A DNA stretch of 64,000 bases, from positions 1 to 64,000 of the forward strand of contig NZ_JADDIV010000001.1 of the NCBI RefSeq assembly GCF_015070875.1, read 5' to 3'. Source of the stretch: Ramlibacter pallidus. GTDB lineage: Bacteria; Pseudomonadota; Gammaproteobacteria; Burkholderiales; Burkholderiaceae_C. This document shows, one piece after another, positions 1 to 64,000 of this stretch. The position numbers and the translations under genes are program-made. Position 1 is the stretch's first letter, and each line of letters starts with the position of its first letter. Below the pieces are notes generated by a model, which did not search any database, was not told the origin of the DNA, and was given only the letters and a program-made list of their open reading frames with translations.

Positions 1-172
1 GCGGCAAACTCTCCGTTCAAACAGAAGCCCGGAAATCAGTGCACAGTCGCAGCGCTCGATACGCGCTACGCGCTCTCGTAGCACTGCTTCGCCGCCGGGA
101 ACAGCCTTCCAGCCGAGGCCCCTTCATGCGGGACGGCACCGCGCACCGCCTGGCGCGACGTGCAACGCTGCC

Positions 173-194
173 GGGTGGGCCCTCGTGCCCACCC
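173..194. other. Inverted repeat downstream of eda
   Basis: An 8-bp perfect stem (GGGTGGGC at 173-180, GCCCACCC at 187-194) with a 6-base loop lies just past the end of the edd-eda pair. It could end or stabilise that transcript. No U-tract follows on either strand, so a standard intrinsic terminator is doubtful. I recognise nothing else in 1-200. Confidence 0.4.
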
Positions 195-200
195 ATACGG

Positions 201-235
201 AAGCCCTGGATCCCCGCCTGCGCGGGGATGACGGG
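201..235. repeat. dRS3-like dispersed repeat
   Basis: The core is ATCCCC-N8-GGGGAT (210-229), flanked by CCTGG and GACGGG. It is a GC-shifted version of the ATTCCC-N8-GGGAAT element also present at 17404, 38929 and 39010. It sits between eda and the inverted repeat at 173-194. Repeats of this form are common in intergenic DNA of Neisseria (dRS3) and many Burkholderiales. Confidence 0.75.
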
Positions 236-241
236 TGAAGT

Positions 242-898
242 TCAGGCCCGCCGCTTCAGCGCCACCGCCTCCGCCGCCATCCGCGTGATGCGCGGCCAGT
301 CCTGCCGCTCCATCGCATCGGCCGGCGTGAGCCACGAGCCGCCCACGCAGGCCACGTTCGGCAGCGCCAGCAGTTCCGGTGCATTGGCGAGCGTCACGCC
401 GCCGGTGGGGCAGAAGCGCACGTCGTTGAACGGCCCGTGCCAGGCCTTGAGCATGGCCACGCCGCCGGCCTGCATGGCCGGGAAGAATTTCAGCGCCGTG
501 TAGCCGTCTTCCTGCGCCATCATGATCTCGCTGCCCGTCGCAACGCCCGGCAGCAGCGCGATGCCGAGGTCGTGGCAGGCCTTGCCCACCGCAGGCGTGT
601 AGCCCGGGCTGACCGCGAACCGCGCACCGGCCATCGCGGCCGCCTGCGCGTCGGCCGCGCTGCGGACGGTGCCGGCGCCGATCACGGCCTCCGGCACCTC
701 CTTGGCGATCGCCTCGATGCAGGCCAGCGCCACCGGCGTGCGCAGCGTGACTTCCAGCATGCGGATGCCCCCGGCGAGCAGCGCGCGCGCCAGCGGCACG
801 GCATGCGCGGTGTCCTGCAGCACGATCACGGGGATCACCGCCGCGTCCTGCATCACTTCCAGCGCGCCCGGGCGCGCCGCCATCGGTTTCACAGCCAT
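242..898 (-). CDS. eda: KDPG/KHG aldolase (2-dehydro-3-deoxyphosphogluconate aldolase)
   Basis: This is a 218-residue class I aldolase that splits 2-keto-3-deoxy-6-phosphogluconate into pyruvate and glyceraldehyde-3-phosphate, the last step of the Entner-Doudoroff pathway. Visible family features are the EVTLRT strand with its catalytic glutamate, VIGAGTV, and the Schiff-base lysine segment ALKFFPA followed by FCPTGGV. Length fits the family. The ATG at 898 lies 10 bp inside the end of edd, so the two are translationally coupled. A dRS3-like repeat and an inverted repeat follow the stop. Confidence 0.95.
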
Positions 899-2718
899 GT
901 GCAGGCCCCCTCCTCCGCCGCCGTCGCATTGCGCCGCATGCCGGCGAACAGCTCGCGGCCCACGCCGAAGCCGTTGTCCTGCGCCTGCCGCGCGTCCATC
1001 TTCGCCGGTCCGCGCCGGTCCCATTCCTGCGGGTCGACCCGCGCTTCCAGCGTGCCGGCCACGCCGTCGAGCCGCACGACGTCGCCATCGCGCAGCTTCG
1101 CGAGCGGCCCGCCCGCCGCCGCTTCCGGCGACACGTGGATCGCCGCCGGCACCTTGCCCGAGGCCCCGCTCATGCGGCCGTCGGTGACCAGCGCCACGCG
1201 GAAGCCCTTGCCCTGCAGCACCGCCAGCGGCGGCGTCAGCTTGTGCAGTTCCGGCATGCCGTTGGCCTGCGGGCCCTGCCAGCGCACGACGCAGACCACG
1301 TCGCGGTCCAGTTCGCCCGCCTTGAAGGCCGACTGCAGCGCCTCCTGGCTGTCGAAGATGCGCGCCGGCGCCTCGATCACGTGACGGTCCTCGGGCACGG
1401 CCGATACCTTGATCACGCTGCGCCCCAGGTTGCCCTGCAGCAGCCTCAGGCCGCCGGTGGCGCTGAAGGGTTCGCGCGCCGGCCGCACCACGGTGTCGTC
1501 CCGCGATGCGCCGACGTCCGTCCACTTCAGCCCCGCCTTGCCCGGGCCTTCGGCCCAGTCGGGCACGCGCGTGTACTCGCGGATGCCGCCCTCGCGCACC
1601 GTGAGCACGTCCTCGTGCATCAGGCCCGCATCCAGCAGTTCACGGATCACGTAGCCCGGGCCGCCGGCTTCCTGGAAGGCGTTCACGTCGGCACTGCCGT
1701 TCGGGTACACGCGCGACAACAGCGGCACCGCACCGGAGAGCCGGTCGAAGTCGTCCCAGTCGATCACGATGCCGGCCGCGCGCGCGACCGCGACCCAGTG
1801 GATCAGGTGGTTGGTCGAGCCGCCGGTGGCCAGCAGCGCCGCCATCGCGTTGGCGATGCAGCGCTCGTCCACGATGCGGCCGATCGGCGCGAATCGCCGC
1901 GCCTTGACGATACCCAGCGCCGTGCGCACCGCCTCGCGCGTGAGCTCCTCGCGCAGCTGCTGCTGGGGCTGGATGAAGGCGGTGCCGGGCACGTGCAGGC
2001 CCATCGCCTCCATCAGCATCTGGTTGCTGTTGGCCGTGCCGTAGAAGGTGCAGGTGCCCTGCGTGTGGTACGCCTTCGATTCCGCTTCCAGCAGCTCGGC
2101 GCGGCCGACCAGGCCCTGCGCCGCCTGCTCGCGCACCTTGGCCTTTTCATTGTTGGACAGGCCGCTGGGCATCGGGCCACCGGGGACGAACACCGTCGGC
2201 AGGTGGCCGAAATGCAGGGCGCCGATCAGCAGTCCCGGCACGATCTTGTCGCAGATGCCCAGCATCAGCGCCGCATCGAACACGTCATGGCTCAGCCCCA
2301 CGGCCGTGGCCATGGCGATCACGTCGCGCGAGAACAGGCTGAGCTCCATGCCGGCCGTGCCCTGCGTCACGCCGTCGCACATCGCCGGCACGCCGGAGGC
2401 CACCTGCGCGGTGGCGCCGAGCTTGCGCGCCTCGTCCTTGATGATGTGCGGGAAGCTGCCCAGCGGCGCGTGGGCCGAGAGCATGTCGTTGTACGAATTG
2501 ACGATGCCGATGTTCGGCGCGCGTTCGGCGACGACGCGGAACTTGTCGTTGTCCGGCAGCGCGGCGAAAGCATGGGCCACGTTGGCGCAGCCCATGCGGT
2601 CGGCGCCGCGGTCGCGCGAGGCGGCCGCTTCGATGCGGGCGAGGTAGGCGGAGCGGGTGGGCGCGCTGCGTTCGCGGATGCGCGCGGTCACCGCTTCCAG
2701 CACGGGGTGGAGTTTCAT
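889..2718 (-). CDS. edd: 6-phosphogluconate dehydratase
   Basis: This 609-residue IlvD/Edd-family iron-sulfur enzyme makes KDPG from 6-phosphogluconate. Cysteine-bearing family segments include [20 protein letters not shown] and [13 protein letters not shown], and the C-terminal part carries [21 protein letters not shown]. The full length matches Edd rather than the shorter dihydroxyacid dehydratase. It is the first gene of an edd-eda unit with a 10-bp overlap. No zwf, pgl or hexR lies in the window, so regulation is not visible, although an inverted repeat precedes the start. Confidence 0.95.
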
Positions 2719-2729
2719 GGCGGGCCGGT

Positions 2730-2757
2730 CACGGGGATGGCTTGATCCTACCCCGTG
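2730..2757. promoter_or_regulatory. Inverted repeat upstream of edd
   Basis: CACGGGG (2730-2736) and CCCCGTG (2751-2757) form 7-bp arms around a 14-base spacer, 12 bp upstream of the edd ATG and within the 118-bp divergent gap before the ChaC-like gene. It could be an operator or a leader hairpin. No regulator can be assigned from sequence alone. Confidence 0.35.
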
Positions 2758-2836
2758 GGCCGGGTGCGCGGGGGCGCCGCGGTTACGAACGGGTTACCAG
2801 CCGGCAGCGTCGCGCGCAGTCCGCTAGAGTTGCACC

Positions 2837-3466
2837 GTGAGCGATCTGACGAAGCCGGTGCGCGATGCGGGCGCCATGCTGGAACGGGCCATGGCCGAAT
2901 GGGGCGGGGAAGAGGACCTCTGGGTCTTCGGCTACGGCTCGCTCATCTGGCGGCCCGAGTTCGACTTCGCCGAACGCCGGCCGGCCCGCGTGCATGGCTG
3001 GCACCGCGCGCTGAAGATGTGGAGTCGCATCAACCGCGGCACGCCCGAACGGCCGGGCCTGGTGTTCGGCCTGCTCACCGGCGGCTGTTGCCGCGGCGTG
3101 GTCTTCCGCATCCCCCGCGAGCACGGCGCCGACACGCTCGCCAGGCTCTGGTCGCGCGAGATGTCCATGGCGGTGTACGACCCGCGCTGGCTCACCGCGC
3201 ACACGCCCGAAGGCCCGGTGCGCGCCCTCGCCTTCACCCTCTCGCGCAAGAGCCCCAGCCACACCGGGGAACTGACCGAAGAGGAGTACCGCGCGATCTT
3301 CGCGTTCGCGAGCGGCATCTACGGCACGACGCTCGACTACGCCCATCGCACGCTGGAAGAGCTGCAACGGCATAACATCCGGGATCGGAACCTGGAACGG
3401 CTGCTGCGGCTCATCCAGCGTTCGCATGCCGAACCGCAGTTGGAAACCACCAAGGACAAGCCATGA
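2837..3466 (+). CDS. ChaC-like gamma-glutamylcyclotransferase
   Basis: This 209-residue protein of the ChaC/GGCT fold probably degrades glutathione to 5-oxoproline and Cys-Gly in the cytosol. The signature FGYGSLIWRP is at residues 30-39, followed by FAERRPARVHGWHRALKMWS, and the Glu-rich SGELTEEEY-type segment appears as HTGELTEEEY. The start is a GTG; the next in-frame ATG (MLERAMAEW) would remove 13 residues. The stop overlaps the sodC start by 4 bp (ATGA), which suggests co-expression of thiol turnover and superoxide defence. Confidence 0.85.
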   Translation: MSDLTKPVRDAGAMLERAMAEWGGEEDLWVFGYGSLIWRPEFDFAERRPARVHGWHRALKMWSRINRGTPERPGLVFGLLTGGCCRGVVFRIPREHGADTLARLWSREMSMAVYDPRWLTAHTPEGPVRALAFTLSRKSPSHTGELTEEEYRAIFAFASGIYGTTLDYAHRTLEELQRHNIRDRNLERLLRLIQRSHAEPQLETTKDKP

Positions 3467-3978
3467 GACAAGCCCTCTTCCTGTTCGCCGCCACCGCCGT
3501 GCTCGCCGGCTGCGCCAGCTTCGCCAGCGGCCCCAGCGCCACCGCCACGCTCGCGCCCACCGCCGGCAGCAGCACCGCGGGCACCGTGCAGTTCGCCCAG
3601 CAGGGCGAGCGCGTGAAGGTCTCGGGCGAGATCCGCGGACTGCGGCCGAACGCGGAGCACGGCTTCCACGTGCACGAGAAGGGCGACTGCTCCAGCCCGG
3701 ACGGCACCAGCGCCGGTGGCCACTACAACCCGTCGTCGCGTCCGCACGGCCGCCATGGCGCGGGCGCGCACCACGTCGGCGACCTGCCGTCGCTGCGCGC
3801 GGACGCCGCCGGGGTGGCGCGCTTCAGCTTCGAATCCACCAGCATCAGCGTCGGCGCGGGCGCGGGCGACATCACGGGCCGCGGCCTGATCGTGCACCGC
3901 GACCCGGACGACTACACCACGCAACCGACCGGCAACGCCGGCGCGCGCCTGGCCTGCGCGGTGATCGTGCGGCATTGA
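3463..3978 (+). CDS. sodC: Cu/Zn superoxide dismutase, lipoprotein
   Basis: A 171-residue periplasmic Cu/Zn superoxide dismutase. The N-terminus is a lipoprotein signal with lipobox LAGC, so the mature enzyme is likely membrane-tethered. Metal-ligand segments are GFHVHEKGDC, the loop GGHYNPSSRPHG and HHVGDLP. The late arginine/cysteine part is reduced to GNAGARLACAVIVRH, with a disulfide possible between KGDC and LACA. It overlaps the upstream ChaC-like gene (ATGA) and probably the downstream MFS gene (TTGA). Confidence 0.93.
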   Translation: MRQALFLFAATAVLAGCASFASGPSATATLAPTAGSSTAGTVQFAQQGERVKVSGEIRGLRPNAEHGFHVHEKGDCSSPDGTSAGGHYNPSSRPHGRHGAGAHHVGDLPSLRADAAGVARFSFESTSISVGAGAGDITGRGLIVHRDPDDYTTQPTGNAGARLACAVIVRH

Positions 3979-5243
3979 GCGGCGTTCCTTCCACGCCGGC
4001 CGCGGGCGGCTGGTACTTCGGCTGGAACATCGTGGCGGCGGCGGCACTGCTGACGCTGCTGTCGGTCGGCATGCGGCTCGGCATCGGGCCGTTCTTCCTG
4101 CCCATCACGTCCGACCTCGGCTTCAGCCGCAGCCTGCTGTCGTCCATCATCGCCGTGGGCATGCTGTGCTACGGCCTCGCCATGCCGCTGGCCGGCTGGC
4201 TGGTGGCGCGGCGGGGCACGCGCTTCGTGCTGCTGTCCGGCGCGGCGCTGGTGGTGCTGTCCACGGTGTGGGCGGTGCTCGCACGGGATGCGTTCAGCTT
4301 CATGCTGTCGTTCGGCGTGCTGATGTCCGTGGGACTTTCCTTCACCAGCCCGGTGGCGCTCACGCCCGTCATCAGCCACTGGTTCACGCGCCAGCGCGGC
4401 ATGGCGCTGTTCTTCCTCTCCACCGGCTCCATGGCGGGCATGGCGGTGATGACGCCGGTGCTGGCCTGGGGCATCGAGGGCATGGGCTGGCGCTGGACGC
4501 TGCTGGCCTATGCCGGCGCCTTCACCGCGTTCGTGCTGCCTGTGGCCCTGTTCGTCATGCGCGACCAGGCGCCGCAGCACACCGACCTGGCGCCGGAGGA
4601 GATCGCCGCGCAGCAGGCCCGTCCCAGCGCGCCGGCGCAGAGCCTGAAAGTGGCCGAGGTGCTGCGCACCTTGCCCTTCTGGCAGGTGTTCCTGGGCCTG
4701 TTCGCCTGCGGCTACAGCATGAACCTGCTGGGCACGCACGGCATGCCGATGCTGATGGACCACGGCTTCGATGCGATTTCCAGTTCGTTCGGCATCGGGC
4801 TGATCGGCTTCGTGGCGATCTTCGGCACCGTGGTGCTGGGCCGCATGGCCGACCGCCTGCCCCGCCGCAACATCCTGGCCGTGATCTACGGCATCCGCGG
4901 GCTGGGCTTCTTCGCGCTGGTGGCGGTCGGCACGCATTTCGAGCTGTACCTGGCCGCCACCATCGGCGGGCTGGTGTGGGCGGGAAGCATCGCGCTGTCG
5001 TCGGCCATCCTGGCGGACATCTACGGCGTGCGGCTGGTCGGCGTGCTCTACGGCATCGCCTACGTCGGCCACCAGCTGGGCGGGATGATCAGTTCCTGGC
5101 TCGGCGGCTGGGGCTACGAGACCTTCGGCACGCACTGGCTCGCCTTCGGCAGCGCCGGCGTGCTGCTCGTCGCCGCGGCCGCCCTGTCGCTGCGGCTGCC
5201 GCCGCGCGGCTTCACGCTGATGGCCCCGCGCGTGCAAACCTGA
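3975..5243 (+). CDS. MFS transporter (monocarboxylate/oxalate-type)
   Basis: About 422 residues with 12 predicted membrane segments, starting with WYFGWNIVAAAALLTLLSVG. The family motifs are LAGWLVARRGTRFVLLSG after helix 2 and GRMADRLPRRNILAVIYG in the second half. The substrate is unknown; the fold resembles MFS carriers of organic anions. No ATG precedes the first helix. The best start is TTG 3975, which overlaps the sodC stop as TTGA, with a 12-residue lead before the membrane. The ThDP enzyme begins 11 bp downstream, so its substrate or product may be the cargo (inference). Confidence 0.8.
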   Translation: MSGVPSTPAAGGWYFGWNIVAAAALLTLLSVGMRLGIGPFFLPITSDLGFSRSLLSSIIAVGMLCYGLAMPLAGWLVARRGTRFVLLSGAALVVLSTVWAVLARDAFSFMLSFGVLMSVGLSFTSPVALTPVISHWFTRQRGMALFFLSTGSMAGMAVMTPVLAWGIEGMGWRWTLLAYAGAFTAFVLPVALFVMRDQAPQHTDLAPEEIAAQQARPSAPAQSLKVAEVLRTLPFWQVFLGLFACGYSMNLLGTHGMPMLMDHGFDAISSSFGIGLIGFVAIFGTVVLGRMADRLPRRNILAVIYGIRGLGFFALVAVGTHFELYLAATIGGLVWAGSIALSSAILADIYGVRLVGVLYGIAYVGHQLGGMISSWLGGWGYETFGTHWLAFGSAGVLLVAAAALSLRLPPRGFTLMAPRVQT

Positions 5244-5254
5244 AGGACGACGAC

Positions 5255-6796
5255 ATGAACGGCGCGAGAAGCCTGGTCGAGACGCTGCTGCGCTCGGGCG
5301 TGGACACCTGCTTCGCCAACCCCGGCACGAGCGAGATGCACTTCGTCGCCGCGCTCGACCAGGTGCCCGGCATGCATTGCGTGCTGGGCCTGCAGGAGAA
5401 CGTGGTCACGGGCATGGCCGACGGCTACTGGCGCATCGCGCGCAAGCCGGCCTGCACGCTGCTGCACTGCGGGCCCGGCCTCGGCAACGGCTGGACCAAC
5501 CTGCACAACGCGCGCCGCGCGCGCAGCGGCATCGTCAACATCGTCGGCGACCAGGCCACCTACCACCGGCCGCACGATCCGCCGCTGACGGCCGACACCG
5601 AGGCCCTCGCGCGCGCGGTGTCCGGCTGGGTGCGCACGACCACGCGCGCGCAGGACGTGGGACGCGACGCGGCGGAGGCGGTGCGCGCGGCGCGCAGCCA
5701 TCCCGGGCAGGTGGCGACGCTGGTCCTGCCTTCGGATGCGTCCTGGGACGAAGGCGGCGTGGTGGCCGATGCGCTGCCGCTCGTGGTGCCGGCCGCCGTG
5801 GACGGCCACGCCGTCGAACGCGCGGCCCGCGCGCTGCGCAGCGGCGAACCCACCCTGGTGCTGCTCGGCGGCCACGCGGCGCTGGCGGAGGGACAGGCCC
5901 TGGCCTGGCGCGTCGCGCAGGCCACCGGCGCCGGCCTTTTCGCCGAGTTCGGCACGGCGCACCTCGCGCGCGGCCGCGGCCACCTGCAGATCGAACGGGT
6001 TCCCTACAAGACGGACCTGGCGATCGAGGCGCTCGCGCGCTACCGCCACATCGTGCTGGTCAACGCCAAGCCGCCGGTGGGCTTCTTCGCCTATCCGGGC
6101 AAGCCTTCGACGCAGTACGCGCCCGACGCGCAGCTGCACGTGCTGTCGCGCCCCGAGCAGGAAGCCGTGGCCGCGCTGCGCGCTTTGGCCGAAGCGCTGG
6201 TCGCACCGCCAGTGGAGATGCCCGACCCCGGGCCGCGGCCCGAGGCAGCCAGTGGCGCGCCCAGCCCCGACAAGGTGGCGCAGACGGTCGCCGCGCTGAT
6301 GCCGGACCACGCCATCGTCTCCGACGAAAGCGTGTCCTACGGCCGCGGCTTCTACAAGAACACGCATGCGGCGCCGCCGCACGACTGGCTGCACCTCGCC
6401 GGCGGCGCCATCGGCGACGGGCTGCCGGTGGCGACCGGCGCGGCGATCGCGGCCCGGGGCCAGCGGCGCGTGGTCAGCCTGCAGGCCGATGGCTCGGCGA
6501 TGTATTCGCTGCAATCCCTTTGGACGCAGGCCCGCGAACGCCTGCCCTGCACGACCATCCTGCTGGCCAACGGCCGCTACGACATCCTGGTCGGCGAGTA
6601 CAAGGGGGTGGGCGCGACGCCCGGGCCCACGGCGATGAACATGCTGGACCTGGGCAACCCCGGCCTGGACTGGGTGCACCTGGCCAACGGCATGGGCGTC
6701 GAAGCCGCACGGGCGGCGACGATGGAGGAATGCGCGGACCTCCTGCGCGGAAGCTTCGCGCGCAGCGGCCCTTTCCTGATCGAGCTGCGGATCTAG
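5255..6796 (+). CDS. Thiamine diphosphate-dependent enzyme, acetolactate synthase/benzoylformate decarboxylase-like
   Basis: A 513-residue ThDP enzyme with three domains: the N-terminal Pyr domain (FANPGTSEMHFV, with catalytic Glu in LGLQENVVTGMADGYWR), a middle domain, and a C-terminal PP domain (IGDGLPVATGAA, then QADGSAMYSLQSLW...LLAN, the GDG...N cofactor motif). It is shorter than biosynthetic IlvB and lacks an IlvN partner, so a 2-keto acid decarboxylase or lyase role is more likely than valine synthesis. Its TAG overlaps the TAG of the opposing gene through a shared CTAG. Confidence 0.85.
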   Translation: MNGARSLVETLLRSGVDTCFANPGTSEMHFVAALDQVPGMHCVLGLQENVVTGMADGYWRIARKPACTLLHCGPGLGNGWTNLHNARRARSGIVNIVGDQATYHRPHDPPLTADTEALARAVSGWVRTTTRAQDVGRDAAEAVRAARSHPGQVATLVLPSDASWDEGGVVADALPLVVPAAVDGHAVERAARALRSGEPTLVLLGGHAALAEGQALAWRVAQATGAGLFAEFGTAHLARGRGHLQIERVPYKTDLAIEALARYRHIVLVNAKPPVGFFAYPGKPSTQYAPDAQLHVLSRPEQEAVAALRALAEALVAPPVEMPDPGPRPEAASGAPSPDKVAQTVAALMPDHAIVSDESVSYGRGFYKNTHAAPPHDWLHLAGGAIGDGLPVATGAAIAARGQRRVVSLQADGSAMYSLQSLWTQARERLPCTTILLANGRYDILVGEYKGVGATPGPTAMNMLDLGNPGLDWVHLANGMGVEAARAATMEECADLLRGSFARSGPFLIELRI

Positions 6797-7329
6797 CGGG
6801 TGGCCAGCAGGCGCTCGGCGCGCGCCAGGTCTTCGACCGTGTCGATGTCCGTCACGATGCCGGGGTCGTCGAGCTCCAGCCGCAACGCGAGGCTGCCGCG
6901 CACGATGGCCGCGGCGCCGTCGGCACCGGCCAGCGCCTGCAAGGCGTCGCCGTGTTCCCGCGCGAAGGCGACCGGATGGCCGCGGGTGCCCCGGTAGACC
7001 GGCACGACCACGGACGCGCGTTCCAGCGCTTCGGCCACCGCCCGCAGGGATTCGGGCCGCACCAGCGGCAGGTCCGCCGGCAGCACGAGCCAGCCGCCGG
7101 CGTCCGGTGTCGCCTGCACGGCGGCCGCGATCGAATCGCCCATGCCGGGATGGCCCCCATCCTCGACATGGAACGGCAGGCCGCTGGCCTGCACCGCCGC
7201 GAGCGTGTGCTCGATCACCGTGCGGCCCGCGAGCGGCGCGTGCAGCTTGGAGCCCTGCCCGCCGGACGCGCGGAAGCGCTCGCCCCGGCCCGAGGCGAGC
7301 ACCAGGACCACGGGGATGGACGAGTGCAC
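6793..7329 (-). CDS. MobA-like NTP transferase
   Basis: A 178-residue nucleotidyltransferase of the NTP_transf_3 class, related to MobA/MocA enzymes that attach GMP or CMP to molybdopterin. The nucleotide-binding start is LVLASGRGERFRASGG with the KLHAPLAGRTVIEHTL lysine segment, and the metal-binding segment is LVLPADLPLV. The real substrate could be molybdopterin or another phosphorylated acceptor; no xanthine dehydrogenase genes lie nearby. The gene is divergent from pdxH by 35 bp and converges on the ThDP gene. Confidence 0.8.
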   Translation of the reverse strand: MHSSIPVVLVLASGRGERFRASGGQGSKLHAPLAGRTVIEHTLAAVQASGLPFHVEDGGHPGMGDSIAAAVQATPDAGGWLVLPADLPLVRPESLRAVAEALERASVVVPVYRGTRGHPVAFAREHGDALQALAGADGAAAIVRGSLALRLELDDPGIVTDIDTVEDLARAERLLATR

Positions 7330-7364
7330 GGGCGGTACGGTAGCACCGATGCGAGAATCCGCGC

Positions 7365-8012
7365 ATGAGCAGCACCTCCGACCGCATCGCCGCCCTGCGC
7401 AAGAGCTACGAGCGCGCCGAACTGAGCGAGGACGCCTCGCACGCCGACCCGCTGCAGCAGTTCGACCAGTGGATCACCGAGGCGATCGCCTCCGAGATCC
7501 CGGAACCGAACGCGATGACGCTGGCGACGGTCGGCAGCGACCTGCGCCCCAGCACGCGGCCGGTGCTGGTGAAGGGCTACGACGCCCGCGGCATCGTCTG
7601 GTACACCAACTACGACAGCCGCAAGGGCCAGGAGCTCGCCGGCAACCCCTACGCCGCGTTGCAGTTCCACTGGGTGGAGCTGGAGCGGGTGGTGCGCATC
7701 GAGGGCCGCGTGGAGAAGGTCGACGCGCAGGAGAGCGACGCCTACTACGCCAGCCGTCCGCTCGATTCGCGCATCGGTGCCTGGGCCAGCCCGCAAAGCC
7801 AGGTGATCGCCGGGCGCAGCGTGCTGGTGGCGAACGCCGCGAAGTTCGGTGCGCAGTTCATGCTGTCGCCGCCGCGGCCGCCGCACTGGGGCGGCTACCG
7901 CCTGGTGCCGGACGGCTGGCAGTTCTGGCAGGGGCGCAAGAGCCGGCTGCACGACCGCCTGCGCTATCGCCTGGCCGAAGGCGGATGGATCCGCGAGCGG
8001 CTCGCGCCCTGA
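7365..8012 (+). CDS. pdxH: Pyridoxamine 5'-phosphate oxidase
   Basis: A 215-residue FMN flavoprotein that oxidises pyridoxine or pyridoxamine 5'-phosphate to PLP. Family segments are [34 protein letters not shown], the substrate loop YYASRP, and the C-terminal FMN/PLP motif [18 protein letters not shown] ending RLHDRLRY. Full length. It stands alone on the plus strand and converges on the SMR exporter with 4 bp between the stops. Confidence 0.97.
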
Positions 8013-8016
8013 ACCT

Positions 8017-8334
8017 TCAGGCGTGCGTGAGCTTCAGCCCCACGATGCCCGCCAGGATCAGCCCCACGCACACCAGCCGCGCGACGGTCGCCGGCTCCTG
8101 GAACAGCACGATGCCGAGGATCACGGTGCCGATGGCGCCGATGCCCGTCCAGACCGCATAGGCCGTGCCCACGGGCAGCGTGCGCATCGCCCAGCCGAGC
8201 AGCACGACGCTCACCACCATGGCCGTGATCGTGCCCACCGAGGGCCAGAGGCGAGAGAAACCTTCCGTGTACTTCAGGCCGATCGCCCAACCCACCTCGA
8301 AGAGGCCGGCGATCACCAGCACCACCCAAGCCAT
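8017..8334 (-). CDS. gdx: SMR-family guanidinium exporter (Gdx/SugE)
   Basis: A 105-residue, four-helix small multidrug resistance protein. The first helix holds the essential glutamate in [16 protein letters not shown], and the signature [15 protein letters not shown] in helix 3 matches the SugE/Gdx branch, which exports guanidinium, rather than the Qac branch. It acts as an antiparallel dimer in the inner membrane. The start is 11 bp after the msrA stop, so it is probably co-transcribed with msrA. I see no guanidine riboswitch in front of it. Confidence 0.85.
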
Positions 8335-8345
8335 GCGGGTCCTTC

Positions 8346-8885
8346 CTAACGGCGGGTGAGTTCCGCGAAGGTCTTGCGGAACTTGGCGACCTTGGGCGCG
8401 GCGACGGCCATGCAGTAGCCCTGCGTCGGGTTCTTCTCGAAGAAGTCCTGGTGGTAGGGCTCCGCCGGCCAGTAGTTCGCCATCGCCACCACCTCGGTGA
8501 CGATCGGACGGCCGAACAGCTTGTCCTGGCCCATCTCGCGGATCATGTCGTCGGCCACCTGCTTCTGCTCCGGCGTCGTGTAGTAGATGCCGCTGCGGTA
8601 CTGGGTGCCGATGTCGTTGCCCTGGCCGTTCAGCTGGGTGGGGTCGTGCACGACGAAGAACACCTCCAGCAGCTGGCGCAGGCTCACCTGCGCGGGGTCG
8701 TACGTGAGCTTGACGACTTCGTTGTGCCCCGTGCGGCCGGTGCACACCTGTTCATAGCTCGGGCGCTCGGTCTCCCCGTTGCTGTAGCCCGACTCCACGT
8801 CGGTCACGCCGCGCACTTCCTTGAAGACCGCTTCGGTGCACCAGAAGCAGCCGCCGCCGAGGACGATGGTTTGCAGGTTGCTCAT
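8346..8885 (-). CDS. msrA: Peptide methionine-(S)-S-oxide reductase
   Basis: A 179-residue MsrA that repairs S-epimer methionine sulfoxide. The catalytic motif GGGCFWC is at residues 10-16, followed by the family segments [21 protein letters not shown] and the resolving-cysteine tail NPTQGYC. The internal ATG at 8885 is chosen because this motif normally sits within 20 residues of the start. It leads a two-gene unit with the SMR exporter and is divergent from the DUF218 gene by 79 bp. Confidence 0.96.
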
Positions 8886-8964
8886 GCCGTTCTCCTGAAG
8901 CCGCGACTGTAGTCGCTGCGGGCTGCCGTACCATCGCGGCCCATGCACGACCCCAGCGCCCGCC

Positions 8965-9729
8965 ATGGAACCCGGTGAGCTCAAGCCCATCCTCACCGCA
9001 CTCGTGCTACCGCCGACGGGGCCGCTGCTGCTCGCGCTGTGCGGCGTCCTGCTGGCCACCCGCCGGCGGCGCCCGGGACTGGTCCTGGCCGCCACCGGCC
9101 TCGTGCTCGCCTACTTCCTGAGCACCAACGGCTTCGCGCTGGTGCTGGCCCGGCACCTGTTGCCCCCGCTGGCGGCCGCGCAGCCGCAGGACCTGCAGTC
9201 GGCCCAGGCCATCGTGATCCTCGGCGGCGGCGTCCAGCCGCAGGCGCCGGAATACGGTGTCGCCCAACCGGGCGACCACACCCTCCAGCGCCTGCGTTAC
9301 GGCGCCTGGCTGGCGCGCCGGACCGGCAAGCCGCTGGCTTTCGCCGGGGGCATGGGCTGGGGCGCCGCGGCCGAACAGAAGGACACGGAAGGCGCCGTGG
9401 CGCGCCGCGTCCTGCAGGAGGACTACGGCCTGGCGGTCCGCTGGCTCGACGACCAGTCCCGCGACACGGCGGAGAACGCGGCCCGGACCGCCGAACTGCT
9501 GCGGCGCGACCGCGTGCAGCGCATCGTTCTCGTCACCGACTTCACGCACATCCCGCGGGCCGCCGCTGCCTTCCGGGCGCAGGGCCTGGACGTGATCCCC
9601 GCGCCCACCGGCTTCCCGGTGCCACGGACCCGCCCGCTCCTGGAGTGGATGCCGTCCTCCCACGGCGCCGCCCTGACCCGCAGCATCGTGCGGGAGTGGC
9701 TCGCCCGCGGGGTTGCGGCGGCCCGGTAG
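8965..9729 (+). CDS. YdcF/ElyC-like DUF218 membrane protein
   Basis: A 254-residue protein with two N-terminal membrane helices (residues about 8-30 and 37-60) and a DUF218 domain: AIVILGGGVQP, then GKPLAFAGG, and DQSRDTAENAARTAELL followed by RIVLVTDFTHIPRA. This is the architecture of ElyC/SanA-type proteins linked to envelope integrity and lipid-carrier use in peptidoglycan synthesis. The enzymatic reaction is not established. It is monocistronic; the next gene is separated by a regulated promoter. Confidence 0.8.
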   Translation: MEPGELKPILTALVLPPTGPLLLALCGVLLATRRRRPGLVLAATGLVLAYFLSTNGFALVLARHLLPPLAAAQPQDLQSAQAIVILGGGVQPQAPEYGVAQPGDHTLQRLRYGAWLARRTGKPLAFAGGMGWGAAAEQKDTEGAVARRVLQEDYGLAVRWLDDQSRDTAENAARTAELLRRDRVQRIVLVTDFTHIPRAAAAFRAQGLDVIPAPTGFPVPRTRPLLEWMPSSHGAALTRSIVREWLARGVAAAR

Positions 9730-9771
9730 CCCACTTCACCGCAGCTTTGCGCGATCCATGGATGGGTTGCC

Positions 9772-9801
9772 TTGACGGCAGGCCGGCCGGCTGGCTACAT
9801 T
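9772..9801 (+). promoter_or_regulatory. Promoter of the tetR-RND efflux operon
   Basis: TTGACG (9772-9777) and TACATT (9796-9801) make a sigma-70-type promoter with an 18-bp spacer, about 80 bp before the tetR start. The -10 box runs into the inverted repeat at 9800-9821, as expected for autorepression. A 10-bp palindrome ATCCATGGAT lies just upstream at 9754-9763. Confidence 0.6.
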
Positions 9802-9821
9802 ACTAACCAGTCAGTCAGTAA
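9800..9821. promoter_or_regulatory. Probable TetR operator
   Basis: A 22-bp imperfect palindrome with arms TTACTnAC and GTnAGTAA, centred between 9810 and 9811. It overlaps the -10 box and the expected transcription start of the tetR-mfp-rnd operon. The centre holds a CAGTCAGTCAGT-type direct repeat. Size and symmetry suit a TetR dimer. Binding by the adjacent regulator is inference from position. Confidence 0.65.
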
Positions 9822-9881
9822 GAGCCGGGATCCGCCTGCAGCTTTGCCGCCGGCCCGGCCCTCCGCCCTTCCTACCTCGCT

Positions 9882-10571
9882 ATGTCCCTCAGCAAGCTCG
9901 CCGCCGCCCGCGGCGAAGACCCCGCGGCCAAGCGCGAGCGCCGCAAGGAGGCGCGCCCCGGCGAACTGCTGGACGCCGCCCTGGACCTGTTCGTCGAGAA
10001 GGGTTTCGCCGCCACCCGCTCCGAGGAAGTCGCGGCGCGCGCCGGCGTGTCCAAGGGCACCCTGTTCCTCTACTTCCCGAGCAAGGAGGAACTGTTCAAG
10101 GCCGTGGTGCGCGAGAACATGTCGGGCCGGTTCGCGGAATGGGCCGAGGAGTTCGAGAAGTTCGAAGGCTCGACGGCGGAGATGGTCCGCTACTGCATGA
10201 ACATCTGGTGGGAGCGCATCGGCGCGACCCGTGCGTCGGGCATCACCAAGCTGATCATCAGCGAGGCCCGCAACTTTCCCGAGCTCGCGGCGTTCTACCA
10301 GCAGGAGGTGATCCGGCCGGGGACGGAACTGGTGCGCCGCATGCTGCAGCGCGGCGTCGACAGCGGCGAGTTCCGCGAGCTGGACATCGAATACGCGGTC
10401 TTCAACATCACGGCGCCGATGATCTTCCTGATCATGATGAAGCACTCCCTGGGCGCCTGCGTGCCTCAGGACTACCCGCTCGACCCGCAACGCTACCTGC
10501 AGGCACAGGTCGACGTGCTGCTCAACGGCCTGTGCAAGCCGCGCGACGCCGCCCAGGAGGCCCGGCCATGA
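9882..10571 (+). CDS. TetR/AcrR-family repressor of the RND efflux operon
   Basis: A 229-residue regulator. The N-terminal helix-turn-helix domain (about residues 27-75) reads [45 protein letters not shown], followed by an all-helical ligand domain. It is the first gene after a promoter with an overlapping palindrome and overlaps the adaptor gene by 4 bp (ATGA), so it likely represses its own operon until a pump substrate binds. The ligand is unknown. Confidence 0.92.
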
Positions 10572-11728
10572 AGAAGTGGAAATGGTTTCTTGCGGCTTTC
10601 GTGGTCGCCCTGGTGGTGCTGGGCGCCTGGCGCCTGCAGGCCCGCCGCGCGGTGCAGGTGGCCGAGGCGCAGAAGGTGGCGCAGCCCGCCCAGGCGGCCG
10701 TGGAACTGGCGGCCAGCGACGTCGTGCGCGCCGAGCCGCGCGAGCTGCAGCGCGGCCTGCCGGTGTCGGGTTCGCTCAAGGCCGTCAACTCCGCGTTCGT
10801 GAAGGCGCGCGTCGCCGGCGAGCTGCAGGGACTGGCGCTGCGCGAAGGCGATGCGGTGCGCGCCGGCCAGGTGGTCGCGCGGGTGGACGCCACCGAAGGA
10901 CGCGCGCGCCTGAAGCAGGCGCAGGACCAGGCCGAGTCCGCGAAGGCCCAGATCGACATCGCCGAGAGGCAGTACAACAACAACAAGGCGCTGGTCGACC
11001 AGGGCTTCATCTCGCGCAGCGCGCTGGACACTTCGGCCAACAACCTGAGCGCGGCGCGCGCCAACCACCAGGCCGCGCTGGCCGCCGTGGACCTGGCGCG
11101 CAAGAGCGTGGAGGACACGGTCCTGCGGGCGCCGATCTCCGGCATCGTCGCCCAGCGCCTGGCCCAGCCGGGCGAGCGCATCTCCATCGACGGCCGCGTG
11201 GTCGAGATCGTCGACCTGTCGCGGCTGGAGCTGGAGGCCACGCTGGGCGCCGCGGATTCGGTCGACGTGCGCGTCGGCCAGGAAGCGACGCTGCAGGTGG
11301 AAGGCAGCCCGCGCGCCATCGCGGCCCGCGTGGCGCGCATCAACCCCAGCGCGCAGGCGGGCAGCCGCAGCGTGCTGGCGTACCTGGTGCTGGCGGACAC
11401 CAGCGGCCTGCGGCAGGGCCTGTTCGCGCAAGGCACGCTGGCGGTCGGCCGCACGACCGGCCTGGCCGTGCCCCTCTCCGCGGTGCGCACCGACAAGCCG
11501 GCCCCCTACGTGCAGGTCGTGGAGAACAACAAGGTCGCCCACAAGGCCGTGCAGCCGGGTGCGCGCGGCGAGGCCGAGCGCGACACCTGGGTGGCCGTGG
11601 GCGGGCTGGCGGACGCCGCGGTCGTGATCCGCGGCCACGTCGGGCCGCTGCGCGAGGGCACGCCGGTGAAGTTCACCGGCACCCCTACCCCGGCCCTCCC
11701 CCAGCGGGGGAGGGAGCAGAGCCCCTGA
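10568..11728 (+). CDS. RND efflux periplasmic adaptor (membrane fusion protein)
   Basis: A 386-residue HlyD/AcrA-type adaptor. One N-terminal membrane anchor (residues 7-24) is followed by a lipoyl half ([34 protein letters not shown]), an alpha-helical hairpin ([20 protein letters not shown]), the second lipoyl half ([19 protein letters not shown]) and beta-barrel domains. It links the inner-membrane pump to TolC. The last 15 or so residues (from [10 protein letters not shown]) are encoded by a hairpin repeat, so the natural domain end is probably near VKFTG. Coupled to tetR by ATGA; the pump starts 1 bp after its stop. Confidence 0.93.
11694..11714. repeat. GC-rich hairpin repeat inside the adaptor 3' end
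   Basis: CCCTCCCCC (11694-11702), loop AGC, GGGGGAGGG (11706-11714): a perfect 9-bp stem. It looks like the dispersed CCCGGCCCTC...GAGGGAG palindromes usually found between genes in high-GC proteobacteria. Here it is read in frame as the adaptor C-terminus, 15 bp before the pump ATG, and the hairpin could affect translation of the pump. Confidence 0.6.
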
Positions 11729-11729
11729 C

Positions 11730-14700
11730 ATGTGGTTCACCCGCGTCAGCCTGAAGAACCCCGTGTTCGCCACGATGGTGATGCTCGCCATCGTGGTGCT
11801 GGGACTCTTCTCCTACCAGCGGCTGAAGGTCGACCAGTTCCCGAACATCGACTTCCCGGTGGTGGTGGTGCAGGCCGACTACCCCGGCGCCTCGCCCGAG
11901 ATCGTCGAGACCGAGGTCAGCAAGAAGATCGAAGAGGCGGTGAATTCCATCGCCGGCATCAACGCCCTCACTTCGCGCAGCTACGAAGGCTCCGCCGTCG
12001 TCATCATCGAGTTCCAGCTGCACATCGACGGCCGCAAGGCGGCGGAGGACGTGCGCGAGAAGATCGCGGCGATCCGCCCGCTGTTCCGCGACGAGGTGAA
12101 GGAGCCGCGGGTGCTGCGCTTCGACCCGGCCAGCCGGCCGGTCTGGTCGCTGGCCGTGCTGCCGGACGGCACGCGCGGCGGCCGCGCCATGACGCCGGTG
12201 GAGCTGACCAACTGGGCCGACCAGGTGCTGAAGAAGCGGCTGGAGAACGTGCGGGGCGTCGGCTCCGTGGCGCTGGTGGGCGGCACGCGGCGCGAGATCA
12301 ACATCTACCTGGACCCGCCCGCGATGGAAGCGCTGGGCATCAGCGCCGACCAGGTGGTGGCCGCGGTGCGCAGCGAGAACCAGGACCTGCCGGTCGGCGC
12401 GATCCGCTCGCAGGCGCAGGAACGCGTGGTGCAGGTCGACGCCCGCATGCAGCGGCCGGAAGACTTCGGCAACATCATCGTCGCGCGCAAGGGGGGCGGG
12501 CCGGTGCGCCTGCACCAGGTGGCGCGCGTCGCCGACGGCGCGCAGGAAGTCGAGAGCCTGGCCCTGTACAACGGCCAGCGCACGCTGCTGCTGCAGGTGC
12601 TGAAGTCGCAGGACGAGAACACCATCGCCGTCGTCGACGGCCTGCGCAGGACGGTGCAGGAGATGCAGGCCCAGTTGCCGCCCGGCGTGAAGCTGGAGCC
12701 GGTGAGCGACGCCTCCCGGCCCATCCGCGTGTCGGTCGAGAACGTGCGGCAGACGCTGATCGAAGGCGCGCTGCTGACGGTGCTGATCGTCTTCCTGTTC
12801 CTGAATTCCTGGCGGTCCACGGTCATCACGGGCCTGACGCTGCCGATCGCGCTGATCGGCACCTTCCTCTTCATGTACGCCTTCGGCTTCACGATCAACA
12901 TGATCACGCTGATGGCGCTGTCGCTGTGCGTCGGCCTGCTGATCGACGACGCGATCGTGGTGCGCGAGAACATCGTGCGCCACGTGCAGATGGGCAAGAC
13001 ACCCTATCAAGCCGCTTTGGAGGGCACGCAGGAGATCGGCCTCGCCGTCCTGGCCACCACCTTCTCGATCGTCGCCGTGTTCCTGCCGATCGGCTTCATG
13101 GGCGGCATCATCGGCAAGTTCTTCCACGAGTTCGGCGTGACCATCGTGGCGGCGGTGCTGATCTCCATGTTCGTCAGCTTCACGCTGGACCCGATGCTGT
13201 CGTCGGTCTGGCACGACCCCGAGGTCGAGGCGCACGGCAAGCCCAAGGCGAACCCCACGTTCTACGACCGCACGATCGGCCGCGTCACGGGCTGGTTCGA
13301 CCGCGCCACGGAATCGCTGGCCGACGGCTACCAGAAGATCCTGCGCTGGGCGCTGGACCACAAGGTGCCCACGGTGCTCGGCTCCATCGCCATCTTCGTC
13401 ACCAGCCTGTTCATGGTGCCGCTGCTCGGCACCGAGTTCGTGCCCAAGGCGGACTACTCGGAAACGACGCTCAGCTTCCACACGCCGGTGGGCTCCTCGC
13501 TGGAACTCACCGAAGCCAAGACGAAGCAGGTCGAAGCGATCATCCGCGAGTTCCCCGAGGTGCGCTACACGGTGGGCACCATCAACACCGGCGCCGCCCA
13601 GGGCAAGATCTACGCGTCGGTCTACGTGCGGATGGTGGACCGCAAGGAGCGCACGCGCAGCGTCGACGAGATGGCGGGCATCCTGCGCGACCGCCTGAAG
13701 CAGGTGCCGGGCATCACGGTCACGCACGCCGGCCTGGTCGACGCCGTGGGCGGCAACAAGCAGATCGAGTTCTCGCTGCAGGGCCCGGACCTGAAGGAGC
13801 TGGAGCGCCTCTCGCGCCTGGTCACCGAGCGCATCCGCCCCATCCCCGGGCTGGTCGACCTGGACTCCAGCGTCAAGCCGGACAAGCCGACGGTGGCGAT
13901 CCAGGTCAAGCGCGAAGCGGCCTCCGACCTGGGCCTCTCGGTGTCGCAGATCGCCGGCGCACTGCGCACGCTGGTCGCCGGCCAGACGGTCGGCAACTGG
14001 CGTGCCCCCGACGACCAGACCTACGACGTCAACGTGCGCCTGGCGCCCGATGCGCGCACGGCGCCCGCGGACCTGGAGCGCCTGCCCTTCACCACCGGCA
14101 CCCACGCCGACGGCAGCTCGCGCATCGTCCGCCTGAACCAGGTGGCGACCGTGCGCGAATCGACCGGGCCGAACCAGGTGAACCGCCGCGACCTGACGCG
14201 CGAGGTGGCCATCAACGGCAACGCCTTCGGCCGCGCCGCAGGCGAAGTGTCGGCGGACATCCGCAAGCAGCTCGAGGCCATCGCCTTCCCGCCCGGCTAC
14301 CGCTTCCAGTTCGGCGGCTCCACCAAGAACATGCAGGAGAGCTTCGGCTATGCCGTCTCCGCGCTGGCAATGGCCGTGGTCTTCATCTACATGATCCTGG
14401 CCAGCCAGTTCAAGAGCTTCCTGCAGCCGCTGGCGCTGATGACGTCGCTGCCCCTGACGCTGATCGGGGTGGTGCTGGCGCTCATGATGTTCGGCTCCAC
14501 GCTCTCGATCTTCTCGGTCATCGGCATCGTGATGCTGATGGGCCTGGTGACCAAGAACGCGATCCTGCTGGTCGATTTCGCCATCCGCATGCGCGAGCAG
14601 GGCATGGAGCGCTCGCAGGCGCTGCTGCACGCCGCGCGCGTGCGGCTGCGGCCGATCCTGATGACGACGCTGGCGATGATCTTCGGCATGGTGCCGCTCG

Positions 14701-14918
14701 CCTTCGCGCTGTCCGAGGGCTCGGAACAGCGCGCGCCGATGGGCCAGGCGGTGATCGGCGGGGTGATCACCTCCTCGCTGCTGACCCTGGTGGTGGTGCC
14801 GGTCGTGTACTGCTACCTCGACGACCTGGCCCGCTGGCTGACGCGCGGACGCCGCACCGCCGCCGGTGGAACGGGCGCCCAGCCCCTGCCGGCTTCTAAA
14901 ATGGACGGTTTGTCCTGA
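11730..14918 (+). CDS. RND multidrug efflux inner-membrane pump
   Basis: A 1062-residue AcrB/MexB/MdtB-type proton-driven transporter with 12 membrane helices and two large periplasmic loops. The N-terminus is [18 protein letters not shown], with [13 protein letters not shown] after helix 1 and the proton-relay Asp pair in helix 4 ([13 protein letters not shown]). The late helices read [18 protein letters not shown] and [16 protein letters not shown]. It forms a trimer that works with the upstream adaptor and a TolC-type channel. It starts 1 bp after the adaptor stop. Substrates cannot be told from sequence. Confidence 0.95.
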
Positions 14919-14932
14919 CCGCACGAGAAACC

Positions 14933-15622
14933 ATGACCGCCCCGTACGACATCGAACGCGCCCGCTTCAACATGATCGAGCAGCAGATCCGCCCCTGGGA
15001 CGTGCTGGACCTGGACGTGCTGGCGCTGCTGTCGCACGTGAAGCGCGAGGACTTCGTGCCGCTCGCCCACAAGGCGATGGCCTTCACCGACGTGATGATC
15101 CCGCTGGTCGGGCCCACGGATGAAGCGATGCGCAACGGCTGGTGCATGCTGGAACCCAAGATGGAAGCCCGGCTGCTCCAGGACGTGGCGCCCAGGCCGC
15201 ACGAGAAGGTGCTGGAGGTGGGCGCCGGCTCCGGCTACATGGCCGCCCTGCTGGGCAGCCGCGCGCAGCGCGTGATCACGCTGGAACTGCACCCCGAACT
15301 CGCCCGCCTGGCCCGCGAGAACCTGCAGCGCGCCGGACTGCGCAACGTGGAGGTCCGCGAAGGCGACGGCGCCAAGGGCCTGGCTGCGGAAGGCCCCTTC
15401 GACGCGATCGTGCTGTCCGGTTCGGTGCACGAGGTGCCGCAGGCCCTGCTGGCGCAGCTGAAGGTGGGCGGCCGCCTGGCCGCCATCGTCGGCGACGAGC
15501 CCGTGATGCGCGCGACCTTCATCACCCGCACCGGCGAAGCCTCGTACGAGACCCGGCAACCCTGGGACACGCTGGCGCCGCGCCTGGCCCGCTTCCCCGA
15601 GCCCTCGCGCTTCCACTTCTGA
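14933..15622 (+). CDS. Pcm-like methyltransferase lacking the usual catalytic motif
   Basis: A 229-residue member of the protein-L-isoaspartate O-methyltransferase family. The SAM motif VLEVGAGSGYMAALLG and the partner strand FDAIVLSGSVHEVPQALL are clear. The substrate loop, GQTISQP in genuine Pcm, appears here as NGWCMLEPKMEARLL, so the catalytic Thr/Ser are missing. It may methylate something else or be a non-catalytic relative. It sits 14 bp after the RND pump and 7 bp before a rhodanese gene, followed by tolC, a grouping I know from other betaproteobacteria. Confidence 0.8.
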   Translation: MTAPYDIERARFNMIEQQIRPWDVLDLDVLALLSHVKREDFVPLAHKAMAFTDVMIPLVGPTDEAMRNGWCMLEPKMEARLLQDVAPRPHEKVLEVGAGSGYMAALLGSRAQRVITLELHPELARLARENLQRAGLRNVEVREGDGAKGLAAEGPFDAIVLSGSVHEVPQALLAQLKVGGRLAAIVGDEPVMRATFITRTGEASYETRQPWDTLAPRLARFPEPSRFHF

Positions 15623-15629
15623 TCCGCCC

Positions 15630-15965
15630 ATGATCCCGCAGGTCCGCCCTTCCGAATTCAACGCCTGGCTGCAGCAGCAGCCGGGCCGGCCCATGGTCCT
15701 GGACGTGCGCGAGCCCTGGGAGGTGCAGGTGGCGAGCGTGACGCCGGATGCCTTCGATGTGGTGGCGATCCCGATGAACCAGATCCCCGCGCGCCTCGCG
15801 GAACTGCCGCAGGACCGGCCCATCGCCTGCCTGTGCCACCACGGCGCGCGCAGCCAGCGCGTGGCCATGTTCCTGGAGCAGCAGGGCTACACGGACGTGG
15901 CCAACATCGCCGGCGGCATCGACGCCTGGGCGCGCGAGCGCGATCCGGGCGTGCCTCTCTACTGA
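15630..15965 (+). CDS. Rhodanese-like sulfurtransferase
   Basis: A 111-residue single rhodanese domain. The N-terminal LDVREPWE and the active-site loop CHHGARSQ (Cys69) followed by NIAGGIDAWARE are textbook. It transfers sulfane sulfur or senses sulfur state in the cytoplasm; partners are unknown. It lies 7 bp after the Pcm-like gene and 53 bp before tolC. Confidence 0.9.
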   Translation: MIPQVRPSEFNAWLQQQPGRPMVLDVREPWEVQVASVTPDAFDVVAIPMNQIPARLAELPQDRPIACLCHHGARSQRVAMFLEQQGYTDVANIAGGIDAWARERDPGVPLY

Positions 15966-16018
15966 GGCGCGGCGGCGGCGGACGAACAGAACGAGCGAGC
16001 AAAGAGAAGGACGGAAGA

Positions 16019-17341
16019 ATGAAACGGATGCGGCTTCTCCCCCTGGCGGCGGCGCTCGCCCTTGCGGCGGCCGGCACGGCGCGCGCCGAGGGCCTGCTCG
16101 AGCTCTACGAAGCCGCGCGCGCGTACGACGCCGTGTGGCAGTCGGCGCGGGCGCAGTACGACGCCACGCGCTTCCGTTCCGACCAGGCCATCGCCGGCAT
16201 CCTGCCGCAGGCCGGGCTGGCCGCGGGCGTGACCCGCAGCGCCTTCGAGAACGACGTCCCGGCCGCGGACCGCAACTACACCACGCAGCAGGCCACGATC
16301 AGCGCTTCGCAGCCCCTGTACCGCCCGGCCAACCTGGCGACCTATCGCCAGGGCCAGCGGCAGGCGGAACTGGCCGAGTACCAGCTGCAGCAGGCGGGCC
16401 AGGACCTCATGATCCGCGTGAGCCAGGCCTACTTCGACGTGCTGGCGGCGCAGGACACCCTGGCCTTCGTGCGCGCGCAGAAGACGGCCGTGGCCGAGCA
16501 GCTGGCCTCGGCGCGCCGCAACTTCGAAGTGGGCACCTCCACCATCACGGACACGCGCGAGGCACAGGCACGCTACGACCTCGTGCTGGCGCAGGAGATC
16601 GCGGCCGAGAACGACCTGCGCGTGCGCCGGCTGGCGCTCGACACGCTGGTCGGCAAGACCAACACGCAGCCCAACCCGCTGGCCACGCCGCTGGTGGTGC
16701 CGCCGCCCCAGCCCGCCGACCCGGAAGCCTGGGTGGCCGTCTCCGAGAGCGCCAGCCCCGCCATCCAGCAGGCCCGCAAGGCGGTCGAGATCGCCGAACT
16801 GGAAACCGACAAGGCCAAGGCCGGCCACAAGCCGACGCTGGACCTCACCACCAGCTACGGCGTGACGAAGAACGTGGGCGGCAACGCCGCCTCGCCGCTG
16901 GATTCGCGTCCGCGCAGCGGCAACGTGGGCCTGGCCTTCAACCTGCCGCTGTTCGCCGGCTTCGCCACGCAGAACCGCATCCGCGAGACGCTGTCGCTGG
17001 AGGAGCGCGCCCGGGCCGACCTCGAGGCCGCGCGCCGCCAGGTCGCACAGGCCGTGCGCACCGCCTACTTCGGCGTGGTGTCGGGTCAGAACCAGGTCCG
17101 CGCCCTGGAGTCGGCCGAAGCCTCCAGCCAGAGCGCGCTGGAAGCCAACCGCCTGGGCTACCAGGTCGGCGTGCGCATCAACATCGACGTGCTCAACGCC
17201 CAGAGCCAGCTGTTCCAGACCAAGCGCGACCTCGCGCAGGCCCGCTACAACGTGCTGCTGGGGCACCTGCGGCTGCGGCAGGCGAACGGCACGCTGACAC
17301 CCGAAGACCTGGCGCGGCTGAACACGCTGCTGGCACGGTAG
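16019..17341 (+). CDS. tolC: TolC-family outer-membrane channel
   Basis: A 440-residue outer-membrane efflux protein with a signal peptide cut after GTARA, giving mature EGLLELYEAARAYD. Two repeated coiled-coil/beta units are visible (QAGQDLMIRVSQAYFDVLAA and ARRQVAQAVRTAYFGVVSG). TolC trimers form the exit duct for RND and ABC exporters. ATG 16019 follows a GAGAAGGA ribosome site. Position in the same direction as the RND genes supports a complete pump; TolC may also serve other exporters. A dRS3-type repeat follows. Confidence 0.93.
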   Translation: MKRMRLLPLAAALALAAAGTARAEGLLELYEAARAYDAVWQSARAQYDATRFRSDQAIAGILPQAGLAAGVTRSAFENDVPAADRNYTTQQATISASQPLYRPANLATYRQGQRQAELAEYQLQQAGQDLMIRVSQAYFDVLAAQDTLAFVRAQKTAVAEQLASARRNFEVGTSTITDTREAQARYDLVLAQEIAAENDLRVRRLALDTLVGKTNTQPNPLATPLVVPPPQPADPEAWVAVSESASPAIQQARKAVEIAELETDKAKAGHKPTLDLTTSYGVTKNVGGNAASPLDSRPRSGNVGLAFNLPLFAGFATQNRIRETLSLEERARADLEAARRQVAQAVRTAYFGVVSGQNQVRALESAEASSQSALEANRLGYQVGVRINIDVLNAQSQLFQTKRDLAQARYNVLLGHLRLRQANGTLTPEDLARLNTLLAR

Positions 17342-17403
17342 CAGTCGAAGACGACAGTCGCCGCAGGCCTTGCGCGGCGCACTCCGAACACGGAAAGCCC
17401 TGG

Positions 17404-17423
17404 ATTCCCGCCTGCGCGGGAAT
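17404..17423. repeat. dRS3-type repeat (ATTCCC-N8-GGGAAT)
   Basis: A perfect ATTCCC-GCCTGCGC-GGGAAT unit, flanked by CCCTGG and GACGG, lies between the convergent tolC and waaA stops. The palindrome may form a hairpin at the ends of both transcripts. The flanking bases match the copies at 201 and 38929. Confidence 0.85.
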
Positions 17424-17436
17424 GACGGCATGCGCC

Positions 17437-18681
17437 TCAGCGATCGAGCATCCGCAGGATGGCGTCGGCCGTGCGTTGCGCCGCGCCGCGGTGCTCCGCC
17501 GCGAAGCGCTCGCCCGCCGCCGCGGCCTGCTGCAGGGCGGCACGATCGCGCGCCAGCTCCACCGCGACGCGCACGCCTTCCTCGATGCCGGCCACGCGCC
17601 GTGCGGCCCCTGCGGCGAGCGACAGCTCCGCGGCTTCGCCGAAGTTGAAGGTGTGCGGGCCCATCACGACGGGGCAGCCGCACGCCGCGGCCTCGATCAG
17701 GTTCTGCCCACCCAGGGGCGCGAAGCTGCCCCCCAGCAGGGCGACGTCCGCCAGCGCGTAGTACATCGCCATCTCGCCGAGCGAGTCGCCGATCCACACG
17801 GCCGCCGGCGCCGGCGAGTCGCCCCAGGCACTGCGGCGCGAGACGGTGAAGCCGGCCTGCACGACCTGCGCGGCGACTTCGTCGAAGCGCTGCGGATGGC
17901 GCGGCACCAGCAGCCACTGCACGTCCGGGTGCGCCGCGACGGCGCGCAGGAAGCCGGCCTCTTCACCCTCGCGCGAACTGGCGAACATCACCACCGGCCG
18001 CGGCGAAGTGCTGCGCCAGTCGCGGCCCTCCGCCAGTTGCGCGGCATCCGGCGTCGCGTCGTACTTCAGGTTGCCGTAGACGCCCTTGACCGTGGCGCCG
18101 GCCTCCGCCAGGCGGCGCGCGTCGGGTTCCGTCTGGGCCCACACGGCATCGAGCGCGCCGTAAGCGGGTCGTGACAGGCGCGACAGGCGCCGCGCCTGCG
18201 ACAGCGACTTGTCGGAGAGCCGGGCGTTCGCCAGTGCCAGGGGAATGCCCCGCGCCTTGCAGTGCGCGGTGAGGTTGGGCCACACCTCGGTTTCCATCAG
18301 CACGCCCGCGCTCGGGCGGAAGTGGTCCAGGAAGCCGCGCACGGCGCGCGGCGTGTCCCAGGGCAGCCAGGCCTGGGCATCGCCTTCGCGCAGCAGCCGC
18401 TGCCCTTCGGCGCGGCCGGTGGCCGTCCCGTGCGTGAGCAGGATCCGGAGATCGGGCCGGGCGTCCCGCAGGACGCCCAGCAGGATGGCGGCGGCGCGCG
18501 TCTCGCCCAGCGACACCGCGTGGATCCACAGGCGACCCGGTTCCGTCGCCGCGGGATAGCGGCCGAAGCGCTCGTCGACGTGTTCGAGGTAGCCGGGTTC
18601 GGCCACCCCGCGCCGCCGCAGCTTGCGCCGCAGCAGCGGCTGCGCGCCCATCAGCACCAGCGAATAGAGCGGCCGGATCAT
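17437..18681 (-). CDS. waaA: 3-deoxy-D-manno-octulosonic acid (Kdo) transferase
   Basis: A 414-residue inner-membrane glycosyltransferase (GT30) that attaches Kdo to lipid A precursor. The N-terminal anchor MIRPLYSLVLMGAQPLL is followed by WIHAVSLGE and METEVWPNL, and the C-terminal donor site has GGQNLIEAAACGCPVVMGPH and FNFGEAAEL. Its ATG overlaps the waaC stop by 4 bp, so both LPS core genes are made together. Confidence 0.95.
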   Translation of the reverse strand: MIRPLYSLVLMGAQPLLRRKLRRRGVAEPGYLEHVDERFGRYPAATEPGRLWIHAVSLGETRAAAILLGVLRDARPDLRILLTHGTATGRAEGQRLLREGDAQAWLPWDTPRAVRGFLDHFRPSAGVLMETEVWPNLTAHCKARGIPLALANARLSDKSLSQARRLSRLSRPAYGALDAVWAQTEPDARRLAEAGATVKGVYGNLKYDATPDAAQLAEGRDWRSTSPRPVVMFASSREGEEAGFLRAVAAHPDVQWLLVPRHPQRFDEVAAQVVQAGFTVSRRSAWGDSPAPAAVWIGDSLGEMAMYYALADVALLGGSFAPLGGQNLIEAAACGCPVVMGPHTFNFGEAAELSLAAGAARRVAGIEEGVRVAVELARDRAALQQAAAAGERFAAEHRGAAQRTADAILRMLDR

Positions 18682-19643
18682 CCGGGGACCGTGACGGCCT
18701 GCCACGCCTGCCAGACGCTGTCGACGCCGGGTGCCGGGGCGGCGTACACGCTGCGCTGGCGCGGGTGGCCGATGGGGCCGGTGCGCCACGCCGTGTCGAA
18801 GTTGTAGACCTGCACGTGGGGCAGGTCGAGCGCGACGGCGATGTGGCTCAGCCCGCTGTCCACGCCGATGGCCCCGTAGCACGTGGCCATGCGCGCGGTG
18901 AGCGCGTCCAGCGACAGGCGCGGCCAGGCCTGCGCGCGCGGGCCGAGCGCGGCGGCGATCCGTTCGCTGCGCGCGCGTTCGTCGTCGCTGCCGTGGGGCA
19001 GGCCGATGCCGTGTCCCTGCGCGACCAGGCGCCGGCCGAGTTCCACCCAGTGGGCCTCGGGCCAGCACTTGTCGGCGCGCGAGGTCCCATGCACCAGCAC
19101 GACGGTGTCCTCGCGCGTCGCGGCGGCCCGGCCGAGCCCGTAGCGCAGCGAGGCGGCGGGCACGTAGCCGAAGGCCTGCGCGCACACGTCGCGCGAGCGC
19201 TGCACCGCATGGGAGCGCGGTTCGACGGGCACGGCGACGTCCGCCACCCAGCGCGTGGGGGCCTCGTAGCTCGAGCCTTCGGTGCGGTTCGCCATCGCGT
19301 ACCGCTTGCCGCCCGGTGCCAGCCGCGCCATGCGCGCCACCAACGCGGACTTCATCAGGCCCTGCAGGTCGATCACGGCGTCGTAGTGCTCGCGGTGCAA
19401 CTCGCTGCGGAACGCCCGCCACTCGGCACGCGTGTCGCGCGCGAGCGGCGCCTTGCGCCACTTGCGCAGCTCGCAGGGGACCACCCGGCGCACCCCTTCG
19501 CAGCGCTGCGCCAGCGGCGCGAAGCCGCGCTCCACGACCCAGTCGATGCGCGCCTGCGGCAGGGCCGCGCGCAGGTCCTGCACGGCCGGCATGGCGTGCA
19601 CGACGTCGCCCAGGGAGGAGAGCTTGACGATGAGGATGTTCAA
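18678..19643 (-). CDS. waaC: LPS heptosyltransferase I
   Basis: A 321-residue GT9 enzyme that adds the first heptose to Kdo. Family features are ILIVKLSSLGDVVHAMPAV at the N-terminus, AVIDLQGLMKSAL, the donor-site HGTSRADKCWPEAHW, and GVDSGLSHIAVALD near the end. The start codon is TTG; no nearby ATG keeps the conserved N-terminus. The gene starts 33 bp after the phosphohexomutase stop and overlaps waaA (ATGA). Confidence 0.94.
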   Translation of the reverse strand: MNILIVKLSSLGDVVHAMPAVQDLRAALPQARIDWVVERGFAPLAQRCEGVRRVVPCELRKWRKAPLARDTRAEWRAFRSELHREHYDAVIDLQGLMKSALVARMARLAPGGKRYAMANRTEGSSYEAPTRWVADVAVPVEPRSHAVQRSRDVCAQAFGYVPAASLRYGLGRAAATREDTVVLVHGTSRADKCWPEAHWVELGRRLVAQGHGIGLPHGSDDERARSERIAAALGPRAQAWPRLSLDALTARMATCYGAIGVDSGLSHIAVALDLPHVQVYNFDTAWRTGPIGHPRQRSVYAAPAPGVDSVWQAWQAVTVPG

Positions 19644-19676
19644 GGCAGGCGGATTGTGCCCTGCCCGGCCGCGGCC

Positions 19677-21059
19677 CTAGTGCGCCGCCTCGCCGATCTT
19701 CGCGTCCGGCTTCACCGAGCGCAGCAGCCCCAGCATCTCGCCCTCGATGCGGTGCAGGGCCTCCTGGGTCTGGCCCTCGAAGCGCAGCACCAGCACCGGC
19801 GTCGTGTTCGACGCGCGCAGCAGGCCGAAGCCGTCCGGCCAGTCGACGCGCACGCCGTCGATGGTGGAGACCTTCGCGTCCGGGAAGTTCGCCTTCTTCA
19901 CAAGCTCCGCGACCACGCGGTGCGGTTCGCCTTCTTCGCACTTCACGTTCAGTTCGGGCGTCGAGAAGCTGGTGGGCAGGCCGTCCAGCACGGCGCTCGG
20001 GTCGGGGTGGCGCGACAGGATCTCGAGCAGGCGGCAGCCGGCATAGGTGCCGTCGTCGAAGCCGTACCAGCGTTCCTTGAAGAAGATGTGCCCGCTCATC
20101 TCGCCGCCGAGCGGTGCGTTCACCTCGCGCATCTTGGCCTTGATCAGCGAGTGCCCGGTCTTGAACATCATCGGCTGGCCGCCGGCCGCGGCGATGGCCG
20201 GGCCGAGGCGCTGCGTGCACTTCACGTCGAACAGGATGGGCGCGCCGGGCACGCGCGAGAGCACGTCCTGCGCGAACAGCATCATCTGCCGGTCCGGGTA
20301 AATGTTGTTGCCGCCCTTCGTGATGATGCCCAGGCGGTCGCCGTCGCCGTCGAAGGCCAGCCCGAGGTCGGCACCGGTCTCCTTCAGCTTGGCGATCAGG
20401 TCGCGCAGGTTCTCGGGCTTGCTCGGGTCGGGATGGTGGTTGGGGAAGTTGCCGTCGACCTCGGAGAACAGCTCGATCACCTCGCAGCCGATGGCGCGGA
20501 AGATGCCCGGCGCCGAGGCACCGGCGATGCCGTTGCCGCTGTCCACCACGATCTTCAGCGGCCGCGCCAGCTTTATGTCGCCGACGATGCGGTCGCGGTA
20601 CGGCGCCAGGATGTTGACGTTGCGCACCGTGCCGGGCTGGGCGGCGCGTTCGCCGCCGCCTGCTTCCATGGTCTTGCGCAGGGCCTGGATCTCGTCGCCG
20701 TAGATGGCGCGGCCGGCCAGCACCATCTTGAAGCCGTTGTAGTCCTTCGGGTTGTGGCTGCCGGTCACCTGGATGCCGCTGCTGGCGAGCGTGCTGGCGG
20801 CGAAGTAGAGCATCGGCGTCGTCACCATGCCGACGTCGATCACGTCGACGCCGCTGGCGACCAGGCCGCGCACGAGCGCCGCGCTGAGCGCAGGGCCGCT
20901 GAGGCGGCCGTCGCGGCCGACGGCGACGGTGGTCTCGCCCTCCTTGCGGGCGGCGAGGCCGAAGGCGCGGCCGAGCGCTTCGGCGACTTCCTCGTCGAGG
21001 GTGGCGGGCACGATGCCGCGGACATCGTAGGCCTTGAAGATCGTGGGGCTGAGCTGCAT
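19677..21059 (-). CDS. Phosphomannomutase/phosphoglucomutase
   Basis: A 460-residue AlgC-type phosphohexomutase that interconverts hexose 1- and 6-phosphates for LPS, exopolysaccharide or nucleotide sugars. Domain markers in order: IFKAYDVRG at the N-terminus, phosphoserine loop VTGSHNPKDYNGFKM, metal loop AFDGDGDRLG, sugar loop GGEMSGHIFF, and phosphate-binding RASNTTPVLVLRFEG. It heads the waaC-waaA run, which fits a role in LPS core sugars. Confidence 0.94.
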   Translation of the reverse strand: MQLSPTIFKAYDVRGIVPATLDEEVAEALGRAFGLAARKEGETTVAVGRDGRLSGPALSAALVRGLVASGVDVIDVGMVTTPMLYFAASTLASSGIQVTGSHNPKDYNGFKMVLAGRAIYGDEIQALRKTMEAGGGERAAQPGTVRNVNILAPYRDRIVGDIKLARPLKIVVDSGNGIAGASAPGIFRAIGCEVIELFSEVDGNFPNHHPDPSKPENLRDLIAKLKETGADLGLAFDGDGDRLGIITKGGNNIYPDRQMMLFAQDVLSRVPGAPILFDVKCTQRLGPAIAAAGGQPMMFKTGHSLIKAKMREVNAPLGGEMSGHIFFKERWYGFDDGTYAGCRLLEILSRHPDPSAVLDGLPTSFSTPELNVKCEEGEPHRVVAELVKKANFPDAKVSTIDGVRVDWPDGFGLLRASNTTPVLVLRFEGQTQEALHRIEGEMLGLLRSVKPDAKIGEAAH

Positions 21060-21168
21060 GGTCGTGTTCTTTTGATGCCTGGGTGCCCGATCGATTCTAG
21101 GGCGCGGTGCGCGAGGAACATGTCCGAAAACGGCTAGTCCTGCATGGGTCGCTGCGTATCATGGCCGC

Positions 21169-22650
21169 ATGAGTCCTGCTGATCCGCCGCTGAGCCCCGA
21201 CGCGTGCTACCTCGCGCTGAAAGCGCGGGACGCCCGTTTCGACGGCAGCTTCTTCACCGGCGTGACCAGCACCGGCATCTACTGCCGGCCGGTCTGCAAG
21301 GTGCGCACGCCGCGGCGCGAGAACTGCCGCTTCTTCGCCCACGCGGCGCAGGCCGAAGGCGCGGGCTTCCGTCCGTGCCTGCGCTGCCGTCCCGAGCTGG
21401 CGCCCCAGGCGTTGCGCTGGTCGCTGCAGGACGCCAGCGCGGTGCTGGCCCAGCAGGCGGCCCGCATGCTCGACGAGCCCGAGGCCTGGGGTGACGCGGC
21501 GCCTTCCGTGGACCTGCTGGCGCAGCGCCTCGGCGTGAGCGACCGCCACCTGCGCCGCATCTTCGAAGCGCAGCTGGGCGTGTCGCCGCTGCAGTACCTG
21601 CAGACGCGCCGGCTCCTGAGCGCCAAGCAACTGCTGGCCGACACGCAGCTGCCGGTGACCGAGATCGCCCTGGCCAGCGGCTTCGGCAGCGTGCGCCGCT
21701 TCAACGCGGCCTTCACCGCGCACTACGGCCTGAGCCCCAGTGCCTTGCGCCGCGCGGGGCGCGGTACCGACGGCGGCTGCGAAGTGCGGCTGGGCTGGCG
21801 GCCGCCGTATGACGTCGCGGCGATGCTCGGCTTCTTCCGCACCCGCGCGATCGAAGGACTCGAAGCCGTCGGTGACCACCAGCTGGCACGCACCCTGGCG
21901 ATCGACACCGGCGGCACCCGGCATGCGGGTTGGCTCACGGCCCGCTTCGACGAGGCGCAATGCCAGGTGGTGCTGCACGTCAGCGATTCGCTGCACGGCG
22001 TGCTGCCGCTGGTGATCCGGCGCGTGCGCGCCGCCTTCGACCTCGACGCCGATCCGCATGCGATCAACGCACGGCTGCACGGCAGCTTCCCGCTGGGCGA
22101 CGGCCTGCGCGTGCCGGGCGCGCTGAGCGGCTACGAGCTCGCGGTGCGGGCGGTGCTCGGCCAGCAGATCACCGTGGCCGCGGCCCGCACGCTGGCGCAG
22201 CGGCTGGTGCACCGCTTCGGCGAACCCCTGGCGACGCCCGACCCGGCGCTGCGTTTCCTGTTCCCGGCCCCCGAGGTGCTGGCCGCGGCGGAAGGCGATG
22301 CGCTGGGCCAGCTGGGCATCGTGCGCCAGCGGCAGGCCGCGATCGTCGCCATCGCCCGCGCCGTGTCCGAAGGCCGCATCGGGCTGCATCCTGGCGCCGA
22401 CGTCGTCGCCACGACGGACGCGCTCAAGGAACTGCCCGGCATCGGCGACTGGACGGCGCAATACATCGCGATGCGCGCCCTGCGCTGGCCCGATGCCTTT
22501 CCCGCCGGCGACGTCGCCCTGCACAAGGCGATGGGCGTGCAGCAAAGCCGGCAGCCCGCGCGCGAAGCCGAGGCGGCCTCGCAGGCCTGGAAACCCTGGC
22601 GCTCCTACGCGGTCATCCGCGCATGGAGCGCCCTCTCCCAAGGAGGATGA
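21169..22650 (+). CDS. Ada-type regulator fused to AlkA 3-methyladenine DNA glycosylase
   Basis: A 493-residue fusion. Residues 1-85 are the Ada zinc domain with Cys39, Cys43, Cys70 and Cys73; Cys39 is equivalent to the methylphosphotriester acceptor. Residues about 105-200 are an AraC helix-turn-helix ([21 protein letters not shown]). The rest is AlkA: an N-terminal AlkA_N domain, helix-hairpin-helix [17 protein letters not shown] (422-438) and catalytic Asp448 in PAGDVALHK. It can both sense methylated DNA and excise alkylated bases. The guanine methyltransferase part of E. coli Ada is supplied by the next gene. Confidence 0.94.
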
Positions 22651-22651
22651 A

Positions 22652-23146
22652 ATGAACCGCAACGCCGTGCGTGCATGCACGCACTACGAGAGCCCGCTCG
22701 GGCGGATGCTGCTGGCCGCGACCGACCGCGGGCTGGCCGGCCTCTGGTTCGTCGGCCAGCGCCATGGGCCCGACGCGAGCGCATGGCCCGAGGACGCCCG
22801 CCACCCTCTGCTGCAGCAAGGCATCGCGCAGCTCGAGGAGTACTTCGCCGGCCGGCGCACGCGCTTCGACCTGCCGCTGGACCTGCAGGGCACGCCCTTC
22901 CAGCAAAGCGTCTGGACGGCGCTGCTCGCGATCCCGCCGGGCGGGACCACCAGCTATGCCCAACTGGGCCGGCAGCTCGGACGCCCGCAGGCCGCCCGTG
23001 CCATCGGCGCGGCGGTCGGCCGCAACCCGGTGAGCATCGTCGTGCCTTGCCACCGCGTGCTGGGCACGGGCGGCGGGCTCACGGGTTACGCCGGCGGGCT
23101 GGAGCGCAAGACGGCGCTGCTGCGGCTGGAAGGCGCATTGATGTGA
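22652..23146 (+). CDS. ogt: Methylated-DNA-[protein]-cysteine S-methyltransferase
   Basis: A 164-residue suicide repair protein that takes the methyl group from O6-methylguanine onto Cys133 in the motif [10 protein letters not shown]. The helix segment [22 protein letters not shown] is also typical. A strong AAGGAGG site (22640-22646) inside the 3' end of the Ada/AlkA gene and a 1-bp intergenic gap show coupling, so both are probably induced together by alkylation damage. Confidence 0.95.
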
Positions 23147-23224
23147 AGCCGGCATCAATCCGGCCCCTAACTTTCATCGGCAGCGAAATGGCGCGCCCGC
23201 GTTTCCCTGCACACTAGCCGCGCC

Positions 23225-24121
23225 ATGCCCTTCGCCTCCATCGTCGACTTCATCGCGCTCGCCGCCATCTGGGGCGCGTCCTTCATGTTCATGCGCTTCG
23301 CGGTGGGGGACTTCGGCGTGCTCGGCACCGCCGCCGCTCGCGTCGCGGTCGCCTCCGCCTTCCTGCTGCCGCTGATGCTGGTGAAGGGCCACGCGGCCAC
23401 CTTCCGCCGCGAATGGTGGAAGGTGATGGGGGTCGGCCTGCTGAATTCGGCGCTGCCCTTCCTGCTGTTCGCCTTCGCCGTGGTGTCGATCACGACGGGC
23501 CTCGCCTCCATCCTGAACGCGACCGCGCCCCTGTTCGGCGCGCTCGTCGCCTGGATCTGGCTGAAGGACCGCCCGACCGGCTCCCGCGTGCTGGGCCTGT
23601 TCGTCGGCTTCGCCGGCGTCGCGATGCTGGCATGGGACAAGGCGACCTTCCGCCCGGACGCCAGCGGCGTCGCACCCGCGTGGGCGATCCTTGCCTGCCT
23701 GCTGGCCTGCGTCTGCTACGGGCTCGCCGCCAGCGCGACCAAGCGCTACCTCACCGGCCTGCCCCCGCTGGTGACGGCCAGCGGCAGCCAGGCCGGCGCC
23801 ACCGTCGGCCTGGGGCTGCTGATGCCGTGGTTCCTGCCGCAGCAGATGCCGGGCACGCAGGCCTGGGCCGCCGCGATCGTGCTGGGCGTGCTGTGCACCG
23901 GCGTCGCCTACATCCTGTACTTCCGCTTGATCGAGAACGCCGGCCCCGCGCGGGCGCTGGCCGTCACCTTCGTGATCCCGGTGTTCGCGGTGCTGTACGG
24001 GGTGCTGTTCCTCGGCGAACGCGTCACCGCGTGGATGGTGCTGTGCGGCGCGGTGATCGTGCTCGGCACGGCCCTGTCGACGGGCCTGCTGAAGCTGCCG
24101 GCGCGCAGGGCGCCGGCATGA
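23225..24121 (+). CDS. EamA/DMT-family transporter
   Basis: A 298-residue inner-membrane protein with ten predicted helices in two EamA repeats. The first repeat opens with FIALAAIWGASFMFMRFAVG and ends SITTGLASILNATAPLFGAL; the second ends ENAGPARALAVTFVIPVFAVLYG and LGERVTAWM. Members export amino acids or other small metabolites; the cargo is not predictable. The stop overlaps the ATG of a tiny basic protein (ATGA). Confidence 0.88.
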   Translation: MPFASIVDFIALAAIWGASFMFMRFAVGDFGVLGTAAARVAVASAFLLPLMLVKGHAATFRREWWKVMGVGLLNSALPFLLFAFAVVSITTGLASILNATAPLFGALVAWIWLKDRPTGSRVLGLFVGFAGVAMLAWDKATFRPDASGVAPAWAILACLLACVCYGLAASATKRYLTGLPPLVTASGSQAGATVGLGLLMPWFLPQQMPGTQAWAAAIVLGVLCTGVAYILYFRLIENAGPARALAVTFVIPVFAVLYGVLFLGERVTAWMVLCGAVIVLGTALSTGLLKLPARRAPA

Positions 24122-24282
24122 ACTCGGCGCGCAAGATCAAGCTGCGGGTCACCGCGCCCAAGCCCCGCAATCCGCTCGTGGCGGCCGCCGCGCAGCGCAA
24201 GGCGGGCTCGCATCGCAAGTCGCGCGCGTCCGAACGGCAGCAGGAAAAGGCGCTGCTGAAGAAGCAGCTGAAGGAGATCTAG
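24118..24282 (+). CDS. Small basic conserved-type protein, 54 aa
   Basis: A 54-residue, lysine- and arginine-rich protein (KIKLRVTAPKPRNPLVAAAA early, RKSRASERQQEKALLKKQL late) with no membrane segment. The PKPRNPLVAAA start recalls a small family of unknown function in betaproteobacteria; that is recollection, not a search. Start overlaps the EamA stop (ATGA). Its TAG shares CTAG with the opposing gene's TAG. The charge suggests nucleic acid binding, with no direct evidence. Confidence 0.7.
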   Translation: MNSARKIKLRVTAPKPRNPLVAAAAQRKAGSHRKSRASERQQEKALLKKQLKEI

Positions 24283-24650
24283 AAGCGCGGCAGGTCGCTC
24301 AGGCGCCGGCCGGGCCTTTCCTCGGCGAGGGCGAGCGTCTCGCTGCCTTCCGGCAGCACGTCGACCTGCACCTGCGGCCCCCTCTCCAGGGTGCCGCGTT
24401 CGGTCTGGAAGAGCGTGACCACGGTGTCGCCCTCGACCAGGCGGTCCACCACTTCGACCAGGCGCGTGGGCGCCGGCCGCAGGTCCCAGTGCTGCAGGCC
24501 CGGATCGACCATGCCCATCATCACCTCGGTGACCTGGTGGCCTTCCATGCGCACGGCGGTGATGCCATAGAGCACGGCCGGCAACGGCGCATGCGCGAGG
24601 GCGGCGAGCTGCGCGGACGTGCGCGTGGACTCCATCGATTTCTCAACCAT
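24279..24650 (-). CDS. Hypothetical protein, about 123 aa
   Basis: I do not recognise this protein. It has no signal peptide or membrane helix. The mid part PAVLYGITAVRMEGHQVTEVMMG and DTVVTLFQTERGTLERGPQVQVDVLPEG look like a small beta-rich domain. The start is uncertain: ATG 24650 (MVEKSMEST), ATG 24635 (MESTRTSAQ, with GAGAA four bases upstream) and GTG 24668 are all possible. It is convergent with the small basic gene, sharing CTAG. Confidence 0.65.
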   Translation of the reverse strand: MVEKSMESTRTSAQLAALAHAPLPAVLYGITAVRMEGHQVTEVMMGMVDPGLQHWDLRPAPTRLVEVVDRLVEGDTVVTLFQTERGTLERGPQVQVDVLPEGSETLALAEERPGRRLSDLPRF

Positions 24651-24751
24651 GCGGCACATTGTGTGCACCCACTCATTCCCGGCGATAAGGAGACTGCGTG
24701 TCCGGGCGTGGGAGAGTGCCTACCGTCGCGCCGTACACTGGCGCCTTCCCG

Positions 24752-25507
24752 ATGCCAGCCGCCATCCCCACCACCCCATTCGGCCCCCTGCTCACGCGGG
24801 CCCACGCCCGGCGCCTGCGCGACATCTACCGGTCCGCCGGCTGGCCCAGCCAGGACCCGCTGGAGATCGACCTGGTCGCCGCCGGCCTGCTGGAGCGGGT
24901 GCGGTCGCCCCTCGGGCACGAGACCCTGCGCGTCACCGACCCGGGCGTGCAGTGGCTCGCCACCGTGCTCGCACGCAACCGCGCGGCGCTCTCCGCCCAC
25001 GAGGCGCTGGTGCAGCGGGTGGCGCAGGAGATGGCGCGCGGCGGGCGGCTGGCGTGGACCGGCCTGAGCCTGCGCGCACAGGTGCCCACGGGCGAATCCG
25101 CGAAGCCGCTGCGCTGGTGCATCGCGCGTCCGGACGTCTTCTCGATCCGCCACACCTCGGTGGAAAGCTACGTCGAGCCGATCGTCCACGAGATCAAGGT
25201 GCGGCGCGCCGACCTGCTGGCCGACCTGCGGCAGGAAGCCAAGCGCGCCGCCTACCGCGATCTCGGCGAGTGCTGGTACGTGCTGGGGACCGATGCACGG
25301 GGACGCGAGATCGCCGCACCGGACGAGGTGCCGGGCGAATGCGGGGTGCTGGTGGCGCAGAAGGAAGGCCGCCTCTCGGTGGCCCGGCCCGCGGTGCGTC
25401 CGGCGCGCGCCGGGCTGCCGTTCGGCGTCTGGATGGCTCTCGCCAAGGCGACCCCGGTGCCGAGCGCGGACGACGACGCGCAAGGCCTGCTGGACGCCGC
25501 GAACTAG
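24752..25507 (+). CDS. Hypothetical protein with a PD-(D/E)XK nuclease-like core
   Basis: A 251-residue protein of no named family that I can assign. Residues about 10-65 look like a winged helix (AGLLERVRSPLGHETLRVTDPGV). The centre has P127-D128 in ARPDVFSIR and E147-x-K149 in HEIKVRRADLLADLRQEAKR, then GECWYVLGTD. Spacing and context match PD-(D/E)XK folds such as MmcB-type DNA repair proteins. ATG 24752 is preferred over an upstream 18-residue extension because PFGPLLTRAHARRL follows directly. Nuclease function is inference. Confidence 0.7.
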   Translation: MPAAIPTTPFGPLLTRAHARRLRDIYRSAGWPSQDPLEIDLVAAGLLERVRSPLGHETLRVTDPGVQWLATVLARNRAALSAHEALVQRVAQEMARGGRLAWTGLSLRAQVPTGESAKPLRWCIARPDVFSIRHTSVESYVEPIVHEIKVRRADLLADLRQEAKRAAYRDLGECWYVLGTDARGREIAAPDEVPGECGVLVAQKEGRLSVARPAVRPARAGLPFGVWMALAKATPVPSADDDAQGLLDAAN

Positions 25508-25532
25508 GCGCCCGCGCGCCGCAGGCGTGTGT

Positions 25533-25676
25533 TCATTGCCGGGGATGCTCCGGCTCGCCCTGCTCCGGATCCTTCACGCGACCCTTTTCGGGGTCGGTCG
25601 CCGGCGCGGCCGGTTCCGGATTCGCCGGCTTGGGGTCCGCCGGCGCCGGGCTGGGTGCCGGTGCGGTCCCGCTCAT
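25533..25676 (-). CDS. Small proline-rich protein, 47 aa
   Basis: A 47-residue protein of low complexity, opening MSGTAPAPSPAPADPKPANP and ending DPEQGEPEHPRQ, almost certainly disordered. Support for it being a gene: its ATG overlaps the stop of the preceding 58-residue gene as ATGA, and it is the last member of a tight run of four small minus-strand genes. No homologue is recognised. It is acidic to neutral and soluble. Confidence 0.55.
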   Translation of the reverse strand: MSGTAPAPSPAPADPKPANPEPAAPATDPEKGRVKDPEQGEPEHPRQ

Positions 25677-25849
25677 TCGCGCTCGGGGCTGCGGGCCGGC
25701 CGCTCTTCGCGCGCTGGGACGCGTTCGTTGTTGCGGGCGTTGCCGCGGGCTTCGGTGGGGATGTCGTCCTCCGGCACGAAGGTCGGCTCCTCCCGTTCGA
25801 GGCCGGGCGTGGGCGGCGTGATGCCGCGCGGGGTGCGGATGAAGGGCAT
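25673..25849 (-). CDS. Small Glu/Arg/Pro-rich protein, 58 aa
   Basis: A 58-residue protein beginning MPFIRTPRGITPPTPGLERE, then EEPTFVPEDDIPTEARGNAR and a charged tail ending ARSPERE. An AGGA ribosome site sits 6-7 bases before the ATG. The stop overlaps the next gene's start (ATGA). The MPFIRTPRG...PPTPGLEREEP opening is the least repetitive part and the best handle for a homology search. Confidence 0.6.
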   Translation of the reverse strand: MPFIRTPRGITPPTPGLEREEPTFVPEDDIPTEARGNARNNERVPAREERPARSPERE

Positions 25850-25875
25850 GGGGATTCCTGGGATATCGGTCCGGT

Positions 25876-26046
25876 TCAGATCGCCGGGCGTGGCACGCCG
25901 GGATCCTCGGGTTCCGCCTGCGGCAAGGCCTGGCCGAACTCCGGCTCGATCGGCAACTGCGTCGGGTTGGGCGCGGGCGTGTCCGTGCCGGGCGGGAAAG
26001 GTTCGGGTTCGACCGGCTGGTGACCCGGCGTGTGGGCGGTGTTCAT
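25876..26046 (-). CDS. Small Pro/Glu-rich protein, 56 aa
   Basis: A 56-residue protein starting MNTAHTPGHQPVEPEPFPPG and ending DPGVPRPAI. Pro plus Glu make up over a third of the residues. The ATG follows the previous stop by one base (TGA-G-ATG), which is typical of re-initiation and argues for translation. No signal peptide, membrane helix or known domain. 26 bp separate it from the next gene. Confidence 0.55.
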   Translation of the reverse strand: MNTAHTPGHQPVEPEPFPPGTDTPAPNPTQLPIEPEFGQALPQAEPEDPGVPRPAI

Positions 26047-26047
26047 C

Positions 26048-26212
26048 TCAGAAGGGGCTCTTGGCGCCCAGGGAGGGTTCGACCGGCCGCGCCCGCGCAG
26101 GCTGTGGCTGCACCGGCGCCGTGGCCTGGGCGGGCGGGGAGAAGCCGTCGTCCAGGCTGTCGAGCAGCGGCTCGGATGGACGCAGGCTGGGATCGATGTC
26201 GTCTGGGTGCAT
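26048..26212 (-). CDS. Small disordered protein, 54 aa, first of the cluster
   Basis: A 54-residue protein starting MHPDDIDPSLRPSEPLLDSL and ending EPSLGAKSPF. A GGAGG ribosome site is placed six bases before the ATG. The N-terminal half (DDIDPSLRPSEPLLDSLDDG) has an amphipathic, acidic character and could fold on binding a partner. It leads the run of four short genes and follows the 124-residue gene after 94 bp. Confidence 0.6.
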   Translation of the reverse strand: MHPDDIDPSLRPSEPLLDSLDDGFSPPAQATAPVQPQPARARPVEPSLGAKSPF

Positions 26213-26273
26213 GGGCGGCCTCCGTAGGCTGGATCGTGCCGCGCCGCACGGCCGCCGGGACCCGGCGGGCAGA

Positions 26274-26295
26274 CCCTGCGGCTGTAGTCGCAGGG
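26274..26295. other. Hairpin between the 124-aa gene and the small-gene cluster
   Basis: CCCTGCG (26274-26280) and CGCAGGG (26289-26295) form a perfect 7-bp stem with an 8-base loop, 11 bp downstream of the 124-aa gene stop on the minus strand. No U-tract follows, so it may be an attenuator or RNA-processing site rather than a terminator. Confidence 0.45.
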
Positions 26296-26306
26296 CTCGC
26301 GCAGGG

Positions 26307-26681
26307 TCAGTGCTTTTCCTCGGCCTGGCGTTGCAGCTCGCGCCGGGCGACGCTGCTCGGCTCGTGCGTGAAGGGCAGCCGCGGCAGGCCGATCAGCGCC
26401 TGCAGGCGCGCATGGGCGCGGTCCATGTCGGCGCCGATCATGGCCAGGCCGACCTCGTTGGAGGGCTCGTTCTGCGCCACGTCCAGGTAGGCATTGCGCA
26501 GGCGCTGGTAGTCCGCGTCGGCGCGGGCCACCTCTTCCTGCAGCGCGAGCACCTTGGCGTACTCGGCCCGGCTGTAGCGCGCGCTCGTACCCGCCGTCGC
26601 CGGACCGCGGCTGGGCGCTGCGGACTTCTCCATTGCGTTCGCCCGTGCGTGCGGGCCGTTCCTGGTGCTCATGCGGGCCAT
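26307..26681 (-). CDS. Hypothetical helical protein, up to 124 aa
   Basis: I do not recognise a family. Residues about 35-105 form a likely helical or coiled-coil region (SRAEYAKVLALQEEVARADA, then DYQRLRNAYLDVAQNEP and DMDRAHARLQALIG). The N-terminus is Ser/Ala-rich and probably disordered. The start is unclear: ATG 26681, ATG 26672 (MSTRNG) and ATG 26633 (MEKSAAPS) are possible and none has a strong ribosome site. It may head the small-gene cluster downstream. Confidence 0.6.
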   Translation of the reverse strand: MARMSTRNGPHARANAMEKSAAPSRGPATAGTSARYSRAEYAKVLALQEEVARADADYQRLRNAYLDVAQNEPSNEVGLAMIGADMDRAHARLQALIGLPRLPFTHEPSSVARRELQRQAEEKH

Positions 26682-26781
26682 GCTAGGAATTAGCGCACGG
26701 TAAAGCTGTAGGACGGGACGCCACGCGCCCGCAGTCCACGGGACGGCACGTGCGGTTTTCCCGCACTGCCGCCAATGGCGA

Positions 26782-27822
26782 TCAGGCGGGCAGGTCCTTC
26801 TTCTCGCCCAGCACTTCGCGCTCGTACGCGTGCAGCGAGGGCAGGCCGCCCGTGTGCAGGAACAGCACGTTCTCGTCGCCGCGGAAGAAGCCGTCGCGCG
26901 CCAGGCCGATCAGGCCGGCCATGATCTTGCCGGTGTAGACCGGGTCGAGCGGGATGCCCTCGGTGCGGGCCAGCATCTGCACGGCTTCCACCATGCGCTG
27001 GTTCGGCACCGAATACTTGGGCTGCCAGTAGCCGCCCACGCACTCCACGTCCTCCGGCTTCACCCGGACGGCGACGCCCAACAGGTCCAGCACGGCCTGC
27101 GCTTCCTTCAGCACCAGCGGCTGCTGGTCCGCCGGGTCGCGGCTCACGCCGATGCCGGTGATGGGGATGCGGATGTTGTTGCCCAGGAAGCCCGCCACCA
27201 GGCCGCCGTGCGTGCCGGAGCTGCCGGAGCCGACGACGAGGCGGTCGATGCGCACGCCCTGCTCGAACATCTGCTGCTGCAATTCCTGCGCGCAGGACAC
27301 GTAGCCGAGGCCGCCGATGGCGTTGGAGCCGCCGCCGGGGATGATGTAGGCCTTGCGGCCCGCGCGGGCGACCTCTTCGGCCACCTTCTGCATCTCGGCG
27401 GCCATGTTGCTGCCGCCGGGCACGACCGTGATCGCCTCGACGCCCAGCAGGCGGAACATGAAGTTGTTGCCGCTGGCCTGCTCGTCGTAGCTGTCGGGCA
27501 CGCGCTCCTCGATGACAAAGCGGCACTTCAGCCCCTCCTTCACCGCGGCGGCCAGCGTGATGCGGCAGTGGTTCGACTGCGGCGCGCCGCAGGTCACCAG
27601 CGTGTCGGCGCCCTGGGCCAGCGCGTCGGCCACGAGGAATTCGAGCTTGCGCGTCTTGTTGCCGCCGGGGAACAGGCCCAGCATGTCGTCGCGCTTGATC
27701 CAGATGCGCGGTGCCTTGCCAGCCGGGCAGGTGGCGGCCAGTGCCTCGGTGAAGCGGGGCAGGAATTCGAGCGGCGTGTCGAAGCCGGTGTAGCGGCGGC
27801 GGGGAAAGCGGGAAAGGTCCAT
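26782..27822 (-). CDS. dcyD: D-cysteine desulfhydrase (PLP-dependent)
   Basis: A 346-residue fold-type II PLP enzyme of the DcyD/ACC-deaminase family. The PLP lysine is K56 in GGNKTRKLEFL; CGAPQSNHCR and PGGGSNAIGGLGYV are cofactor loops. The residue after His in the late motif is Thr (LFLHTGG). Classical ACC deaminases have Leu there (HLGG), so D-cysteine to pyruvate, sulfide and ammonia is the better call. ATG 27822 is chosen because MDLSRFPRRRYTG matches family N-termini. Confidence 0.85.
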   Translation of the reverse strand: MDLSRFPRRRYTGFDTPLEFLPRFTEALAATCPAGKAPRIWIKRDDMLGLFPGGNKTRKLEFLVADALAQGADTLVTCGAPQSNHCRITLAAAVKEGLKCRFVIEERVPDSYDEQASGNNFMFRLLGVEAITVVPGGSNMAAEMQKVAEEVARAGRKAYIIPGGGSNAIGGLGYVSCAQELQQQMFEQGVRIDRLVVGSGSSGTHGGLVAGFLGNNIRIPITGIGVSRDPADQQPLVLKEAQAVLDLLGVAVRVKPEDVECVGGYWQPKYSVPNQRMVEAVQMLARTEGIPLDPVYTGKIMAGLIGLARDGFFRGDENVLFLHTGGLPSLHAYEREVLGEKKDLPA

Positions 27823-27975
27823 GGGTCGTGTCTCTCTGCGAAGCGGCCATCGTATGCCAAACCGGACTGCGCGCCTTTTTCCTGATCCATCGGCAGGATC
27901 CGTCTGCTTTTTAATTAAGGTTCGCGCAGCTAAGCTTGCGCGCGTACCTGGTCCTACCCTCAAGGAGACTCACCC

Positions 27976-28890
27976 ATGAAGAAATCCATCGGCCTCATGG
28001 CCCTGGTGCTGGCCATCGGCCTCGGCAGCGCCTTCGACGCCGACGCCGCGCGCCGCCTTGGCGGCGGCAAGTCCGCCGGCATGCAGCGGCAGAACGTCAC
28101 CACCCCGGCGCAGACGCCGCCGGCCGGCAGCCCGTCGGCGGTGCCCGGCCAGGCCGCACCGGCCGCCGGCGCGGCTACGGCGGGTGCGGCCGCCAAGGCC
28201 GCTCCGTCGCGCAGCTGGATGGGCCCGATCGCCGGGCTGGCCGCCGGCATCGGCCTGATGGCCCTGGCTTCGCACCTGGGCTTCGGCGCGGCGATGGCCA
28301 ACATGATGATGATCGGCCTGCTGGTGATGGTGGTGCTGGCAGTGGTCGCCTTCGTGATGCGCAGGAAGATGGCGGCCGGCGCCCCTGGCCTGGCCTCCGC
28401 CGGCGCGCCGATCGCGCGGACCTCCGCGCCGTCTTCGCCCACGCCCTTCGGCGGCGGCAGCGGCTCGCTGATCGGCTCGCGCCTGGGCAGCGCGCCGGAC
28501 GCGCAGCCCGCGACCATCCCGGCCGGCTTCGACACGGCGGCCTTCGAGCGCAACGCCAAGGCGCAGTTCATGGCGCTGCAGGAAGCCAACGACGCCGCCG
28601 ACCTGGCGCGCCTGCGCGGCTACCTCACGCCGGAGATGTTCGACATCATCTCCGCGGACCTCGCCGGGCGTGGCAACGCGCCGCAGAAGACCGAGGTGTT
28701 CGGCCTCGAAGCCCGCGTGCTGCAGGTCGCGGAAGAGACCACGCAGTACGTCGTGAGCGTGCGCTTCACCGGCAGCGTGCGTGACGAGCCGGGTGCCACG
28801 CCCGAAGACCTGGACGAAGTGTGGCACTTGGCCAAGCCGCGCTTCGGCGACGGCGGCTGGGTGATCGCCGGCATCCAGCAGGTGGGCTGA
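27976..28890 (+). CDS. Tim44-like domain protein, membrane-anchored
   Basis: A 304-residue protein with a signal peptide (cut near DADA), an Ala/Pro-rich stretch, two hydrophobic helices (about residues 80-95 and 105-125, MANMMMIGLLVMVVLAVVAFVM) and a C-terminal Tim44-like domain (FERNAKAQFMALQEANDAAD, then LRGYLTPEMFDIISADLAGR). In mitochondria Tim44 tethers import motors; the bacterial role is unknown. AAGGAGA at 27962-27968 is its ribosome site. The 153-bp leader contains an AT-rich TTTTTAATTAA that may hold the promoter. Confidence 0.88.
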   Translation: MKKSIGLMALVLAIGLGSAFDADAARRLGGGKSAGMQRQNVTTPAQTPPAGSPSAVPGQAAPAAGAATAGAAAKAAPSRSWMGPIAGLAAGIGLMALASHLGFGAAMANMMMIGLLVMVVLAVVAFVMRRKMAAGAPGLASAGAPIARTSAPSSPTPFGGGSGSLIGSRLGSAPDAQPATIPAGFDTAAFERNAKAQFMALQEANDAADLARLRGYLTPEMFDIISADLAGRGNAPQKTEVFGLEARVLQVAEETTQYVVSVRFTGSVRDEPGATPEDLDEVWHLAKPRFGDGGWVIAGIQQVG

Positions 28891-28915
28891 AGCCCCGCCG
28901 CCGGCCGCGCACGGG

Positions 28916-29806
28916 TCAACCCGGCGCGCGGCCGGCCGGCAGCAGTTTCTGCACCAGCGGGTGGTGCACGCGGCGCTCGGCGGAGATCAGGTAGAAGTGC
29001 TCGACGATGTCGGGCGTCTCCCCCAGCAGCCGAACCCCCTTGTCCTTCAGCAGTTCCTCGCGCGTCCATTGCGACGCGGGGAAGGCGCCCATGCCGCTGC
29101 GGCCGAAGGCGGCCAGCAGCGCGCTGTCCTCGAACTCCCCGGCGATGCGCGGGCGCAGTCCGTGGCGCTCGAACCATTGCTCCAGCCGCGGCCGCACGGC
29201 CGCGTGTCCCGTCGGCAGCAGCACGGGCAGGTCGGCCAGGCAGGCCGGGAAGGTGCGCGCGCCCTTGGCGGCCATGGCCGCGGGCGCGAACCAGGCGAGC
29301 GGCGCTTCGCCGAGATGGTGGCTGTACAGGCGCAGGTTGGGGTTGGCCGGCGCCGCGCGGTCGGACAGCACGGCGTCGAGGCGGTGCAGCGCCAGGTCGC
29401 CCAGCAGCCGGTCGAACTCGTCTTCGTGGCACAGGAGTCGCACGCGCGGGTCCTGCAGCGCCGGCTGCAGCAGGTGGCGCACCACGAGCTTGGGCAGGCC
29501 GTCGGAGATGCCCACGGCGAGCCGTTGCCCCTGGCCGGTGGCGGCCTCGCGGACCGAGGCCACGAGCTGTTCGCCGAGCTGGAAGATCTGGTCGGCATGC
29601 ACCATCGCCGCCTGGCCGGCTTCGGTCAGGGTGATGCCACGGCCGGCTGGCTTGAACAGCGCGTGGCCGAGGGACTGCTCCAGCTCGCGCACCTGGGCGC
29701 TCACGGTCTGCACGGCCACGTCCAGGCGCTCGGCAGCGCGCGCCATGCCGCCTTCCTTGGCGACGACCCAGAAGTAGTAGAGGTGCCGGTAGTTGAGCGG
29801 GGCCAC
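28916..29806 (-). CDS. NhaR-like LysR-family regulator
   Basis: A 296-residue LysR regulator. The helix-turn-helix opens LNYRHLYYFWVVAKEGGMAR and continues LDVAVQTVSAQVRELEQSLG, the pattern of NhaR, which activates Na+/H+ antiporter genes in E. coli. The effector domain follows from residue about 90. Start codon is GTG. No antiporter gene is adjacent, so the target is unknown. It is convergent with the Tim44-like gene and divergent from the SRPBCC gene. Confidence 0.85.
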   Translation of the reverse strand: MAPLNYRHLYYFWVVAKEGGMARAAERLDVAVQTVSAQVRELEQSLGHALFKPAGRGITLTEAGQAAMVHADQIFQLGEQLVASVREAATGQGQRLAVGISDGLPKLVVRHLLQPALQDPRVRLLCHEDEFDRLLGDLALHRLDAVLSDRAAPANPNLRLYSHHLGEAPLAWFAPAAMAAKGARTFPACLADLPVLLPTGHAAVRPRLEQWFERHGLRPRIAGEFEDSALLAAFGRSGMGAFPASQWTREELLKDKGVRLLGETPDIVEHFYLISAERRVHHPLVQKLLPAGRAPG

Positions 29807-29914
29807 GGACGCGAGTGTGCCCTGAAGTCAGCCGTGCAATCTGTTGCTCCGGCCGCGCCACACCCGTGACAGCATGTTCCATCCATCCACACACCCCAAG
29901 GGAGAACCCAAGAC

Positions 29915-30610
29915 ATGCACGCCCCCGACAAGCGCGTCACCCTTCCCGGCATCGCCCTGCTGCTGGCTGGCGGCTACTTCGCCGCCCGCGCCCTGCAGGA
30001 GCGGCGGCGCCACCATCCGCTCGACGTCCTGACCGACCCGGTGCTCGAACACGACGTCCACGTGCGCGTGCCGATGGCCGCCGCGGTCGGTGCCGTCGCC
30101 GCCCTGGCGGTGGGCGGTTACCTCTTCGCCCACCAGCGCCGCCAGGGCTCCGGCATGGCCAAGCACTTCGTCGAGTTCGTCGAACTCGACGTGCCCGTGA
30201 GCACGGCGTACAACCAATGGACGCAGTTCGAGGAGTTCCCGAAGTTCATGGCCACCGTGCAATCGGTGGAGCAGGTGGACGACACCCACCTGCACTGGCG
30301 CGCCCTGGTCGGCGGCAAGATCAAGGAATGGGACGCGGAGATCACCGAACAGATCCCCGACCAGCGCATCGCCTGGCGCAGCATCGGCGGCGTCGACAAC
30401 AGCGGCGTCGTCACCTTTCACAAGATCAACGACAACCGCACGCGCGTCACGCTGCAGATGGACTACAGCCCGCAGACGATCGCGGAAAAGGCCGGCGACG
30501 TGGTCGGCGCGGTCAAGCTCACGACCAAGGCGAACCTGCAGAAGTTCAAGAAGCTGGTGGAATCGCGCGGCGCGGAAACGGGCGCGTGGCGGGGGACCGT
30601 GACGCATTGA
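29915..30610 (+). CDS. SRPBCC (polyketide cyclase/dehydrase-like) membrane protein
   Basis: A 231-residue protein with two N-terminal membrane segments (LPGIALLLAGGYFAARAL; AAAVGAVAALAVGGYLFA) and a C-terminal SRPBCC ligand-binding domain: AKHFVEFVELDVPVSTAYNQ, WTQFEEFPKFMATVQSVEQ, and AITEQIPDQRIAW-type strands. Related proteins bind lipids or are stress-linked; the ligand is unknown. A GGGAGA ribosome site precedes ATG 29915. A strong terminator follows at 30628. Confidence 0.85.
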   Translation: MHAPDKRVTLPGIALLLAGGYFAARALQERRRHHPLDVLTDPVLEHDVHVRVPMAAAVGAVAALAVGGYLFAHQRRQGSGMAKHFVEFVELDVPVSTAYNQWTQFEEFPKFMATVQSVEQVDDTHLHWRALVGGKIKEWDAEITEQIPDQRIAWRSIGGVDNSGVVTFHKINDNRTRVTLQMDYSPQTIAEKAGDVVGAVKLTTKANLQKFKKLVESRGAETGAWRGTVTH

Positions 30611-30627
30611 AGCGCATCCCGGAATGC

Positions 30628-30655
30628 AAAACGCCCACCGATGGTGGGCGTTTTT
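30628..30655. terminator. Bidirectional intrinsic terminator
   Basis: CGCCCACC (30632-30639), loop GAT, GGTGGGCG (30643-30650), with AAAA before and TTTTT after. It ends the SRPBCC transcript on the plus strand and, read the other way, the Ala-Glu-Asp tRNA transcript. Confidence 0.92.
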
Positions 30656-30679
30656 CGTCTGCGGCGGACCGCGAAGACT

Positions 30680-30756
30680 TGGCGGAGTGGACGGGACTCG
30701 AACCCGCGACCCCCGGCGTGACAGGCCGGTATTCTAACCAACTGAACTACCACTCC
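30680..30756 (-). tRNA. tRNA-Asp (GTC)
   Basis: A 77-nt cloverleaf with encoded CCA. The acceptor stem GGAGTGG pairs with CCACTCC, the anticodon loop reads CTGTCAC, giving GTC, and the T-arm is GCGGGTTCGAGTCCCGT. It is last of three minus-strand tRNAs. Confidence 0.97.
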
Positions 30757-30831
30757 ACGTGGCTGCAGCTTCCCCCGGCGCGAAGCCTGGGCGAGGACTG
30801 CGCCTCGTTGCCTGGTCAACTTGCGTTGATC

Positions 30832-30907
30832 TGGCGACCCTACGGGGATTCGAACCCCGGTACTCACCGTGAAAGGGTGATGTCCTAGGCCTCTAGACGA
30901 TAGGGTC
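30832..30907 (-). tRNA. tRNA-Glu (TTC)
   Basis: A 76-nt cloverleaf with encoded CCA. The acceptor stem starts GACCCTA, the anticodon loop is CTTTCAC (TTC), and the T-arm is CGGGGTTCGAATCCCCG. Its synthetase gene gltX lies about 150 bp upstream on the same strand. Confidence 0.97.
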
Positions 30908-30949
30908 GTAACCTGGACGTGGCCCTTGCAGACCGTTCGACATCTGCTT

Positions 30950-31025
<76 letters not shown>

Positions 31026-31045
31026 TTGCAGGTGTCGAGCCTCGC

Positions 31046-31051
31046 ATTATA
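31046..31051 (-). promoter_or_regulatory. -10 box of the tRNA promoter
   Basis: A perfect TATAAT on the minus strand, followed by a GC-rich discriminator (GCGAGGC) and tRNA-Ala 20 bp on. Such discriminators mark stringently controlled stable-RNA promoters. The -35 region falls at the end of gltX and is poor (TGCGGA at 17-bp spacing). Confidence 0.65.
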
Positions 31052-31060
31052 TGGTGATTT

Positions 31061-32443
31061 TCAGGCCCTCCGCAGCCGGTCCAAAACTTTCTGCCGGAGT
31101 GACAGCGCCAAGACAGCATCCAGCGACGGCGTCTGCGCCGTTCCCATCACCAGCACGCGCACCGGCATCGCCAGCTGCGGCATCTTCAGGCCGGTGGCGC
31201 GCAGGGTCTCCTTGACGGCCTCGGCGATGTCTTCCTTCGTCCACGGGCAGCCTTCCAGCATCTTCGCCAGCATGCCGATGGCCGGGCGCACGCCGTCGGT
31301 GACGTGCTTGGCGGCCTCGTCGGCGTTCGGCTCGACGTCCACGTAGAAGCGCTGCGCCCAGTCGGCGAGCACCAGGGTGGTGTCGCACCGGTCCTTGAAC
31401 AGGCCGCAGATCGCGGGCAGGCGTTCGTCGGGCGCGATACCGCGCTTTTCGAGGAGCGGCCGAACCAGCAGGGCGAGCGCGTCGTCCGCCGTCGCCTTCA
31501 TGTGCTGCGCGTTCACCCAGCGCAGCTTGGCCTCGTCGAACTGCGCGGCGCTCTTGCCCAGGTGGTCCAGGTCGAACCAGGCCAGGAACTGCTCGCGGCT
31601 GAAGATCTCGTCGTCGCCGTGCGACCAGCCCAGGCGGGCCAGGTAGTTCACCACGCCGTCGGCCAGGTAGCCCTCGTCGCGGTACTGCGTGACGGCCTTG
31701 GCGCCGTTGCGCTTGGACATCTTCTCGCCCTGCTCGTTCAGCACGGTGGGCAGGTGCGCGTACACCGGCGGTTCCTGGCCGAGCGCGCGGAAGATGTTGA
31801 TCTGGCGCGGCGTGTTGTTCACGTGGTCGTCACCGCGGATCACGTGCGTGATCCGCATGTCGATGTCGTCGACCACCACGCAGAAGTTGTACGTGGGCGT
31901 CCCGTCCGGCCGCGCGATCACCAGGTCGTCGAGTTCGTCGTTGCTGATCTCGATGCGGCCCTTGACCTTGTCCTCCCACACCACCGATCCGCCGACCGGG
32001 TTGCGGAAGCGCAGCACCGGCTGCACGCCCTCGGGCGGCACCGGCAGCGTCTTGCCCGGCTCGGGCCGCCAGGTGCCGTCGTAGCGCGGTTTCTCCTTGG
32101 CGGCCATCTGGCGCTCGCGCAGCGCGTCGAGCTCCGCCACGCTCATGTAGCAGGGATAGACCAGGCCCTGCTCGCGCATCTGAGCGATCACCTCGCGGTA
32201 GCGGTCCATGCGCTGCATCTGGAAGAAGGGCCCCTCGTCCGGGTCGAGGCCCAGCCAGCGCATGCCTTCGAGGATGACGTCGACGGCCGCCTGCGAGGAG
32301 CGCTCGAGGTCGGTGTCCTCGATGCGCAGGATGAAGGTGCCGCCCTGCGACCGGGCGAACGCCCAGGGATAGAGCGCCGAGCGGATGTTGCCCAGGTGGA
32401 TGAAGCCGGTGGGCGAGGGTGCGAAGCGGGTTCTGACTTTCAC
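31061..32443 (-). CDS. gltX: Glutamyl-tRNA synthetase
   Basis: A 460-residue class I synthetase that charges tRNA-Glu. The HIGH-type motif is [11 protein letters not shown] following [10 protein letters not shown], and the KMSKS motif is [12 protein letters not shown]. Start is GTG 32443, which overlaps the metZ TGA as [16 protein letters not shown] right after the start fits the family. The GluRS gene is followed by tRNA genes that include its own substrate. Confidence 0.97.
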
Positions 32444-33651
32444 AATTTGGAGAGGCCGCGCTGGAGGTCGGCCTTGATGTCTTCTACGTGTTCCAGGCCG
32501 ACGGCCAGGCGGACGAGGCCCTGGCCGATGCCGGCGGCCTGGCGCTGTTCCTCGCTCAGGCGGCCGTGCGAGGTCGTGGCCGAGTGGCTGATGATGCTCT
32601 TGGTGTCGCCCAGGTTGGTGGCGATGCTGAGGACTTCGCAGCTGTCGATCACCTTGAAGGCATTGCGGCGCAGCGTGTCCGGGTCGCTGCCCTTCACGTC
32701 GAACGACACGATGGGGCCGCCCAGGCCGGACTGCTGGCGCAGCGCCAGCGCGTGCTGCGGGTGCGATTCCAGGCCGGGGTAGTACACGCGCGTCACGGCC
32801 GGTTGCGCGGCGAGGAACCGCGCGACGGCCAGCGCGTTGGCGCAATGCGCCTGCATGCGGATGCCCAGCGTCTCCAGCCCCTTGATCACGACCCAGGCGT
32901 TGAACGGGGCGAGCGTCATGCCCGCCGTGCGCACGATGGGGGCGAACACGTCGTTCACCAGCTTCTCCGGCCCGCAGATCGCGCCCGCCATCACGCGGCC
33001 CTGGCCGTCGAGGTACTTGGTGCCGGAATGGATCACGAGGTCGGCGCCGAGCTCGGTGGGCCGCTGCAGCGCGGGCGTGCAGAAGCAGTTGTCCACCGTC
33101 AGCAGCGCGCCGGCTCCGTGGGCGATGTCGGCGAGCGCCTGGATGTCGCACACGTCCGTCAGCGGATTGGTCGGCGTCTCGGCGAACAGCAGCTTCGTGT
33201 TCGGGCGCACCGCCGCCTTCCATTCGTGCAGGTCGGTCTGCGAGACGAAGGTCGACTGCACGCCGAACTTGCCGAACTCCTTGGCGAACAGGTTCAGCGT
33301 GGAGCCGAACACGGACCGCGAGCAGATCACGTGGTCGCCCGTCTTCAGCAACCCCATCCCCAGCAACAGGATCGCGGCCATGCCGGTGGAGGTGCCGATG
33401 GCGGCCTCCGTCCCTTCCATCGCCGCCAGCCTCTGCTCGAAGCCGGTCACCGTGGGGTTCGAGGTGCGGCCGTAGGTGTAGCCCTCCTGCGGGTTCGCGA
33501 AGCGGTGCGCGGAGGTCTCGGCGTCGGGCTGCAGGAAGCCGCTGGTGAGGTACAGCGCCTCCGAGTTCTCGCCGTACTGGCTCGGTGCTATGCCGGCGCG
33601 GATGGCCAGCGTGTCCCGGTGCAGGCCCGGGGGAAGCTTCTTGCCCTTCAT
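32440..33651 (-). CDS. metZ: O-succinylhomoserine sulfhydrylase
   Basis: A 403-residue PLP enzyme of the Cys/Met metabolism family that makes homocysteine from O-succinylhomoserine and sulfide. The PLP lysine lies in [26 protein letters not shown]-type segment appears as [13 protein letters not shown]. MetZ rather than MetB/MetY is favoured by length and by gene order next to purF, as in Pseudomonas and Burkholderiales. It starts 2 bp after the purF stop and overlaps gltX. Confidence 0.93.
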
Positions 33652-33653
33652 GG

Positions 33654-35162
<1,509 letters not shown>

Positions 35163-35175
35163 AGAACTTCTTTCC

Positions 35176-35664
35176 TTACGCCGGGAGGTACGCACCGAAC
35201 GATTCGGGCACCACCGGCTTCAATCCACGCAAGGCCGCCGTCGCCACGCCGGCCGTCACCGATTCCGTCCACCACGCGCCGTCCTTCAGCCCCGTGAGGT
35301 GCACCACCACGGCCAGCGCCAGCACGGCCACCGTGCCCCGCACCAGGCCGAACATGCCGCCGAGCGCCCGGTCGACCGGCCGCAGGCCCACGGCTTCGAT
35401 CAGCTTCTTCGTCAGCCAGGCGAGCAGCCCGCCCGCGAACAGCGCCGCGATGAACACCAGCACGAACCCGCCCGCGTACTGCGCCGATTCGCCGAAGCGC
35501 GCCAGCGGCAGCCACTCCGCCGCCCGCGGCGCCAGCCACTGGGCCAGCACGAAGGCCGCGATCCAGTTCAGCACCGACAGCACCTCGTAGACCAGCCCGC
35601 GCCACAGGCCCAGCAGCACGGACGCCGCGAGCAGGGCCAGGATGATCCAGTCCAGCGTGGACAC
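35176..35664 (-). CDS. cvpA: CvpA-family membrane protein
   Basis: A 162-residue inner-membrane protein with four helices, starting MSTLDWIILALLAASVLLG with GLWRGLVYEVLSVLNWIAAF. CvpA is named for colicin V production and is linked to envelope stress tolerance. GTG start at 35664 overlaps the SPOR gene's TAG by one base. Partner of purF by position. Confidence 0.92.
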   Translation of the reverse strand: MSTLDWIILALLAASVLLGLWRGLVYEVLSVLNWIAAFVLAQWLAPRAAEWLPLARFGESAQYAGGFVLVFIAALFAGGLLAWLTKKLIEAVGLRPVDRALGGMFGLVRGTVAVLALAVVVHLTGLKDGAWWTESVTAGVATAALRGLKPVVPESFGAYLPA

Positions 35665-36416
35665 TACAACGTGAGGACGGCGGCGGGCAAATCCAGCCCC
35701 TTGATCTTCTCGGCGGCCTTGTCGGCTTCGGCGCGCGAGGCGAACGGGCCGGCCCGCACGCGGATGCGCTTGCCGTCCTTGGTCTCGGCCACGTTGGTGT
35801 AGTTCTTCAGCCCCGCGCGCTCCAGCTTCTGCTGGGCCACCCTGGCCTTGTCTCGTTCGGAGAAGGCGCCGACCTGCACCACGTAGCGCGAGCCGGCGGC
35901 CTCCACGTCGACCGAGCGGCCTTCCAGCAGCGCGCGCGCCTTGGCGGTTTCGGCGGCCGAGGCGACCTTGGCGTCCGGCCGCGATTCCGCCTTCGGCTCA
36001 GGCTTCTTCTCAGGCGCCGGTTCGGCCTTCGCGACCTTTTCCGTGGGCTCGGCCTTCTCCGTGATGACCGGGGTTTCGACCCGGGCCGGCGCCGCCGGCG
36101 TGGGGCTCGGCGCGGCCGCGACCGGCGCCGCAGGTGCCGGCGGCGGCGTCACCTTGCCGGCCGCCACCGGCGCGGCGGGCGGGGGCGCCAGGGGCTTGAC
36201 CTTGTTGCGGTCCGGGATCTCGATCGGGATGTCCACGGCCACGGGCCGCGGTTGCGTATCGAACAGCACGGGAAAGCCGATCACGCCGGCGAGCACCAGC
36301 ACCACCGCGCCGATCAGCCGGTGGCGCGCACGGCGGCGCACGGCTTCGATGCTTTCGGTGGGGGAGGCCGCGGCCTTGGGCTCGTCGACCTTTTTGCGCA
36401 GCTTGAACAAGGCCAT
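35664..36416 (-). CDS. SPOR-domain protein (DedD-like)
   Basis: A 250-residue protein with a short cytoplasmic N-terminus, one membrane helix (LIGAVVLVLAGVIGFPVLF), a long Pro/Ala/Lys-rich periplasmic linker, and a C-terminal SPOR domain (YVVQVGAFSERDKARVAQQK to GPFASRAEADKAAEKIKGLD). SPOR domains bind denuded glycans at the division septum. It lies between folC and cvpA, the usual DedD position. Confidence 0.9.
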   Translation of the reverse strand: MALFKLRKKVDEPKAAASPTESIEAVRRRARHRLIGAVVLVLAGVIGFPVLFDTQPRPVAVDIPIEIPDRNKVKPLAPPPAAPVAAGKVTPPPAPAAPVAAAPSPTPAAPARVETPVITEKAEPTEKVAKAEPAPEKKPEPKAESRPDAKVASAAETAKARALLEGRSVDVEAAGSRYVVQVGAFSERDKARVAQQKLERAGLKNYTNVAETKDGKRIRVRAGPFASRAEADKAAEKIKGLDLPAAVLTL

Positions 36417-36427
36417 GGCGGGGCGTT

Positions 36428-37714
36428 TCAGCCTAGGTGTTGGGCGGACAGGCGGGGCACACCGTGCATGAGGACGCCGCCCACCGTGTAGAACGATCCG
36501 AACACGAGAATTCTATCAGCCGGCTCTGCAGCGGCCACCGCGGCACGCAGCGCCTCCGCGGGGGAGGAATGGGTGCTGGCGGGCACCTCGCGTCGCCCGG
36601 GCACCGCCTGCCACTGCTGCAGCAAGGACTGCGCGCTCGCGGCGCGCGGTGTCGGCAAGTCGGTGAAGTACCAGCGATCCGCCAGCGGCCCGATCTTCGC
36701 GAGCATGGTCGGCAGATCCTTGTCGCCCATGGCGCCGAACACGGCGTGCGTGGTCGGATAGAAGCCCATCGCGTCGAGGTTGGCGGCCAGGGCGGCCACC
36801 GCATGCGGGTTGTGCGCGACGTCCAGCACCAGCGCCGGCTGGCCGGGCACGATCTGGAAGCGCCCCGGCAGTTCGACCATGGCCAGCCCGTTGCGGATCG
36901 CCTGCGCATTAACCGGCAGGCGTTGCCGCAGCGCCTCGAACGCGGCCAGCGCACCGGACGCATTGAGTAACTGGTTGGCACCGCGCAACGCCGGGTACGC
37001 CAGGCCGGGATGGCGGCGGCCGCGGCCGGCCCAGGCCCACTGCTGCTTGTCGCCGGAGAAGTTGAAGTCGCGCCCCAGCAGCCAGAGGTCGGCGCCGATG
37101 GCCTGCGCGTACTGCAGCACGCTGTGCGGCGGCAGCGGGTCGCTGACGATCGCAGGCTTCCCCTCGCGCAGGATGCCGGCCTTCTCGCGGCCGATGCTGT
37201 CGCGGTCCGGACCGAGGTAGTCCATGTGGTCCAGGTCGATCGTGGTGAGGATCGCGCAGTCGGTGTCGATCACGTTCACCGCGTCGAGCCGGCCGCCCAG
37301 CCCCACTTCGAGGATCGCCGCGTCGAGGTTCGCCGCCGCCATCAGGCTCAGGATCGCCAGCGTGGTGAACTCGAAGTAGGTCAGCGTCACGCCCTCGCGC
37401 GCGGCCTCGACGCGTTCGAAGTGCGGCACCAGGTCCTGCGGGCGCACGATCTCGCCGGCGATGCGGCAGCGTTCCTCGAAGTGCACCAGGTGCGGCGACG
37501 TGTACACGCCGGTGCGCCAGCCGGCCTGCAGGGCGATCGCTTCCAGCAGCGCGCAGGTCGAACCCTTGCCGTTGGTGCCGGCCACGGTGATGACGGGACA
37601 GTCGAAGCGCAGCCCCATCCGGTCGCGCACCTGCTGCACCCGTTCCAGGCCCATGTCGATGGTCTTGGGGTGCAGGCGCTCGCAATGCGCGAGCCAGTCG
37701 CTCAGGTCTTTCAT
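36428..37714 (-). CDS. folC: Dihydrofolate synthase/folylpolyglutamate synthase
   Basis: A 428-residue Mur-ligase-fold enzyme that adds glutamate to dihydropteroate and folates. P-loop VAGTNGKGSTCALLE, omega-loop YTSPHLVHFEERCRI, and DVAHNPHAVAAL in the C-terminal domain. ATG 37714 (MKDLSDWLAHCERLHP) is chosen over an upstream ATG because it matches family N-termini. First gene of the folC-to-gltX run in this window, divergent from the ArsC-like gene by 40 bp. Confidence 0.95.
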   Translation of the reverse strand: MKDLSDWLAHCERLHPKTIDMGLERVQQVRDRMGLRFDCPVITVAGTNGKGSTCALLEAIALQAGWRTGVYTSPHLVHFEERCRIAGEIVRPQDLVPHFERVEAAREGVTLTYFEFTTLAILSLMAAANLDAAILEVGLGGRLDAVNVIDTDCAILTTIDLDHMDYLGPDRDSIGREKAGILREGKPAIVSDPLPPHSVLQYAQAIGADLWLLGRDFNFSGDKQQWAWAGRGRRHPGLAYPALRGANQLLNASGALAAFEALRQRLPVNAQAIRNGLAMVELPGRFQIVPGQPALVLDVAHNPHAVAALAANLDAMGFYPTTHAVFGAMGDKDLPTMLAKIGPLADRWYFTDLPTPRAASAQSLLQQWQAVPGRREVPASTHSSPAEALRAAVAAAEPADRILVFGSFYTVGGVLMHGVPRLSAQHLG

Positions 37715-37754
37715 CCCCGCATTGTCCCGCGAGCCGCGCACTATCATCCGGCGC

Positions 37755-38111
37755 ATGGCCACCACCCTCTACGGCATCCCGAATTGCGACACCGTGAAGA
37801 AGGCGCGCGCCTGGCTCGCCGGCGAGGGCGTGGAGCACGCCTTCCACGACTTCAAGAAGGCGGGGGTCCCGCCGGACCACCTGGACCGGTGGATGCAGTC
37901 CGCCGGTTGGGAAAAGCTGCTGAACCGGCAGGGCACGACCTGGCGCAAGCTGGACCCGGCGGTGCAGGCCGGCGCCCGGGACGCGGCCGGGGCGCGGTCG
38001 CTGATGCTGGCCCAGCCGAGCGTCATCAAGCGCCCGGTCGTGGAGTGGCCGGACGGCGCCGTCACGGTCGGCTTCGACCCGGCGGGCTGGGCGTTGCGCG
38101 CCCGCCGCTGA
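37755..38111 (+). CDS. ArsC/Spx-like thioredoxin-fold protein (YffB type)
   Basis: A 118-residue protein of the ArsC/Spx/YffB family. It starts TLYGIPNCDTVKKARAWL with the conserved Cys, then HAFHDFKKAGVP and the late PSVIKRPVVEW segment. No arsenate-operon genes are nearby, so the arsenate reductase label would be unsafe; YffB-like members may be glutathione-dependent thiol reductases. Confidence 0.88.
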   Translation: MATTLYGIPNCDTVKKARAWLAGEGVEHAFHDFKKAGVPPDHLDRWMQSAGWEKLLNRQGTTWRKLDPAVQAGARDAAGARSLMLAQPSVIKRPVVEWPDGAVTVGFDPAGWALRARR

Positions 38112-38121
38112 AAGGCGTACG

Positions 38122-38143
38122 TTTACCGGTGCTTTACGGTAAA
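38122..38143. promoter_or_regulatory. TTTACCG/CGGTAAA inverted repeat
   Basis: Seven-base perfect arms TTTACCG (38122-38128) and CGGTAAA (38137-38143), 8-base spacer, 11 bp past the ArsC-like stop and 63 bp before the glycine-zipper gene. It may be an operator for that gene. No binding protein can be named. Confidence 0.4.
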
Positions 38144-38206
38144 TCCCGCGAAGCCCAGCCGCGCGGTGTCTAGACTTTCAGGACCAAGCAGTCCAAGAGC
38201 ACTCCC

Positions 38207-38917
38207 ATGAAACAGACCCTTCTTTTCACCGCGCTGGGGCTCGCCGCCCTCGGCGCCTCCGCGCAGGAAGTGGGACGGGTGATCTCCAGCACGCCCGTGA
38301 TCCAGCAGGTGGCCGTGCCGCGCACCTACTGCAACCAGGGCGCGCCCGTGCTGGTGCAACCCCAGACCTCCGGCGGCGGCGGCCTGCTGGGCGCCATCGC
38401 CGGCGCCGCGATCGGCAGCACCATCGGCGGCGGCAGCGGCACGGCCGCGGCCATGCTGATCGGCTCGGTCGGCGGCGCCATCGTCGGCAACAACATCGAG
38501 GCCAACGGCCAGCGCCCGTACTACGCCGGCACCCAGCCGCAGTGCTCCACCGAGACCAGCTACGAGAACCGCGCGGTCGCCTACAACGTCACCTACGAAT
38601 ACGCCGGCCGCGAGTACACGGTGCAGATGCCGCACGACCCGGGCGCGACCATCCCGCTGCAGGTGTCACCGGTGGGTTCTTCGGGCGGCAGCTACTACCC
38701 GCCGGTGCAGGCGGGTGCGCCGGTGATCGCGCCGCCGGTGACGACCGTCACGCAGGTGGCGCCGGTGATCGTGCAGCCGTATGCCGCCTATCCGGCCTAT
38801 CCGGCTTACCCCGTGTACGCGCCCTACCCGGCGTACCGCCCGGCTTTCCCAATCGGCATCTCCTTCGGCTACCACTACCACGGTGGCCACCGGCACCACC
38901 GCCGGCACCGGCACTGA
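38207..38917 (+). CDS. Glycine-zipper envelope protein with Tyr/Pro- and His-rich tail
   Basis: A 236-residue exported protein: signal peptide (cut after ASAQ or near), glycine-zipper segment GGGGLLGAIAGAAIGSTIGG and SVGGAIVGNNIEANG (about residues 58-105), then NVTYEYAGREYTVQMPHDPG, a PAYPAYPVYAPYPAY repeat and a tail of ten His/Arg residues. Related to Rickettsia 17-kDa antigen-type surface proteins in the zipper part only. The His-rich end could bind metal ions. A terminator follows at 38967. Confidence 0.85.
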   Translation: MKQTLLFTALGLAALGASAQEVGRVISSTPVIQQVAVPRTYCNQGAPVLVQPQTSGGGGLLGAIAGAAIGSTIGGGSGTAAAMLIGSVGGAIVGNNIEANGQRPYYAGTQPQCSTETSYENRAVAYNVTYEYAGREYTVQMPHDPGATIPLQVSPVGSSGGSYYPPVQAGAPVIAPPVTTVTQVAPVIVQPYAAYPAYPAYPVYAPYPAYRPAFPIGISFGYHYHGGHRHHRRHRH

Positions 38918-38928
38918 ACCACCCCGTC

Positions 38929-38948
38929 ATTCCCGCGCAGGCGGGAAT
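38929..38948. repeat. dRS3-type repeat (ATTCCC-N8-GGGAAT)
   Basis: ATTCCC-GCGCAGGC-GGGAAT with flanks CCGTC and CCAGGGC, in reverse orientation to the copies at 201 and 17404. It lies 11 bp after the glycine-zipper stop, before the terminator. Confidence 0.85.
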
Positions 38949-38966
38949 CCAGGGCATCAGGAAAAG

Positions 38967-38994
38967 GAAAGCCCCGCGTCCGCGGGGCTTCTTC
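38967..38994 (+). terminator. Intrinsic terminator of the glycine-zipper gene
   Basis: AAGCCCCGCG and CGCGGGGCTT form a 10-bp stem around TC (38969-38990), followed by CTTCTTC. The A-rich 5' side would allow function on the opposite strand for the anti-sigma gene too. Confidence 0.8.
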
Positions 38995-39009
38995 ATTCGG
39001 GAGCCCTGG

Positions 39010-39029
39010 GTCCCCGCCTTCGCGGGGAC
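39010..39029. repeat. dRS3-like repeat (GTCCCC-N8-GGGGAC)
   Basis: GTCCCC-GCCTTCGC-GGGGAC, opposite in orientation to the copy at 38929; the two repeats flank the terminator hairpin. The loop sequence GCCTTCGC differs from the other copies. 8 bp before the anti-sigma stop. Confidence 0.75.
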
Positions 39030-39037
39030 GAGGGCCA

Positions 39038-39859
39038 CTACAGCGGCGTCTGCAGCACCGCCCCCTTCCAGAGGATCGGCCCCTGCGCCGGCGTGCCCTC
39101 CGGGACGCCGCCCTTGGCCTCGAGCGTGATCGCGAACAGCGGCGACTGCGCCACCACCTGCGGCTGTGCGGGCAGGCGCAGCACGTCCTGCTCCGCCAGG
39201 ACGCCGAGCGAACGCGGGGCCCCGCCGGTGGCAGGCACCGCCCACAACTGCAGCGATTTCTCGGGGCCCTCGGCGAAGTTGACCATGCGCTTGAGCGTCA
39301 GCGTGCCGTGCTTCGGATCGAACAGCGCCAGCATCGTCGGCGTGGCCTTGTCGTCGTGCAGCACGGAGACGTAGCGCACCTCGGGTTGCGCCTGCAGCTG
39401 CGCGACGAGTTCGCGGTTCTGGCTGGCCAGCTGCACGCCTTGCTGGCGCAGCTGGGCCAGCTGCGTCCGGCTGACGTCCAGTTCGTTGCGCAGGTTGAGC
39501 GTGACCGCGACCACGGCCAGGCTCGCCGCCACCGCGGCCAGGGCGCCGGCACGCCACCAGTTGCGCGCGCGCCGCAGCAGCTCGGACCCGGCAGGCTCCG
39601 GGGCCGGTTGCATCGCGGTGCGCGGTTCGGCGGCGACTTCGTTCGCGATGCGCTTCCAGACGTTGGGGCTGGGCGCCTCCGCCGGCTGCAGCTCCGTCAT
39701 CGACATGAAGCGTTCCTGCCAGACCAGCGCGCGGGCGCGCAGGCCCGGATTGCGGCGGGCGAGCGCCTCGAAGCGGCGGCGCGCGCCGCCGCGCAAGGTG
39801 CCGAGGGCATAGGAGGCCGCCAGGCGGTCCATCAGTTCGGGGCTGTCGAAGATGTTCAT
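39038..39859 (-). CDS. RskA-type anti-sigma factor
   Basis: A 273-residue membrane protein. The N-terminal sigma-binding region reads LMDRLAASYALGTLRGGARR and RRNPGLRARALVWQERFMSM. One membrane helix (AGALAAVAASLAVVAVTLNL) separates it from a periplasmic RskA C-domain with LQLWAVPATGGAPRSLGVL. It would hold the adjacent ECF factor until an envelope signal triggers release. 10 bp downstream of the sigma gene. Confidence 0.92.
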   Translation of the reverse strand: MNIFDSPELMDRLAASYALGTLRGGARRRFEALARRNPGLRARALVWQERFMSMTELQPAEAPSPNVWKRIANEVAAEPRTAMQPAPEPAGSELLRRARNWWRAGALAAVAASLAVVAVTLNLRNELDVSRTQLAQLRQQGVQLASQNRELVAQLQAQPEVRYVSVLHDDKATPTMLALFDPKHGTLTLKRMVNFAEGPEKSLQLWAVPATGGAPRSLGVLAEQDVLRLPAQPQVVAQSPLFAITLEAKGGVPEGTPAQGPILWKGAVLQTPL

Positions 39860-39869
39860 CGCGGCCCCT

Positions 39870-40472
39870 TCAAGCGTAACGGGCCATGCAGCCCCGCAGC
39901 TGGTCCAGCCCGCGCCGGATCCAGGTCTTGACCGTGCCCAGCGGCAGCTTGAGCTGCTCGGCGAGCTCGCTGTGGCTCAGGTCGCGCAGGTAGGCCAGGC
40001 TCACCACCTCGCGCTGCCGCGCCTCCAGCCGGCTGAGGCAGTCGTACAGGGCCGTGGCCTGCTGGCTGGCCTGCGTCGTGTCCACCGGGTCGGGGCTGTC
40101 GCCGGCCACCGTCTCGCTGACCATCTCGTCCAGCTCGTGGTGCGCGTCGGCCCGTTCGCTGGTGCGGCGGCGCAGGAAATCCAGCGCGCGGCTGCGCACG
40201 ATCATCCCCATCCAGGCCAGCGGCGGGCTGAGCGTCGCGCGGTAGTCGCCCGCCGAACGCCACACGTGCACGAAGGCTTCCTGCAGCACGTCCTCCGCCC
40301 ACTCCCGGTTGCCCACGACCTTGACGGCCAGCCCGTAGAGGCGGCTGGAGGTCTGGTCGTAGAGGGCTCGCAGCGCCTGTTCGCTCTGGCGCTGGCGGCC
40401 CGGGTCGGCGATGCGCGCCGCCACGCCGTCGATCAGCGCGATCAGCACGTCATCGGATAAGTTCGATGTCAT
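39870..40472 (-). CDS. ECF sigma factor (SigK-like)
   Basis: A 200-residue ECF sigma-70 factor. Region 2 reads LYGLAVKVVGNREWAEDVLQEAFVHVW, and region 4 reads REVVSLAYLRDLSHSELAEQLKLPLGTVKTWIRRG. It pairs with the downstream RskA-type anti-sigma. The regulon is unknown. A 7-bp inverted repeat sits immediately upstream and may be part of an autoregulated promoter. Confidence 0.94.
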   Translation of the reverse strand: MTSNLSDDVLIALIDGVAARIADPGRQRQSEQALRALYDQTSSRLYGLAVKVVGNREWAEDVLQEAFVHVWRSAGDYRATLSPPLAWMGMIVRSRALDFLRRRTSERADAHHELDEMVSETVAGDSPDPVDTTQASQQATALYDCLSRLEARQREVVSLAYLRDLSHSELAEQLKLPLGTVKTWIRRGLDQLRGCMARYA

Positions 40473-40478
40473 AGAAAG

Positions 40479-40499
40479 GTATTCTCCACGACAGGATAC
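40479..40499. promoter_or_regulatory. Inverted repeat upstream of the ECF sigma gene
   Basis: GTATTCT (40479-40485) and AGGATAC (40493-40499), one mismatch in seven, spacer CCACGAC. It is 6 bp before the sigma ATG, so would lie in the 5' leader or core promoter. Role unknown. Confidence 0.35.
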
Positions 40500-40584
40500 G
40501 CAGCGCGCGCGCCTTCGGATTCACCGCCGGGGGGCCCGCCAGCGCGCTCGCCTAAAATCGCGGGTTTCCCCTGAAGCTTTCCCC

Positions 40585-42238
<1,654 letters not shown>

Positions 42239-42240
42239 CC

Positions 42241-43398
42241 ATCCGCCCCGACCGCCGCCGCCTGCTGCTGGCCTGCGGGTCCCTCGCGGCGGCGGGGGCC
42301 CACGCCATGGGACGCGACCCCGCGTCCCTGCTGCGGGACCACGTCGACGCCGCCGTGCGCGCCGCCATGGAGCGCAACGACATCCCGGGCATGGCGGTCG
42401 GCGTCACGGTGGCCGGCCGCCGGTTCTTCGCATACCAAGGTGTCGCGGCCCGGGACAGCGGCCGGCGCGTGGACGAGGACACGCTCTTCGAGATCGGTTC
42501 CGTCAGCAAGACCTTCACCGCGGCGCTGGCCTCCTACGCCCGCGAACTCGGCGCGCTGTCGCTCTACGACACCGCCGCCGTGCACTGGTCCGCGCTGGCC
42601 GGCAGCCCCATCGCGGACGCCCGCCTGCTGGACCTCGCCACCTACACGGCGGGCGGCCTGCCCCTGCAGTTCCCCGATGCCGTGACGGACGAAGCCGAGA
42701 TGCTGGCGTACTTCCGCGAATGGCAACCCGCCTTCCCGCCGGGAACGCAGCGGGTGTATTCCAACCCGAGCATCGGCCTGTTCGGCCATCTGGCCGCCCG
42801 AAGCATGGGAAAACCGTTCCGCGAGCTGATGGAAGCGCGGCTGTTCCCCCTCCTGCGCCTGTCCCGCACCTACCTGCAGGTCCCGGCGAATCGCATGGAC
42901 GACTACGCGTGGGGCCATGCGAGGGACGGCCGGCAGGTGCGCGTCTCGCCGGGCGCGCTCGACGACGAAGCGTACGGCGTGAAGACGACGGCCGCGGACC
43001 TGCTGCGTTTCGTGGAAGCGCAGATGGGCGTGCGGCCGCTGGACGACCGGCCGCAACGCGCGCTGGCGGCAACGCACACCGGCTACTACGAGGCCGGCGT
43101 GATGACCCAGGCCCTCGGCTGGGAGACGTACCCTCATCCCGCGCCGCTCGAACGCCTGCTCGAAGGCAACGGAAGCGACATGGCGCTCAAGCCGCAGCCC
43201 GCCACGAAACTGGTGCCGCCCCGGCCCGCAGCGGCCGACGTCCTGGTCAACAAGACGGGCTCCACCAACGGCTTCGGCGCCTATGCCGCCTTCGTGCCCA
43301 GCCTGCGGGCCGGCGTGGTGCTGCTGGCCAACCGCAACTATCCCAACGCGGAGCGCGTGCGGCTCGCGCACGGCATCCTGCAAAGGGCGGGCCGCTAG
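42241..43398 (+). CDS. AmpC-like class C beta-lactamase / serine hydrolase
   Basis: About 385 residues. Signal sequence RPDRRRLLLACGSLAAAGAH, nucleophile Ser87-x-x-Lys90 (GSVSKTFTAAL), Tyr173-Ser-Asn175 (VYSNPSIG) and KTG at 338-340 (VNKTGSTNGFGAY), the three class C marks. It likely acts on beta-lactams or peptidoglycan peptides in the periplasm. No ATG, GTG or TTG precedes the signal peptide: the options are ATC 42241 (GGGAAGGA six bases upstream) or CTG 42235. ATG 42307 would remove the signal. No ampR is nearby. Confidence 0.82.
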   Translation: MRPDRRRLLLACGSLAAAGAHAMGRDPASLLRDHVDAAVRAAMERNDIPGMAVGVTVAGRRFFAYQGVAARDSGRRVDEDTLFEIGSVSKTFTAALASYARELGALSLYDTAAVHWSALAGSPIADARLLDLATYTAGGLPLQFPDAVTDEAEMLAYFREWQPAFPPGTQRVYSNPSIGLFGHLAARSMGKPFRELMEARLFPLLRLSRTYLQVPANRMDDYAWGHARDGRQVRVSPGALDDEAYGVKTTAADLLRFVEAQMGVRPLDDRPQRALAATHTGYYEAGVMTQALGWETYPHPAPLERLLEGNGSDMALKPQPATKLVPPRPAAADVLVNKTGSTNGFGAYAAFVPSLRAGVVLLANRNYPNAERVRLAHGILQRAGR

Positions 43399-43477
43399 GC
43401 GGGCGCCGCGGCTCAGCCATACCGCGGAAGCTCCGCAGGGTGTAACCTTTTGCGCTCCACCCATCCGGGAGCGTTCC

Positions 43478-45247
43478 ATGGAGACGGCGCAGGACACGGC
43501 CGATGCGTACCGCGAGCTGATCGAGATCGGCATCGCCTTGTCGTCCGAGCGCGACCCGGCCCGCCTGCGCGAGCGCATCCTCATGGAGGCCAAGGCGTTC
43601 ACCAACGCCGATGCCGGCACGCTGTACCTGAAGCACAAGGGGCAGGAGCTGATCTTCCAGATCGTGCGCAACGACACCCTGGGCATCGCCATGGGCGGCA
43701 CCAGCGGCGTGCCGATCGACCTGCCCCCGGTGCCGCTCACCACGCCCGACGGCCAGCCGAACCTGCGCAACGTCGCCTCGTACTGCGCGGTCACGGGCGA
43801 GATCGTCAACGTCGCCGACGCCTACTGCGAGACCGATAACCTGGACTTCTCCGGCACCCAGGAGTTCGACCGCCGCTTCGGCTACCGCTCGCGCTCCTTC
43901 CTCTCGGTGCCGCTCAAGAACCACAACGGCTACGTCATCGGCGTGCTCCAGCTGATCAACGCGAAGGACGCGCTGGGCAAGGTCGTGCCGTTCCGCGAGG
44001 AGATCGTGCCGATGGTGAGCGCGCTGGCCTCGCAGGCGGCGGTGTCGATCGACAACCGCATCCTGATCGAGGAGCTGAAGCAGCTGCTCGACGCCTTCAT
44101 CGCCGTGATCGCTGCAGCCATCGACACCAAGTCGCCCTACACCGGCGGCCACTGCCAGCGCGTGCCGGTGCTCACCGAGATGCTGGTGCGGGCGGCCTGC
44201 GAATCGAAGGACGCGCCCTTCGCCGGCTTCGACCTGAGCGAGGAGGAGTGGTACGAGCTGCGCGTCGCCTGCTGGCTGCACGACTGCGGCAAGGTGGTGA
44301 CGCCCGAGCACATCGTCGACAAGGCGACCAAGCTCGAGGCGATCTACGACCGCATCCACGAGATCCGCATGCGCTTCGAGGTGCTCAAGCGCGACGCAGA
44401 GATCGCCATGCTCAAGGGACTGCTGGCCGGCGGCAACGGCGACAAGCTGCGCGCCGACTACGAGGCGACGTGCGCCACGCTGGACGAGGAGTTCGCCTTC
44501 ATCGGCGAGTGCAACGTCGGCGGCGAGTACATGGCGCCGGACAAGGTCGAGCGGCTGAAGAAGATCGCCGAACGCACCTGGACGCGCACGCTGTCCAACC
44601 GCATCGGCATCTCGTACGCCGAGAAGAAGCGGCGCGATGCGATCCTGGAACGGCCACTGCCCGTCGAGGAGAAGCTGCTGGAGGACCGCTACGACCACAT
44701 CAGCCCGCGCGAGGGGCTGCGGCTGTCGGCGGAAGGCAATCCGTGGGGCTTCACCCTCAAGGCGCCCGAACGCGAGGCCAACCTCGGCGAGATCTACAAC
44801 CTGTCGATCAGCCGCGGCACGCTGACCGAGGAAGACCGCTACCGCATCAACGAGCACATGGCGCAGACCATCGTCATGCTGGAGTCGCTGCCCTGGCCGC
44901 GGCACCTGCGGCGGGTGCCGGAGTACGCCGGCGGCCACCACGAGAAGATGGACGGCAGCGGCTACCCGCGCGGGCTGAAACGCGAGCAGATGTCGCTGCC
45001 GGCGCGCGTGATGGCCATTGCCGACATCTTCGAGGCGCTCACCGCCGCCGACCGTCCCTACAAGCCGCCGAAGACGCTGTCGCAGTCGATCCGGATCATG
45101 AAGTCGATGGTGCGCGACGGGCACATCGACCCGGACCTGTTCCAGCTGTTCCTGGCGTCCGGCGTGTACAAGGAGTACGCGAAGCAGTTCCTGAAGCCCG
45201 AGCAGATCGACGCCGTCGACCTCGAAGGCGTGCTGGCCGCCGCCTGA
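43478..45247 (+). CDS. GAF/HD-GYP-type phosphohydrolase with large insertion
   Basis: A 589-residue protein. A GAF sensor (about residues 15-190, RLRERILMEAKAFTNADAGT) is followed by an HD-GYP domain: His268-Asp269 in WLHDCGKVVTPEHIVDK, and HHEKMDGSGYPRG at 487-499. HD-GYP domains hydrolyse cyclic-di-GMP. Here 226 residues separate HD from GYP against about 60 normally; the extra region (DRIHEIRMRFEVLKRDAEIA through LKAPEREANLGEIYNL) is mostly helical. Activity on c-di-GMP is likely but untested. Confidence 0.88.
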   Translation: METAQDTADAYRELIEIGIALSSERDPARLRERILMEAKAFTNADAGTLYLKHKGQELIFQIVRNDTLGIAMGGTSGVPIDLPPVPLTTPDGQPNLRNVASYCAVTGEIVNVADAYCETDNLDFSGTQEFDRRFGYRSRSFLSVPLKNHNGYVIGVLQLINAKDALGKVVPFREEIVPMVSALASQAAVSIDNRILIEELKQLLDAFIAVIAAAIDTKSPYTGGHCQRVPVLTEMLVRAACESKDAPFAGFDLSEEEWYELRVACWLHDCGKVVTPEHIVDKATKLEAIYDRIHEIRMRFEVLKRDAEIAMLKGLLAGGNGDKLRADYEATCATLDEEFAFIGECNVGGEYMAPDKVERLKKIAERTWTRTLSNRIGISYAEKKRRDAILERPLPVEEKLLEDRYDHISPREGLRLSAEGNPWGFTLKAPEREANLGEIYNLSISRGTLTEEDRYRINEHMAQTIVMLESLPWPRHLRRVPEYAGGHHEKMDGSGYPRGLKREQMSLPARVMAIADIFEALTAADRPYKPPKTLSQSIRIMKSMVRDGHIDPDLFQLFLASGVYKEYAKQFLKPEQIDAVDLEGVLAAA

Positions 45248-45329
45248 GGCGGCCTCCCCCATCCGGCCCCTTGCCGCGCGGGGCGTCCTGGCGTCCAATG
45301 CGCCACCCCCCCGGGGCGAGGAACGTACC

Positions 45330-46148
45330 ATGCCGGCACCCGACAGCGACCGCAAGTTCGCGGGCTCCATCCCGCAGTTGTACGAGCAGTACCTGGTGCC
45401 GCTCATCTTCCAGCCCTATGCGGTGGACCTCGCGGCGCGCGTCGCCCGGCAGCAGCCCCTGCGCGTGCTCGAGATCGCCGCCGGCACCGGCGTGGTCACC
45501 CGCCAGCTCGCACAGGTGCTGCCGCGCGACAGCACGATCGTGGCGACCGACCTCAACCAGCCGATGCTCGACGAGGCCGCCGCGCGCGGCACGGCACGCG
45601 CGGTCGAATGGAAGGCGGCCGATGCGATGCAGCTGCCGTTCGCGGACCAGTCCTTCGACGCCGTCGTCTGCCAGTTCGGCGTGATGTTCTTCCCCGAAAA
45701 GGCGAAGGCCTTCGCCGAGGCCCGGCGCGTGCTGCGCGACGGTGGCAGCCTCTTCTTCAACGCCTGGGACCGCATCGAGGTCAACGAGGTGTCGGACACC
45801 GTCACGCAGTCGCTCGCGCTGGTGTTCCCTTCCGACCCGCCGCGCTTCCTGGCGCGCGTGCCGCACGGCTACCACGACGTCGACCGGATCGCGCGCGACC
45901 TGGCCGAGGGCGGGTTCACTCAGGTCCCCGAAATCGCCACGGTCGCCGAACGCAGCCGCGCCGACGGCGCCTATCCCGCCGCCTTCGCGAAGTGCCAGGG
46001 CACGCCGCTGCGCAACGAGATCGAGGCGCGGGATCCGAACGGACTGGAGCGCGCCACGCAGGCGGCGGCCGCCGCGCTCACGCGCCGGTTCGGGACGGGG
46101 CCGATCGACGGGAGGATCCAGGCGCACGTGGTGGAGGCACGGCGCTAG
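45330..46148 (+). CDS. Class I SAM-dependent methyltransferase (UbiE-like)
   Basis: A 272-residue methyltransferase. SAM motif LRVLEIAAGTGVVTRQLAQ, acidic motif VATDLNQPMLDEAA, motif II FDAVVCQFGVMFFPEKAKA and motif III ARRVLRDGGSLFFNAWD. The C-terminal half is probably substrate-specific. Substrate unknown. It stands alone between the HD-GYP gene and the ABC exporter. Confidence 0.88.
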   Translation: MPAPDSDRKFAGSIPQLYEQYLVPLIFQPYAVDLAARVARQQPLRVLEIAAGTGVVTRQLAQVLPRDSTIVATDLNQPMLDEAAARGTARAVEWKAADAMQLPFADQSFDAVVCQFGVMFFPEKAKAFAEARRVLRDGGSLFFNAWDRIEVNEVSDTVTQSLALVFPSDPPRFLARVPHGYHDVDRIARDLAEGGFTQVPEIATVAERSRADGAYPAAFAKCQGTPLRNEIEARDPNGLERATQAAAAALTRRFGTGPIDGRIQAHVVEARR

Positions 46149-46220
46149 CCCTGCGGCCGGCCCATCCGCGCCACGCGGCGCGGACCGCGTGATAGGCTCG
46201 CCGCGACTACCGTCCGCCGC

Positions 46221-46979
46221 TTGCCGACCCCTCCCGCTCCTCCCGCCGCTTCCTGTGTCGTCGCCGCGCGCGACCTCGTCTTCTCCTATCCGGCGCAGGC
46301 GGAAGCCGCGCTGCGCGGCGTCGACCTCTGCCTGGAGCGCGGGCAGGCGGTCGGCCTGCTGGGACCGAACGGCTCCGGCAAGTCCACGCTGATCAGCCTG
46401 CTGGCCGGCCTGCGCAAGCCGCACCGCGGCCACATCGAGATCGCCGTGGAAGACCGCCGCCAGGTCGCCTGGGTGCCGCAGGACTACGCCTTCTATCCCG
46501 ACCTGGACTGCCTGGACAACCTGCGCTTCTTCGCCGCCATGCTGGGCGTCGGTGCCGCCGAAGCACGCCGGCGCATCGACGAGGCGATCGCCACGTGCAT
46601 GCTCGGCGAGTTCGCGGATCGCCGCGCCAGCCATTGCTCGGGTGGCGTGCGCCGCCGGCTCAACCTGGCCATCGCGCTGCTGCAGCGCCCGCAGGTCCTG
46701 CTGCTGGACGAGCCCACCGTCGGCGTGGACCCGCAGTCGCGCGCCTTCCTCCTCGACCGGGTGCGCGAGCTCGTCGCGGGCGGCATGGCGGTGCTCTATG
46801 CCACCCACTACATGGAAGAGGTCAGTGCGCTGTGCTCGGACATCGTGCTGATGGACCATGGCCGCGTGCTCACGGAAGGCGACCTCGCCGCCTTGCTGCG
46901 CGGCCCGCCCGGCACGCCGCCGCACGCCAACCTGGAGGCGGCCTTCCTGCACCACACGGGGCACTCGCTGCGCGACTGA
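46221..46979 (+). CDS. ABC exporter ATP-binding protein
   Basis: A 252-residue ATPase. Walker A GLLGPNGSGKSTLISLLAG, Q-loop VAWVPQDYAFYP, signature CSGGVRRRLNLAIALL in place of LSGGQ, Walker B VLLLDEPTVGVDPQSR and switch His in THYMEEVSALC. The start is TTG 46221. The permease follows 2 bp downstream. The DrrA/NatA-like class handles drugs, lipids or ions. Confidence 0.93.
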   Translation: MPTPPAPPAASCVVAARDLVFSYPAQAEAALRGVDLCLERGQAVGLLGPNGSGKSTLISLLAGLRKPHRGHIEIAVEDRRQVAWVPQDYAFYPDLDCLDNLRFFAAMLGVGAAEARRRIDEAIATCMLGEFADRRASHCSGGVRRRLNLAIALLQRPQVLLLDEPTVGVDPQSRAFLLDRVRELVAGGMAVLYATHYMEEVSALCSDIVLMDHGRVLTEGDLAALLRGPPGTPPHANLEAAFLHHTGHSLRD

Positions 46980-46981
46980 AC

Positions 46982-48136
46982 ATGCGCATGTGGCCGTCCC
47001 CCGTCCAGGCCCTCGCCATCGCCGCCAAGGAGTGGCGCGTGCTGCTGCGCAACCCGCATGGCCTGGTCACGCTGTTCCTGATGCCGGCCATCTTCCTGCT
47101 GGTGATGTCCTTCGCTCTCAAGGGCACCGTGGCGGGGAAGGCGCCCTTGCCGGTGACCGGCTGGGTGCAGGAAGACGACAGCGGGTTCGCGACGCAGTGG
47201 GCGCAAGGGTGGCTGGCCAAGCATCCGGCCCACCGCTATGCGACGCGCGACGAGCTGCGGCAGGCCCTCAAGGACATGCGGGTGGCCGCCGGCGTGGTGG
47301 TGCGCGCGCCGCTGCTCGACGCCGCCACGGGCCGACCGGACCCCGGCCGCATCGAGCTGTGGCTCGGCCACCGCCTGCAGCCGGCGGCCGCGGGACGCCT
47401 GCAGGCCGAGCTCTCGCTGTCGCTGCTGCAGGCGCGGGCGGCGGAATCCGCGCCGGCCACGGAAGCGAATGGCATCGCGATGCGCTATCTCTACGAAGTC
47501 GAATCGGGCCGGCGCCTGACGGCGGTGCAGCAAAGCGTGCCCGCCTGGCTGATCTTCGGCATGTTCTTCGTGGTCATCCCGGTGGCCGGCGTGCTGGTGC
47601 AGGAGCGCAACGAAGGCACGCTGGCGCGCCTGGCGACCCTCGGCGTGCCGCCCGCGTCGCTCCTGGCCGGCAAGCTGGGGGCCTTCATGGCCGTCAACGC
47701 GGTGCAGCTGGTGTTCATGCTGCTGGTGGGCCGCTGGCTGGTGCCGCTGCTGGGGGGCGACGCCCTGCGGCTGGACATCCACGGCGGCTGGTTCCTGGCG
47801 ATGGTGGCCGCCACCAGCGCGGCCGCCGTCGGGCTGGCGCTGCTGATCGCCAGCGCCACGCGCAACTTCGAGCATGCCGCGGCGCTGGGGGGCGGCGTGA
47901 ACGTCCTGCTGGCCGCCGTGGCGGGAGTGATGGTGCCGCGGGCCCTGATGCCACCCGGGCTGCAGGAGGTTTCCGCCGCCTCGCCCATGGGCTGGGCACT
48001 CGACGGGATGCAGGCGGTGTTCCTCGGCGCCCCGCAGGCGTCGGACGTCCTGCCGCGCGCGGGGCTGCTGCTCGCCTTCGCGGCCCTGTGCCTGGGTGCC
48101 AGCGCCTGGCTGCTGCGGCGGCCGACGGCCGACTGA
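46982..48136 (+). CDS. ABC-2-type permease
   Basis: A 384-residue membrane protein with one N-terminal helix (LVTLFLMPAIFLLVMSFALK), a periplasmic loop of about 150 residues, then five helices starting LIFGMFFVVIPVAGVLVQER with the coupling RNEGTLARLATLGV. YhhJ/DrrB-type permease that pairs with the preceding ATPase. No adaptor gene is present, though the long periplasmic loop could itself contact partners. It converges on murB with 9 bp between stops. Confidence 0.91.
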   Translation: MRMWPSPVQALAIAAKEWRVLLRNPHGLVTLFLMPAIFLLVMSFALKGTVAGKAPLPVTGWVQEDDSGFATQWAQGWLAKHPAHRYATRDELRQALKDMRVAAGVVVRAPLLDAATGRPDPGRIELWLGHRLQPAAAGRLQAELSLSLLQARAAESAPATEANGIAMRYLYEVESGRRLTAVQQSVPAWLIFGMFFVVIPVAGVLVQERNEGTLARLATLGVPPASLLAGKLGAFMAVNAVQLVFMLLVGRWLVPLLGGDALRLDIHGGWFLAMVAATSAAAVGLALLIASATRNFEHAAALGGGVNVLLAAVAGVMVPRALMPPGLQEVSAASPMGWALDGMQAVFLGAPQASDVLPRAGLLLAFAALCLGASAWLLRRPTAD

Positions 48137-48145
48137 AGGACGCTT

Positions 48146-49186
48146 TTAGACCACCACCGGCTCCGGCTCCAGCCGGATGCCGAAGCGCTCGTAGACGCTC
48201 GTCTGGATGGCGCGGGCCAGCGTCACGACCTCGCCGCCGGTCGCCCCGCCCCGGTTCACCAGCACCAGCGCCTGCTTCTCGTAAACGCCCGCCTGGCCCA
48301 CCGACTTGCCCTTCCAGCCGCAGGCGTCGATCAGCCAGCCGGCGGCGAGCTTCACGCTGCCGTCGGGCATGGGGTAGTGCACGATGTTCGGCTCGCGGCC
48401 GATGATGTCCTGGCACTGCTCCGGCGTGACGGTGGGGTTCTTGAAGAAGCTGCCCGCGTTGCCGATCACCCGCGGGTCCGGCAGCTTGGCGCTGCGGATG
48501 GCGCACACCCAGTCGTAGATCTGCCTGGCCGTCGGCGCCTGCACCCCGGTTTCGGCCATCTTGCGCTGCAGGTCGATGTAGCCCAGCACCGGCTTCCAGG
48601 GCTTGGGCAGGCGCATCCGCACCCGCAGGATCAGCGCGCGCCCGGCCAGGCCGAAATCGCTGCCGCGCGCCGGCGAATGCTTGAACACGGAATCGCGGTA
48701 GCCGAAGGCGCACTGGGTGGCGTCCAGCGTGAATTCGCGCCCGGTCACCAGGTCGATCGCGTCCAGCGACTCGAAGCGGTCCTGCAGCTCGATGCCGTAG
48801 GCGCCGATGTTCTGCACCGGGGAAGCCCCCACCGTCCCGGGGATCAGGGCCAGGTTCTCCAGCCCGCCCAGGCCCTGTTCCATCGTCCAGGTGACCGCCT
48901 CGTGCCAGTTCTCGCCGGCCCCGAACTCCACGATTGTCGCCTTGGGGCCGTCCTCCAGCACCCGGCGGCCGGCGACTTCGACCTTCAGCACCACGGCCTT
49001 CACGTCCCCCGTCAGCACGATGTTGCTGCCACCGCCCAGGACGAACTTGGGTTCGGCGCCCAGTTCCGGGTGCGCCAGCAGGGCGTGGACGTCCTCGGCC
49101 CCCCGCACGCGCACCATGTTCCGCGCCCGGGCGACGATGCCGAAGGTGTTGTGCGGCTGCAGCGGGGCGTTGGTCTCGACGATCAT
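48146..49186 (-). CDS. murB: UDP-N-acetylenolpyruvoylglucosamine reductase
   Basis: A 346-residue type I MurB, FAD enzyme that makes UDP-MurNAc. N-terminal [16 protein letters not shown] loops [11 protein letters not shown] and [22 protein letters not shown] region, catalytic Ser in [10 protein letters not shown], and the tail glutamate in [12 protein letters not shown] context. It is divergent from yajQ by 52 bp. Confidence 0.96.
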
Positions 49187-49238
49187 GGGAGAATTGTGGC
49201 CCAAGCCGCTACCCCGGCCGTGCAGGAGGAATTCGCAA

Positions 49239-49724
49239 ATGCCGTCGTTCGATACCGTGTGTGAGCCCAACATGGTGGAGGTGAAGAACGCCGTGGAGAA
49301 CGCCGCCAAGGAGATCGCCACGCGGTTCGACTTCAAGGGCACCTCCGCCGGCATCGAGATCAAGGAGAAGGAGATCACCCTGACCGGGGATGCCGATTTC
49401 CAGCTCCAGCAGGTCCTGGACGTGCTGCTGGCCAAGCTGGCCAAGCGCAACGTCGACGTGCGGTTCCTGGACAAGGGCGACGTCCAGAAGGCGGGCGGCG
49501 ACAAGGTGAAGCAGGTCGTCAAGGTCCGCAGCGGCATCGAGCCGGAACACGCCAAGAAGATCCAGAAGCTGATCAAGGACAGCAAGGTGAAGGTGCAGGC
49601 CGCCATCCAGGGCGACGCGGTGCGCGTCACCGGCGCCAAGCGCGACGACCTCCAGGCGACGATGGCCCTGGTGCGCAAGGAAATGGCCGAGCTGCCCTTG
49701 TCGTTTACCAATTTCCGGGACTGA
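49239..49724 (+). CDS. yajQ: YajQ-family nucleotide-binding protein
   Basis: A 161-residue YajQ protein with its usual beginning [20 protein letters not shown], followed by [20 protein letters not shown] and the end [11 protein letters not shown]. Xanthomonas relatives bind cyclic-di-GMP and act with LysR regulators; E. coli YajQ binds GTP/tRNA. AGGAGGA at 49224-49230 is a strong ribosome site. 2 bp before the retropepsin-like gene. Confidence 0.94.
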
Positions 49725-49726
49725 CC

Positions 49727-50365
49727 ATGAAGCGGCTGTTCGCCCTCGCCCTCGCCTTCTGCGCGGCCGGCGTCTTCGCCCAGTCCGTCGCCCTCCAGGG
49801 CATGCTCGGCAGCAAGGCGCTGCTGATCGTCGACGGCGCACCCCCCAAGGGTGTCGCGGTCGGGGAAACGCACAAGGGGGTGAAGGTGCTGGCCACCGGC
49901 GGCGACGAGGCCACGGTCGAAGTCGGCGGCAAGCGCCAGACCCTGCGCGTCGGCGATGCGCCGGCCAGCGTGGGCGGCAGTGGCGGCGGCGGGCGCGGCA
50001 ACAAGATCGTGCTCACCGCCGGCAGCGGCGGCCACTTCCTCACCCAGGGGGCCATCAACGGGCGCGCGACGCAGTTCATGGTGGACACCGGGGCCACCTC
50101 CGTGGCCATGGGAGCCGCCGAGGCCGAGCGCCTCGGCATCGACTACCGCAAGGGCCAGATCGGCCGCGGCAGCACGGCCAACGGCGTCGTCACGGCGTAC
50201 TACCTGAAGCTCGCTTCGGTGCGCATCGGCGACGTCGAGGTGTACGACGTCGACGCCGCGGTCCTGCCCGGGAGCATGGGCCACGTCCTCCTGGGCAACA
50301 GCTTCCTCACCCGCTTCCAGATGACGCGCCACAACGACCAGATGGTGCTGGAGCGGCGCTACTAG
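49727..50365 (+). CDS. Retropepsin-like aspartic protease, exported
   Basis: A 212-residue protein with a signal peptide (cut after GVFA) and a clan AA aspartic protease domain at about 95-205: catalytic FMVDTGATSVAM with Asp120, flap region GRGSTANGVVTAYY, and HVLLGNSFLTRFQM. A single DTG half-site implies a homodimer. The N-terminal 25-80 region is a small beta domain (SKALLIVDGAPPKGVAVGE). Periplasmic substrates are unknown. Confidence 0.87.
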   Translation: MKRLFALALAFCAAGVFAQSVALQGMLGSKALLIVDGAPPKGVAVGETHKGVKVLATGGDEATVEVGGKRQTLRVGDAPASVGGSGGGGRGNKIVLTAGSGGHFLTQGAINGRATQFMVDTGATSVAMGAAEAERLGIDYRKGQIGRGSTANGVVTAYYLKLASVRIGDVEVYDVDAAVLPGSMGHVLLGNSFLTRFQMTRHNDQMVLERRY

Positions 50366-50372
50366 GCCACGC

Positions 50373-51977
50373 TTGCCCGACCCGACCCTGCCCGGCTCCC
50401 CTCCCCGCCCGCCCGAGAGCGCCTTCGGCCCCTTGCAGGGCCCGGTGTTCCGCATGCTGTGGTTCACCTGGCTCGCGGCCAACACCACGATGTGGATGAA
50501 CGACGTGGCGTCGGCCTGGCTGATGACGTCGATCGCCCCTTCGCCGCTGTGGGTGGCGCTGGTGCAGAGTGCGTCCACCCTTCCGGTCTTCCTCCTCGGC
50601 TTGCCCAGCGGCGCGCTGGCCGACACCGTGGACCGGCGGCGCTACTTCATGTTCACGCAGTTCTGGGTGGCCGCGATAGCGACGCTGCTGTGCGTGGTCA
50701 TCCTGCTGGACCGCCTGACCGCGCCGCTGTTGCTCGTGCTCACTTTCGCCAACGGCATCGGCCTGGCGATGCGCTGGCCGGTGTTCGCGGCCATCGTGCC
50801 GGAGGTGGTCAGCCGGCCGCAGCTGCCGCAGGCGCTGGCCCTCAACGGCATCGCGATGAACGCCTCGCGCATCGCCGGTCCGCTGATCGCCGGCGCGCTG
50901 ATCGCCAGCGTCGGCAGCGCCTATGTCTTCGTGCTGAACGCGGCGCTTTCCATCCTGGCCGGCATCACCATCATGCGCTGGAAGCGCGTGCACCAGGAGA
51001 GCCCCCTGGGCCGCGAGCCGCTGGCGAGCGCCATGCGCGTGGGCGTGCAGTTCGTCCGGCAGTCCGGCCGCATGAAGGCCGTGATGGTGCGCATCGCCAT
51101 CTTCTTCCTGCACTCGACGGCGCTGATGGCCATGCTGCCGCTGGTCGCCAGGGGACTGCCGGGCGGAACGGCCGGCACGTTCACGGTGCTGCTCGCGTCC
51201 ATGGGCGTCGGCGCCGTGACCGCGGCGGTCCTCATGCCGCGCATCCGCAACTGGCTGCCGCTGCAACCACGCGTGCTGGCGGGGACGGCGGTGCAGGCCG
51301 TCGCCGCCGTGATCGTCGCCTTCGCGCCCAACATCTCCGTGGCCGTGCCGGCGATGGTGTTCGGCGGCGCCGCATGGATCACGGTGGCGAATTCGCTGAC
51401 CGTCGCGGCGCAGATGGCGCTGCCGGACTGGGTGCGCGCGCGCGGCATGTCGATCTACCAGATGGCGCTGATGGGGTCCACGGCGGCGGGTGCCGCCCTG
51501 TGGGGCCAGGTGGCGACCTGGACCAGCGTGCACACGTCGATAGCGATCTCCTCGGTCACCAGCGTGGTGGCCATGGTGCTCGCCCAGCGGATGACGATGG
51601 ACCGCGGCACCGAGGAGGACCTCACGCCCTCGCACGTGCTGAAGGTGCCCGAGATGCAGGAGCCGCCGCGCGCCGGGCGCGTGCAGGTGCGGGTGGAGTA
51701 CCTGATCGACCCGCAGCGCGCCCCGGAATTCCTGGCGCTGATGCAGGAAAGCCGGCGCAGCCGCCTGCGCCAGGGCGCGCTCGACTGGCAGCTGCTGCAC
51801 GACCTCTACGAGCCGGGCCGCTACGTGGAGCAGATCATCGACGCGTCCTGGACGGAGCACCTGCGCCGCTTCGACCGCATCAGCGCCGCCGACGTGCAGC
51901 TGCGCGACAAGCGCCTGGCCTTCCACGTCGGCGAGGAGCCGCCGAAGGTGAGCCGCTACCTGATCGAGCAGGAGTAG
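50373..51977 (+). CDS. MFS transporter with C-terminal monooxygenase-like domain
   Basis: A 534-residue protein of the MFS_3/EntS-related family. Twelve helices with AWLMTSIAPSPLWVALVQSA and the loop LPSGALADTVDRRRYFMF, followed by about 110 cytosolic residues (RVEYLIDPQRAPEFLALMQE, LDWQLLHDLYEPGRYVEQII) resembling a ferredoxin-like stress/ABM domain. That tail is usual in this family. TTG 50373 is the start; ATG 50454 would cut the N-terminal cytosolic part. Cargo unknown. Confidence 0.85.
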   Translation: MPDPTLPGSPPRPPESAFGPLQGPVFRMLWFTWLAANTTMWMNDVASAWLMTSIAPSPLWVALVQSASTLPVFLLGLPSGALADTVDRRRYFMFTQFWVAAIATLLCVVILLDRLTAPLLLVLTFANGIGLAMRWPVFAAIVPEVVSRPQLPQALALNGIAMNASRIAGPLIAGALIASVGSAYVFVLNAALSILAGITIMRWKRVHQESPLGREPLASAMRVGVQFVRQSGRMKAVMVRIAIFFLHSTALMAMLPLVARGLPGGTAGTFTVLLASMGVGAVTAAVLMPRIRNWLPLQPRVLAGTAVQAVAAVIVAFAPNISVAVPAMVFGGAAWITVANSLTVAAQMALPDWVRARGMSIYQMALMGSTAAGAALWGQVATWTSVHTSIAISSVTSVVAMVLAQRMTMDRGTEEDLTPSHVLKVPEMQEPPRAGRVQVRVEYLIDPQRAPEFLALMQESRRSRLRQGALDWQLLHDLYEPGRYVEQIIDASWTEHLRRFDRISAADVQLRDKRLAFHVGEEPPKVSRYLIEQE

Positions 51978-51987
51978 CCGGCGCGGC

Positions 51988-52635
51988 TCAATGCGCCGCG
52001 CCGGCTTCCTTCTTCTTCGCGCCCAGCCGCGATTCGGTGCCCTTGAGCAGCCGGTCGATGTTGGCGCGGTGCCGCCAGGCCAGCAGCAGCGCCATCGCGA
52101 ACAGCGCCATCGTGACCGGCCGCTCGGCGTACCACTTCAGCCGGTCGCCGAACAGGTAGTACAGCGGCGCGAAAGCGGCCGCCACCAGCGAAGCCAGCGA
52201 GGAATAGCGGAAGAAGACCGCGATGATGATCCACGTCAGGCCCGTGGCGACGCCCAGCAGCCAATGCACCCCGAACACCACGCCGATGAAGGTGGCGACG
52301 CCCTTGCCGCCCTGGAAACGGAAGAACACCGGGTAGAGGTGGCCCAGGAAGGCGGCGAGGCCGACCATGGCCATCGTGCCCTCTTCCATGCCGTAGCGCG
52401 CGCCGTACAGGCGCACCAGCAGGACGGGCACGAAGCCCTTCATCGCATCGAGCAGCAGCGTGACGATGGCCGCGGCCTTGCTGCCGGAGCGCAGCACGTT
52501 GGTCGCGCCCGGGTTCTTGCTGCCGAAGGTGCGCGGGTCCGACAGGCCCATGACCTTGCTGACGATGACGGCGAAGGCCAGCGAGCCCACCAGGTAGGCC
52601 GCGACCACGGCGGCCGCGGAATACACCATGTCCAT
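51988..52635 (-). CDS. plsY: Glycerol-3-phosphate acyltransferase
   Basis: A 215-residue membrane enzyme that acylates glycerol-3-phosphate with acyl-phosphate, the first step of phospholipid synthesis. Motifs in order: SLAFAVIVSKVMG, GSKNPGATNVLRSG, GHLYPVFFRFQGGKGVAT and FFRYSSLASLVAA. GAGGGAG precedes the ATG at 52635. Third in an AKR-ybaK-plsY run on the minus strand. Confidence 0.95.
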   Translation of the reverse strand: MDMVYSAAAVVAAYLVGSLAFAVIVSKVMGLSDPRTFGSKNPGATNVLRSGSKAAAIVTLLLDAMKGFVPVLLVRLYGARYGMEEGTMAMVGLAAFLGHLYPVFFRFQGGKGVATFIGVVFGVHWLLGVATGLTWIIIAVFFRYSSLASLVAAAFAPLYYLFGDRLKWYAERPVTMALFAMALLLAWRHRANIDRLLKGTESRLGAKKKEAGAAH

Positions 52636-52663
52636 GCGGTCTCCCTCGTTGTTGTGTGCGCGG

Positions 52664-53155
52664 CTATTCTGCCAGCGCGCACTGCACCGGCTTCGCGCCG
52701 AGCAGGCGCACGCAGACCTGCGGTTCGATGCCGACCAGGTAGCCGCGCCGGCCGCCGTTGAGCACGATGCGCGGCAGCGCCAGGATCGTCTCCTCGATGT
52801 ACACCGGCATCGCCTTGCGCGTGCCGAACGGCGAGGTGCCGCCCACCAGGTAGCCGCTGTGGCGGTTGGCGACTTCCGGCTTGCAGGGCTCGACCGACTT
52901 GGCGCCGATCTGGCGCGCCAGGTTCTTGGTCGACACCTTGCGGTTGCCATGCATCAGCACGACGAGCGGACGCGCCTTCTCGTCCTCCATGACGAGCGTC
53001 TTCACCACGGTGAAAGGATCGAACCCGAGCACTTCGGCGCTGTGCTGCGCGCCGCCGTGCTCCAGGTATTCGTAAGGATGCTCGGTGAAGCCGACGCCGT
53101 TCGCCTTGAGGAAGGCGGTCGCCGGCGTCTCGCTGACGTGCTCCTTCTTCGCCAT
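52664..53155 (-). CDS. ybaK: Cys-tRNA(Pro)/Cys-tRNA(Cys) deacylase
   Basis: A 163-residue YbaK/EbsC-type editing protein that clears mischarged Cys-tRNA(Pro). It starts SETPATAFLKANGVGFTEHP; the catalytic Lys lies in FTVVKTLVM, with VLMHGNRKVSTKNLA and YLVGGTSPFGTRKAMPVYI. It starts 1 bp after the aldo/keto reductase stop. Confidence 0.93.
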   Translation of the reverse strand: MAKKEHVSETPATAFLKANGVGFTEHPYEYLEHGGAQHSAEVLGFDPFTVVKTLVMEDEKARPLVVLMHGNRKVSTKNLARQIGAKSVEPCKPEVANRHSGYLVGGTSPFGTRKAMPVYIEETILALPRIVLNGGRRGYLVGIEPQVCVRLLGAKPVQCALAE

Positions 53156-53156
53156 G

Positions 53157-54215
53157 TCACGCCGCCGGGTCGCGCATCTCCCAGCGGATGCGGTCGATGG
53201 CCGCCAGCAGCTCGGGCGGCAAGGTCGTGCCGAAGGCGTCGATGTCCTCGTCCAGCTGCGCCAGCGTGGACACGCCGATGATGGTGCTGGCGACGCGCCA
53301 GTTGGTATAGCACCAGGCCAGGGCCATGCGCGTGGGCGTCAGGCCGTGCTCGCGCGCCAGCGCGTTGTAGCGGCGCGCGGCTTCCAGCGCCTCCGGACGC
53401 CCCCAGCGCTGGGTGCGGGCCCGCTCGGAAAGCAGCAGGCGCGCGTTGCGGGGCGTCTCCGGGTGGTCCAGGCCGCGGTCGTACTTGCCGGTCAAGGCAC
53501 CGAAGGCCAGCGGCGAGTACGCCAGCAGCGAAACGCCCAGCCGGTGCATCGTCTCGTCGAGGCCGTTGTCGACGCCGCGGCTCACCAGCGCATACGGGTT
53601 CTGCACCGTGGCCACCCGCGCCAGCCCGTGCTGCTCCGCCAGCCGCACGAACTCGTGCACGCCATAGGGCGTCTCGTTCGACAGGCCGATCGCCCGCACC
53701 TTGCCTTGCCGCACCAGGCCGTCCAGCGCCTGCAGCTGCTCGAGGATCGGGGTCTGGGTGCGCTCCTTCTGCGGGTCGTAGTAGATCTCGCCGAAGGACG
53801 GCACGGTGCGTTCCGGCCAGTGGATCTGGTACAGGTCGATCACGTCGGTCTGCAGGCGGCGCAGCGAGGCCTCGCAGGACCGCACGATGTCCTGCGGCGT
53901 GAGCCCCTGCCCCTCGCGGACCCAGGGCATGCCGCGCGACGGGCCCGCCACCTTGGTGGCCAGCACGATCTTCTCGCGCAGCCCTGGGCGTGCCGCCAGC
54001 CAGCGGCCGATGAAGGTTTCGGTGCGGTTGAAGGTCTCGGCCTTGGGCGGCACCGGGTACATCTCCGCGGTGTCCAGGAAGTTGATGCCGCGCTCGACGG
54101 CGCGGTCCAGGATCGCCTGCGAATGCGGTTCGTCGACCTGGTCCCCGAAGGTCATGGTGCCGAGGCAGATGGGGGTGACGCGCAGGTCGCCCTGGCCGAG
54201 CTGGAGGGTTTGCAT
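53157..54215 (-). CDS. Aldo/keto reductase (Tas-like)
   Basis: A 352-residue NADPH-dependent oxidoreductase of AKR family Tas. Catalytic tetrad regions: FLDTAEMYP (Asp, Tyr), LATKVAG (Lys) and DLYQIHWPER (His), with the cofactor end STIIGVSTLAQLDEDI. The physiological carbonyl substrate is unknown. ATG 54215 matches the family start (MQTLQLGQGDLRVTPICLGT). Confidence 0.92.
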   Translation of the reverse strand: MQTLQLGQGDLRVTPICLGTMTFGDQVDEPHSQAILDRAVERGINFLDTAEMYPVPPKAETFNRTETFIGRWLAARPGLREKIVLATKVAGPSRGMPWVREGQGLTPQDIVRSCEASLRRLQTDVIDLYQIHWPERTVPSFGEIYYDPQKERTQTPILEQLQALDGLVRQGKVRAIGLSNETPYGVHEFVRLAEQHGLARVATVQNPYALVSRGVDNGLDETMHRLGVSLLAYSPLAFGALTGKYDRGLDHPETPRNARLLLSERARTQRWGRPEALEAARRYNALAREHGLTPTRMALAWCYTNWRVASTIIGVSTLAQLDEDIDAFGTTLPPELLAAIDRIRWEMRDPAA

Positions 54216-54264
54216 GAGGTTACAGCGGTGACAGGCGGATGGATCGGTCGAGCATATTAGCGGC

Positions 54265-54999
54265 ATGCCGGAAGGCCCATCGATCGTCATCCTCAAGGAA
54301 CAGGTCACGCAGTTCGTCGGCCGCACCATCGAGCGCGTCTCGGGGAACACGACGATCGAGAAGGACCGCCTGCTGCACCAGGAGGTGGAGGCCTTCCGCA
54401 GCTGGGGCAAGCATTTCCTGGTGGAGATGCCGGACTTCTGCCTGCGCGTGCATTTCATGCTGTTCGGCAGCTATCGCATCAACGAGGAGAAGAGCTGGGC
54501 CGTCCCGCGCCTGTCGCTGGGGTTCGACAACGGCGCGCTGAACCTCTACGCCTGCTCCGTGCGCTTCATCGAGGAACCGCTGGACCTGGTGTACGACTGG
54601 TGGGCCGACGTCATGTCGGAGCACTGGGACCCGGCGCTCGCGCGCAGGCGCCTGCGTTCGGTGCCGGACATGCTGGCCTGCGACGCGCTGCTGGACCAGG
54701 ACATCTTCGCCGGCGTCGGCAACATCATCAAGAACGAGGTGCTGTTCCGCATCCGCGTGCACCCGCTGTCCACGGTGGGCGCCCTGCCCGCGCCCAAGCT
54801 GCGCGAGTTCGTCGACCAGGCCCGCCAGTACAGCTTCGACTTCTACGAATGGAAGAAGCAGTTCGTGCTGAAGAAGCACTGGCTCGCGCACACGAAACGG
54901 ACGTGCCCGCGCTGCAACATCCCGTTCGTCAAGGCGCATCTCGGGCGCACGCAGCGCCGCAGCTTCTACTGCGAGAACTGCCAGGTGAAGTACACCTGA
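54265..54999 (+). CDS. nei: Nei/Fpg-family DNA glycosylase (endonuclease VIII)
   Basis: A 244-residue base-excision glycosylase/AP lyase. N-terminal nucleophile Pro2-Glu3 in MPEGPSIVILKE, helix-two-turn-helix LLDQDIFAGVGNIIKNEVLF, and a C-terminal zinc finger CPRCNIPF...CENC. MPEGP with VRFIEEP rather than Fpg-type loops points to the Nei branch. Divergent from the aldo/keto reductase by 49 bp. Confidence 0.9.
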   Translation: MPEGPSIVILKEQVTQFVGRTIERVSGNTTIEKDRLLHQEVEAFRSWGKHFLVEMPDFCLRVHFMLFGSYRINEEKSWAVPRLSLGFDNGALNLYACSVRFIEEPLDLVYDWWADVMSEHWDPALARRRLRSVPDMLACDALLDQDIFAGVGNIIKNEVLFRIRVHPLSTVGALPAPKLREFVDQARQYSFDFYEWKKQFVLKKHWLAHTKRTCPRCNIPFVKAHLGRTQRRSFYCENCQVKYT

Positions 55000-55009
55000 A
55001 GGCGCGTGG

Positions 55010-56374
55010 CTACTGGATGTCGCCGGAAGCGGTGGCGGGACCGTCGATGACGATCTCGGCGGCGGGCGCGGCCGGCGCGACCGGGGCCGGCGGCGCGACC
55101 TCGCGCGCCGCGGGACGTTCCCGTTCCCTCTCGCGCTCGGGCGCGGCCTCGGCGGCGCGCGGCGTGGCGGGAGCGCGCCGCACCACCGGCCGGTCTTCCT
55201 CGGCCTGCGCGCTCAGCTGCGCACGGCGCTGCGCATACCAGCGCTGCAGGCACTCGCGGTCCTGGCACGCTTCCTCGCGGCGCTGCCATTCCGCGTCGCT
55301 GTCCCTCTGGAAGGCGCGCGCATCCGGCGCCGCCCGCTTGGCCCGTTCATGGATGCGGCCCAGTTCGCGGTCCTGCCGTGCGAGGTCCTCGTCGGCGCAG
55401 ATCAGCTTCTCGGTGGTGGAGCGCGCCTTGCTGCAGTCGAACGAGGGCGAGGTGCGCCGCTCTTCGCGGCGGGGCTGCGGCTCGGGTTCGCTGCGCGCGG
55501 GCGGCACGGCGGCGACGCGCTCCGGGGCAGCCGCGGCCGGCCCGGGCTGAGGCCCCGGCGCGGGCCGGGGTTCAAGCTTGGCCACCGGCGCGGCAGCGAC
55601 CTGCGCCGCGGGAGCCGGCGCCGCGGCAGGCGGCGTCACGGCCGCGGCCGGAGGCGCGACGGCGGTCGCGGGTGCGGGCGCCGCGGGCCGGGCCGCGTTT
55701 CCGGCCACCCTGGTGTCCTCGGCGGCCTTGCTCGCCTCCGCCGCAGGCGCGGCGGGCAGTGCCGGCAGGCTCCCGCCCGCCAGCTGCTGCAGCTGGTCCA
55801 GTCCCTGCTGGGCGAAGCGCGTGCGCTCGTGCTCCGGCCCCTTGTGCGTGCGGTACAGCGCCAGGCTGCTGGCATACAGCTGCTGGGCGCGCTGGAGCAT
55901 GGCGTCGCGCTTGGGCACTTCCGGCGACGCGGCGACCTGCGCGTAGTGCCGGCCCAGCTGGTAGTGCGCGTCCGCCAATGGCAGAGGATCGCCCTGGACG
56001 TTCTGGGCGGAGCGGCACGCCATCAGGAACGCCGTTTCCGCGTCGCGCGGCTTGCCGGCGGCGGCGGCTTCCTTGCCGGAGAGGATCAGCGTGTTGACGG
56101 CGCTGGCCGTGCGGCCCTGCAGGTCCTTGTCGAGCGGCAGCAGGCCGTCCTCGCGGTTGGCCGCCGCAACGATGGGAACGAAGCCGCAGTCCACGCGCGG
56201 CGCCGCCACCGCGACCGGGGTGGCGGTGGCCGAAGGGCCACGGCTGGTGTTCGCCGCCGCCACGTCGTCCGCACCGACGCGGTCGCGCGTGGCGCCGACG
56301 ATCGCCAGTGCCGCAATGAGGCCGGCCCCGAGGCCCGCCGCGAAAACACCCCCACGCCGCCAGTTGATCGCCAT
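55010..56374 (-). CDS. LprI-like (DUF1311) domain protein with proline/alanine-rich linker
   Basis: A 454-residue protein: one N-terminal helix (GGVFAAGLGAGLIAALAIVG), a tetratricopeptide-like region (residues 95-200, PLPLADAHYQLGRHYAQVAA and RAQQLYASSLALYRTHKGPE), a long Pro/Ala linker, and a C-terminal Cys-rich segment (SFDCSKARSTTEKLICADED ... EACQDRECLQRWYAQR) typical of lysozyme-inhibitor LprI-like domains. Periplasmic and envelope-facing. Lysozyme binding is inference. It converges on nei. Confidence 0.8.
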   Translation of the reverse strand: MAINWRRGGVFAAGLGAGLIAALAIVGATRDRVGADDVAAANTSRGPSATATPVAVAAPRVDCGFVPIVAAANREDGLLPLDKDLQGRTASAVNTLILSGKEAAAAGKPRDAETAFLMACRSAQNVQGDPLPLADAHYQLGRHYAQVAASPEVPKRDAMLQRAQQLYASSLALYRTHKGPEHERTRFAQQGLDQLQQLAGGSLPALPAAPAAEASKAAEDTRVAGNAARPAAPAPATAVAPPAAAVTPPAAAPAPAAQVAAAPVAKLEPRPAPGPQPGPAAAAPERVAAVPPARSEPEPQPRREERRTSPSFDCSKARSTTEKLICADEDLARQDRELGRIHERAKRAAPDARAFQRDSDAEWQRREEACQDRECLQRWYAQRRAQLSAQAEEDRPVVRRAPATPRAAEAAPERERERERPAAREVAPPAPVAPAAPAAEIVIDGPATASGDIQ

Positions 56375-56444
56375 GGCCGCGAGACTATCGGCCCGGCAGG
56401 CGCGGCCCGGCGGGACGCCGCTGGCGGCTGGCGACAGACCGCTC

Positions 56445-58202
56445 CTACGCGGCCCGCAGGCGCGCCCGCTCTTCCTCCTGCAGGCGCAGCACGCGGCGCT
56501 GCACCTTGCCCGTGGTGGTCATGGGCAGCGCCTCGATGAATTCGATTTCCTTCGGGTATTCGTAAGGTGCGAGCTTGCCTTTCACGTGCAGTTGCAGCTC
56601 CGACACCAGTTCCGCGTCGAAGCGCTCGGGGCCGCGCGTGCTGATCGCCCGCGCTTCCGCAACATGCGGCGCCAGCACCACGTAGGCCTTCACCAGCGCG
56701 CCGCGCTCGGCGTCGGGCTTGGGCACGACGGCCGCGTTGACCACGGCCGGGTGCTTCACCAGGCAGTTCTCGATCTCGCTCGGGCCGATGCGGTAGCCCG
56801 CCGCCTTGAACACGTCGTCCGCGCGGCCCTGGTACCAGAGGTAGCCGTCGGCGTCGCGCGTCGCCAGGTCGCCCGTGCGGCACCAGTCCCCGGTGAACTT
56901 GCGGCGCGTCGCATCGGGGTTCTTCCAGTAGCCGAGGAAGAAGATCGGGTCCGGCTCGCCGTGCACGTCGAAGCGGTGCACGGCGACGTCGCCCGGGACG
57001 CCGGGCGGGCACTCGTTGCCCTCGTCGTCGATCACCGCCACCCGGTGGCCCGGATAGGGCCGTCCCATGCTGCCCGCACGCGCCGGCCAGCCGGCGCCGT
57101 TCGCCGTGTCCCCGTTCATCGCGCAGTTGCCGACGACGTAGTTGATCTCGGTCTGGCCGAACATCTCGTTGACGACGACGCCCAGCTGGTCGCGGCAGTA
57201 CGCGAACACCGCGTCCCCGACGGCTTCGCCCGCGCTCATGATCGCCTGCAGGTGCAGGGTGAATGGCCCGCGCGGGCGCGGATAGGCCTTCATCATCGCC
57301 TTCAGCGCGGTCGGGAAGAGGAAGGTGTGCGTCACGCCGTGCTCCTGCATCAGCGTGAACGCGGTCTCCGGGCTGAAGCGGCCGTTGTAGGCCACGATCG
57401 GCCGGCCGAAGTAGAGGCTGGGCAGCAGGGCATCCATCAGGCCGCCGGTCCAGGCCCAGTCGGCGGGCGACCAGAAGACCGCCCCGCTGTCGCTGCCGGC
57501 ACGCCGCGGGTCGAAGCCGAACCAGTTCTGGCTGCAGACGAAACCCGGCAGGTTGCCGACCAGGGCGCGGTGCGGGATCAGCGCGCCCTTCGGCGGGCCC
57601 GTGGTGCCGCTGGTGTAGATCAGCACCGCGCCGTCGTCGGCATGCGTGCTCGCGGCGGTGAAGCCTGCGGCCAGCGTCCCGCGCTGCGCTTCCCATCCCA
57701 GGTCGGCCTGCGCGGCCGCGCCACCGACGCCGACCACCGTGCGCAGCGTGGGGCATTGCGCGCGGACCTGGGCGACATGGGCGATCGAGCTCTCGTCGCA
57801 GATCGCGACCACCGCCTCGCTGTCCTGCAGCCGGTACTCCAGCGCCTCCGGGCCGAACAGCATGGACAGCGGCATGGCGACCGCCCCGAGCTGGAACACC
57901 GCCATGTAGGCGATCGCGGTCTCGAAGCGCTGCGGCATCACGATGGCCACGCGGTCGCCGCGGTGCACGCCGAGCCCCACGAGCAGGTTGCTCATCGCGT
58001 TCGCCTCGCGCTGCAGTTCGGCGAACGTGAGGGTGGGACGCTGGGGGTCCCCGTGTGCGCGGATGGCGACCCGCCGCCCGGCGTCCGCTGCCTGCGCCCA
58101 GCGCGTGCAGCAGGCCTGCGCGATGTTGAACCGCTCCGGCACCTGCCAGCCGAAGCCGGCGTGCAGCGCCGCCCAGTTGTCACTGCCCTGACTGACCGCC
58201 AT
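56445..58202 (-). CDS. Acyl-CoA synthetase (AMP-forming)
   Basis: A 585-residue ANL-superfamily ligase. AMP-binding P-loop VLIYTSGTTGPPKGALIPH, adenine-contact FGQTEINYVVGN, ribose motif YLWYQGRADDVFKAAGYRIG and the C-terminal lysine in TTTGKVQRRVLR. The chain length preference is not evident; related enzymes handle short or medium acids. It lies back to back (13 bp) with the alpha/beta hydrolase, a potential shared control region. Confidence 0.92.
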   Translation of the reverse strand: MAVSQGSDNWAALHAGFGWQVPERFNIAQACCTRWAQAADAGRRVAIRAHGDPQRPTLTFAELQREANAMSNLLVGLGVHRGDRVAIVMPQRFETAIAYMAVFQLGAVAMPLSMLFGPEALEYRLQDSEAVVAICDESSIAHVAQVRAQCPTLRTVVGVGGAAAQADLGWEAQRGTLAAGFTAASTHADDGAVLIYTSGTTGPPKGALIPHRALVGNLPGFVCSQNWFGFDPRRAGSDSGAVFWSPADWAWTGGLMDALLPSLYFGRPIVAYNGRFSPETAFTLMQEHGVTHTFLFPTALKAMMKAYPRPRGPFTLHLQAIMSAGEAVGDAVFAYCRDQLGVVVNEMFGQTEINYVVGNCAMNGDTANGAGWPARAGSMGRPYPGHRVAVIDDEGNECPPGVPGDVAVHRFDVHGEPDPIFFLGYWKNPDATRRKFTGDWCRTGDLATRDADGYLWYQGRADDVFKAAGYRIGPSEIENCLVKHPAVVNAAVVPKPDAERGALVKAYVVLAPHVAEARAISTRGPERFDAELVSELQLHVKGKLAPYEYPKEIEFIEALPMTTTGKVQRRVLRLQEEERARLRAA

Positions 58203-58215
58203 CGTCCGCTCTCCT

Positions 58216-59136
58216 ATGATCGAGCGAATGTACCAACCGAAGCGCGCGTCCCGCAGCGAGTTTGTCCCGATCCGGAACCTGCGCTACCACGTACGGCTGT
58301 GGGGCGAGCCGGGGCCGGGCAAGGTGCCGCTGGTGATGGTGCACGGCTGGATGGACGTCGCCGCGTCGTACCAGTTCGTGGTGGACGCGTTCGCGCGCGA
58401 CCACTACGTGATCGCCCCGGACTGGCGCGGCTACGGCCTGACCGAGCTGCCGCAGCAGGACAACTACTGGTTCCCCGACTACCTGGCGGACCTCGATTTC
58501 CTGCTCGATCACTACGCCGCCGGGGCCCCGGTCGACCTCGTGGGCCACAGCATGGGCGGCAACATCGCCATGCTGTATTCGGGCGTGCGGCCGGAGCGCA
58601 TCCGCTCGCTGGTGAACCTGGAAGGCTTCGGCATGCCGGCGACGCGGCCGTCGCAGGCGCCGGGCCGCTACGCCAAGTGGATCGGCGAGCTGAAGGCCTT
58701 CCATCGCGGCGAGCTGGAGCTCAAGGCCTACGCCAGCCTCGAAGGCGTCGCGCAGCGCCTCATGAAGACCAACAAGCGGCTCACCGCGGACAAGGCGCAA
58801 TGGCTGGCCCAGCACTGGGCGCAGGAGGACGCCGGCGGCCAGTGGCGCATCCTGGGCCACTCGGCCCACAAGATCGTCAACGCCAACCTGTTCCGCGTGG
58901 ACGAGGTGCTCGAGATCTACAAGGCCATCCGCGCACCCGTGCTGGCGGTCGAGGCCAGCGACGACAGCCTCGGGCAGTGGTGGCAGGGCCGGTTCACCCT
59001 GGACGAGTACCACGAACGTTTGAAGGCGGTGTCCGACCTGCGGCTGGGCCACATCCACGATGCCGGGCACATGCTGCACCACGACCAGCCCGGGGCACTC
59101 GCCGAACTGATCGAGGGATTCCTGCCTTCTCCGTGA
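58216..59136 (+). CDS. Alpha/beta hydrolase
   Basis: A 306-residue alpha/beta hydrolase. Oxyanion loop VMVHGWMDVAASYQFVVDAF, nucleophile elbow GHSMGGNIAML, acid near VEASDDSLG, His in GHMLHHDQPGALAELI. Substrate unknown; adjacency to an acyl-CoA synthetase suggests ester or lipid turnover. A hairpin follows at 59143. Confidence 0.9.
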   Translation: MIERMYQPKRASRSEFVPIRNLRYHVRLWGEPGPGKVPLVMVHGWMDVAASYQFVVDAFARDHYVIAPDWRGYGLTELPQQDNYWFPDYLADLDFLLDHYAAGAPVDLVGHSMGGNIAMLYSGVRPERIRSLVNLEGFGMPATRPSQAPGRYAKWIGELKAFHRGELELKAYASLEGVAQRLMKTNKRLTADKAQWLAQHWAQEDAGGQWRILGHSAHKIVNANLFRVDEVLEIYKAIRAPVLAVEASDDSLGQWWQGRFTLDEYHERLKAVSDLRLGHIHDAGHMLHHDQPGALAELIEGFLPSP

Positions 59137-59142
59137 AAACCC

Positions 59143-59162
59143 CTGCGGCTGCAAAGCCGCAG
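59143..59162 (+). terminator. Hairpin after the alpha/beta hydrolase gene
   Basis: CTGCGGCT (59143-59150), loop GCAA, AGCCGCAG (59155-59162): a perfect 8-bp stem 6 bp after the stop. No long T-run follows (ATTTCG, then ATTTTG, lie farther on), so termination is probable but not certain. Confidence 0.55.
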
Positions 59163-59233
59163 TGCGACCGGATTTCGTGAAATTTTGTGGCTGCGGCACA
59201 GCGTGCAACCACTTGTTCGTAACAGCGCTTGCC

Positions 59234-59249
59234 GTAGGAGTCGTCCTAC
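59234..59249. promoter_or_regulatory. GTAGGA-N4-TCCTAC palindrome
   Basis: Perfect 6-bp arms, spacer GTCG, 34 bp upstream of the next ATG (59284). Position and symmetry suit a dimeric regulator of the secreted HEAMH-protein gene. No such regulator can be named. Confidence 0.5.
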
Positions 59250-59283
59250 CCCATAGTCAGCCATCTTCGATAAGGGGTGACTC

Positions 59284-60213
59284 ATGTGGAAGTCGGGTGT
59301 GACGGCCCTCCTGGCCGCTGCAGTGATGGGGCCGGTCTTTGCGCAGGCGGATGAGTTCGAGCAGGGCGTGGGGACCATGTGGGAAGTGCTCTGGCACCAG
59401 AGCGGCACCCCGACCCGGCTGGTCCGCTGGGAACAGGAGATGAAGGTCCGCATCCATGGCGTGAACCTCTCCACCCACAAGGCGCACACCCTCAAGGCGC
59501 TGGCCGACGTCGCCGCCGAGGCGGGCGTGAAGCTGGTCGACGTCAGCGACCGCGCCGATGCCGCCACCGTCGCCAACGTCAGCGTCGAGATCACGCCCGA
59601 CCACATGCTGGAAGAGAACCAGCCCTGCGTGACCTTCCTGAACTTCCAGACCGAAACGCGCATCGACTCGGCCGCCGTGCAGATGCGCAGCCGCGACGCC
59701 TGGCGCTGCGCCTACCACGAGGCCATGCACGTCATGGGCGTGCGCGGTCACCCGGCCGGCAAGACCGTGCTGAGCTATTTCCCGTCCAAGGTCGACGGCC
59801 TGCTGCCGCTCGACCGCGTGATGCTGCGCGCCTGGTACTCGCCCAAGATGCGCGGCGGCATGACCCCCTTCGAAGTGCTGCCGGTGCTGGCCGACGAACT
59901 GGTCGCCTCCATGCCCGATCCGGCCCGCGCCGCCCTGTCGCGCGACCGCTTCTTCTCCCGCACCATCGAGCAGATGCAGGCCTTCGCCGACGGCCGCGGC
60001 GACGTGCCCATGATCGTCAAGCGCTCGGGCAAGTCCACCGACGAAGGCATCCGCTTCGGCCGCATGGAAATGAGCTACTTCCTCGGCATCGCCTACCTGG
60101 AAGGCACCACCGTGCCGCAGGATTCGACCCAGGCCGTGCGCTGGCTGCAGCGCGCCGCCAACCTGGGCAGCCGCACGGCCCAGGCCCGCCTCGGCGCCGC
60201 CACCGCGCGCTAG
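59284..60213 (+). CDS. Secreted DUF2927-like HExxH protein with Sel1 repeat
   Basis: A 309-residue exported protein: signal peptide (cut near VFAQA), a DUF2927-like domain (VRWEQEMKVRIHGVNLSTHK; CAYHEAMHVMGVRGHP at 142-157) and one C-terminal Sel1 repeat (YFLGIAYLEGTTVPQDSTQA, VRWLQRAANLGSRTAQARLG). HEAMH (145-149) followed by Gly152 and His156 resembles a zinc protease site. Typical DUF2927 members have E-rich text here without the second His, so catalysis is a real possibility but unproven. AAGGGG precedes the ATG. Confidence 0.78.
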   Translation: MWKSGVTALLAAAVMGPVFAQADEFEQGVGTMWEVLWHQSGTPTRLVRWEQEMKVRIHGVNLSTHKAHTLKALADVAAEAGVKLVDVSDRADAATVANVSVEITPDHMLEENQPCVTFLNFQTETRIDSAAVQMRSRDAWRCAYHEAMHVMGVRGHPAGKTVLSYFPSKVDGLLPLDRVMLRAWYSPKMRGGMTPFEVLPVLADELVASMPDPARAALSRDRFFSRTIEQMQAFADGRGDVPMIVKRSGKSTDEGIRFGRMEMSYFLGIAYLEGTTVPQDSTQAVRWLQRAANLGSRTAQARLGAATAR

Positions 60214-60233
60214 GAAGCGCCGAAACGCCAGCG

Positions 60234-60261
60234 ACGGGGCCTGCGGGCCCCGTTTGCCTTT
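60234..60261 (+). terminator. Intrinsic terminator
   Basis: ACGGGGCC (60234-60241), loop TGCG, GGCCCCGT (60246-60253), then TTTGCCTTT. It ends the HEAMH-protein transcript, 20 bp after its stop, and separates it from the hybrid kinase. Confidence 0.8.
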
Positions 60262-60333
60262 GGGGGTCGGCATCACCACCGCCGAGCAAGGAATTGGGGC
60301 AAACTGGACGGCTGCCTTCTTCCTGCCGGCCCC

Positions 60334-63300
60334 ATGCCCTTCTCCAGCCCGAACGCGCCGCTCGCGTTTCGCCGCATCCTCAACCGCAACCTCGTCCTGC
60401 CGCTGGTGCTCGGCGTCGCCAGTGCCCTGGTGTTCCTGGGCCTGCTCGCCTACCTGGTGTCCGCCCTCGGCGAGGTGGAACGCACCGACCGCATCCTGCA
60501 GCGCGCCTCGGCCGCGCAGAAGCTCGACCTGGACATGGAGTCCGGCGTGCGTGGCTTCCTGGTGGCCGGCGACGAACGCTTCCTCCAGCCGTACGACCGC
60601 GCGCTCGCCGGCCTCACGACGGAAATGGAGCGGCTCAAGGCCGACGTCCGCGACAACCCGCCGCAGGTCGAGCGCATCGAGCGCATCCAGGCCATGCAGG
60701 AGCGCTGGAACAAGGAGTTCGCGCAGGAGCAGGTGCGCAACAAGCGGCAGGATCCCGGCTACGTTTCCCGCTCCCCGCTCGGGCGCGAACTGAAGGACGC
60801 GATCCGCGAGGAGTTCGACCAGTTCTTCACCATCGAAAGGCGGCTGCGCGCCGAACGCACGCAATCGGCGAACCAGAACACGCTGACCGGCGCCGTCGCC
60901 TTCGTGATCTTCATGCTCGGCGTGGGCGGCCTGATCGCCTGGCGCGGCCGCCGCGACCTGATGGGCCTGTCGGCCACCTACGAGCAGGCCTTCGCGGAAC
61001 AGGAGCGCCAGGCCGCCACGCTGCAGGCCCATGCGTGGCTGCGCGAAGGGCAGTCGCGGCTGTCCGAGCGCCTGGCGGGCGAACAGCAGCTGCAGGGCGT
61101 GGGCCACGGCGCGCTGGAGGCCCTGTCGCAGTACGCGGGCATCGCCGTCGGCGCGCTCTACACGCCCGAGCCCGACGGCGGCTTCCGCCGCGCGGCCACC
61201 TGGGGCTGGTCGGCCGACGCGCAGGCCGGCCACGAACGCCTGCCCGCCGGCCGCACGCTGGTGGCCGAGTGCGCGGCACAGCGGCGGCCGATCAAGCTGG
61301 ACACCGTGCCGCCCGGCTACCTGAAGGTGGCGTCCGCCCTGGGCGAAGCGCTGCCCGGCTCCGTCCTGCTCTCCCCCGTGCTGCACGAGGGCCGCCTCTC
61401 CGGCGTGCTCGAGGTCGGCTGGATGCGGCCGCTGGAGCCGCGCGACGAGGAGCTGCTGGTGGCGGCCGGCAACGTGCTGGGCTCCGCCATCGAATCCGCG
61501 CGCTACCGCGAGCGGCTGCAGGAAGCGCTGGACCGCACGCAGCAGCTGAACGAGGAGCTGCAGGTGCAGCAGGAGGAACTGCGCACCGCGAACGAGGAAC
61601 TCGAGGAACAGTCCAAGGCCCTGAAGGAATCGCAGGCCCACCTGGAAAGCCAGCAGGCCGAACTGGAACAGACCAACGTGCAGCTTTCCGAGCAGGCGGA
61701 CAAGCTGGAGAACCAGCGCGACCAGCTGCGCGAGGCGCAGGTGGCGCTGGAGGAGCGCGCCGCCGAACTGCAGCGCGCGAGCCGCTACAAGTCCGAGTTC
61801 CTGGCGAACATGTCGCACGAACTGCGCACCCCGCTGAACAGCTCGCTGATCCTGGCCAAGCTGCTGGCCGACAACACCGGCGGCAACCTCACCGAGGAGC
61901 AGGTGAAGTTCGCGGACTCGATCTACAACGCCGGCAACGATCTGCTGAACCTGATCAACGACATCCTCGACATCGCCAAGGTCGAGGCGGGCAAGCTGGA
62001 AGTGCGGGCCGAGGCCACGCCGGTCGCCTCCGTCACCTCGGGCCTGCGCGGCATGTTCGAGCCCCTGGCGGCCCGCAAGGGCCTGCAGCTGGAGGTGAGC
62101 GTCGCCGAGGACGCGCCGGCTTCGCTGTTCACCGACCGCCAGCGGCTGGAACAGATCCTGCGCAACCTGATGGCCAACGCGCTGAAGTTCACCGAGAACG
62201 GCAGCGTCGCCGTGCACGTCGCGCGGCAGCCCGGAGACCGCATCGCCTTCGAGGTGCGCGACAGCGGCATCGGCATCCCGGCTTCGCAGCAGGAGGTGAT
62301 CTTCGAAGCCTTCCGCCAGGCCGACGGCACCAGCAGCCGCCGCTACGGCGGCACCGGCCTCGGCCTGTCGATCTCGCGCGACCTCGCGCGCCTGCTCGGG
62401 GGCGACATCTCCGTCACCAGCGCGCCGGGCCAGGGCAGCACCTTCACGGTGGTCCTGCCGCTCGAGTACAAGGAAGGACTCGCGCAGCAGCCGCTGGCGA
62501 TGGCGCCGCCCGTGGCCAGCGAGGCGCCCGCCGCTGCGCAACCCGCCCCCACCCCGGCGCCGACCGGCGCGCCCCGGCCGCCCGCCCCCGCCTTCCCCGA
62601 CGACCGCGAGCAGCCGGCCAACGGGCGCCGCACCGTCCTGGTGGTGGAGGACGACGTGCGCTTCGCCGCCATCCTGTTCGACCTGGCGCACGAGCTCGGC
62701 TACCGCTGCCTGGTCGCGCACGAGGCCCAAGAGGGTTGCCAGCTGGCGATGGAGCACATCCCGGATGCCGTGCTGCTGGACATCCTGCTGCCCGGCGACT
62801 CCGGCCTGTCCGTGCTGCAGCGGCTGAAGGAAGACCCTCGCACGCGGCACGTGCCGGTGCACGTGCTGTCGGCCGAGGACCGCGCGGAGCCGGCGCTCAG
62901 CCTCGGGGCGATCGGCTACGCGCGCAAGCCGGCCACGCGCGAGCAGCTGCAGGAAGTGTTCTCGCGGCTGGAGGAAAAGCTCAGCCAGAAGGTCAAGCGG
63001 GTGCTGCTGGTGGAGGACGACCCGCGCCAGCAGGAGAGCGTGAAGGCGCTGATCGGCGACGGCGACGTCGAGATCGTCGCCGTGGCCGAAGGCCAGGCCG
63101 CGCTCGACGCGTTGTCGCACTCGGTCTTCGACTGCATGGTGATCGACCTGAAGCTGCCGGACATGTCCGGCCAGGAACTGCTGCGGCGCATGGCGGCCGG
63201 CGAGAGCCGCTCCTTCCCGCCGGTCATTGTGTACACCGGCCGCAACCTCACGCGCGACGAGGAAGCCGAGCTGATGCGCTACTCCCGCTCCATCATCATC

Positions 63301-63813
63301 AAGGGCGCCCGCTCGCCCGAGCGGCTGCTCGACGAGGTGACGCTGTTCCTGCACAAGGTGGAGACGCAGCTGTCCAGCGAGCGCCAGAAGATGCTGCGCA
63401 CCGCGCGCAGCCGCGACAAGGCCTTCGAGGGCCGGCGCATCCTGGTGGTGGACGACGACATGCGCAACATCTTCGCCCTGACCAGCGCGCTGGAGCAGAA
63501 GGGCGCGGAGGTGGAAGTGGCGCGCAACGGCATCGAGGCCCTGCAGAAGCTGCAGGACGGCGCCGGCGACGTCGACATGGTGCTGATGGACATCATGATG
63601 CCGGAGATGGACGGCTTCACCGCCACGCGCGAGATCCGCAAGGACCCGCGCTTCCAGAAGCTGCCGGTGATCGCCGTCACCGCCAAGGCCATGAAGGAGG
63701 ACCAGGAGAAGTGCCTCGCCGCCGGCGCGAACGACTACCTGGCCAAGCCCATCGAGCTGGAACGGCTGTTCTCGCTGATGCGCGTGTGGATGCCGAAGCT
63801 GGAGCGGATCTGA
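60334..63813 (+). CDS. Hybrid sensor histidine kinase with three receiver domains
   Basis: A 1159-residue inner-membrane kinase. Order: helix 1 (about 19-43), CHASE3-like periplasmic domain (SGVRGFLVAGDERFLQPY), helix 2 (about 182-204), GAF (242-389), long coiled coil (389-482), HisKA with phospho-His495 in MSHELRTPLNSS, HATPase (596-709, RYGGTGLGLSISRDLARLL), Pro-rich linker, then receivers with phospho-Asp816, Asp938 and Asp1086. REC2 has an atypical switch segment (IIIKGARSPERLL). The CheR gene follows directly, a known chemosensory-like module. Confidence 0.95.
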   Translation: MPFSSPNAPLAFRRILNRNLVLPLVLGVASALVFLGLLAYLVSALGEVERTDRILQRASAAQKLDLDMESGVRGFLVAGDERFLQPYDRALAGLTTEMERLKADVRDNPPQVERIERIQAMQERWNKEFAQEQVRNKRQDPGYVSRSPLGRELKDAIREEFDQFFTIERRLRAERTQSANQNTLTGAVAFVIFMLGVGGLIAWRGRRDLMGLSATYEQAFAEQERQAATLQAHAWLREGQSRLSERLAGEQQLQGVGHGALEALSQYAGIAVGALYTPEPDGGFRRAATWGWSADAQAGHERLPAGRTLVAECAAQRRPIKLDTVPPGYLKVASALGEALPGSVLLSPVLHEGRLSGVLEVGWMRPLEPRDEELLVAAGNVLGSAIESARYRERLQEALDRTQQLNEELQVQQEELRTANEELEEQSKALKESQAHLESQQAELEQTNVQLSEQADKLENQRDQLREAQVALEERAAELQRASRYKSEFLANMSHELRTPLNSSLILAKLLADNTGGNLTEEQVKFADSIYNAGNDLLNLINDILDIAKVEAGKLEVRAEATPVASVTSGLRGMFEPLAARKGLQLEVSVAEDAPASLFTDRQRLEQILRNLMANALKFTENGSVAVHVARQPGDRIAFEVRDSGIGIPASQQEVIFEAFRQADGTSSRRYGGTGLGLSISRDLARLLGGDISVTSAPGQGSTFTVVLPLEYKEGLAQQPLAMAPPVASEAPAAAQPAPTPAPTGAPRPPAPAFPDDREQPANGRRTVLVVEDDVRFAAILFDLAHELGYRCLVAHEAQEGCQLAMEHIPDAVLLDILLPGDSGLSVLQRLKEDPRTRHVPVHVLSAEDRAEPALSLGAIGYARKPATREQLQEVFSRLEEKLSQKVKRVLLVEDDPRQQESVKALIGDGDVEIVAVAEGQAALDALSHSVFDCMVIDLKLPDMSGQELLRRMAAGESRSFPPVIVYTGRNLTRDEEAELMRYSRSIIIKGARSPERLLDEVTLFLHKVETQLSSERQKMLRTARSRDKAFEGRRILVVDDDMRNIFALTSALEQKGAEVEVARNGIEALQKLQDGAGDVDMVLMDIMMPEMDGFTATREIRKDPRFQKLPVIAVTAKAMKEDQEKCLAAGANDYLAKPIELERLFSLMRVWMPKLERI

Positions 63814-64000
63814 GTGCAGCGCAGTCTCGCCGACATCGAAGTGCGGCTGCTGGTCGAGGCCATCTTCCTGCGCTACGGCCACGACTTCCGCGACTATGCG
63901 CAGGCCTCGCTCAAGCGGCGGGTGCTGCAGGCGCAGCAGCGCATGGGCGCCGGCTCCATCTCGGCCCTGCAGGAACTGGTGCTGCACGACGCCAAGGCGT
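63814..64000 (+). CDS. CheR-type protein-glutamate methyltransferase, 5' part only
   Basis: Sixty-two codons before the window ends. GTG 63814 directly follows the kinase TGA. The visible part (LVEAIFLRYGHDFRDYAQAS, LKRRVLQAQQRMG) matches the CheR N-terminal all-alpha domain. It should methylate receptor-type glutamates or act as a kinase partner; the SAM domain lies outside the window. Confidence 0.85.
   Translation, partial: MQRSLADIEVRLLVEAIFLRYGHDFRDYAQASLKRRVLQAQQRMGAGSISALQELVLHDAKA

Follow-up and report, generated by a model that had tools for sequence, protein, structure and literature searches.

A conserved cluster of small proline-rich protein genes in Ramlibacter and a candidate stress-type promoter that precedes it

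Results

Five genes lie in a compact minus-strand cluster

The window considered here is a stretch of 64,000 nucleotides at the start of Ramlibacter pallidus contig NZ_JADDIV010000001.1; GC content is 72–75% in windows over the gene cluster examined here, and many overlapping antisense frames are present. A first-pass annotation had described four consecutive minus-strand frames of 54, 56, 58 and 47 codons within it, separated by a gap of 1 nt (A-B), a gap of 26 nt (B-C) and an ATGA overlap (C-D), with GGAGG before position 26212 and AGGA before position 25849 as ribosome sites. All of these elements were located in the window. The four frames are called A to D here, and the helical gene upstream of them is called H. 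The features of the locus are as follows.

26707..26714, minus strand: upstream promoter box GTCCTACA, at about -41 to -34 as counted from the -10 box
26680..26687, minus strand: -10-like box CCTAGCAT, inside the two-box match 26680-26714
26307..26672, minus strand: gene H, 121 aa, disordered N-terminus plus helical hairpin
26048..26212, minus strand: gene A, 54 aa (54 codons), own ribosome site, motif DIDPSL...SLDDGFSPP...KSPF
25876..26046, minus strand: gene B, 56 aa, 1 nt past A, without its own ribosome site, motif PVEPEP...NPTQLPIEPEFG..LP.AEPEDPG
25673..25849, minus strand: gene C, 58 aa, own ribosome site, motif GITPPTPGLEREEP.F..EDDIP
25533..25676, minus strand: gene D, 47 aa, start overlapping the stop of C (ATGA), motif PKPANPEP...DPEKGRV..PEQG..EHP.Q
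24698..25507, plus strand: convergent neighbour downstream and outside the operon, 269-aa frame, adjacency conserved

The helical gene reported upstream of A is indeed present, but the start listed for it did not stand: the ATG at position 26681, giving a protein of 124 aa, lies inside the conserved -10 box CCTAGCATG. Conservation places the start at position 26672, 7 nt past the -10 box, which gives a protein of 121 aa that begins MSTRNGPHAR; the closest relatives begin at the matching ATG with MSTRNGPHAR-like residues. An AlphaFold2 model of H (mean pLDDT 72.1, pTM 0.48) contains helices at residues 35–68, 73–94 and 107–119. The first two form a hairpin with pLDDT values mostly near 90, the N-terminus is disordered, and the C-terminal helix has lower confidence. 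Comparison of this fold with the PDB using Foldseek gave nothing at E ≤ 0.001, the top-ranking entries being mixed helical proteins. Paralogues of H without A–D nearby were seen at loci L022–L024 and L325, and those at L022–L024 carry CCTAGCATGG at the start.

Substitution patterns identify A–D as coding genes

Comparison of synonymous and nonsynonymous changes among relatives bears out the proposed frames, in which synonymous changes are favoured. The in-frame median pN/pS is 0.37 for H (38 sequences), 0.70 for A (22), 0.47 for B (33), 0.71 for C (32) and 0.48 for D (34); these sets leave out loci L006, L011 and L033 for A, where A is fused with B or B was picked instead, and L042 for B, where the match was picked in the frame of D. 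The two other sense frames give values of 1.07–1.97 and two of the antisense frames give 1.08–2.01. The remaining antisense frame gives 0.56–0.83 and in no gene falls below the proposed frame, the values for A and C being only moderately low, with this closest antisense frame at 0.83 and 0.76, respectively. Third codon positions are the most variable in all five genes. At the protein level, recurrent cores were recognized in A (DPSL, LDDGFSPP and KSPF), B (HPVEPEP, LPVEPEFG and AEPEDPG), C (TPPTPGLEREEP and EDDIP) and D (PKPANPEP, DPEKGR and SEHPKQ).

The high GC content of this DNA makes open frames common and antisense overlaps numerous, so that A–D might in principle be chance frames, conserved as non-coding RNA or regulatory DNA. 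This explanation is highly improbable in view of the third-position variability and the lowest pN/pS being in frame in all five genes, together with the genus-wide recurrence of the frames, ribosome sites, start/stop spacing and gene order; the frame-specific substitution pattern largely excludes chance frames. The original contention that the chain goes beyond chance is thus upheld by the recurrence of gene order in relatives and by purifying selection in these frames, and comparative sequence analysis confirms A–D as genuine coding genes.

The families are nearly confined to one genus and keep their order

Families A–D and H scarcely extend beyond the Ramlibacter/Caenimonas genus and are not a feature of Comamonadaceae at large. 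Matches to H were obtained in 21 of 25 genomes of the genus and in none of 16 genomes from other families of the order. A single-sequence query for C matched 30 of 59 genus genomes, and a profile of B matched 51 of 60 (40 of 45 among good-quality genomes). The profile search detected no B in the other nine of the 60, and the operon may therefore be dispensable. In a sample of 299 genomes from the family, B was found in five and H in eight, four of them within the genus in each case; the H matches outside the genus comprise one strong match (G207, E 3.6e-33) and three weak ones. All 41 named loci with a relative of H belong to Ramlibacter, Caenimonas, or metagenome-assembled genomes labelled Ramlibacter, Comamonadaceae or Burkholderiales.

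Gene order and a single coding strand are kept in 35 of the 36 loci that hold at least two of the genes, the sole exception (L042) being a B match picked in the frame of D. When one locus per genome was chosen by hand (40 loci, with 15 duplicates out of 55 excluded; L025, for example, repeats L020), all five genes were present in 23, H-B-C-D in six and H-B-D in three, and drawn gene boundaries gave five separate genes in 19 of the 40. Of the 41 named loci, 35 gave a match to B and 35 a tblastn match to the convergent downstream neighbour; tblastn matches to D in L098 and L101 lie upstream of H and are spurious. The gene upstream of H in the window, which reads as D-cysteine-desulfhydrase-like, is within reach in just four of the 41 named loci, which indicates that the operon does not depend on its company.

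The gene spacing suggests two translationally coupled pairs

Among the relatives, 23 of 30 loci have a 4-nt overlap of C with D. A and B lie -1 to 3 nt apart at 10 of 21 loci and 8 to 29 nt apart at the remaining ones. A motif resembling a ribosome site stands upstream of A in 21 of 22 cases and of C in 29 of 32, counts that are inflated because the start codons of A–D were chosen partly by ribosome-site score; the same start rule was used for all genes, and the motif is still infrequent before B (11 of 32) and D (9 of 34), as it is before H (9 of 38). Rows L006, L011 and L033 for A, and L042 and L006 for B, are left out of these layout counts. Translational coupling is recognized by a stop–start overlap, or a very short gap, before a gene without its own ribosome site, and this arrangement is found here. 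The layout suggests two coupled pairs, A:B and C:D. Moreover, A and B are merged into a single open frame in L011 (77 aa) and L006 (89 aa), which is a hint that they may cooperate. The suggestion that H belongs to the same unit as A–D gains support from the conserved order, the recurrent gaps and the promoter upstream of H that is described below.

A–D are disordered by composition and match no known family

None of the five window proteins matched a Pfam or NCBIfam family at E ≤ 1, so that no known family of those collections was recognized among them. The prediction that A–D are disordered is borne out by the charge-hydropathy plot, which places every sequence used for B, C and D on the disordered side, together with 86% of those for A and 29% of those for H. 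Reading the sequences of A–D by eye revealed no apparent hydrophobic segment or signal peptide.

Small size, hydrophilic character and disorder by composition make A–D resemble the hydrophilins and LEA-like desiccation proteins, and a role in the drying tolerance of cyst formers is plausible. A–D differ, however, in being rich in proline and acidic residues rather than glycine, and in having no Pfam match. Hydrophilins are defined by a glycine content above 6% and a hydrophilicity index above 1. In the window A (3.7%, 0.64), B (7.1%, 0.88) and C (5.2%, 1.38) fall outside these limits and D (6.4%, 1.42) falls within them. Across the genus, A and B mostly fall outside (1 of 22 and 5 of 32 within) and about half of C and D fall within (16 of 32 and 15 of 34), with L006, L011 and L033 left out for A and L042 and L006 for B. 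On glycine content and hydrophilicity the A–D set is not a set of hydrophilins.

A two-box promoter precedes H

Many relatives have GTCCTACA-N19-CCTANNNT upstream of H at fixed spacing. The exact two-box match lies within 330 nt upstream of H in 23 of the 41 named loci and is absent from that interval in the other 18. GTCCTACA occurs exactly once in the window, before H, and 100 shuffles gave no match to GTCCTACA-N18-20-CCTA. The R. pallidus genome contains five sites with N19 and one with N20, against one for the control, and a scan of the genus found 110 sites in 33 of 40 genomes, against eight for the reversed pattern. When one mismatch was allowed, the genome of R. pallidus gave eight further sites, against four for the control in all; their targets by reading include a GlgC-like gene and a glycine-zipper gene, and some of these sites are probably due to chance. 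Among the papers listed by a literature search on Ramlibacter, RpoS and leaderless topics, chiefly in the open literature, none deals with this operon or promoter, and the proposed two-box promoter of H appears to be new here.

The -10 box of the window, CTAGCAT, fits the RpoS -10 element CTANNNT; the 112 genus sites were preselected by pattern and say nothing on this element. Ku genes were sought in ten genomes of the genus, of which seven lacked a strict site and three were unscanned, and five of the ten gave a match. In two of the unscanned genomes (G058 and G066) the box stands before [GA]CTAACGT, and in one genome without a strict site (G005) it stands before GTTATGGT, with TTATGGT as the -10; in the stretches inspected at the Ku genes of G073 and G050 the box was not seen. 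These variants suggest that TANNNT may be the more general form of the -10.

Beyond the genus, sites of the promoter pattern are outnumbered by those of its reversed control, both in a first scan (18 against 32 sites, 118 genomes) and in a second (68 against 169 sites, 148 genomes). Of the 68 sites, 51 nevertheless have the 35-bp length, three lengths being allowed (binomial p = 2.5e-12 against one third), and targets by reading include Ku (L285), a penicillin-binding protein (L277) and glycine-zipper lipoproteins (L268, L271–L273). Only this spacing bias and some of the targets suggest that the promoter exists outside the genus.

The promoter recurs before seven gene families

Besides H, sites in the R. 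pallidus genome precede two penicillin-binding-protein genes and genes for Ku, a 62-aa proline-rich protein and a DUF3606 protein. Four of these own-genome sites, together with 80 from other genus genomes, make up a set of 84 non-H N19 sites, and five or more genus-scan sites (in G055, G007 and G017) lie outside this set. With duplicates removed, 60 of the 84 fall in seven recurrent downstream families: DUF3606 proteins (14), the 62-aa family (13), penicillin-binding proteins (11), Ku (8), and the PKARKF (7), YRHLFPPH (4) and CPQCGGSGK (3) families. The other 24 precede genes outside these families. The names Ku, DUF3606 and penicillin-binding protein derive from Pfam searches with one member each, and the penicillin-binding proteins under this promoter are bifunctional, transglycosylase/transpeptidase genes.

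The 62-aa proline-rich family, which ends in GEHKYVPRSPYRTGNY, was seen behind the same promoter at L106, L164, L175, L182, L212 and other loci; the one member checked had no Pfam or NCBIfam match. At L165 (G018) and L193 (G049) the promoter precedes a family of small exported-looking proteins, near the operon and on the opposite strand. The target at L199 (G015) has a possible resemblance in sequence to RsbR-type stress sensors, and its first 75 aa gave no NCBIfam match.

Start codon positions suggest leaderless mRNAs

Of the 112 genus sites, 43 have an ATG that starts 6 or 7 nt past the -10 box, whereas offsets between 10 and 59 nt average 2.2 each; about half of the 43 are orthologues of H and hence non-independent. 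The other close-ATG sites include genes for penicillin-binding proteins, the 62-aa family, DUF3606 and Ku. At further sites, the majority of Ku genes among them, the ATG stands near 24 nt past the -10 box, with a normal leader. The close spacing at so many sites suggests leaderless mRNAs, and H is probably among the genes translated in this way. In a report on Cupriavidus metallidurans, leaderless transcripts are given as 4.67% of primary starts (PMC7563307).

Discussion

The reader of the promoter

The genome contains 14 sigma-like genes, 13 of them over the family cut-off and several of ECF type by reading; one of the 14 is RpoS, above its curated cut-off. A box at about -41 to -34 is in the position of a class II activator site. 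Our preferred reading is that RpoS and a putative activator bound to GTCCTACA act together at this promoter. Its main rival, which we regard as rather unlikely, is a dedicated alternative sigma factor of ECF type of which the operon would be a target. The nearly invariant spacing of two boxes, which outside the genus extends to the 51 of 68 sites of 35 bp, would suit such a factor, as would the several ECF-type genes in the genome. On the other hand, N19 exceeds the usual ECF spacing, the -10 is TANNNT-like, and the full GTCCTACA box was found at none of the 14 sigma loci (1.5 kb on each side), so that no autoregulated candidate emerges; at L247 there is one GTCCTAC 7-mer, which falls short of the full box.

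Known systems offer partial likenesses to this promoter and its targets. Ku and DUF3606 targets fit RpoS-type general stress regulons, as do the CTANNNT -10 and the presence of RpoS, but a fixed GTCCTACA box and frequent putative leaderless starts are not known features of RpoS promoters. In the EcfG/PhyR general stress response of Alphaproteobacteria, a single class of promoter likewise serves many small genes of stress type, whereas the promoter sequence found here has no known relation to the EcfG consensus. BvgA-type class II activation, in which an activator site overlaps and replaces the -35 hexamer, is an analogy only for the putative activator site. About 14 kb away from the operon, the window also carries an ECF-type sigma gene at 40161–40364 (minus strand; 216-aa frame with a Sigma70 region 2 match).

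A possible role in stress, dormancy or cyst formation

Taken as a whole, H-A-B-C-D is fairly probably one operon of stress or dormancy type, made up of disordered acidic microproteins and a helical-hairpin partner. This reading draws on the company of Ku, DUF3606 and cell-wall synthases at the same promoter, and on the desiccation-resistant cysts of the genus, which have been described for Ramlibacter tataouinensis (PMC6848086). In the proposed scheme RNA polymerase, probably with RpoS and recognizing a -10 of the form TANNNT after C, would read the H promoter, assisted by the putative activator on GTCCTACA near -41 to -34. Transcription would begin at the H start codon or within a base or two of it, and H would be made from the resulting leaderless mRNA. 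Initiation at A and C would use the ribosome site of each gene, and B and D would be reached through translational coupling, so that the supply of A would be linked to that of B, and that of C to D. The four acidic proline-rich products would stay disordered and act in the cytoplasm during stationary phase, drying or cyst formation, as microproteins that protect or that bind partners; the hairpin protein H would probably be the structured partner. Both the molecular action of A–D and their link with H are hypotheses.

It could instead be proposed that A–D and H serve the cell envelope, or wall remodelling in the change between rod and cyst, rather than protecting the cytoplasm. The recurrence of transglycosylase/transpeptidase genes among the targets (11 of the 84 non-H sites) fits this proposal, which we consider doubtful: A–D, read by eye, have no apparent hydrophobic segment or signal peptide, and neither Ku nor DUF3606, both of them targets, is an envelope protein.

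Extending the stress-type reading from the operon to its promoter, we consider it slightly more probable than the contrary that Ramlibacter and some relatives possess an undescribed stress or cyst regulon. Its promoters would carry GTCCTACA at a fixed distance from a TANNNT -10, and its mRNAs would often start at the start codon, yielding new families of disordered proline-rich microproteins (A–D and the 62-aa GEHKYVPRSPYRTGNY family) beside Ku and cell-wall synthases. The classical set discussed in the R. tataouinensis genome paper consists of enzymes, trehalose and exopolysaccharide (PMC3164672). A microprotein layer in desiccation and cyst biology would, if true, be new. Easily overlooked genes would thereby become a testable system of five orphan families present in most genomes of a genus. 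The promoter would predict a whole stress-type regulon, leaderless translation is simply testable, and the shared box offers a route to the putative regulator.

The pairing of B-like and H-like genes may be older than the genus. At L060, in a genome of another genus (G272), a B-like small frame TELPVEPDLGPVPPLAHPEEPG lies at about 1495–1660 on the minus strand and is followed by a second small frame at about 1285–1485, which resembles the hairpin core of H by eye.
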